From assembly GCA_027623205.1 (NCBI GenBank), contig JAQBYC010000047.1, positions 1 through 33,783 of the forward strand: a stretch of DNA of 33,783 bases, in the 5' to 3' direction. How positions within the stretch are numbered: the first letter of the stretch is position 1; each line of letters opens with the position of its first letter. Source of the DNA: Pseudomonadota bacterium (GTDB lineage Bacteria > Pseudomonadota > Alphaproteobacteria > GCA-2731375). A program made the position numbers and the translations under genes. The notes beneath the pieces are model-generated. The model saw only the letters and a list, made by a program, of their open reading frames with translations. It did not search any database and was not told where the DNA came from. Below, piece after piece: positions 1 to 33,783 of this stretch.

Positions 1-16
1 GGAACGCTTCCAAAGA

Positions 17-61
17 CCGGACATATCGTCTGCTACAAAATCCGGACATATCATTCGCTAC
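17..61. repeat. Two direct repeats (25-bp period) at the left edge
   Basis: The 11-mer ccggacatatc occurs at 17-27 and again at 42-52, each followed by a related tail (gtctgctac, then attcgctac). Short, spaced direct repeats like these are typical of the ends of some insertion sequences such as the IS21 type, and the window edge here may be an element end. No transposase is visible, so the IS assignment is only a guess. Confidence 0.4.
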
Positions 62-151
62 TGACAATATTCAGCCTTAAGGCTTGCTTTGACGCCGCGA
101 GGGTCATATATAGTGAGTTAAGAAATAGCCTAGCGATCAGCGGGCGGTAAC

Positions 152-185
152 AAAGGTGGGCCAGCGGCCCGCCTTTTGCATTTTT
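152..185 (+). terminator. Intrinsic terminator upstream of rimP
   Basis: An 11-bp stem (aaaggtgggcc at 152-162 with ggcccgccttt at 166-176, one G-U pair) closes a 3-nt loop and runs into tttt and then ttttt. This is a good Rho-independent terminator on the + strand. It should end whatever transcript comes from left of the window and isolates the rimP operon. Confidence 0.75.
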
Positions 186-205
186 GGGCTAAACGTTTCC
201 CTTTC

Positions 206-235
206 GATCAAGATCGAATTGATCAAGTTCGAATT
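206..235. repeat. 15-bp tandem duplication upstream of rimP
   Basis: gatcaagatcgaatt (206-220) is followed directly by gatcaagttcgaatt (221-235), differing at one position. The junction also forms an inverted repeat, gatcaa-N7-ttgatc (206-224). It lies 30 bp before the rimP start, where a promoter or leader would be. Function is unknown; it could be an operator or a chance duplication. Confidence 0.6.
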
Positions 236-265
236 GGCCGAGAACGGATTGAATGAGAGCGGACG

Positions 266-787
266 GTGCCGGCAACAAACCATCAACTGGGCGAGGTAGA
301 GCGCTTGATAGGGCCTTCGGTCGAGGCCATGGGGTTTCGTTTGGTTCGTTTGAGTCTGACTGGGGATGGATCGCAACCGACCCTGCAGGTGATGGCGGAA
401 CCGCTGGATTGCAGCGAAATGAACGTGGACCAATGCGCTCGGTTAAGCCGCGCCATATCAGCCATTCTGGATGTTGAAGACCCGATCCCCACTGCCTATT
501 TGTTGGAGGTCAGCTCACCCGGCGTTGACCGGCCCCTGGTTCGCTCGGAAGACTTCGAACGCTACGCCAATTCCCAGGTCCGGATTGAAGCAGGCACCCC
601 GATTGATGGCCGCCGCCGCTTCGTTGGCCGCTTGCTAGGCTTGTGTGATGGCAGCGTTAACATCGCCGTTACAGACAGCGATGAGAGTGTAAAAGAGTTT
701 GCAATCCCATTCGAAGCCATCATACGCGCGAAATTGATGCTGACCGATGAATTAATCCAAGACACCTTGAAGAAGAGAAAAAGCTAA
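266..787 (+). CDS. rimP: Ribosome maturation factor RimP
   Basis: RimP assists 30S subunit assembly in the cytoplasm. The 173-residue protein has the family's two-part layout: an N-terminal alpha/beta domain (about 1-88) containing LEVSSPGVDRPL, the most conserved RimP motif, then an SH3-like C-terminal domain (about 90-165). The start is the GTG at 266: the same frame has a TGA stop at 254-256 and no other usual start codon between, and a purine-rich stretch (gagagcgga) sits just upstream. The TAA stop overlaps the ATG of nusA by one base (TAATG), indicating translational coupling. It is the first gene of the block after the terminator at 152-185. Confidence 0.95.
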   Translation: MPATNHQLGEVERLIGPSVEAMGFRLVRLSLTGDGSQPTLQVMAEPLDCSEMNVDQCARLSRAISAILDVEDPIPTAYLLEVSSPGVDRPLVRSEDFERYANSQVRIEAGTPIDGRRRFVGRLLGLCDGSVNIAVTDSDESVKEFAIPFEAIIRAKLMLTDELIQDTLKKRKS

Positions 788-2382
788 TGGCCGATACACA
801 ACCAGTCGTAGGCGCCAACCGTTTGGAGCTGTTGCAAATTGCTGACGCGGTCGCGCGGGAAAAGGCGATTGATGCGGAAATTGTCGTCAAGGCGATGGAA
901 GAGGCAATCCAAAAGGCGGCCCGATCCAAATACGGCGTAGAAAACGAAATCCGCGCCGAGATTGACCGCAAAACCGGAAACATCGGCCTGTCCCGGCTGT
1001 TGGATGTGGTCGACGCGGTGGAAAACCCTGCCACGGAAATCCTGTTGTCCGAGGCTTTGGGCCGTAATCCGGATGCCAGGGTTGGTGATCTAATCTCGGA
1101 GGCCTTGCCGCCTATGGATTTCGGCCGCATCGCAACGCAGACCGCCAAGCAGGTGATCGTGCAAAAGGTGCGGGAGGCCGAGCGGGAACGGCAATACGAG
1201 GAATACAAGGACCGCATCGCCGAGGTGGTCAATGGTGTCGTCAAGCGCGTCGAATATGGCAATGTGTTGGTCGATCTCGGCCGGGCCGAAGCCATTGTTC
1301 GCCGGGATGAGACGTTGCCGCGAGAAAGCCTGCGTCAAGGCGACCGAATTCGCGCCTATATTTATGATGTGCGCCACGAACAGCGTGGCCCGCAAATCTT
1401 CCTTTCCCGCACCCATCCGCAGTTTATGGCGAAATTGTTTACCCAGGAAGTGCCGGAAATTTATGATGGCATCATCGAGATCAAAGCCGTTGCGCGGGAT
1501 CCGGGCAGTCGGGCCAAAATTGCCGTGGTGTCAAACGATTCCAGTATTGATCCGGTCGGCGCCTGTGTCGGTATGCGAGGCAGCCGGGTTCAGGCCGTGG
1601 TCAACGAACTGCAGGGCGAGAAAATCGACATCATTCAGTGGTTGCCTGATCCGGCGGCTTTCCTTGTCAAAGCTTTGGCGCCGGCAGATGTTGTGAAGGT
1701 GGTGATGGACGAGGAAGCGCGGAAATTCGAAGTTGTGGTGCCGGACGATATGTTAAGTCTGGCAATCGGCCGGCGCGGCCAGAACGTTCGCTTGGCCTCG
1801 CAATTGACTGGCTGGGAAATCGATATTCTGACTGAAGAGGAAGAATCGGATCGCCGTCAGGAAGAGTTGCGCCAGCGTAGCGAATTGTTCATGGAGGCGC
1901 TTGTCATTGATGAAATGATGGCGCAACTGCTGGCCACCGAAGGGTTCAATTCGGTGGAGGAAGTGGCCTTCGTAGAAGAGGATGAATTGGCCATGCTGGA
2001 AGGGTTCGACAAAGATCTGGCAGCGGCCTTGCAACAACGGGCCAACGACTACCTGAACGCCCGGGATGCGCAATTCGACCAACAGCGTGCGGAACTTGGC
2101 GTTACGGAGGAATTGGCGGCGATTGCCGGGCTGACGCCCGGCATGTTAGTGAAACTTGGGGAAAATGGCATCAAGGAACTGGATGATTTCGCCGAACTGG
2201 CAACGGACGAGTTGGTCGATCCCGGTGATGGTCTGTTGCGAGAATTCGAGCTGGATGAAGAGACTGCCGCGGCCATGATCATGGCGGCACGGGCCCATTG
2301 GTTCGAGGATGAAGACCAATCCGAGGGCGTCAGCGAAAAAACCGGGGATCCCGACCAAGTTGCCGGCGACGACAAGGCCTGA
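787..2382 (+). CDS. nusA: Transcription termination/antitermination factor NusA
   Basis: NusA binds RNA polymerase and nascent RNA to control pausing, termination and antitermination. The 531-residue sequence shows the N-terminal RNAP-binding domain (about 8-130), an S1 domain (about 138-205), KH1 with GMRG, KH2 with GRRG, and two C-terminal acidic helix-hairpin-helix repeats (about 370-430 and 445-500). It ends in a strongly acidic tail. The length is slightly above E. coli NusA because of the tail, as is common in alphaproteobacteria. The start overlaps the rimP stop by one base. The next gene begins 11 bp downstream, so rimP-nusA-ylxR form one operon. Confidence 0.97.
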   Translation: MADTQPVVGANRLELLQIADAVAREKAIDAEIVVKAMEEAIQKAARSKYGVENEIRAEIDRKTGNIGLSRLLDVVDAVENPATEILLSEALGRNPDARVGDLISEALPPMDFGRIATQTAKQVIVQKVREAERERQYEEYKDRIAEVVNGVVKRVEYGNVLVDLGRAEAIVRRDETLPRESLRQGDRIRAYIYDVRHEQRGPQIFLSRTHPQFMAKLFTQEVPEIYDGIIEIKAVARDPGSRAKIAVVSNDSSIDPVGACVGMRGSRVQAVVNELQGEKIDIIQWLPDPAAFLVKALAPADVVKVVMDEEARKFEVVVPDDMLSLAIGRRGQNVRLASQLTGWEIDILTEEEESDRRQEELRQRSELFMEALVIDEMMAQLLATEGFNSVEEVAFVEEDELAMLEGFDKDLAAALQQRANDYLNARDAQFDQQRAELGVTEELAAIAGLTPGMLVKLGENGIKELDDFAELATDELVDPGDGLLREFELDEETAAAMIMAARAHWFEDEDQSEGVSEKTGDPDQVAGDDKA

Positions 2383-2393
2383 AGGCTACGGTA

Positions 2394-3026
2394 ATGGACA
2401 GGGCAATGGCAATGGTTGGCGCAGCGGGGCCGGCGAAGACGATACCCGAACGTCGTTGCATTGCCACCGGAAAAGTGCTGCCGACGGACGGCTTGTTGCG
2501 TTTTGTTGTCGGACCCGAGGGTAACCTCGTCGCCGATCTGGGCCGGGAGTTGCCGGGCCGTGGCATCTGGGTCAGTGGACGCCGGGAACTGTTGGAACAA
2601 GCGATGAAAAAACGCCTGTTCATGCGCGCTGCCAAGGCTGCGGTGCTGGTAGCCGAGGATCTGCCGGATCGCGTCGAAATGGCCATGCGGCAGCGTTGCC
2701 TGGCACTGTTGGGCTTGGCGAGGAGGGCCGGTCAGTTGACGTTGGGTTACGAAAAAGTAAGGACGGCGTTGGCTTCCGATCGAACAGCCATCGTTATTGC
2801 GGCCCATGATGGGTCGCTCAAGGGCCGAAAAAAGTTGTTGAGCGGGACTGCAGTCGGTATTGGCGACGGTGCCGACTTGGAACGCCTTGTTATTGACCTG
2901 TTCACGATAGATGAATTGAGTTTGGCATTGGGTCGTGAAAATGTGGTACATGCTGCCCTGCGGGCTGGCGGCTTGGCAGATCGTTTCGTGTGCGAATGCC
3001 ACCGGTTGGCGGATTTTCGCCGCTAA
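2394..3026 (+). CDS. YlxR-L7Ae fusion RNA-binding protein
   Basis: This 210-residue protein joins two small RNA-binding modules. Residues about 15-90 are a YlxR (DUF448) domain with PERRCIATG and the GRGIW turn (GRGAY/W in the family). Residues about 98-200 resemble the L7Ae/L30e ribosomal fold (LGLARRAGQL, then the IVIAAHDGS region). In Bacillus these are separate genes (ylxR and ylxQ) between nusA and infB; the fused form at this position is usual in alphaproteobacteria. A role in RNA metabolism or ribosome assembly is assumed from context. ATG codons at 2406 and 2412 are alternative starts. Both halves are basic and there is no signal peptide or membrane segment. Confidence 0.88.
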   Translation: MDRAMAMVGAAGPAKTIPERRCIATGKVLPTDGLLRFVVGPEGNLVADLGRELPGRGIWVSGRRELLEQAMKKRLFMRAAKAAVLVAEDLPDRVEMAMRQRCLALLGLARRAGQLTLGYEKVRTALASDRTAIVIAAHDGSLKGRKKLLSGTAVGIGDGADLERLVIDLFTIDELSLALGRENVVHAALRAGGLADRFVCECHRLADFRR

Positions 3027-3072
3027 AGTAGTTCGGCTAGCATGGAGCAAGCCGTAGGTGCTTGTTGCGCGT

Positions 3073-3136
3073 AAGAGCAATTTTCAATCAATTGGATTCG
3101 CTTTAGCGAACGCAAGTGATTGGTTCAATTGCTCTT
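3073..3136. repeat. Long imperfect palindrome between ylxR and infB
   Basis: The arms aagagcaatt...(3073 onward) and ...aattgctctt (to 3136) fold onto each other through about 30 positions with a few mismatches and a 2-nt bulge. At the centre is a perfect ttcgct-tt-agcgaa hairpin (3097-3110). The sequence is AT-richer than its surroundings and has only a weak T tail (tttt at 3135-3138), so it resembles a dispersed intergenic palindrome more than a standard terminator. It could still act as a terminator or RNA-stability element between ylxR and infB. Confidence 0.65.
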
Positions 3137-3149
3137 TTCTTAAGAGTCC

Positions 3150-3174
3150 GAGCATGTTTAGAAGAAACATGCTC
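3150..3174. repeat. Perfect 10-bp inverted repeat upstream of infB
   Basis: gagcatgttt (3150-3159) and aaacatgctc (3165-3174) are exact reverse complements around a 5-nt loop. It lies 13 bp after the long palindrome at 3073-3136. A weaker gatcaa-tgtg-ttgatc inverted repeat follows at 3200-3215. Paired palindromes of this type often belong to dispersed intergenic repeat families, but this window has only one copy. Confidence 0.65.
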
Positions 3175-3257
3175 TAGTGCGTTGTTGACCGTGAATACTG
3201 ATCAATGTGTTGATCGCGTGGTTGGCAACCGCCTGAAAAGAGATAGGACAAGACGAC

Positions 3258-5885
3258 GTGAGTGATTCGGGTGAGAAGAAAACCCTGAGCCTGGGAGGTG
3301 GCGAACGCCTTGGCCTGCGCAAACCGGGCGAAGGTGGCGCGACCCCATCGCGTGGGGGTATGGGCGGAGGCCGCAATACCGTTAAAGTCGAAGTGCGGCG
3401 CCGGCGTGCGCCTGCGCGTGCCGGCAAATCCACCGCGACTGAGGCTGCCGGTACATCCAGCCCGGCAGCGACGGGCCAGGCAGCTGCGAAATCAGCGGCT
3501 GATACTGCCTCCACCAGACGCGCTGCGGCGCCGCGGCAAGAGGCGCCGGCGCCGGTCGATGCGGGAACCGGACGTACCCGTCATGTTCTGCGTACGTTGT
3601 CCAGCGAAGAGAAATCGGCCCGCTCCCATGCGCTGGAAAACGCCCAGGCGGCCGACGAAGCGGCCCGTGCCAGGGCCGAGGAAAATGCCTGCCGTCAAGC
3701 CGGCGAAGCGGCTCGCTTGGCGAGCGAGCGCGAGGCCGGCGAAATGCGGCGTTCCGAAGAGGATGCCCGAAAGCTGGCGGAGGAGGATGCTCGCCGCAAG
3801 GCCGAGGAAGAGGCTGCCCGCAAGTTGCAGGAGAACGAGGCCAAGACCAATGCCGAAGCCGCCGGGCCTGGCGACGCTGTCGTCCGGGGTGCGCCGCAGA
3901 GACCTGAAGATAAGGACGGTGCGGGCCGCCGCACCGAGCGTCGGCCAATCGAACGGCCCAAACCGCAACCGCGTGCGCGCAATGAGCCACGGCGCCGGGC
4001 GGGCCGGATCACGGTTACGGAAGCGTTGGCGGATCGGGAGGAACGGGTTCGCAGTCTTGCTTCCATAAAGCGGGAACGGGAGCGTAGGAAACAGTTGGCC
4101 GCCGAAAGCGGTGAAGGCCAGCGCAAAATTTTGCGCGAAGTGGTGGTGCCCGAAACCATCACAGTGCAGGAACTGGCCAATCGCATGGCCGAACGCGGCG
4201 TCGATGTGGTGCGTTCGCTCATGGGCTTGGGTGTTATGGCTACGGTCAATCAAACCATTGATGCCGACACGGCGGAATTGGTGGTGGCGGAATTTGGCCA
4301 CAAGTTGCGCCGGGTGTCGGAATCCGATGTTGAGATCGGCTTGAAAGGCGATCTCGACGAGCAAGGCGATCTGATAATACGGCCGCCGGTGGTCACGGTC
4401 ATGGGCCATGTTGATCATGGCAAGACCTCGTTACTGGACGCCATTCGGGAAAGTGACGTGGCGGCGGGTGAAGCGGGCGGCATTACCCAGCATATCGGCG
4501 CCTATCAGGTAACGACGCCAACCGGGAGCAAAATTACCTTTATCGATACACCGGGCCATGCCGCCTTTACGGCCATGCGGGCGCGCGGCGCCAAAGTGAC
4601 CGATATCGTGGTTCTGGTCGTGGCCGCCGATGATGGGGTCATGCCGCAAACCATCGAGGCCATCAACCACGCCAAGGCGGCGAATGTCCCCCTAATCGTT
4701 GCCGTCAACAAGATGGACCTGCCTGACGCCAATCCCAACAAAGTGAAGCAGGCGTTGCTGCAGTACGAAGTCGTGCCAGAGGAAATGGGCGGCGATGTCC
4801 AGGTCGTTGAGGTCTCCGCCACAAAAAAAATGAACCTGGACGGGCTGGAAGAAATCATACAACTACGGGCGGAACTGTTGGAATTGCAGGCCAATCCAAA
4901 CCGCCCCGCCGACGGCGTGGTGATCGAGGCGGAGTTGGATCGCGGCCGCGGCACCGTGGCCACACTGCTGGTTCAACGCGGCACTCTGTCCGTGGGCGAT
5001 ATATTTGTCGCCGGGCCGCAATGGGGCCGGGTGCGGGCTTTGCAGGATCATCACGGCAACGATGTGGAAACGGCGGGCCCGTCCATGCCGGTCGTGGTTC
5101 TGGGTCTGAATGGCACCCCCGCCGCCGGTGACGAATTCAACGTGGTGGAGACCGAAGGGCGGGCCCGGGAAGTCGCTGAATACCGCCAGCGCGTGGAGCA
5201 GGAACGCCGTGCCGTCGCAGGTGCGCGAGGCAGCCTGGAAGAGATGTTCAGCAATTTACAGGACAGCGATAGGAAGGAATTCCCGCTGGTCTTGAAGGCC
5301 GATGTGCGTGGTTCACTGGAAGCGATCACATCGGCGGTAGAGAATCTCGGCAATGACGAGGTTTCGGCCCGGATGCTTCACGGCGGCGCCGGTGCCATTA
5401 CCGAATCCGATATTGATCTGGCTCGGGCATCCAATGCCGTGGTCATCGGTTTCAACGTACGTGCCAATCCGCAGGCGCGGGAAATGGCCCGTCAGGAAAA
5501 TGTGGAAATTCGCTATTATTCGATTATCTATGAACTGGTCGATGACCTGCGTAAGGCCATGAGCGGTCTGCTGAAGCCGGAAATGCGGGAGACCATTATT
5601 GGCGCCGCCGATGTGATGGAAGTCTTCAATATTTCCAAACTTGGCAAAATTGCCGGCTGTCAGGTCAGAACCGGGTCGGCTCGGCGTCAGGCCCGCGTCC
5701 GCCTGTTGCGGGACAATGTGGTTATCCACACCGGCGGCCTGAAATCCCTGAAACGTTTCAAGGACGACGCCAACGAGGTGCGCGAGGGCAACGAATGCGG
5801 CGTTGCGTTGGAGAACTATCAGGATATGCAGGCCGGTGATCAGCTTGAGTTTTTCGAGGTAGAGGAAATTGAGCGCTCGCTTTAG
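3258..5885 (+). CDS. infB: Translation initiation factor IF-2
   Basis: IF-2 is the GTPase that places initiator tRNA on the 30S subunit and promotes subunit joining. The 875-residue protein begins with the short KKTLSLGGG element. A long Ala/Arg/Glu-rich low-complexity and coiled-coil stretch (about 25-290) follows, then an IF2_N helical domain (about 295-355). The GTPase domain shows GHVDHGKT (383-390), DTPGH (430-434) and NKMD (484-487), followed by domain II, domain III and the fMet-tRNA-binding C-terminal domain. The start is GTG at 3258 with AGGA nine bases upstream. The 231-bp leader containing palindromes suggests expression partly independent of nusA. Confidence 0.97.
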
Positions 5886-5946
5886 GGCGGCGCCACTTGA
5901 GCAGATCATTTTGGCATCCGACAATGGCAATCCGTAAGGCAGGATA

Positions 5947-6399
5947 ATGGCAAGTCAACCCGAGTCCGGAAAACGGGCGCGTGGTCCTTCGCAGCGCCAA
6001 TTGCGTGCCGGTGAATTGATCCGGCATGCGGTAGCGGAGGTCCTGACCCGCGAAGAGATACATCACGAAGATCTGACCGGCGTCGCGGTAACGATCACCG
6101 AGGTCAGCATGAGCCCGGATCTGCGACAGGCCACCTGTTTCATCATGCCACTGGGCGGCAAGGATACCGATAAGGTATTGGCTGCTTTGCATCGTACGGG
6201 GCCATGGTTGAGCGGCCAGGTGGCTGGGCGCGTGCGGTTGAAATTCGCCCCACGGTTGCGCTTCCAGATCGATCAAAGTTTCGACAATGCGGATCATATT
6301 GGGCAATTGCTGCAGCGTAGCGATGTCGCCCGGGATTTGGCTCCAGACTCGACGACAGGCCTGCTCTCGGAGCCGGATGACGGTGCCAATGGGGCGTAA
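5947..6399 (+). CDS. rbfA: 30S ribosome-binding factor RbfA
   Basis: RbfA binds the 30S subunit near helix 1 of 16S rRNA and supports late maturation and cold adaptation. The 150-residue sequence has the single KH-like RbfA domain (about 12-122), including QLRAGELIRHAVAEVL, TEVSMSPDLRQATCF and FAPRLRFQIDQSFDNA. The last 25 or so residues are a variable tail. The ATG at 5947 follows an aaggcagg ribosome-binding site. The 3' end overlaps the preferred truB start by 11 bp, so rbfA and truB are probably translationally coupled. It lies 61 bp after infB. Confidence 0.95.
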   Translation: MASQPESGKRARGPSQRQLRAGELIRHAVAEVLTREEIHHEDLTGVAVTITEVSMSPDLRQATCFIMPLGGKDTDKVLAALHRTGPWLSGQVAGRVRLKFAPRLRFQIDQSFDNADHIGQLLQRSDVARDLAPDSTTGLLSEPDDGANGA

Positions 6400-7285
6400 G
6401 CGGCACGGCCGGCCGGTACACGGCTGGTTCATATTTGATAAGCCCCTGGGCATGACTTCGACCCAGGCCGTGGCCAAGGTGCGGCGCAGCTTCGATGCCG
6501 CCAAGGCCGGCCATGCGGGCACGTTGGATCCCTTGGCCAGCGGTGTTCTGCCTATTGCGCTGGGTGAGGCGACCAAGGTCGTGGCGAGGGCCATGGACGG
6601 GGCTAAATCCTATCAATTCACGATCCGCTGGGGAGAAGAGCGGGACACCGATGATGCCGAGGGCAAAGTTATCGGCCGCAACGGCGATCGTCCGTCCGCA
6701 GCTCAGATCGAAGCCATATTAGCGCAATTCATTGGCGAGATCGAACAGGTGCCACCGGCCTTTTCGGCCATCAAAGTGGATGGCGCCCGGGCCTATGATC
6801 TTGCCCGCGGCGGCGAAGCGCCGACCCTGGCCGCGCGCCTTATCCGGATCGACGAATTAGGCCTGTGTGAATGTCCCGACCCCGACCACGCCGTGCTGAA
6901 AATGATCTGCGGCAAGGGCGCCTATGTGCGTGGCTTGGCGCGGGATATGGGTCGTGTGCTGGGTTGCCTGGGCCATGTCAGCGAACTGCGCCGCAATCGG
7001 GTCGGACACTTTGATGAAAGTATGGCGATTTCGCTGGATAAACTTGATGGCATGGGGCATAAGGAGGCGCTCGACGGCCTGCTTTTGCCGGTCGAGGCTG
7101 CGCTGGCCGACATCCCGGCGCTGGCCGTGACTGGTCCGGAGGCTGAACGTCTACGTTTTGGACAAGCCATTCGGGTTCCGCATAGCGTCGAGGGAACCGT
7201 GTACGCGACGACCGACGGCAGGCCGGTAGCACTGGCTGAAATTCATGCTGGCGAAGTCCGGCCGATTCGTGTTTTTAATATGTAA
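6389..7285 (+). CDS. truB: tRNA pseudouridine(55) synthase TruB
   Basis: TruB makes pseudouridine 55 in the T-loop of tRNAs. With the start at 6389 the protein has 298 residues and begins MGRKRHGRPVHGW, the usual alphaproteobacterial N-terminus. Conserved motifs are FDKPLGMTST (16-25) and HAGTLDPLASGVLP (42-55), in which Asp47 is the catalytic aspartate, plus the VPPAFSAIKVDGARAYDLAR region. A TruB C-terminal domain follows. The same frame is open further upstream (to 6287), but that part is rbfA coding sequence in another frame and not TruB-like. ATG 6377 is an alternative start with a closer GGAG. Confidence 0.94.
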   Translation: MGRKRHGRPVHGWFIFDKPLGMTSTQAVAKVRRSFDAAKAGHAGTLDPLASGVLPIALGEATKVVARAMDGAKSYQFTIRWGEERDTDDAEGKVIGRNGDRPSAAQIEAILAQFIGEIEQVPPAFSAIKVDGARAYDLARGGEAPTLAARLIRIDELGLCECPDPDHAVLKMICGKGAYVRGLARDMGRVLGCLGHVSELRRNRVGHFDESMAISLDKLDGMGHKEALDGLLLPVEAALADIPALAVTGPEAERLRFGQAIRVPHSVEGTVYATTDGRPVALAEIHAGEVRPIRVFNM

Positions 7286-7311
7286 GACATTGTTTTAAAT
7301 AGGAGATTTCG

Positions 7312-7581
7312 ATGTCGATTACGGCAGAACGCAAGACCGAATTGATTGGTGAATTCAAGCAAACAACTAACGACACCGGGTCACCAGAAGTGCAAGTGGC
7401 AATCCTGACCAGCCGGATCGTGACCTTGACCGATCATTTCAAGGAACACAAAAAAGACAACCATTCCCGACGTGGCCTGCTGAAAATGGTCAGCCGACGG
7501 CGGCGGTTGTTGGATTATCTGAAGCGTAAAGATCAGACGCGTTATGATGCCCTGATCAAGCGGTTGGGCCTGCGCCGCTAG
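7312..7581 (+). CDS. rpsO: 30S ribosomal protein S15
   Basis: S15 is a primary 16S rRNA-binding protein that nucleates assembly of the central (platform) domain of the 30S subunit. At 89 residues it has the standard length and carries the typical [15 protein letters not shown] and [22 protein letters not shown] motifs. The ATG follows a strong aggag ribosome-binding site. It lies 26 bp after truB and upstream of pnp, the classic rpsO-pnp order. In other bacteria S15 represses its own mRNA; the short leader here shows no obvious structure to confirm that. Confidence 0.97.
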
Positions 7582-7618
7582 TCCGATCGGCGGTGGCCAA
7601 TCAAGGTTATTCAAAATA

Positions 7619-7642
7619 GGCCCCTGCGGGCCCTCTGGGCCC
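7619..7642 (+). other. Alternative GC-rich hairpins in the rpsO-pnp gap
   Basis: Two mutually exclusive stems can form: ggccc-ctgc-gggcc (7619-7632) and gggccc-tct-gggccc (7628-7642). No T-run follows, so this is not a clear terminator. In E. coli the rpsO-pnp gap holds a terminator and an RNase III site used for PNPase autoregulation. By position this could be an analogue, but the sequence alone does not establish it. The rest of the 218-bp gap shows no gene and no clear promoter. Confidence 0.35.
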
Positions 7643-7799
7643 TGCGGATCCCGGTTCCATGGCAGCCGGGAGAAAACATTGGCCATAAACCATTCGGGAT
7701 TATGGCAAAATCAAATCGAACGTAAGCGAAGCCATGTTTTACCCGGCGATGGCGTCGGATTAAGTATGAATACATGGCAGGCGAGAAAGAGAGAACGAG

Positions 7800-9917
7800 A
7801 TGTTTAATATTCATCGTAAGGAAATCATGTGGGGCGGGCGCAAGCTGGTTCTGGAAACCGGCCGCGTGGCGCGCCAGGCCCATGGGGCCGTGCTTGTCAC
7901 CTATGACGAAACCACTGTGCTGTGCGCCGCCACTGCGTCACCCGAGTCGCGCGCGGGCATCGATTTCTTCCCGCTGACCGTAAATTATGTCGAGAAAACT
8001 TATGCCGCCGGCAAAATCCCAGGCGGCTTTTTCAAGCGTGAAGGGCGTCCTTCGGAAAAGGAGACCCTGGTCTCGCGCCTAATTGACCGGCCAATCCGGC
8101 CCCTGTTCGTGGATGGTTTCCGCAACGAAACTCAGGTTATCTGCACTACTGTCAGCCATGATCTGGAAAACGATCCTGATATCGCCGCCTTGGTGGGCGC
8201 ATCCGCCGCGCTGACAATTTCGGGTCTTCCCTTCATGGGGCCGATCGCAGGCGCCCGGGTCGGCTATATCGACGGTGAATACGTTTTGAACCCGCGTCTG
8301 GACGAAATGGAAAACACCAAATTGGATATGGTTGTGGCCGGCACCGCGGATGCGGTGATGATGGTGGAATCGGAAGCCAGCCAATTGTCCGAGGAAGTCA
8401 TGCTGGGCGCCGTGATGTTTGCTCACCGGGAAATGCAGCCGGTAATCCAGGCTATCATTGAACTGGCGGAAGTCGCCGCCAAGGAACCCTGGGATCTGGC
8501 GCCGCCTGAGGATCATTCCGTCCTGGAAGGCCGGATCGCCGATTTGATCGGCGCGGACGTGCGCGCCGCCTATGGCGAGCCTGTGAAGCAGTCCCGGACC
8601 AAAATGCTGGCGGATGCCAGGGCCAAGGCCATGGCAGGCTTGGCCGACGACCCCGATGCCGGGGCTATTGGCGGGGCGATCAAGAAGCTGGAAAAGAGCA
8701 TCGTGCGCGGCCAGATTTTGGAGTCCGGGCGACGGATTGACGGCCGCGATACCCGCACGGTGCGGCAGATCGAAAGCCAGGTTGGCGTGCTGCCCCGCAC
8801 ACATGGCGCGGCATTGTTCACCCGTGGCGAGACCCAGGCCTTGGTGGTGACCACCCTGGGCACCGGAGACGACGAGCAGATCATGGATGCTTTGTCAGGT
8901 TCCTACCGTCAGCACTTCATGCTGCACTACAACTTTCCACCCTATTCCGTGGGCGAGGCCGGTCGTTTTGGTTTTACGGGTAGGCGCGAGATCGGCCATG
9001 GCAAGCTGGCCTGGCGGGCTATGCATGCGGTGATGCCGGATAAGGAGGAATTCCCCTATACCATTCGTATCGTGTCCGAGATTACCGAATCCAATGGTTC
9101 GTCCTCCATGGCCTCGGTTTGTGGTTCCTCGCTATCGTTGATGGACGCCGGGGTGCCTTTGAAAGCCGCTGTCTCCGGTATCGCCATGGGCCTGATCCTG
9201 GAAGGCGACCGCTACGCCATCCTATCGGATATTCTCGGCGATGAAGATCACCTGGGCGATATGGATTTCAAGGTCGCCGGCACTGAAAACGGCATTACCT
9301 CGCTACAGATGGATATCAAGGTGGCCGGTATTACCGAGGAGATCATGCGCGATGCGCTGGCCCAGGCCCGTGAGGGCCGTAATCATATCCTCAACGAAAT
9401 GGGCAAGGCCTTGGGCGAACATCGTGGGGAGTTGCGTGACAGCGCGCCGAAGATCCACCTGATGAAAGTACCTGTCGACAAGATCCGCGAAATCATCGGG
9501 ACGGGCGGCAAGATTATTCGTCAGATTACCGAGGAAACCGGCGCCAAGATCGACATCTCAGACGATGGATCAGTGCGGGTGTCCTCACCCAATCAGGAGA
9601 GCATCGATCAGGCCACGAACTGGATCACCGGCATCATCGCGGAGCCGGAGATCGGCGTGATTTATAGGGGCAAGGTGGTCAAGGTCGTCGATTTCGGGGC
9701 CTTCGTGAACTTTATGGGCGCCCGGGACGGCCTGTGTCACATCTCGGAACTGGCACCCCACCGGGTCAAGACCGTGGGTGATATCTGCAATGAAGGTGAT
9801 CAGGTCTATGTTAAATGCTTGGCCATTGATGACCGCGGCAAGGTTCGTTTGTCCATGAAAATGGTCAACCAGGAAACCGGCAAGGAAATCGTGCAAGAAG
9901 AAGCCACCGCCGGCTAA
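7800..9917 (+). CDS. pnp: Polyribonucleotide nucleotidyltransferase (PNPase)
   Basis: PNPase degrades RNA 3'-5' by phosphorolysis and is the core of the degradosome. The 705-residue protein (E. coli: 711) contains RNase PH domain 1 (about 12-140), an all-helical linker (about 145-230) and RNase PH domain 2 (about 320-540). The catalytic acidic segment [16 protein letters not shown] lies near 480-495. A KH domain with [12 protein letters not shown] (about 562-573) and an S1 domain (about 619-690) follow. The ATG at 7800 follows the purine-rich stretch gagaaagagagaacgag, and the protein begins [13 protein letters not shown] as is usual. A strong terminator follows. Confidence 0.97.
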
Positions 9918-9960
9918 GCGGTTAACTGCACGACCCTTTGTGGACATCGAGAATGAATTT

Positions 9961-9998
9961 GCCCCGCCTTCTATTGCAGAAGGTGGGGCCTTTATTTT
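9961..9998 (+). terminator. Intrinsic terminator after pnp
   Basis: The arms gccccgccttct (9961-9972) and agaaggtggggc (9978-9989) form a 12-bp stem with one G-U pair and a 5-nt loop, followed by c and tttatttt. This is a textbook Rho-independent terminator closing the rimP-pnp block. Confidence 0.88.
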
Positions 9999-10126
9999 GC
10001 CGATTGTCATCGCGCCGTGGCGCCCCTCACTCCGCAGGACGTATAAATGTCCGGTCATCTCGCGCGCCGTCGATCGGTGACGGGACCGGGGAGCGTGTGG
10101 AGGGTAGGCAAATCCCGAAGCAGGTC

Positions 10127-11326
10127 TTAAATTACCCGCTTTTCATGCAGTTGGGCGATCGTTGCGTCGTCATAGCCCAGATCGCGCATGATTTCGTCAG
10201 TATGCTCGCCCAGGGTCGGCGCGCGCATGCGGATGTTCGCCGGGGTTTTGGACATACGTATGTGCAGTTTGGCCACGGGCGCCGGGCCAGGGGTGCCGGG
10301 GTAATCCACGTCTTGCAAAAAATCCCCGCCTAAAACCTGCGGGTCGGTCAGAGTATCCGCCGGTTTGTAAATATGGCCGGTGGGGATGCGTGCTTCGGAC
10401 AGGATCGCGATGGCTTCCTCGCGTGTTTTATCTTCGCACCATTGCTGCATACGCTCGGATATCTCGACGCCGTTGTTGCCACGAGCCAAGTCATCCTTGA
10501 ATTTCGGATCGTCAAGCCAATAATCATCGCCCATCAGGCGGGCCCATCGTTCATAAAGCGGTTGACCGACGACTTGCACGATCAACCAATCATCCTTGCA
10601 TTTAAAGGCATCCACCGGCCCGGCGGTCTGCCCCCGGTTGCCGGAGCCAACCCGGTCAGCCTGGATCAAGGCTTGTTCGATCAGTGCGCCATTGTTGAAC
10701 AATAACGCGGTGCCCAGCAGGCTACCTTCTACCCGCTGCCCCTCGCCGGTTGCCTTCCGGTGCAGTAGTGCGGACAGGGTGCCGATGGTGGCGGCCGAGG
10801 CGGTCCCGAAATCGACCCATGGGGTGTGCGCCTTCATGGGTTCATCCGCATGCCCCGACAGATGCATCATGCCCGACATCGCCGCCGCGACGCCGTCAAA
10901 CCCAACCCGGTCCTTGTAGGGACCGACAGAACTAAATGCGGAGACGGTGGTCAGGATAATGTCCTCCTTCACCGCGCACAGACTGTCATAATCCAGGCCC
11001 ATGGCCGCAAGTGTTTCGGTCGGCAGATTGGCGATCACTACATCCGCCGTCGCCACCAGACGTTTGACGATTTCCCGCCCCTCGGGTTTCATGGGGTTCA
11101 AAGTGAAGCCCCGCTTGTTACGGTTGAGGTGCAGGTAACCGGAGCCGACACAGATTTCACCATCCGCGCCCTCGCCAACGGGCGCGGTATAGCGGTCCTC
11201 GCTGCCATCGACTTTTTCGATGCGGATCACGTCGGCGCCCAAGTCCCCCAACATCATGCCGCAACAGGGCCCCGCGATATAGCGCCCGAAATCCAATACT
11301 CGTATACCATCCAAAACCTGGCTCAC
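10127..11326 (-). CDS. Family III CoA-transferase (CaiB/BaiF type)
   Basis: Family III CoA-transferases move CoA between organic acids, via an aspartyl-CoA thioester. The 399-residue protein has the family signatures LDFGRYIAGPCCGMMLGDLGADVIRIE near the N-terminus (residues about 11-37) and RKATGEGQRVEGSLLGTAL after the active site. Asp172, in the WVDFGTAS segment, aligns with the catalytic aspartate by its distance from RxxTGxGQ. The start is GTG at 11326, with AAGGAGAG at the correct distance upstream. The frame opens 30 bp earlier, but that stretch contains the ribosome-binding site. The substrate cannot be told from sequence. A response regulator lies upstream on the same strand. Confidence 0.88.
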   Translation of the reverse strand: MSQVLDGIRVLDFGRYIAGPCCGMMLGDLGADVIRIEKVDGSEDRYTAPVGEGADGEICVGSGYLHLNRNKRGFTLNPMKPEGREIVKRLVATADVVIANLPTETLAAMGLDYDSLCAVKEDIILTTVSAFSSVGPYKDRVGFDGVAAAMSGMMHLSGHADEPMKAHTPWVDFGTASAATIGTLSALLHRKATGEGQRVEGSLLGTALLFNNGALIEQALIQADRVGSGNRGQTAGPVDAFKCKDDWLIVQVVGQPLYERWARLMGDDYWLDDPKFKDDLARGNNGVEISERMQQWCEDKTREEAIAILSEARIPTGHIYKPADTLTDPQVLGGDFLQDVDYPGTPGPAPVAKLHIRMSKTPANIRMRAPTLGEHTDEIMRDLGYDDATIAQLHEKRVI

Positions 11327-11465
11327 CGTCAACTCTCCTTGCAATGAAATAGCCACGCCACTTTCGGCGATCGTCCACCCGCTTCAGAATAGGCCGCGCC
11401 CGGTTATTCCGCAACGCGAGCCTTGGCCTATCAAGGCGGCCACGTACTTAACCCAGTTGCGAAAA

Positions 11466-11834
11466 TTAGGAGAGTGCTTTGCGCAGCTTCGCGATGCTGA
11501 TCGGTTTCTGGTAGGTTTCTACCCGCAAGCCCCTCACTTCCCCCAGGCCGAGCGCCATTTTGCCGTAGTAAGGGTTATACCCGCTGACGACCAATATTCT
11601 GGCCTCGCACCCCTGGCCCGCCAGCCATTGCACCAATTCGATGCCTTCGAGATCCGGCATTACCATGTCCAGCACGATGACATCGGGCTTGAACGATGTA
11701 TAGACGTCCTTGAACATATTGGGATCTGACAATGCTGACACATCATAGCCAATGCCTTCTGCTGTTCGCTTCACGAAATCAGCAAAATCAGGCTCGTCAT
11801 CTACCACCAGCAAGCGTTTGCCCACTTCAGCCAT
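11466..11834 (-). CDS. Single-domain response regulator (CheY-like receiver)
   Basis: The protein is a stand-alone receiver domain of 122 residues with no output domain. The acidic pocket Asp12-Asp13 (VVDDEPDF), the phospho-acceptor Asp56 (VIVLDMVMPD), Ser84 (VVSGY) and Lys110 (YQKPIS) are all present, so it should accept a phosphoryl group. No histidine kinase is encoded in the window. It probably acts through protein-protein contact or as a phosphorelay intermediate. It stands between the CoA-transferase and Old Yellow Enzyme genes on the same strand, but gaps of 94 and 139 bp make it likely to be a separate transcription unit. Confidence 0.88.
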   Translation of the reverse strand: MAEVGKRLLVVDDEPDFADFVKRTAEGIGYDVSALSDPNMFKDVYTSFKPDVIVLDMVMPDLEGIELVQWLAGQGCEARILVVSGYNPYYGKMALGLGEVRGLRVETYQKPISIAKLRKALS

Positions 11835-11883
11835 GTCCTACCCCGGGGCGTTGCATTCGTCAAAATTCACCCTAAACGCCTAA

Positions 11884-11912
11884 ATACCAACCGCAATGAC
11901 TTTTTTTGTCAA
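11884..11912 (-). promoter_or_regulatory. Candidate promoter for the response regulator
   Basis: On the minus strand a perfect -35 hexamer TTGACA (11912-11907) is followed 17 bp later by TGGTAT (11889-11884), which matches the -10 consensus at only three positions. It lies 50 bp before the response-regulator start, in the gap after the Old Yellow Enzyme gene. Confidence 0.4.
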
Positions 11913-11928
11913 AAGTACTAATAAACCG

Positions 11929-13014
11929 TTATTCGGCTGCCGCGCGGTCGGCGAAAGCCTGGGGCCAAAGCGAGGGTCGGCTACGTAGATACTGCGGCGG
12001 ATAAGGGATCTCTACCCCCAGATCTTCCGCTGCGTGCCAAGCCCAGTGTGGATCGAATAACATACCACGCGCCAAGGCCACCAAATCAGCCTGGCCACCG
12101 GCGACGATAGCCTCGGCTTGTCGGCCGTCGGTGATCATGCCCACCGTCATGGTTGGGATCTCCGCTTCGTTGCGCACCTGCTCGGACAGATGAACCTGAT
12201 AGCCGGGGCCAAGGGGAATGTCCTGCCGCGGATCCAAACCGCCAGAGGAGACATCCATGAAATCACAGCCCAGTGCCTTCAGTTCCCGTGCGAAGATTAC
12301 CGTTTCGTGCACGGTCCAGCCGCCTTCGACCCAGTCCGTGGCGGAAATTCGGACGCCCAGGGGGCGGTCTTCCGGCCAGACCGCGCGCACGGCGGCAAAA
12401 ATTTCCAAGGGAAACCTCATCCGTCCATCTAAATCGCCGCCGTATCCGTCGTTGCGTTGATTGGCGATGGGCGAGAGGAATTGATGCAACAGATAGCCAT
12501 GGGCGGCATGCAATTCCGCCAAGGCGTAACCGGCCCGCGCCGCCCGTTCGGCCGCGGCCACGAACTGTGCCTTGATCGTGCCAAGACCGCCAACGTCGAG
12601 GGCCAGTGGCAGGTTCCAACCCTCGGCGTAGGCCAGGGCCGATGGCGCCACGGTCTGCCAGCCATCGACTTCGTCCGCACTTATCGCCTGGCGGCCGCTG
12701 CCGGGGGCGCCGGTCGAGGCCTTGCGTCCGGCATGGGCCAACTGCACACCAATCTGGCCGGTACCGTGTCGCTGACAGAAATTGATAATTCGCTTGATGG
12801 CCGCCTCATTGTCGTCCGAATAGAGGCCCAGGCACTGTGGACTGATCCGGCCATCGGGCGAAACTCCGGTTGCCTCGGCTATGACCAGGCCGGCGCCGCC
12901 GGTGCATAGTTGACCCAAATGCATCAAATGCCAGTCCTGCGCCGTGCCGTCATGGGCGCTATATTGACACATAGGGGCAACAACAACCCGGTTGCCAAGG
13001 GTTAGGCCACGCAT
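11929..13014 (-). CDS. Old Yellow Enzyme, YqjM/NamA class (NADH:flavin oxidoreductase)
   Basis: This FMN-dependent TIM-barrel ene-reductase should reduce activated C=C bonds (enones, nitro-compounds) using NAD(P)H. From the ATG at 13014 it has 361 residues. Cys16 in APMCQYSA is the YqjM-type redox-tuning cysteine. Gln91 (QLAHAGRKA), His169/His172 with Tyr174 (ELHAAHGYL) and the RNDGYGG segment match the active site and FMN site. The ATG is probably internal: the 10 codons just upstream encode RSKLFSPIS, the usual family N-terminus, but no ATG/GTG/TTG lies between a TAG at 13051-13053 and 13014. An ATA codon (13042-13044) occupies the expected start position. No ribosome-binding site precedes 13014. 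Confidence 0.88.
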   Translation of the reverse strand: MRGLTLGNRVVVAPMCQYSAHDGTAQDWHLMHLGQLCTGGAGLVIAEATGVSPDGRISPQCLGLYSDDNEAAIKRIINFCQRHGTGQIGVQLAHAGRKASTGAPGSGRQAISADEVDGWQTVAPSALAYAEGWNLPLALDVGGLGTIKAQFVAAAERAARAGYALAELHAAHGYLLHQFLSPIANQRNDGYGGDLDGRMRFPLEIFAAVRAVWPEDRPLGVRISATDWVEGGWTVHETVIFARELKALGCDFMDVSSGGLDPRQDIPLGPGYQVHLSEQVRNEAEIPTMTVGMITDGRQAEAIVAGGQADLVALARGMLFDPHWAWHAAEDLGVEIPYPPQYLRSRPSLWPQAFADRAAAE

Positions 13015-13095
13015 GGAGATGGGGGAAAACAGCTTCGATCGTATTTGCTTCTACTCACCAATTTTTGGAACGCTCGTCCAGCTTATACAGCAAAT

Positions 13096-14706
13096 TTACG
13101 GCACCAACAGGGCCATGCCATCCCGGTTTGGATCGGCGCCGCCGCGCCATTGTCCATCGTCAATGCGGATGGCGTGCACCGATGCGAAGGGGTAGCTGTG
13201 GGCATTGCGGACGATCTCGTAGCCCTGCGCGGCCAGCTGGTCGGTTACCGTTCGAGGGATGCGGTTGGACACATCAATGGGATCGGAGGTAGCGGAAAAG
13301 CGCGGCGCCGATACCGCTTCCAATGGCGACATATCAAACTCCAATACGTTCAGAATACCCTGTAACACCCCCATGGCAATCTGGGTGCCGCCAGGCGCGC
13401 CGATCACCAGGACCGGTTCGCCATCCCGCAAAACAATCGTCGGACAGAGGGAGGAAAAGCGCCCCTTGCCGGGTGCCAGGGAACCCGCCCGCCCTGGCCG
13501 TGGATCGAACACGCCCATGCAGCCATTGTACATAAAGCCCAGACCGTCCGTGATGACGCCCGAGGGCATGCCCAGTGAATGGGTCATGGAAACCGCATTG
13601 CCGCCCCCATCGATGACGCAGATTTGGGTCGTGTTAAGGGATTCCCTAAAGCCCCGCAATCTTTCCACATGGGCCACTTCACCGTGTTCTATGGCGGCCG
13701 CCTGCTCTCTGCCATAGGCCTTCGAAGTGAGGCGTTCCAACGGGACGTCGACGAAATTCGGATCGCCGACAAAGTTGTCCTTGTCCGAGGTTGCTCGCTT
13801 CATGGCTTCGGCGATCACCCGGATATAGTCGGCGGAATTATGGCCCATGGCGGCCAGGTCAAAACACTCAAGAACATTTAGTATTTGCAGTAACATGATG
13901 CCGCCGCCCGGTGGCTGATTGGTGGCGATTTGATGGCCGCGGTAGGTGCCTAGCAAAGGGGCGAGGTGAGAGGTGCGGTATTCGGCTAGATCTCGCGCTG
14001 ACAGCAGGCCGCCATTAGCCACCATGTCGGCGGCGATGGTGGCGGCGATCTCGCCCGTATAAAAATCTTCAGCTCCCACCTCGGCGATGCGGCGCAAAGT
14101 CTGGCCCAGGTCCCGGTTGATCAGCATCTCGCCCGTCTTGCGCAGGCTTCCGTCTTCGTGGAAGTAAATCTTGCGTCCCGATGGCGTCAAACGCAGACGC
14201 TCCACCGAGACCACCCGGCCGGAGCCGTCATCTTCCGTCCAGAATGCATACATAGAGGGCCGGATCACGCTACCAGTCTCGGCGATTTTGATGGCCGGGG
14301 CGACGACTTCCGTCCAAGGCAACTTACCCCAGGCGATTTGTGCCTCTGAATAGGCCTTCAGGCTGCCGGGCACGGTGATGGACTGGTAACCCATGTCGTT
14401 GACATGGCCCTTGAGAATGAAGCCAAAGCCATCGCGTGTTTCGCCCTCGATCAGATGCTGCCACATGTCGGGCCGCACGGCCGCCGGCGCACGGCCATGA
14501 AAATCAATACACCGGTGGACATCGCGTTCGGGAAGATAGACCTGCAAACTGCCAAAACCGGCGATGCCGCACATCTGCGGGTCAACCACCCCCTGCACCA
14601 AGGCACAGGCCATGGCCGCATCGACGGCGTTGCCACCCTGTTCCAGGACGATAGCCCCGGCTTCCACCGCCTCCGGTTGCGGCGCGACGATCATACCTTT
14701 TGCCAT
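13096..14706 (-). CDS. Gamma-glutamyltransferase family protein (no signal peptide)
   Basis: The protein belongs to the Ntn-hydrolase gamma-glutamyltransferase family, whose precursors self-cleave to expose an N-terminal threonine. The 536-residue sequence has the large-subunit motifs QGGNAVDAAMA and EDFYTGEIA, then NTTQICVIDGGGNAVS; Thr359 is the predicted cleavage residue and nucleophile, followed by GAPGGTQI. It differs from classical GGT in lacking a signal peptide, in having TTQ where most have TTH, and in lacking the DYRE arginine motif (here CIDFHGRAP). It may therefore be an amidase or acylase of the family and not a true glutathione hydrolase. The start at 14706 has AGGAAAC upstream. 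It is divergent from the adenylate cyclase. Confidence 0.85.
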   Translation of the reverse strand: MAKGMIVAPQPEAVEAGAIVLEQGGNAVDAAMACALVQGVVDPQMCGIAGFGSLQVYLPERDVHRCIDFHGRAPAAVRPDMWQHLIEGETRDGFGFILKGHVNDMGYQSITVPGSLKAYSEAQIAWGKLPWTEVVAPAIKIAETGSVIRPSMYAFWTEDDGSGRVVSVERLRLTPSGRKIYFHEDGSLRKTGEMLINRDLGQTLRRIAEVGAEDFYTGEIAATIAADMVANGGLLSARDLAEYRTSHLAPLLGTYRGHQIATNQPPGGGIMLLQILNVLECFDLAAMGHNSADYIRVIAEAMKRATSDKDNFVGDPNFVDVPLERLTSKAYGREQAAAIEHGEVAHVERLRGFRESLNTTQICVIDGGGNAVSMTHSLGMPSGVITDGLGFMYNGCMGVFDPRPGRAGSLAPGKGRFSSLCPTIVLRDGEPVLVIGAPGGTQIAMGVLQGILNVLEFDMSPLEAVSAPRFSATSDPIDVSNRIPRTVTDQLAAQGYEIVRNAHSYPFASVHAIRIDDGQWRGGADPNRDGMALLVP

Positions 14707-14793
14707 GTTCGATAGGTTTCCTGTTTCCTGAAACTTGGTTTTCAGCAGGGCGACTGGACGCGACCGCCGCTCTGCTCCACATTGTCATGCGAT
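14707..14793. promoter_or_regulatory. Divergent GGT/adenylate cyclase intergenic region
   Basis: This 87-bp region must hold the 5' signals for both divergent genes. It contains a ctgaaa-N6-tttcag inverted repeat (14728-14745), which could be an operator. No convincing -35/-10 pair was seen on either strand. Confidence 0.35.
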
Positions 14794-16641
14794 ATGATAA
14801 AGCCGCATCATGACATCGATGCCGCAGGGAAGGCCAGGGGCTTTCCTTTCCGCTATCGCGTGGGTATGCGCATGGCCCTGATGGGTGGCTTTGGCGGTTT
14901 GGTTCTGTTGGCCGTCGTCGTTGTATTGCTTTTGGGTCTGTGGAGCGCACGGGAGAATACGGTTTCGCTAACCCGCAAATTGGCTGATGCGGCGCTGAAC
15001 GATGTCCAAGGCGCTATCGCTCAACGTCTGCGCCCGGCCGAAGAAGCGGTGGAACACCTTGGCCGCCGGATCGAAAATGGCCAGATCAAAATTGCCATCC
15101 CTGCTGATTTGCCACAGGCCCTGGCGTCCGCCCTGGCCGGCATGCCTCAGGTTGGCGCCTTGTTGTTTCTGGATCAACAGGGCCAGGGCTTGCAGGCAAT
15201 ACGCGAAGACGACGGCGTTGACGTCACGGTGGCGCGGTTCGGCGGTTCGCCTGAGATCATGCGCCAAATTGCCCTATCGCGATCCCGTCATGGGGTCCAT
15301 TGGGGCAAGGTTCTGCGTGCGCCGGATGCAGGCTACACCGTAATGAATGTGCGCCGTCCGGTATGGGTGAGGGGTGAATTTATTGGCGTTCTGGTGGCAT
15401 CCGTCAGTGTGTCGCAACTCTCGACCATGCTGTCCGAGGCGTCCTTGGCCATCGGTGGCGAAGTCTTCGTGTTGTATGACAAAGCATTTGTCTTGGCCCA
15501 TCGACGCTTGGCAAATGGTTTTAAGGGAGCCTCGCAGGAACAGCCCTTGCCTTCGGTTGACGCCTTCGGAGACCCGGTTCTGCAGGCTTATCTGCACCCG
15601 GAACTGGGCCCCGAATACGGCGGCCGTATGTCCCGCGATATGGGTATACAAATTGTCGGCACTGCGGAAGGCGAGACCTATCCCTTGATTGCACGGCATT
15701 TGAACTGGTTTGGCGAAGTGCCGTGGGAAATCGGCGTCTATTTCCGCAACGATGATGTGGCGGCGGAATTTAGGCGTGTCATGTGGGCCGGGTTCGCTGG
15801 GTTGATTGCCTTGCTGCTGGCGCTTTTGCTGGCCTGGGCCCTCTCCAAACATATTAGCCAGCCGTTGAAGGATCTGGATCGGGCCGCCAGGCGGGTGCGC
15901 GACCTGTCCCTGGATGACCTTCCCGCCCTGCCGGCCAGCCGTATCAGGGAAATAAACGACGCAGGGCAGGCCTTCAACGCCATGGTGACCTCGCTTCGCT
16001 GGTTCGAAACCTATGTGCCGCGCAGCCTGGTCCGCAGCCTGATGCGCCAGGGTGAAGGGGCGCTGAATCGTTCCGTGCAACGGGAGGTGACGGTGATGTT
16101 CACCGATATCGTTGGGTTCACCGCCGCCTCTGAAAAATTGGGAGCAGAAGAAACGGCTGAATTGCTGAACGCTCATTTCCGCGAAGTGGGCGCCTGCATA
16201 GAAGCTTACGGCGGCACCATCGATAAGTATATCGGTGATGCCGTGATGGCTTTCTGGGGGGCACCAGAGGCGCAACCGGATCATGCGGTCCGCGCTTGCC
16301 AAGCGGCGCTTGCCATCCGGGCGGCGGTGGAGGCGGGGAATAAACGCAGCGAAGGCTCGGACGAAACTGCTCTGGCCTTGCGCATTGGCGTGCACACGGG
16401 TCCCGCTATTGTCGGTAATATTGGCGCGCCCCAGCGCATGAACTACACCATCGTAGGCGATAGCGTAAATATCAGCCACCGGCTGGAAGAACTGGGCCGT
16501 ACGCTGCCCGATCCGACCTCGCCGGTCACTATCATCCTGTCGCAGGCAACCCATGATGCCGCTCGCATCCAGGGTGCCGAGGATCTCGGCCCGCAGGATA
16601 TCAGAGGCCGCCGGGTATCTTTGACAGTCTATCGATTTTGA
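14794..16641 (+). CDS. Membrane-anchored class III adenylate cyclase with HAMP domain
   Basis: The protein (615 residues from the ATG at 14794) should make cAMP in response to an extracytoplasmic signal. TM1 (about 27-50), a periplasmic sensor region (about 52-328), TM2 (about 331-351), a HAMP linker (about 352-404) and a cyclase catalytic domain (about 425-612) follow in order. The metal-binding aspartates are Asp438 (FTDIVGF) and Asp482 (IGDAVMAFWG). Lys478 and Thr552 (NYTIVGDSVN) fit adenine specificity, and Asn559/Arg563 fit the transition-state pair. The start is uncertain: no clear ribosome-binding site, and TTG 14782 extends it by four residues. The 3' end overlaps the convergent MFS gene by 13 bp. 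Confidence 0.88.
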   Translation: MIKPHHDIDAAGKARGFPFRYRVGMRMALMGGFGGLVLLAVVVVLLLGLWSARENTVSLTRKLADAALNDVQGAIAQRLRPAEEAVEHLGRRIENGQIKIAIPADLPQALASALAGMPQVGALLFLDQQGQGLQAIREDDGVDVTVARFGGSPEIMRQIALSRSRHGVHWGKVLRAPDAGYTVMNVRRPVWVRGEFIGVLVASVSVSQLSTMLSEASLAIGGEVFVLYDKAFVLAHRRLANGFKGASQEQPLPSVDAFGDPVLQAYLHPELGPEYGGRMSRDMGIQIVGTAEGETYPLIARHLNWFGEVPWEIGVYFRNDDVAAEFRRVMWAGFAGLIALLLALLLAWALSKHISQPLKDLDRAARRVRDLSLDDLPALPASRIREINDAGQAFNAMVTSLRWFETYVPRSLVRSLMRQGEGALNRSVQREVTVMFTDIVGFTAASEKLGAEETAELLNAHFREVGACIEAYGGTIDKYIGDAVMAFWGAPEAQPDHAVRACQAALAIRAAVEAGNKRSEGSDETALALRIGVHTGPAIVGNIGAPQRMNYTIVGDSVNISHRLEELGRTLPDPTSPVTIILSQATHDAARIQGAEDLGPQDIRGRRVSLTVYRF

Positions 16642-18113
16642 ACACTTTTGATCGCCTGGGGCGCCTGACCTGGCGGTTTCCTGGCGGGTGCTTTCTCTGC
16701 TTTCTTCATCCGTACCATCATGATCAAAGGCAGCGCAGCCAGGGCGGTCAGGGTATAGAAATAGAAGGCATTGATATAGCCGATCATCAGGCCCTGGCGC
16801 TGCACTTCGCTGCTGACATGGGCCAGGCTCTGAATAGAGCCCATGCTCCAGGCGCCGGCCACGGATGGCATTTGCCAGGCCTTGGCATAGGGCGTCACCG
16901 CCTCCGCCAAATGGCCATAGTTGATTTTGGCACTATGCAGAACAAGGGCAACGCTGATCGAGATGTGGACTGAAGAACCGATATTGCGAAGCAGATGAAA
17001 AATTGATGAGCCTTCGGCGAATAACTCCCGCGGCAGGGTGTTAAAGGTCACCAGGGTCAACGGCACCCATAAAAAGCCCGTGCCCAGACCCTGTATGAAG
17101 CCGGCCCAGGCCACATCCGAAGTGGTCAGGTTGATGTCGAACTGCGCCATCATCCAGCCGGCGATACCTTGCAGGGTGAAACCGCAGACCAGCCAGATGC
17201 GTGGGTCATAACGATTGCCAAAGAACAGGACGGAGAATCCCAGCAAGGTGCCCGCTCCGCGCGCGCCCAACAGCAGGCCAATGATGCTGTCGGGATAGCC
17301 GCGCAAATTCTGCAGCAGACCCGGCAGCAAGGTCATGGGTGTAAAATTCAATAGGCCGAACACCAATGTCAGGGCGATACCAAGCACGAAGTTGCGATCC
17401 AGGAACAGGCGCGGATTCAAGAACGGCCGCTCGGCGGTAAAAGTATGAACCAAGAAAATATAGAAACAAAGGCCAGCGGCACAGATTTCCAGCACGATTT
17501 CGGTTGATTCCAGCCAGCTGTTGCGTTCCCCCCGGTCCAGCAGCAATTGGAAACAGGCAATGGCGACGGACAAGGCAATAAAGCCGGTCCAATCCAGGCG
17601 GATGCGCGCCGCCCGAACTCCATCCGCGACAAAGGCCCAGCAGCCCAGCAGCGACGCCATGCCAATGGGCACGATCATGAAGAAAACCCAGCGCCAGCTG
17701 TATTCCTCGCTCAAATAGCCGCCGATCGTGGGCGCGATGAGCGGCCCCAGGACAACGCCCATGCCGAATATGGAAGTCGCGGTACCATGTTTGTGCTGCG
17801 GGTAGGAGGCCAGGACGATGGATTGCGACAACGGTGCCAGGGGCGCGCCGAACAGTCCTTGGGCAACGCGGAAGAACACCAGCATTTCCAACGACCCGGA
17901 AAGACCGCACATCAAGGTAGCCAAGGTAAAAGCGGCGACGCAAAACAGTAAAAGGCGGCGCTGGCCAAAGCGTGCGGTCAGCCAACCGGTCATGGGCGTC
18001 GCCACGGCGGTGGCGACGATATTGAATGTAATAACCAGGGCAATTTGATCCTGGGTCGCCGATAGGGCGCCCTGCATCTGTGGCAGGGAGACATTGGCGA
18101 TGGTCACCGTCAA
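16629..18113 (-). CDS. DHA2-type MFS drug exporter (EmrB-like)
   Basis: This is a 14-TM-type major facilitator, likely a proton-driven exporter of toxic or amphipathic compounds in the inner membrane. The sequence shows alternating hydrophobic helices, PMTGWLTARFGQRR (motif A region) and MGVVLGPLIAPTIGGYL (motif C, typical of antiporters). From the TTG at 18113 it has 494 residues, but this cuts into TM1. The frame is open upstream and encodes LRRGVILFTLTSTVALYAL, the family's normal first helix. No ATG/GTG/TTG lies there; a CTG at 18206, with AAGG eight bases upstream, would give 525 residues. It follows the HAD gene closely, so they are probably co-transcribed. No EmrA-type partner is nearby. 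Confidence 0.87.
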   Translation of the reverse strand: MTVTIANVSLPQMQGALSATQDQIALVITFNIVATAVATPMTGWLTARFGQRRLLLFCVAAFTLATLMCGLSGSLEMLVFFRVAQGLFGAPLAPLSQSIVLASYPQHKHGTATSIFGMGVVLGPLIAPTIGGYLSEEYSWRWVFFMIVPIGMASLLGCWAFVADGVRAARIRLDWTGFIALSVAIACFQLLLDRGERNSWLESTEIVLEICAAGLCFYIFLVHTFTAERPFLNPRLFLDRNFVLGIALTLVFGLLNFTPMTLLPGLLQNLRGYPDSIIGLLLGARGAGTLLGFSVLFFGNRYDPRIWLVCGFTLQGIAGWMMAQFDINLTTSDVAWAGFIQGLGTGFLWVPLTLVTFNTLPRELFAEGSSIFHLLRNIGSSVHISISVALVLHSAKINYGHLAEAVTPYAKAWQMPSVAGAWSMGSIQSLAHVSSEVQRQGLMIGYINAFYFYTLTALAALPLIMMVRMKKAEKAPARKPPGQAPQAIKSVQNR

Positions 18114-18223
18114 GGCATACAGCGCTACGGTGGAAGTCAGGGTGAAAAGGATGACCCCCCGCCGTAACGGAGAGATCGTGTTGCCCTCTAGGGATTTTCG
18201 ATTCAGGTTATCCGCCTTGCCCG

Positions 18224-18928
18224 CTAACAGCCGAGTTGGCCGGCGAGATCCAGGAAATCCTCAGCGGCAAAGTTGTAGTCGTTTTCGGGGGCCAGGTCGA
18301 AGTCCTGGTCGGGTCCATATTCCGTGGGTCGGCAAACAAACGCGGTGCCCAGACCACAGGCGGCGGCGGCCCTCAGGTCACCATTGTGGGCCGCAACCAT
18401 CAGGCATTCCTCCGGCGCCAGGCCAAGAAACCCGGCCGTCTTCAAATAGGCCTCCGGCTGGGGCTTGTAATGACCCGCGACCTCCGCGCCCAGTATGGCA
18501 TCCCAGGGCAGACCGGCCCGCTTCGCCATATTCACCATCAATGCCACGTTACCGTTGGATAAGGTGGCCAGGATGTAATCCCGTTTCAATCGGGTCAGTC
18601 CGGCAACGGTATCGGGCCAGGGGTTAAGGCGGTGCCAAACCTTATTCCAATGGTCAATCTCCGAGTCCGATAACCCGGATATGGCAAATTCATCCAGCAG
18701 TTCCAGCAAGTTTGCACGGTGCAAATCATCCAGCTTGACCCAGCCACTATTGCCTTCGCGTACACGTTGCATGGCTGGTTGATATTTGGCCCGCCAGCCG
18801 TCCGCGAAGGCGGCCCAGTCAATATTCAACCCCTGGGCGGCGCCAAATGCCGCACCTTCCGCGATGATGCTGCTACGCCAATCGACGACGGTGCCGAATA
18901 CATCAAACAACAACGCTTTGAACGCCAT
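18224..18928 (-). CDS. HAD-superfamily hydrolase, haloacid dehalogenase type II-like
   Basis: The 234-residue cytoplasmic protein resembles (S)-2-haloacid dehalogenases. The nucleophile is Asp9 in FDVFGTVVDW with Thr13; motif II is SNGN (124-127); motif III is Lys155 (HYKPQPEAY); motif IV is AAHNGDLRAA with Asp184. The serine and asparagine that precede the last aspartate in studied dehalogenases appear as Ala and His here, so the actual substrate is uncertain; a phosphatase role is possible. The ATG at 18928 has GGAG nine bases upstream. It lies 14 bp after the SDR gene and just before the MFS exporter, in one apparent operon. Confidence 0.85.
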   Translation of the reverse strand: MAFKALLFDVFGTVVDWRSSIIAEGAAFGAAQGLNIDWAAFADGWRAKYQPAMQRVREGNSGWVKLDDLHRANLLELLDEFAISGLSDSEIDHWNKVWHRLNPWPDTVAGLTRLKRDYILATLSNGNVALMVNMAKRAGLPWDAILGAEVAGHYKPQPEAYLKTAGFLGLAPEECLMVAAHNGDLRAAAACGLGTAFVCRPTEYGPDQDFDLAPENDYNFAAEDFLDLAGQLGC

Positions 18929-18942
18929 GACGTTAACTCCAA

Positions 18943-19683
18943 TCAGGTGCGCAAGGTCAGGCCGCCATCGACCACCAGGCCGTGGCCCGAGACAAAGCCC
19001 GCGTCGTCTGAAGCCAGGAACAAGGCGCCGCGCGCGATATCTATGGGTTGGCCCAGGCGCCGCAGGGCGGCCTTCCTAGCCCAGATGCCAGCGATCTTTT
19101 CGTCCTCAAAATTTTTACGGGTCAGGCCGGTATAAATAGCGCCGGGCTCGATGTAATTGGCGGTGATGCCGTATTTGCCAAGTTCCAGGGCCAGGGTGCG
19201 GGTCATGCCGGCAACCCCGGCTTTCGAGGCGCAATAGGCGATCAGGCCGTAATCCGTCATCCGCGCCATGACCGAGGCTGTGTTGATAATACGGCCCGCC
19301 GGCGCCACCTTCAGGTGAGGGATCGCGGCCTGGATCAACAGGAATTGCGCCTTCAGGTTGACATCCAGGGTCAGGTCCCAATTGGCCTCGCTTTGTAGTT
19401 CCGCCAACTCGTTGCGCGAGACGCCGGCGTTGTTGAAAACGATATCCAGACGGCCGAAGCGCCCTGTCACCTCTTCAATGATACGCCCCGGTGCGCCTTT
19501 ATCGGCCACGTTCTGCTCCAATGTCGCAATATTGTCGCGATCCTTATGGGCCTCATTCAATCCTTGGCCGGGCAAATCGACGGCCAGGACATTGGCGCCT
19601 TCCGCCGCGAACAAATCGGCTGATGCCCGCCCGATGCCCGATGCCGCGCCGGTTATGACGGCAACCCTATTTTGAAGACGCAT
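18943..19683 (-). CDS. Short-chain dehydrogenase/reductase (classical SDR)
   Basis: This NAD(P)-dependent oxidoreductase has 246 residues, the typical classical SDR length. TGAASGIG (11-18) binds the cofactor; Asp36 at the end of beta2 (LAVDLPG) favours NAD; NNAG (84-87) stabilises the fold; the catalytic set is Ser137, Tyr150 and Lys154 (YCASK). The C-terminal VDGGLTLRT is characteristic. The frame opens 90 bp earlier, but the MRLQNRVAVITG start at 19683 fits the family. The substrate is not determinable from sequence. A perfect atgggt-c-acccat palindrome (19749-19761) lies in the gap upstream. HAD and MFS genes follow closely. Confidence 0.9.
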   Translation of the reverse strand: MRLQNRVAVITGAASGIGRASADLFAAEGANVLAVDLPGQGLNEAHKDRDNIATLEQNVADKGAPGRIIEEVTGRFGRLDIVFNNAGVSRNELAELQSEANWDLTLDVNLKAQFLLIQAAIPHLKVAPAGRIINTASVMARMTDYGLIAYCASKAGVAGMTRTLALELGKYGITANYIEPGAIYTGLTRKNFEDEKIAGIWARKAALRRLGQPIDIARGALFLASDDAGFVSGHGLVVDGGLTLRT

Positions 19684-19748
19684 GTTGGCTGTTCCCGTTC
19701 CATGTCCCTTTATTTGCGAGATGCCGCTACCATAAGACCATTGGCCTG

Positions 19749-19761
19749 ATGGGTCACCCAT
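19749..19761. promoter_or_regulatory. Small perfect palindrome upstream of the SDR gene
   Basis: atgggt and acccat flank a single c in the 95-bp gap between the secreted gamma-glutamyltransferase and SDR genes. It could be an operator for an SDR-HAD-MFS unit. It is short, and no regulator is adjacent. Confidence 0.3.
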
Positions 19762-19778
19762 GATGAATGGCAATAGCG

Positions 19779-21512
19779 CTAATAGCCGGCGGTCAGGGCG
19801 TCCAGGCTGCGCGGATCGGAGGCGCCCAGAAAGCCCAACCCCTCCGGCAGGCGCATGACGGATTGCACGCTGCCGGCGGCCCGGGATATCACTGGGTTGT
19901 GGCCGCGCTGGCGCAGCAGGGCCAGGGTATCCGGGCTAAGGCCACGCTCCACGAACAGCTTGTCGGGCAGCCATTGGTGATGCACGCGGGCTGCTGCCGT
20001 GGCCTCGGCTATATTCAGGCCGTGATCGATGACATTGATGAGAACCTGCAGCACCATGGTGATGATGCGCGAGCCGCCGGGGCTGCCCGTCGCCAGCAGA
20101 GGTTGGCCGTCCTTGAAGACAATGGTCGGGGTCATGGAACTGAGCGGCCGTTTGCCGCCCTGGATCGCGTTGGCTTCGCCGCCGATCAGACCAAAGGCAT
20201 TAGGCACGCCGGGTTTGGCGGAAAAATCATCCATTTCGTTGTTCAGCAGTATGCCGGTGCCCTTGGCGACGATGCCGGTGCCAAAGCTGAAATTCAAGGT
20301 ATAGGTATTGCTGACCACATTGCCGGCGCGGTCCATGACAGAAAAATGGGTGGTTTCATTGCTTTCATAAGGGCCCGGATCGCCATGGCTGATCGCCACC
20401 GAGGGGCGGGCCCGGCGCCGGTCGATGTTCGCGGCCAGGTTCTGGGCATAGGCCTTGGCGATCAGGCCCTTGCCGGGCACGGGCCAGAAATCGGGATCGC
20501 CCAGATGCTGGGCCCGGTCGGCATAGGCCAGCTTCATGGCCTCGACCATCACATGCAGGCTCTCGACGCCATTGTGGCCGAATTTGTCCAAGGGAAAGGT
20601 TTCCAACATGTTCAGCATCTGGATCAGATGCAACCCGCCCGATGATGGCGGCGGCATGGAGGCAATGCGATAGCCGCGATAACCGCCCTGGGCGGGCTGG
20701 CGCCAGACCGGGCGATAGGCGGCTAGATCGTCCAGGCTGATCAGGCCGCTGTTGCCCGCCATCTCGGCCACGATTGCCTGGGCGGTCTCGCCGGTATAAA
20801 AATCCTTGCCCGCGGTGGCGGCGATGCGCGCCAGGCTTTGCCCCAGATCCCTTTGCACCAGGGTTTCGCCAACCTGATAGCGGCTGCCATCCGGTTTGTA
20901 GAAAATGGCCGCACTGGCTGGCCATTGCGACAGGCGTTTCCGCCCCTTTTCCAGGCTTCGGGCCAGGCCTGGGGTGACTGTCAGGCCCTTATCCGCTAGC
21001 GCGACCGCCGGCGCCATGACCCGTGCCAGGGGTAGGCTGCCATAGCGGCGGTGTGCCTCGATCAAGCCGGCCACCGTGCCCGGCACCCCGATAGACACAT
21101 GCGAGAAGCGCGCCTTGACCTTGTCCACGTTACCGGCGCTGTCGAGAAAGAGATTCCGATGGGCCTTGACCGGCGCCTTTTCACGATAATCCAGGGCCAA
21201 GGTATCCCCGCTGCCGGCGTGATGTAGCAACATAAAGCCGCCACCGCCCAGATTACCCGCGCGGGGCAATGAGACGGCCAGGGTAAAGCCCACGGCCACG
21301 GCGGCGTCGATGGCGTTGCCCCCTTGGCGCAGAATGTCCACACCAGCATTGGTGGCGCGGGCCTCCTGGCTGGCCACCATGCCATTGGCGGCAAAAATAG
21401 GATGGTGACGGTCCTGGTTGGAGAGAATGGCGGTGCTCTGGGCTTGCCCCGCGTCAACATGAAACCAAATCAGAAACGGCAGCAACAGAAACAAATGGCG
21501 GAGAGTCTGCAT
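19779..21512 (-). CDS. ggt: Secreted gamma-glutamyltransferase
   Basis: Gamma-glutamyltransferase cleaves glutathione and other gamma-glutamyl compounds in the periplasm. The 577-residue precursor starts with a hydrophobic signal peptide (LRHLFLLLPFLIWFHVDAGQAQS, in two parts: LRHLFLLLPF and LIWFHVDAGQ, cleavage near 24). Arg109 in DYREKAP binds the gamma-glutamyl carboxylate. Thr387, the first threonine of TTHFSVMD, is the autoprocessing and catalytic residue, and GSPGGSRI near the C-terminus matches the oxyanion loop. The ATG at 21512 overlaps the TGA stop of the upstream methyltransferase gene (TGATG), so the two are translationally coupled. It is clearly a more classical GGT than the one at 13096-14706. 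Confidence 0.93.
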   Translation of the reverse strand: MQTLRHLFLLLPFLIWFHVDAGQAQSTAILSNQDRHHPIFAANGMVASQEARATNAGVDILRQGGNAIDAAVAVGFTLAVSLPRAGNLGGGGFMLLHHAGSGDTLALDYREKAPVKAHRNLFLDSAGNVDKVKARFSHVSIGVPGTVAGLIEAHRRYGSLPLARVMAPAVALADKGLTVTPGLARSLEKGRKRLSQWPASAAIFYKPDGSRYQVGETLVQRDLGQSLARIAATAGKDFYTGETAQAIVAEMAGNSGLISLDDLAAYRPVWRQPAQGGYRGYRIASMPPPSSGGLHLIQMLNMLETFPLDKFGHNGVESLHVMVEAMKLAYADRAQHLGDPDFWPVPGKGLIAKAYAQNLAANIDRRRARPSVAISHGDPGPYESNETTHFSVMDRAGNVVSNTYTLNFSFGTGIVAKGTGILLNNEMDDFSAKPGVPNAFGLIGGEANAIQGGKRPLSSMTPTIVFKDGQPLLATGSPGGSRIITMVLQVLINVIDHGLNIAEATAAARVHHQWLPDKLFVERGLSPDTLALLRQRGHNPVISRAAGSVQSVMRLPEGLGFLGASDPRSLDALTAGY

Positions 21513-22261
21513 CACGTCGCCTTTCGGCCGCTGAAAATGGCATGGCCGGCGAGCAGCCAATGGACGTCGACTTCGATAAATCCGGCCTGCTCCAGCCACT
21601 TCAACTGCGCCAGCAGAGGCGACGGTTTATCGATGGGGTCGGGATTTGGATCCGCGTAATAGTTCCAGCCGGTCGCCATAAATTGCTGGTAGGGATCTCC
21701 TGGCCCCTGGTGCTCCAGGGCCGCTTCACGTGTGCTTTCATCCCAAGTCCAGGTCGCGACCCACTTGGCGGCGGGCGACAGATGTTCGATCAGATCCGCG
21801 ATTATCAGCCGGCCGCCTGGTTTCAGGGCGTTGTGCATATCGGCATAGAGCTTCTGTTTTTGCCCATCGTCCAGATGATGGACCGCCAACGACGAGACGA
21901 TAGCCAATGGGTCCGTTGGCACCTGGGGCAGCTTCCGCCAGTCATCGCCGCATAGATCAAACGCCGTGACGCAGGCCCGATCACCGAATGGAGCCAGCCG
22001 CGCCGCTGCCGCTCGGCGCATGGCCGCGGATCCATCCAGGGCCAACAACGTGGCCTCTGGCCGCGCCCGCAACAAGGCTTCACTTAACCGTCCCTCGCCA
22101 CAGCACAGCTCCACATAACCGTCCCCTGCTCCCGCATTTGGCACCAGATCAAGGATGATGCGGATTTGGGTGGCGCGACGGGGCACGAAATACCGGCTCC
22201 AATCCATGAAAGTCGTGGAATCGCTTTCCTGCCAGGCCGGTTTCCCGTCGCCATCACCCAT
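21512..22261 (-). CDS. Class I SAM-dependent methyltransferase
   Basis: The 249-residue protein has a Rossmann methyltransferase core. Motif I is YVELCCGEGRLSEALL (about 47-62), an acidic residue ends beta2 (LALDGSAAM), and motif IV-like IVSSLAVHHLDD and KPGGRLIIADL follow. It resembles the Methyltransf_12/25 type that acts on small molecules, but no substrate can be assigned. It lies 7 bp after fabI and overlaps the GGT start by one base, so it is probably translated from the fab transcript. The position between fabI and ggt is unusual and has no clear functional explanation. Confidence 0.85.
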   Translation of the reverse strand: MGDGDGKPAWQESDSTTFMDWSRYFVPRRATQIRIILDLVPNAGAGDGYVELCCGEGRLSEALLRARPEATLLALDGSAAMRRAAAARLAPFGDRACVTAFDLCGDDWRKLPQVPTDPLAIVSSLAVHHLDDGQKQKLYADMHNALKPGGRLIIADLIEHLSPAAKWVATWTWDESTREAALEHQGPGDPYQQFMATGWNYYADPNPDPIDKPSPLLAQLKWLEQAGFIEVDVHWLLAGHAIFSGRKAT

Positions 22262-22268
22262 GGCGACG

Positions 22269-23090
22269 TCAGTTGCCGTTGTGGTTGGGGCGCGGGATGC
22301 CGATCAGATTGAAGCCGTTGTCCACATTCATCACTTCGCCGGTTACCGCGCTTGACAGATCCGAAAGCAGATACAGGCCGCTATTGCCGATGGCTTCCAG
22401 ATCCAGGCCATTGGGCAAAGGTGAATGTTCGTTGGCATATTTATGGACGTAGCGGCCATCGGCGATGGCCGCGCCGGCCAGGGTACGCATGGGGCCGGCC
22501 GAAATGGCATTGACCCGGACATTATCCTTGCCCAGATCCTCGGCCAGATAACGCACAGAGGTTTCCAGCGCCGCCTTGGCGACGCCCATGACGTTGTAGG
22601 ACGGCATCACCCGATGAGCGCCCAGGAAGCTCAAGGTCACCATGGCGCCACCATTGGTCATCAGGGCGGATGCGCGGCGGGCCAGATCGGTAAACGAAAA
22701 GCACGAGATGGATAAGGTTTGAATAAAATTTTCCCGGCTGGTGTCCACATAACGGCCGCTTAATTCTGCCCGGTCGGAATAGGCAATGGCGTGCACCAGA
22801 AAATCCAGACTGCCCCAATGTTCGCTGATGGCAGCAAACAGGGCATCCAGGCTGCCAGAATCCGTCACATCGCAGGGCATCACCAGTTGACAGTCCAATG
22901 TAGCCGCCAATGGCTCCACCCGTTTCAGAAAGCTATCGCCCTGATAGGTCAGCGCGAGTTCCGCGCCGGCGCCATGCAGCGCCCTGGCGATGCCATAGGC
23001 GATGGAGTGATCATTGGCGATGCCAAGCACCAAGCCGCGCTTACCAGCCATGAGTTGATTTCTAGCAGCTTCCGTCATGCGCTTTCCCAT
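22269..23090 (-). CDS. fabI: Enoyl-ACP reductase FabI (NADH-dependent)
   Basis: FabI performs the last reduction of each fatty acid elongation cycle and is the triclosan/diazaborine target. The 273-residue protein has the N-terminal GKRGLVLGIANDHSIAYGIA cofactor region. The catalytic Tyr165 and Lys172 sit in SYNVMGVAKAALE with the FabI-specific YX6K spacing. AISAGPMRTLAGAAI and GEVMNVDNGFN are also typical. Starts at the codons for residues 1, 5 and 13 are all possible; the first is used here because a GGGA lies six bases upstream. It follows fabB by 53 bp, giving the conserved fabA-fabB-fabI order. Confidence 0.95.
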   Translation of the reverse strand: MGKRMTEAARNQLMAGKRGLVLGIANDHSIAYGIARALHGAGAELALTYQGDSFLKRVEPLAATLDCQLVMPCDVTDSGSLDALFAAISEHWGSLDFLVHAIAYSDRAELSGRYVDTSRENFIQTLSISCFSFTDLARRASALMTNGGAMVTLSFLGAHRVMPSYNVMGVAKAALETSVRYLAEDLGKDNVRVNAISAGPMRTLAGAAIADGRYVHKYANEHSPLPNGLDLEAIGNSGLYLLSDLSSAVTGEVMNVDNGFNLIGIPRPNHNGN

Positions 23091-23143
23091 CGCTGTCCCG
23101 CTTTGTTCGGGCTTTTCTTTGTTTCATGCAAATCAACTGCCAG

Positions 23144-24361
23144 TTACTCGGCAAACCGGTCGAAGATAAGGGTCGCGTTAGTGCCGCCAAAGCCAAAGCT
23201 GTTGGACATGACCGACACCAACCCGGCGTTATCTATGCGTTCGCGCACCACCGGAATATCCTCGAACGCCGGGTCCAGGTTATCGATATTGGCGGACGCG
23301 GCAATGAAATCCCCTTCCAACATTATCAGCGAGTAGATCGCCTCGTTAGCGCCGGCCGCTCCCTGGGCATGGCCGGTGAGGGATTTGGTGGACGCGATGG
23401 GCGGAATGTTGGCGCCAAATACCGCGCGCACCGCCGCCATTTCCGGTGGATCGCCTACCGGTGTGCCGGTGCCATGGGCATTGATATAGCCGATCGGATT
23501 CGGCGCCGTGGCCAGCGCCTGGCGCATGCTGCGTGCGGCGCCATCTCCCGAAGGCTGCACCATGTCATAGCCGTCCGAGGTGGCGCCATAGCCCGTGATC
23601 TCGGCGTAGATTTTAGCACCCCGGGCCTTGGCATGCTCCAATTCTTCCAGGACCAACACGCCGCCGCCACCTGAAATGACGAAGCCGTCCCGATCCACAT
23701 CATAGGGCCGCGAGGCGCGCTCCGGCGTGTCATTGAATTTAGAAGACATCGCCCCCATGCCATCAAACAGCACTGATAGCGTCCAATGCAGTTCCTCGCC
23801 GCCGCCTGAGAACATCACGTCCTGTTTGTCGAACTGGATCTGCTCCGCCGCGTTGCCGATACAATGGGCCGAGGTGGAACAGGCGGAGACAATAGAATAG
23901 TTAAGGCCCTTGATCTTGAATTCAGTGGCCAGAACAGCTGAGGTCGTGGACGACATACAGCGGGTCACCATGTAGGGACCGACCCGTTTGGCGCCTTTGT
24001 CCCGTGCTGTGTCCGCTGCCCAGACCAGATTTGAGGTGGATGATCCGCCCGACCCGACGATGATGCCGGTTCTCTCGTTCGAGATCTCCGCCGGTTCCAG
24101 GCCCGAGTCCGCGATCGCCTGCCGCATGGCCAAATAATTATAGGCCGCGCCATCGCCCATGAAACGCAGCGCCTTGCGGTCAATATGCGCAGCCAAATCT
24201 ACTTTCAAACTACCGTGCACCCGAGAGCGGAATTTATACTCTGCGTATTCAGGCGCCGCTACGATGCCGGAGCGGCCATCCCGCAACGATTGGGCCACCT
24301 CGTCCTTTGTGTTGCCGATGGAGGAAATGATTCCCAATCCCGTAACGACGACTCTGCGCAT
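23144..24361 (-). CDS. fabB: Beta-ketoacyl-ACP synthase I FabB
   Basis: FabB condenses malonyl-ACP with acyl-ACP and is needed to elongate cis-unsaturated intermediates made by FabA. The 405-residue protein has the thiolase fold and the full Cys-His-His triad: Cys161 (VSACSTSAH), His296 ([11 protein letters not shown]) and His331 ([13 protein letters not shown]). The [13 protein letters not shown]-terminal motif is present. The segment GDPPEM after His296 differs slightly from the usual GDxxE pattern. The gene starts 57 bp after fabA and is assigned FabB rather than FabF because of this neighbour and its general sequence. Confidence 0.95.
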
Positions 24362-24418
24362 AGCAACCTCTATATCAATTTAGACCGGGTCCTACAGGGG
24401 ACCGTGACCGAATGCAGG

Positions 24419-24937
24419 TCAGGTGAACAACGCCACCCGCAAATCTTCCGCTTCGAAGGCCAATGCGCCGTCCACTTTCGCGATGGCATCCGCCACCGCC
24501 AACACGAGACGACGATTGACCAGGCGTTTTACATTCACTTCGAAAGACACCAGTTTTGCAGATGGCAGCACCTGTTCTGACAGCTTGACCTTGCCACAGC
24601 TCAGCGCCCGGCCTCTCCCCGGCAGACCGCACCAGCCGGCGAAAAATCCCAGCATCTGCCATACGGCGTCTTGCACCAGGCAGCCGGGCATGACCGGATC
24701 AGATTCGAAATGACAGTCGAAAAACCACAAATCGGGCTTGATATCCAATTCCGCCGTGGCTTGGCCTTTGTCAAAGGCGCCGCCGTCCCTGGTTATCGAG
24801 GTGATGCGGTCAAGCATCAACATAGGCGGTAATGGCAATCTGGCATTGCCCGGCCCGAACAGGCGACCGTGGCCGCATTCCAATAAGTCTTCCAGCCCAT
24901 AGCTGGATTTTGCCTTGAACGAAGAACTGTCAATCAC
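24419..24937 (-). CDS. fabA: 3-hydroxydecanoyl-ACP dehydratase/isomerase FabA
   Basis: FabA dehydrates 3-hydroxydecanoyl-ACP and isomerises the product to the cis-3 form, the branch point to unsaturated fatty acids. The 172-residue hot-dog-fold protein has the N-terminal [20 protein letters not shown] signature. The catalytic residues are His76 ([16 protein letters not shown]) and Asp90 ([10 protein letters not shown]), matching His70/Asp84 of E. coli. The start is GTG at 24937, with GGATGG eight bases upstream. It is divergent from irr, a conserved alphaproteobacterial arrangement. Confidence 0.95.
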
Positions 24938-25262
24938 CAGCCAATACCATCCACTCGGTTGTCAAAAATTTTCCCCGAATCCAACCATCACGAGGATCCG
25001 GGGAACGGCATAGTCTAACTGATATCTGCCCAGCGATAAACCCAATCAGTCCTAATTCCAATGTATGAAACCAATGATCCAATCGCATGATTTAAATTGC
25101 CGCGCCACCCCGCGCGCTTGCTATTTGCCTGGATCGCACTATCATCCCCTGGCATGATTATAGCTAGATCATATTCTATCTAAGCTTGTATTAGCTTCTT
25201 GGAAATGACAGCTTATGGCGATAAATGCTGATTTGTCGCTCTAATTTTGGCGATACATAACC
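24938..25262. promoter_or_regulatory. Divergent fabA/irr intergenic region (325 bp)
   Basis: No gene is visible. The region is AT-richer toward irr and should hold both promoters. It contains weak inverted repeats: tagat...atcta (around 25165-25181) and aagct-N6-agctt (25182-25197), about 70-100 bp before the irr start. These could be Irr or Fur-family sites, but neither matches the TTTAGAA-N3-TTCTAAA type well. A TTGACA hexamer on the fabA strand (24962-24957) lies too close to the fabA start for a normal -10. Confidence 0.5.
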
Positions 25263-25697
25263 ATGGGAACCCAGACGATGGTTGATTTGAGACCCGTTGC
25301 CAACGTGATACGGGATCTGCGAGCGGTCGGATTGCGTCCGACGCGCCAACGTTTGGCATTGGCGTCTCTGCTGTTTGGCTGCGGTAACCGGCATGCAACA
25401 GCGGAAAGCCTTTACGACAACGCTCAACAGGCGGGGATCAAAGTCAGCCTGGCGACGGTTTACAATACCTTGCATCAATTCACCTCCGCCGGTTTACTGC
25501 GGCAAGTCGTTGTCAATTCAACCCGTAGTTATTTTGATACCAATATTGAAGACCATCACCATTTCTATTTTGAAGATACGGGCGAGATTGCTGATATTCC
25601 AAATGGCAGGATTGCTTCGATTGCCCCGACTGATTTGCCCGCGGATATGGAATTGTCCCGTGTGGACATTATCGTGCGGCTGCGTCGCACTCAATAG
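25263..25697 (+). CDS. irr: Irr, iron/heme-responsive Fur-family regulator
   Basis: Irr is the alphaproteobacterial Fur-family regulator that acts under iron limitation and is inactivated by heme. The 144-residue protein has the winged helix (about 18-88; GLRPTRQRLALASLLF, SLATVYNTLHQFTSAGLL) and the diagnostic histidine cluster His98-His100 in EDHHHFYFEDTGEI, part of the heme/metal site. The N-terminal GCP heme-regulatory motif of the Bradyrhizobium protein is absent (Cys40 is followed by Gly), as in many other Irr proteins. ATG 25278 is an alternative start. It is divergent from fabA, and an Irr-like operator lies directly after its stop codon. Confidence 0.92.
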   Translation: MGTQTMVDLRPVANVIRDLRAVGLRPTRQRLALASLLFGCGNRHATAESLYDNAQQAGIKVSLATVYNTLHQFTSAGLLRQVVVNSTRSYFDTNIEDHHHFYFEDTGEIADIPNGRIASIAPTDLPADMELSRVDIIVRLRRTQ

Positions 25698-25714
25698 TTT
25701 GGAATTGTTCTAAA
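25698..25714. promoter_or_regulatory. ICE/Irr-box-like palindrome upstream of rubrerythrin
   Basis: tttggaa-ttg-ttctaaa is an inverted repeat with one mismatch. It closely matches the iron control element bound by Irr (TTTAGAA-N3-TTCTAAA type). It begins at the first base after the irr stop codon and ends 5 bp before a TTGACG -35-like hexamer. A site upstream of the -35 could serve activation, or repression by overlap with polymerase. Confidence 0.6.
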
Positions 25715-25719
25715 ATATG

Positions 25720-25749
25720 TTGACGCCGGACACCATCTTACCCTATGCA
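25720..25749 (+). promoter_or_regulatory. Candidate rubrerythrin promoter
   Basis: TTGACG (25720-25725) is followed 18 bp later by TATGCA (25744-25749). The -35 is good and the -10 is weak. It would leave a leader of about 180 nt before rubrerythrin, containing a tgttttgg-N9-ccaaaaca inverted repeat (25816-25840). The site is supported mainly by its position next to the ICE-like box. Confidence 0.4.
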
Positions 25750-25934
25750 TGGTTAATGGACTGAGCATCGTGGCAAGCCGTTCGTGGTGCGCCGATGAAT
25801 AATATTTCGGGTGATTGTTTTGGGCTCAGGAACCAAAACATTTGCAGGGAGTTACGGCAGATTGCCCGAATCAGAGCCGTAATATCCACTAACGCACTTG
25901 GCGTAATGTTAGGTGACAACAAGGAGGATTAGGT

Positions 25935-26354
25935 ATGTCGCTCAAGGGAACCAAGACTGAACAGAATTTGAAAGATGCATTCGCCGGTGAAAGCCAGGCC
26001 AACCGGCGCTATCTGTATTTTGCGCAAAAGGCCGATGTCGAAGGCTATAACGACGTGGCGACTGTTTTCCGCTCCACGGCGGAAGGTGAAACGGGTCATG
26101 CGCACGGGCATCTCGAATTTTTGGAAGAAACCGGCGATCCGGCGACAGGCGAGCCCATTGGGCCCACCGCACTAAATTTGAAAGCAGCGGTGGCTGGCGA
26201 AACCCACGAATACACCGATATGTACCCTGGCATGACCCGGACCGCGCGCGAGGAAGGTTTTGATGAAATCGCCGACTGGTTTGAAACCCTGGCGAAGGCT
26301 GAAAAAAGCCACGCGGGCCGCTTCCAAAAGGCGCTGGATACGCTCGACGACTAA
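25935..26354 (+). CDS. Rubrerythrin (diiron peroxidase lacking rubredoxin domain)
   Basis: Rubrerythrins reduce hydrogen peroxide at a non-haem diiron centre in a four-helix bundle. The 139-residue protein has the ligand set Glu19 (AGES), Glu52 and His55 ([10 protein letters not shown]), Glu89 and Glu92 (GETHEY), and Glu123 and His126 (KAEKSH). It stops directly after the bundle: the C-terminal rubredoxin domain with its two CxxC pairs found in classical rubrerythrin (about 191 residues) is absent. It therefore needs a separate electron donor. A strong AAGGAGG site (in acaaggagga) precedes the ATG. The downstream Fe-S protein and DUF3501 gene are the likely functional partners. Confidence 0.93.
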
Positions 26355-26388
26355 AATACCGGCTGTCCGCCTGGTAATTGCCTTGGGG

Positions 26389-26420
26389 AAGGGGGTGCCA
26401 GGCCGGTTCCCCCTTTCTTT
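26389..26420 (+). terminator. Possible terminator after rubrerythrin
   Basis: aagggggtgcc (26389-26399) and ggttccccctt (26405-26415) form an 11-bp stem with one mismatch and one G-U, followed by tcttt. The T tract is poor, so it may be leaky, allowing more rubrerythrin than downstream products, or it may act as a 3'-stabilising hairpin. Confidence 0.5.
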
Positions 26421-26507
26421 CAGGCGTTTGCCGTATTTTTGGTTCATGCCAGTTGAATGATACCCGATGGACAATGCCTCCGTGGATGGAGAGGGGAGAT
26501 CTTGGCG

Positions 26508-27863
26508 ATGAGTAAAGAAGGCAGCCTGGAGTCGCCAACTCGACATCCTATTCCCTGGACGGACCCGGCGTATCTCGATGCCGGTGAGATTGATGCCGAA
26601 TTGCGGCGGGTCTTCGATATTTGCCACGGTTGCCGGCGCTGCTTCAACCTTTGTGATTCCTTTCCCCGGTTATTCGATCTGATCGATGACAGCCCGTCGG
26701 GAGAATTGGATACGGTCCCTTCAGGCGAGTTCTCCAAGGTGGTGGATGCCTGCACATTTTGCGATATGTGCTTTATGACCAAATGTCCCTATGTGCCGCC
26801 GCACGAATTCGATTTGGATTTCCCGCATCTGATGTTGCGTTATCGCGCCGCCGAACAGGCCGCGGGCAAAGTAGGGTTCCGCCGGAAGCAATTGGCCAAG
26901 ACCGACCGCAATGGCAAATGGGCCGGGAATGCGGCCGGACTGGCCAATTGGGCCACGGCGGAGGGTAATTTCGGCATGCGTAATTTGCTGGGAGATTTGG
27001 CCGGGATTCATCCCAAAGCCGCACTGCCGAAATATCATGCCAAGAGCTTTTTGGACAGGGCGGCAGAAGTTCCGGCCCTGAACACCGCGGCACCCGGCCA
27101 TGGCCGAAAGGCCGTGATCTACGCCACCTGCTTCGCCAATTATAACGAACCCGCCATGGGCATGGCGGCCCGGGCAGTCCTCGCACATAATGGCGTGGCG
27201 ACCCAGGTGGTCTATCCATCGTGCTGCGGCATGCCCATGTGGGAACAGGGTGATTTGGCCCAGGTTGCGGAAAACGCCCAAAAAGTCGCCGGCGAAATGG
27301 CCGCGTGGATCGACCAGGGTCATGCCGTCATCGCCCTGGTGCCGTCCTGCGCCTTGATGTTGAAGTTCGAATGGCCGCTGTTGTTGCCCGACGATGAAGA
27401 TGTGCGGCGGCTGTCGGAAAATACCTATGACATTACCGAGTACATTGTTGCCCTGGCGCGTGATTCCGGTCTGGCGGCGGGCTTGGCGCCTTTGCCGGGT
27501 GGGGTGACGTTGCATCTGGCCTGTCACGCCAGAGCCCAGAACATGGGCGCCAAGGGGGCGGAAATGTTGCGCCTGATCCCGGACACGGAAGTCTCGGTGG
27601 TGGAGCGTTGCTCCGGTCACGGCGGGGCCTGGGGGATTATGAAGGAAAATTTCGAAGTCGCTCTGAAAGTCGGTAAACCCGCAGCCCGTCAGGCTTTGAA
27701 AGCGGGCAGCGCCTGGGTGGTCTCGGAATGCCCCCTGGCAGCCACCCATTTGCGCCAGGGTATGGAGCGTCTGGCGAGCGAAGTGCCCCGCACAGTGGCG
27801 CATCCCATAATACTGCTGGCCCAGGCCTATGGCATGCCGCAAGAGGACAGCGACTCGTCGTGA
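26508..27863 (+). CDS. GlpC/HdrD-like Fe-S protein with two [4Fe-4S] and CCG domains
   Basis: The 451-residue soluble protein has two ferredoxin-type motifs: Cys39-42-45-49 (CHGCRRCFNLC) and Cys82-85-88-93 (CTFCDMCFMTKC). Two CCG-type domains follow. The first has Cys208 and Cys239-Cys240 (SCCGMP); the second has Cys339 and a degenerate CSGHGG at 368-373. This architecture resembles GlpC and heterodisulfide reductase subunits, and suggests electron transfer to or from a thiol/disulfide or quinone partner. The start at 26508 has GAGGGGAGA eight bases upstream; the frame is open further up, but without that site. The 3' end overlaps the DUF3501 gene by 4 bp. The rubrerythrin-FeS-DUF3501 trio recurs in other proteobacteria, as far as I recall. 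Confidence 0.88.
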   Translation: MSKEGSLESPTRHPIPWTDPAYLDAGEIDAELRRVFDICHGCRRCFNLCDSFPRLFDLIDDSPSGELDTVPSGEFSKVVDACTFCDMCFMTKCPYVPPHEFDLDFPHLMLRYRAAEQAAGKVGFRRKQLAKTDRNGKWAGNAAGLANWATAEGNFGMRNLLGDLAGIHPKAALPKYHAKSFLDRAAEVPALNTAAPGHGRKAVIYATCFANYNEPAMGMAARAVLAHNGVATQVVYPSCCGMPMWEQGDLAQVAENAQKVAGEMAAWIDQGHAVIALVPSCALMLKFEWPLLLPDDEDVRRLSENTYDITEYIVALARDSGLAAGLAPLPGGVTLHLACHARAQNMGAKGAEMLRLIPDTEVSVVERCSGHGGAWGIMKENFEVALKVGKPAARQALKAGSAWVVSECPLAATHLRQGMERLASEVPRTVAHPIILLAQAYGMPQEDSDSS

Positions 27864-28456
27864 AACCTAAACGCAGCATTCAACGCGATGATATCCAATC
27901 GCTTGAGGCCTATGGCGTCGAACGGTCGAAGCGGCGACGCGCGATCATCAGCTACAAACGCCACCGGCGCCTGGAGGTGGGACCCGTCGCCGCCTTTTAT
28001 TTCGAGAATTACAACACCATGCTGTCCCAGATTCAGGAAATGTTGTGGATCGAAAAAGGCGGGGAGGATCAGATTGCCGACGAACTGGCGGCCTATAACC
28101 CCCTGATCCCTCAGGGCCGGGAGTTGGTCGCGACCTTGATGTTCGAAATTGCCGAGCCGACCCGCCGTTTGGCGTTGTTGTCCCGCCTAGGCCGCGTCGA
28201 GGAGATGGTCAGCCTGGATGTCGCCGGGCAAAAGATATTGGCCATGCCGGAACGCGGGGACGGCGTTGAACGCACACGCGCGGACGGAAAAACCTCGTCC
28301 ATCCATTTTTTGCATTTCCCTTTTCAGATGGACCAAATTGCCGCCTTTCGCGAACCTGGTGCCCGCATCATCGCCGCCATTGACCACCCCGAATATGCCC
28401 ATATGGCCGTTATGCCCGAGGCCATGCGTCAGGTTCTGGCCGAGGACTTCGATTAG
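27860..28456 (+). CDS. DUF3501 family protein
   Basis: The function of DUF3501 is unknown. The 198-residue protein matches the family's usual length and has the recognisable stretches RLEVGPVAAFYFENYNTM and SQIQEMLWIEKGG in the N-terminal half, IPQGRELVATLMFEI in the middle and IHFLHFPF toward the C-terminus. It has no cysteine pattern, signal peptide or membrane helix, so it is probably not itself a redox-cofactor protein. The GTG start at 27860 overlaps the stop of the Fe-S gene (GTGA), with AAGAGGA upstream; the frame is open for 130 bp before that, but inside the Fe-S gene. Strict coupling suggests a 1:1 partner or maturation factor for the Fe-S protein. Confidence 0.87.
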   Translation: MKPKRSIQRDDIQSLEAYGVERSKRRRAIISYKRHRRLEVGPVAAFYFENYNTMLSQIQEMLWIEKGGEDQIADELAAYNPLIPQGRELVATLMFEIAEPTRRLALLSRLGRVEEMVSLDVAGQKILAMPERGDGVERTRADGKTSSIHFLHFPFQMDQIAAFREPGARIIAAIDHPEYAHMAVMPEAMRQVLAEDFD

Positions 28457-28463
28457 GCCGGCT

Positions 28464-29087
28464 TCAGCGTTCCAGCCCGGGCATGCCGACATATCCCGGC
28501 AGGGCTTCGATGCGTCTGAACCAGGCGTTTAACGCGCCATAGGGGGCCAGCGGTATGCCGCCGGCCTCGGCCAAGGCGGCATAGGGATAACAGGCGATAT
28601 CGGCAATGGTTGGGCGACCAAGGGCCAGCCAGTCGTGTTGCGCCAGCCACCCGTCCAGAAAGGTGAAGCTATTCCGGGCCGACGCTTGGGCCTGGGCGAG
28701 GTCGATATCGCGCTTGAAGAGCAGGACGGCGCGGGCCAGCGCGGGGCCGTTCCAAATTTCGTTGGCTGCGAACGACAGCCATTGGGTAATTTTGGCCAGA
28801 CCCGTTGCGTCAGTGGGCAGCCACTGTCCGCCAGTGGGTCCGTCGGAGCGTTCGCTGCCATATTTGCGTGCCAGATAGACCAGAATGGCCTGGGAATCGT
28901 AGATCGCCGTGCCGCCGTCTTCCAGGACCGGCACTGTGCCCAGGGGGTTGCGTGCCAGATGCGCGGGTGTCTTTTGTTCCAAAGCAGGCAGACTGACGGA
29001 CACGGTCTCGTGATCCAGCGCCAGCATGGACAACAGCATGCGGACCTTGTGGCAGTTTCCCGATAGGGCGGCGTCGTAGAGTTTCAT
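28464..29087 (-). CDS. Glutathione S-transferase family protein
   Basis: GSTs conjugate glutathione to electrophiles or reduce disulfides and peroxides. The 207-residue protein has a thioredoxin-fold N-domain: MKLYDAALSGNCHKVRMLL places Ser9 (or Cys12) as the thiolate-activating residue, and VPVLEDGGTAIYDSQAILVYL contains the cis-Pro and glutathione-binding Asp-Ser. An all-helical C-domain follows (about 90-200). The start at 29087 fits the family; the longer open frame (to 29189) is not GST-like. The 3' end lies 7 bp from the convergent DUF3501 gene. It is divergent from the MDR oxidoreductase gene (87 bp), which may share its regulation. Confidence 0.88.
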   Translation of the reverse strand: MKLYDAALSGNCHKVRMLLSMLALDHETVSVSLPALEQKTPAHLARNPLGTVPVLEDGGTAIYDSQAILVYLARKYGSERSDGPTGGQWLPTDATGLAKITQWLSFAANEIWNGPALARAVLLFKRDIDLAQAQASARNSFTFLDGWLAQHDWLALGRPTIADIACYPYAALAEAGGIPLAPYGALNAWFRRIEALPGYVGMPGLER

Positions 29088-29174
29088 CTTTGCATTGGAC
29101 CTTTTTGTTGAAGCGTCGCAATTTTTAATGCACCAACCGAAATGGCGGTATTTGCGACGCATAGGGACATGATA

Positions 29175-30197
29175 ATGAAGCAATGGCAAATCGTGGATGA
29201 ATGGAGCTTTGCGGGGTTGAAACTGCTCGATGCGGCGCGGCCAGAACCTGGACCAGGTGAAGTGCTGTTGAAGATGAAGGCGGTCTCATTGAACTACCGT
29301 GACTATCTGATGGTTGGTCGGGGCTATGGCCGGATGTCGGGAGAACTACCATTGGTGCCCCTCTCTGATGGGGTGGGCGAAGTCGTCGCCCTGGGGGCAG
29401 GCGTCGAGGACGTGGCCCTTGGGACGCGGCGCCTGCCCTGTTTCATACAAACATGGTTCAGTGGCGATATGGGCCCGGCGGGTTTTGCTGGCGCCCTGGG
29501 TGGCCCCCTGGACGGCACGGCGCGGGAATTTATGAACGTACCCGTGGCGTCATCGGTGCCGGTACCTGACCATTTGAGCGACGTGGAGGCGGCCACCCTA
29601 TGCTGCGCCGCGATCACCGCCTGGAATGCCCTGGCCGAAATGCCGGCCACGGCGGTCGATGGCGGCACCGTCGTAACACAGGGCACGGGCGGGGTTTCCC
29701 TGCTCGCACTGCAACTGGCTAAGGACCGTGGCGCCAGGGTGATCGCAACCTCGTCCAGCGCCGAGAAACTGGCCCGGCTGAAAGCCATGGGCGCGGACGA
29801 AACCATCAACTATCGGGAAGTGCCCGATTGGGGCAAGGCGGTGCTGGGCCTGACGGATGGTCTGGGCGCGGATCTGGTGGTCGAGGTTGGTGGCGCCAGT
29901 ACTATTAGCCAATCCATGCGCGCGACCCGCGCTGACGGCACTATTTCGTTGGTCGGCAATGTGGGGGGCTCCATCGCCGAAGTGAATCTGCCCCTGATTT
30001 TCATGTTCCGCAAACGCCTCGCCGGCATCAGCACAGGTAGCGTCGCGGACTTTCACGCCATGATGGCCCGTATCGGCGAAACCGGATTTCGCCCCGCTCT
30101 GGATGACCAAATTTATGACTTCGATGGTTTGAGCCGGGCGCTGCAAGCGCTGCCCAAAGGCCAACATTTCGGCAAGATCGCGGTGCGGGTGGCCTGA
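29175..30197 (+). CDS. Zinc-less MDR alcohol dehydrogenase/quinone oxidoreductase-like protein
   Basis: The 340-residue protein belongs to the medium-chain dehydrogenase/reductase family. It has the GroES-like N-domain (SLNYRDYLMVGRGYG) and a Rossmann domain with the nucleotide-binding GTGGVSLLALQLAK. The zinc ligands of classical alcohol dehydrogenases are missing: the usual C-G/H-E signature is replaced by SLNYRD and PLSDGVGEV, and the four-cysteine structural lobe is absent. It therefore probably reduces quinones or enals with NAD(P)H. The ATG at 29175 has AGGGA seven bases upstream. It converges with the TSUP gene, whose end is 11 bp away. Confidence 0.88.
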   Translation: MKQWQIVDEWSFAGLKLLDAARPEPGPGEVLLKMKAVSLNYRDYLMVGRGYGRMSGELPLVPLSDGVGEVVALGAGVEDVALGTRRLPCFIQTWFSGDMGPAGFAGALGGPLDGTAREFMNVPVASSVPVPDHLSDVEAATLCCAAITAWNALAEMPATAVDGGTVVTQGTGGVSLLALQLAKDRGARVIATSSSAEKLARLKAMGADETINYREVPDWGKAVLGLTDGLGADLVVEVGGASTISQSMRATRADGTISLVGNVGGSIAEVNLPLIFMFRKRLAGISTGSVADFHAMMARIGETGFRPALDDQIYDFDGLSRALQALPKGQHFGKIAVRVA

Positions 30198-30208
30198 CAG
30201 GCTTGTGG

Positions 30209-30985
30209 TCACCAGGCGAGAATCGCCAGAAAAGTAGTGAAGGCGCCTGTCGCCAGCAGAATAGCCAGGACAAGGATGTGAAACAGACGTTCGTCCAGCT
30301 TGCTGGATATGCAATTGCCGGTTATGGCGCCCAAAATTGTCGGCAGGGCGGCCAACGCGGCGATCTGCCAGATCTGGCCGCTAATGGTATCTGCCGCTCC
30401 CTGCAGTGCCAGGGCCGCGCCATAAGAGAGGGTGAACAGGCAAAGGGTACAGGCGCGCAGAGGAACTTTGCCCATGCCACTGGCCGATAGATACAGCATC
30501 ACCGCTGGCCCCGGCATGGCCAAGGCTGTCGTCATGGCGCCCGATAGAACGCCCACCAGTATTTCAAGCCCGGGCCGCGCCGCTGGGATGTTTGCTTTAG
30601 GGATGGCCGGTTCAGGGACATCGGGGCGCGCGTGCAGGGCCAGCCAGGCGGCGAAAAACAATATTACCAAGCCAACCGCAAGGCGTACCCAATCCAGGCT
30701 GGCCTGCAGAAAAATCGCCAAGCCGATGGGAAAGCCCAGGACACTGCCCAGGGACAGGCGTGTCAACGGTCCCCAAGGCGCCTGCCGCCACAGGCCTGGC
30801 ACCAGCACCAGCGAGACCAACAAATTGAGCATGATGGTCAAGCCTACGGCGCCCAGATTGCCCATTATCAGCAGCAGGAACGGCAGGGCGACGATGGCGA
30901 AGCCGAAGCCGGTGGCTGCCTGGACCAAGGCGGCGAAAAACGCGACCGAGGCGATCAGAATGCTGTCGATGACGATGGGATCCAT
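30209..30985 (-). CDS. TauE/SafE (TSUP) family membrane permease
   Basis: The 258-residue inner-membrane protein has about eight hydrophobic helices in two related halves. The N-terminal QAATGFGFAIVALPFLLLI and the later AMTTALAMPGPAVMLYLSASG match the TSUP family, whose members export sulfite, sulfoacetate or other organosulfonates. The start is the ATG at 30985; the same frame is open well upstream (to 31402), but that part is antisense-like shadow of the LysR gene. It begins 7 bp after the LysR stop codon on the same strand, so the two are co-transcribed and LysR probably regulates it. The substrate is unknown. Confidence 0.88.
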   Translation of the reverse strand: MDPIVIDSILIASVAFFAALVQAATGFGFAIVALPFLLLIMGNLGAVGLTIMLNLLVSLVLVPGLWRQAPWGPLTRLSLGSVLGFPIGLAIFLQASLDWVRLAVGLVILFFAAWLALHARPDVPEPAIPKANIPAARPGLEILVGVLSGAMTTALAMPGPAVMLYLSASGMGKVPLRACTLCLFTLSYGAALALQGAADTISGQIWQIAALAALPTILGAITGNCISSKLDERLFHILVLAILLATGAFTTFLAILAW

Positions 30986-30992
30986 AATCGGG

Positions 30993-31898
30993 TCAGGGTA
31001 GGTCCCAATAAGGCTCGGGGCCAAAGCGTGCGGCCAGGAAGTCGACAAAGGCGCGCACCTTCGGCGCCAAATGGCGTCGGTGAGGATAGGCGGCGTAGAT
31101 GGCATGGGTTTGCGGCACGCATTCAGGCAGAAATTCCACCAGAGTGCCGGCCCGCAGATCCTTGCCGACGATAAAGCTAGGCAACGCGACAATACCGGCA
31201 CCGGCCACGGCGGCATCGCGCAGCACTTCACCATTGTTGGCGCGGAGGTTGCCACGCAGGGGGATGGAAACCGGACCCTTGGTGCCGTTGAGAGCCCAAT
31301 CCGTGCCGCTGGCCCGGTAGAGGTAGCCAAAACAATTATGTTGACGCAGATCTTCTGGTTTCTCCGGCGTGCCGTGGCGCCGCAAATAGTCCGGCGCGGC
31401 ACAAAGTACAGCGCGTGAAGGGGCCAAACGCCGGACGATCAACGAACTGTCGATCAGGGCGGCGATACGGATGGCGACGTCGAAGCCTTCCTGGACCAGA
31501 TCGCTGAAGCGGTCGTCGAGCACCAGGTCCAGGTCGATTTGGTCATGGGTTTGCAGAAAATCGGCGATGATCGGGCCTAGATGCAGGGTGCCGAATGTCA
31601 TTGGCGCGTTCACCCGCAGCCGGCCCCGCGGCACCGCTGCCATGCTGCCGACTTCGTCCGCTGCCGCCTGGGCCGCTTCCACGATCCGGGCGCAAGCCTC
31701 GTAGAACACTGCGCCGACTTCTGTCAGGGATAGCTTTCGCGTGGTGCGGTTTAACAGACGCGCGCCCAGACGGTCCTCCAGGCGCCCAATCTGCTTGGAA
31801 ACAGCGGATTTGGACAACCCCAACGCCTGGGCGGCGGCGGTGAAGCTGCTTTGCTGGACGACCTTTGCAAACACCGCCATTTCACTCAGATTGTCCAT
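30993..31898 (-). CDS. LysR-type transcriptional regulator
   Basis: The 301-residue protein has the LysR winged helix at residues about 2-60 (FAKVVQQSSFTAAAQALGLSKSAVSKQI; the recognition helix is in its second half) and a PBP2-like effector-binding domain (about 88-290) of the CrgA/AaeR-like group (GRLRVNAPMTFG). The ATG at 31898 has AAAGGAT upstream; the longer open frame to 31943 runs through operator sequence. It is divergent from the glutathionyl-hydroquinone reductase gene and followed by the TSUP permease gene, the classic LysR layout, so it probably controls both sides through the inverted repeats in the 158-bp gap. Confidence 0.9.
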   Translation of the reverse strand: MDNLSEMAVFAKVVQQSSFTAAAQALGLSKSAVSKQIGRLEDRLGARLLNRTTRKLSLTEVGAVFYEACARIVEAAQAAADEVGSMAAVPRGRLRVNAPMTFGTLHLGPIIADFLQTHDQIDLDLVLDDRFSDLVQEGFDVAIRIAALIDSSLIVRRLAPSRAVLCAAPDYLRRHGTPEKPEDLRQHNCFGYLYRASGTDWALNGTKGPVSIPLRGNLRANNGEVLRDAAVAGAGIVALPSFIVGKDLRAGTLVEFLPECVPQTHAIYAAYPHRRHLAPKVRAFVDFLAARFGPEPYWDLP

Positions 31899-31922
31899 CA
31901 CAACGATCCTTTGATGCAATTG

Positions 31923-31992
31923 CAGGAAACAATGATGTGCCATATAGCAGTTTTGTTTCCTGTCGCGAACAATATTGTGTTGCTTTCAACAC
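31923..31992. promoter_or_regulatory. Cluster of inverted repeats, probable LysR operators
   Basis: Three perfect inverted repeats occupy this stretch. caggaaacaa (31923-31932) pairs with ttgtttcctg (31953-31962) across 20 bp. acaatattgt (31969-31978) is self-complementary. gtgttg-cttt-caacac spans 31977-31992. A ttgtt-N10-aacaa repeat also joins the first two (31953-31972), with the T-N11-A-like spacing of LysR boxes. The position between divergent LysR and target genes supports an operator role. Confidence 0.65.
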
Positions 31993-32056
31993 TGGTCCGG
32001 GGCGTCTTTCGGCGCTAGGTTGGCGGCGTAAGCAGCAGCAGTAAGGGAAGACGATT

Positions 32057-33013
32057 ATGGGCATCATGGTGCATGGCGAGTGGCGGCAGGAGGATTTTGC
32101 AGAGCGCAACAAAAAGGGCAGCTATATCCGTGCCGATACGGCGTTTCACAATCGGATTGGCGACCCCGATTTTCCAGCCGAGGCCGGGCGCTATCATCTG
32201 GTTGTGGCGCACGCCTGCCCTTGGGCGCATCGGACCTTGATTTTCCGCGCCCTTAAGGGGTTGGAGGCGGTCATATCCGTGGCCTATGTGGAACCCTTGA
32301 TGCTGGAAAACGGCTGGGTCCTGATGGCTGGTGGTGATCCGGTCACCGGGGCCCAATACACCCATCAAATCTACGCCCAGGCGGCACCGGATTATACGGG
32401 CCGCTGCTCGGTCCCTGTTTTGTGGGATAAGAAAACGCGGACTATCGTCAACAATGAATCGTCTGAAATCATCCGGATGTTCAACACCGCCTTTGACGAT
32501 CTTGCCACCAAGGCGGTGCCGGACCTGTATCCGGAAAATCTGGCCGCGGAGATTGATGCGGTGAACGATATCGTTTACCACAATATCAATAATGGCGTTT
32601 ACAAGGCGGGTTTTGCCACCACCCAGGACGCCTATCAGCGCGTTTATGCGGCGTTGTTCCAGGCGCTGGATGAAATGGAGGCGCGCCTGGGTTCGCACCG
32701 CTACTTGACCGGCCCGCGCATCACCGAGGCTGATTGGCGGCTGTTCGCGACCCTGGTGCGTTTCGATGCTGTTTATGTGGGCCATTTCAAATGCAATCGC
32801 CAGCGGATCGTGGATTTTCCTAATCTGTCAAACTATTTGCGCGAGCTTTACCAATGGCCCGGTATTGCCGGGACCGTCGATATTCCCCGCACCAAGCAGC
32901 ATTATTACGGTAGCCATACCGCCATAAACCCGTTCGGCATCGTCCCCGAAGGGCCTGACCTGGATTTTGATAGCCCCCACGATCGGGACCGCCTGCCTAG
33001 AGAGGGCGGCTAA
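32057..33013 (+). CDS. Glutathionyl-hydroquinone reductase (YqjG/Xi-class GST)
   Basis: Xi-class GSTs remove glutathione from glutathionyl-hydroquinones, recycling quinones that have reacted with glutathione. The 318-residue protein has the class-defining HACPWAHR motif with catalytic Cys54. The glutathione-binding Val-Pro (SVPVLWD) and Glu134-Ser135 (NNESSEIIRMFN) follow, and an all-helical C-domain contains GPRITEADWRLFATLVRFD, typical of the family. The ATG at 32057 has AAGGGAAGA upstream. It lies opposite the LysR gene, across the inverted-repeat cluster. With the nearby GST and MDR reductase it points to quinone detoxification. Confidence 0.92.
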   Translation: MGIMVHGEWRQEDFAERNKKGSYIRADTAFHNRIGDPDFPAEAGRYHLVVAHACPWAHRTLIFRALKGLEAVISVAYVEPLMLENGWVLMAGGDPVTGAQYTHQIYAQAAPDYTGRCSVPVLWDKKTRTIVNNESSEIIRMFNTAFDDLATKAVPDLYPENLAAEIDAVNDIVYHNINNGVYKAGFATTQDAYQRVYAALFQALDEMEARLGSHRYLTGPRITEADWRLFATLVRFDAVYVGHFKCNRQRIVDFPNLSNYLRELYQWPGIAGTVDIPRTKQHYYGSHTAINPFGIVPEGPDLDFDSPHDRDRLPREGG

Positions 33014-33194
33014 ATCTTCAGTAGCCGGGCCAGAGCGCGAACTTGGCGCACCGGCGCGGTTAGGTTATGGCGTGTGATAAATGTCTTCAAGTTGCCGATT
33101 GTTCTTGTCGCCTTTCCCAAAACACAGCAAGCTTTGTAACGCGGTTTCCCAAATGTGACGCCGCAAACAACGTTCGGCAATCTCGGGGCAGGTG

Positions 33195-33635
33195 ATGGCT
33201 TTCAATATGACCAAGGCGGAGCGCGAGGCGTTTCTGAAAGAGGTCCGGATCGGGGTCCTCTCCATACCTGACGCGGACCGGGGACCGCTGGCCAGCCCGG
33301 TCTGGTACGATTATGTGCTGGGTGGAGATTTATGGTTTCTTACCCAGCGCACGGCGCGTAAGGGCCAATTGCTTCTGGCCGGCGCACGGGTGAGCCTGTT
33401 GGTTCAGGAAACGGCCTCGCCCTATCGTTATGTCTCGGTCGAGGGACCGGTCTCGGCCATCGTGCCGTCCGATCTATTGGATGATCTGCAACCCATGGCG
33501 CAACGGTATCTGGGCCAACAGGGCGGCATCGATTATGCCGCCGGCCTGCGCGTAAGTTATGCCCGGGGCAATGCCATTAAGGTCTTTGTCAGCCCGGAAC
33601 GCTGGTTGACCGTGGACTACGCCAAGCGGGCCTAG
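33195..33635 (+). CDS. Pyridoxamine 5'-phosphate oxidase-like flavin split-barrel protein
   Basis: The 146-residue protein has the split beta-barrel fold of FMN- or F420-binding PNPOx-like proteins. The characteristic pattern is FLKEVRIGVLSI, then ASPVWYDYVLGGDLWFLT, then RKGQLLLAGARVSLLVQ and YRYVSVEGPVS. It lacks the C-terminal substrate region of true PdxH, so its substrate is unknown; members include heme-, F420- and xenobiotic-linked proteins. Starts at GTG 33192, ATG 33195 and ATG 33207 are all possible; 33195 is used because of the ggggcagg just upstream. A 181-bp gap separates it from the previous gene, so it is probably its own unit. Confidence 0.82.
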   Translation: MAFNMTKAEREAFLKEVRIGVLSIPDADRGPLASPVWYDYVLGGDLWFLTQRTARKGQLLLAGARVSLLVQETASPYRYVSVEGPVSAIVPSDLLDDLQPMAQRYLGQQGGIDYAAGLRVSYARGNAIKVFVSPERWLTVDYAKRA

Positions 33636-33670
33636 TTGTGACCTGGAACCGACGCACATCGTATTGAGAA

Positions 33671-33689
33671 TGGGGGAGCGGCTGCCCCA
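33671..33689 (+). terminator. Weak stem-loop after the split-barrel gene
   Basis: tgggggag (33671-33678) and ctgcccca (33682-33689) form an 8-bp stem with one mismatch and a 3-nt loop, 36 bp after the stop codon. There is no T run, so termination here would be weak or Rho-assisted. Confidence 0.35.
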
Positions 33690-33718
33690 ATGACGTGATG
33701 AAGATCAACAATGGTCTA

Positions 33719-33783
33719 GGGTCTGTTGAGATTCATCGGGCATTTATGATGGCCGAGCATAGATAAATCATGGCCTCGAAGCT
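33719..33783 (+). mobile_element. Probable insertion-sequence left end at the window edge (IS5-like)
   Basis: From about 33719 the sequence gggtctgttgagattc resembles the terminal inverted repeat of IS5-family elements. It is preceded by ctag (33716-33719), which fits the short TA-centred targets used by that family. About 50 bp in, an ATG at 33770 opens a frame (MASKL) that could be the transposase start. The window ends here, so neither transposase nor right end can be checked. Exact start is uncertain by one or two bases. Confidence 0.45.

Follow-up and report, generated by a model that had tools for sequence, protein, structure and literature searches.

Heme-free Irr binds iron control elements (ICEs); heme, and in some species also peroxide, leads to removal or inactivation of the protein (PMC7762939, PMC4902296). 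Depending on the position of its site, Irr represses or activates transcription (reviewed in PMC7762939). In R. sphaeroides, Irr binds the boxes of mbfA and ccpA, and both genes are more highly expressed without Irr under iron limitation, with ccpA being ∼1.8-fold higher in an irr mutant (PMC3413700). The mbfA gene, which encodes a rubrerythrin-like membrane-bound ferritin, is repressed through an Irr-bound palindrome in Bradyrhizobium japonicum (blr7895), Agrobacterium and R. sphaeroides (PMC3413700, PMC4902296), while for ccpA (RSP_2395) binding of Irr to the box was seen in gel shifts and the mRNA 5' end lies ∼40 nt downstream (PMC3413700). As to rubrerythrin, Irr, the protein itself and an iron-responsive rbr gene have been reported from Ca. 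Pelagibacter ubique, with rbr rising 1.57-fold upon iron limitation (PMC2864753). What is known already thus comprises Irr boxes, the control of the rubrerythrin-like mbfA by Irr and the occurrence of irr together with rbr in SAR11. Our literature search found no paper on Irr control of rbr through such a site, and the main survey of alphaproteobacterial iron regulons (Rodionov 2006) may already list some rbr sites.

Here, we analyse an Irr box between irr and rbr of a Pseudomonadota bacterium (Alphaproteobacteria; GCA-2731375). The window, i.e. the whole stretch of DNA under analysis, comprises 33,783 nt of contig JAQBYC010000047.1 (assembly GCA_027623205.1). Its rbr geometry is nearly the same as that of R. 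sphaeroides ccpA, and both targets are peroxide-scavenging enzymes; however, ccpA encodes a di-heme cytochrome c peroxidase and the window target is a rubrerythrin, and whereas the window box adjoins irr, nothing in the cited work places ccpA beside irr. The differences from mbfA concern both protein and site. MbfA exports iron as a membrane protein and has a ferritin-like domain at its N-terminus, whereas the window target is a soluble rubrerythrin of 139 aa. In R. sphaeroides, the mRNA 5' end of mbfA falls within the box, whereas the window box lies upstream of the -35 element. Pelagibacter-type loci share the window's order of irr, box, -35 element and rbr.

A near-perfect Irr box at the predicted rbr promoter

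The original prediction was that a near-perfect Irr/ICE box, one base away from a perfect palindrome, follows the irr stop codon without a gap; the single-base difference was confirmed at 25698-25714. The putative Irr operator of rbr, TTTGGAATTGTTCTAAA on the forward strand, has one mismatch to the palindrome TTTAGAA-N3-TTCTAAA and starts at the base directly after the irr stop codon TAG (25695-25697). In the window, the box was the only site with at most three mismatches (0.25 expected), and a pattern search of the 5.0-Mb genome returned it as the only site with at most one. Six genomic sites besides the box have exactly two mismatches; at up to two mismatches genome-wide, the motif and a reversed control matched seven times each, i.e. 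without excess, so that the enrichment rests on strong sites only. When the 237-bp irr-rbr intergenic region was shuffled 20,000 times, one mismatch was reached in none of the shuffles and two mismatches in 10.

The box was also scored with a matrix trained on 41 boxes from outside the window's own family (maximum, 30.9 bits). It obtained 26.57 bits (training mean, 23.5), the runner-up position in the window obtained 12.52 bits, and a simulated first-order Markov background of 5 Mb had no position with a score as high as that of the box or higher. A matrix score at background level would have told against the original prediction, and the box stood clearly above that level. As to genome-wide scope, pattern searches were run on the 5.0-Mb genome and the matrix was compared with simulated background. 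At position 4, where the box has its mismatch, its G ranks second in frequency in the matrix (0.16).

The prediction had further placed the box 5 bp before a TTGACG hexamer and upstream of rubrerythrin, both of which hold according to the sequence and the PF02915 match of the downstream gene. The hexamer (25720-25725, + strand), with its conserved spacing from the box, is the predicted -35 element of rbr, and rbr begins 220 bp beyond the box end. A candidate -10 element, CTATGC (25743-25748, + strand), follows after a 17-bp spacer; it is weak, and most sister genomes of the genus carry CATATGGAT at this position. Transcription from this promoter, which is predicted from sequence, would start ∼41 nt past the box end, near 25755. 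A simple promoter scan of the window did not call the predicted rbr promoter because its -10 element is weak.

The irr-rbr locus

The upstream gene (25263-25697, + strand) encodes a Fur-family iron response regulator of 144 aa that exceeded the curated cut-offs of both NCBIfam Irr models (NF045678, 191.4 bits against 150; NF045677, 182.5 bits against 170). Its translation contains EDHHHFYFE, so the HXH heme-binding motif is present within the HHHFYFE stretch. The N-terminal heme regulatory motif of the Bradyrhizobium degradation type, Cys-Pro, was found nowhere in the 144-aa protein. Cys-Pro is a subtype feature that is not required of Irr; without it, heme-triggered degradation is not implied, and we infer that loss of DNA binding may be the likelier effect of heme on this protein. 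Among the three Fur-family proteins of the genome, only the irr product exceeded an Irr cut-off; the other two look like Fur and Zur. Assignment of the irr product to PerR was rejected, as all PerR models scored far below their cut-offs (81 bits against 250 and 60 bits against 200).

The proposed target, rbr (25935-26354, + strand), is preceded by AAGGAGGA at 25921-25928, ahead of its ATG. Its 139-aa product has the rubrerythrin di-iron domain (PF02915, 105.7 bits) and lacks the C-terminal rubredoxin domain of classical rubrerythrins, being a short rubrerythrin; its match to NF045767 was confined to model positions 3-145 of 194 and stayed below the cut-off. Two further genes complete the rbr-CCG-DUF3501 set, namely that of a cysteine-rich CCG-domain Fe-S protein (26508-27863, + strand; PF02754), whose start was inferred from relatives beginning with ATGAGTAAGGAAGGC (the list of open reading frames has 26457), and that of a DUF3501 protein (27728-28456, + strand; PF12007, 184 bits).

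Two other features of the locus were observed. Soon after rbr, an inverted repeat rich in G/C (GGGGG...CCCCC) with TTTCTTTC behind it was seen by eye at 26355-26430. It could act as a terminator after rbr, ahead of the CCG gene; a terminator scan called nothing at this repeat. On the far side of irr, and divergent from it, lie fabI, fabB and fabA (22269-24937, - strand), and the same layout is seen next to irr in many relatives.

Conservation of the box and its association with rbr and Irr

All 11 genomes of the genus (11/11) have the box directly after the irr stop codon, with TTGAC 5 bp beyond. Across these genomes, the mean frequency of the major base was 0.94 in the box, 0.81 in the promoter and 0.50 in the intergenic region further down. 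In a class-wide sample of 69 adjacent irr-rbr pairs, boxes with at most one mismatch were present in 24 (<0.0001 of shuffles), with at most two in 43 (0.0014 of shuffles, 0.14%) and with at most three in 54 (0.015 of shuffles, 1.5%). In three seeming misses the box overlaps the irr 3' end. Among 62 loci with boxes of up to four mismatches, a TTGAC-like hexamer follows at a distance of 3-6 bp in 53; in other families the box is more distant from irr and its place at the -35 element is kept. Pelagibacter-type contigs have the order irr-box-TTGACA-rbr; in some of them, another TTTAGAA half overlaps the -10 element, 31 bp on, and this half is absent from the window.

Additional boxes were noticed at several loci. 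A second ICE-like box 67-183 bp after rbr, before the CCG gene, was found in 7 of the 14 loci from the window's own family, and the window lacks it. At one locus (L154), the rbr -35 element is flanked by two perfect boxes whose starts are 32 bp apart, and at four others by tandem Irr boxes or half-boxes ∼three helical turns apart.

Loci where one partner has moved or is missing serve as natural controls. In genomes where irr and rbr are unlinked, the box (at most one mismatch) is kept at six of the seven rbr genes. Conversely, no box was found downstream of 19 of the 20 irr genes that lack an adjoining rbr; at the lone exception, irr is followed by a box, TTGACA and katG, the latter in the place of rbr. 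Among 12 rbr-bearing genomes that we call Irr-less, having no NF045677 match over the cut-off, one rbr gene had a box at up to two mismatches and two at up to three. A perfect box in one genome without a recognised Irr, and the lack of a box in one genome with both irr and rbr, count against an Irr operator. The association of box and Irr was significant at up to three mismatches when shared ancestry is ignored (Fisher p = 5e-5), and since the Irr-less genomes are mostly small, this co-occurrence is partly confounded with lineage. Taken together, the unlinked, Irr-less and rbr-less loci indicate that the box belongs to the promoter of the target and goes with Irr, not with the irr 3' end. By following unlinked rbr genes and being largely missing without Irr, the box behaves as expected of an Irr operator for rbr.

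Further boxes and putative targets

Perfect boxes occurred at 47 sites in 289 alphaproteobacterial genomes, and 35 of the 47 precede peroxide-defence genes. By position, 18 of the 47 stand before rbr; the other neighbours were Dps-type ferritins (9), AhpC (5), a catalase-peroxidase, a catalase and a di-heme cytochrome c peroxidase (1 each), Rrf2 regulators (3) and SufB (1), with eight unclear; only part of these neighbours were run through Pfam, and some were assigned from near-identical sequences. Sites with one mismatch were found at katG (two loci), at a Dps gene and at a peroxiredoxin gene, whose box is identical to that of the window. Judged from these neighbours, the putative class-wide target set is peroxide defence together with Fe-S assembly.

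The window genome has a strong box at rbr only. A wide Irr regulon in this genome was considered and rejected, as the other sites with up to two mismatches equal the reversed control in number, and a looser degenerate pattern gave no excess over control across the genus outside the irr-rbr locus. The best other intergenic site of the genome, before a TRAP-type DctP gene, scored 20.35 bits, about the level reached once in the 5 Mb background, and we do not put it forward as an Irr target. Autoregulation of irr through its own upstream region was likewise discarded, there being no box in that region of the window; boxes upstream of irr were seen in isolated relatives only (two loci).

Two observations extend to other classes. 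Upstream of beta- and gammaproteobacterial rbr genes without a neighbouring irr (ten loci), there is a look-alike but different palindrome, TTTAGACTNAGTCTAAA, which suggests another regulator of the same gene set in those loci. In two marine gammaproteobacterial contigs, an Irr-like protein is encoded just after rbr-CCG-DUF3501 (L119:5378-5770 and L124:5390-5785), with a perfect ICE before rbr; these proteins score ∼110 bits, under the Irr cut-offs, and the whole module was possibly acquired by horizontal transfer.

Discussion

We read the palindrome as a putative operator through which the Irr encoded upstream would control rbr, be it negatively or positively, and put the probability of this reading at roughly 0.88. 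In the data, it builds on the sequence of the box, its uniqueness in the genome, its fixed place at the promoter and its occurrence together with rbr and Irr; physical binding by the window's Irr, and heme or peroxide as the signal, are what we infer beyond these. The suggestion in the original prediction that irr may directly regulate the adjoining rubrerythrin gene thus gains support, the regulator being a true Irr by both models and the box tracking rbr as well as Irr.

A plausible sequence of events would be that, at low levels of heme or iron, heme-free Irr dimers occupy the box and obstruct RNA polymerase at the -35 element next to it. With abundant heme, or after damage to or removal of Irr by peroxide, the box would become free and rbr would be expressed. 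We lean towards such repression over activation at rbr. In relatives, boxes lie at the -10 element or the start of dps and ahpC (four loci), and tandem boxes flank the -35 or -10 element at five loci; these placements, along with the second half-box of Pelagibacter-type loci, favour repression. The -35 element of the window, which is near consensus, counts in the same direction, as does the distance of ∼41 nt from box to predicted start, given that R. sphaeroides ccpA has ∼40 nt and is higher without Irr.

The same operator might instead serve Irr as an activator, which, bound just upstream of the -35 element, would recruit RNA polymerase at low heme or iron. We consider this the less probable mode. 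The boxes of rbr genes are always upstream of the -35 element, mostly by 3-5 bp, Irr is known to activate depending on site position (PMC7762939), and the 1.57-fold rise of Pelagibacter rbr under iron limitation (PMC2864753) is opposite to what a simple repressor model predicts. On the other hand, a near-consensus -35 element suggests that an activator is unneeded, related targets have boxes over the -10 element or start, several promoters carry tandem boxes, and in R. sphaeroides the absence of Irr raises the expression of mbfA and ccpA (PMC3413700).

Readings that do without Irr fare far worse. The box could be an UP element, an AT-rich stretch to which the alpha subunit of RNA polymerase binds, making the rbr promoter stronger with no regulator involved. 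Its AT-richness and its location at approximately -58 to -42 of the predicted start, where UP elements sit, would fit, but the box is a palindrome with a conserved G (position 5) and C (position 13) at 0.86 each, is largely lost without Irr, and occupies different positions where it is found at dps, ahpC and katG, which makes this explanation very improbable. Still harder to uphold is that the box is a 3' element of irr, i.e. a terminator or an mRNA-stability hairpin that lies near rbr by gene order only. It is palindromic and directly adjoins the irr stop codon, and its 17 bases alone fold at -1.9 kcal/mol; this is a weak hairpin, however, the terminator scan lists none at the box, and outside the genus the box is farther from irr yet still beside the -35 element. 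We rejected this reading, contradicted as it is by the rbr genes that keep the box when unlinked from irr (6/7) and by the irr genes without rbr that lack it (19/20). A chance near-palindrome without function has next to no likelihood, for although one site with at most one mismatch somewhere in 5 Mb would be unremarkable by itself, this one occupies the very intergenic region where a box would be expected most, its score greatly exceeds the background, and many families have the box at the same place in the promoter, a conservation that contradicts chance.

The Irr operator reading has a counterpart outside the Proteobacteria. PerR of Firmicutes, another Fur-family regulator, acts at palindromic operators that precede katA, ahpC, mrgA/dps and rubrerythrin-like genes, a target set that closely resembles the class-wide ICE targets. 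It belongs to a different subfamily and senses peroxide through bound Fe or Mn. We tentatively propose, holding it plausible though less likely than not, that the core Irr regulon across Alphaproteobacteria might be peroxide defence and not iron uptake, which would make Irr a heme-linked stand-in for PerR with rbr as its commonest target (elsewhere dps, ahpC, katG, catalase and ccpA). The broad iron regulon of rhizobia would then be a later expansion, and rbr perhaps almost the sole Irr target in the window genome.

In summary, the present analysis outlines a wiring from Irr to rubrerythrin that is testable across the class, with one operator kept at one promoter position and with unlinked and Irr-less genomes as natural controls. 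If confirmed, the matrix and the target list would be available for mapping Irr regulons beyond rhizobia, and heme or iron status could set the level of peroxide protection in many alphaproteobacteria that lack PerR.
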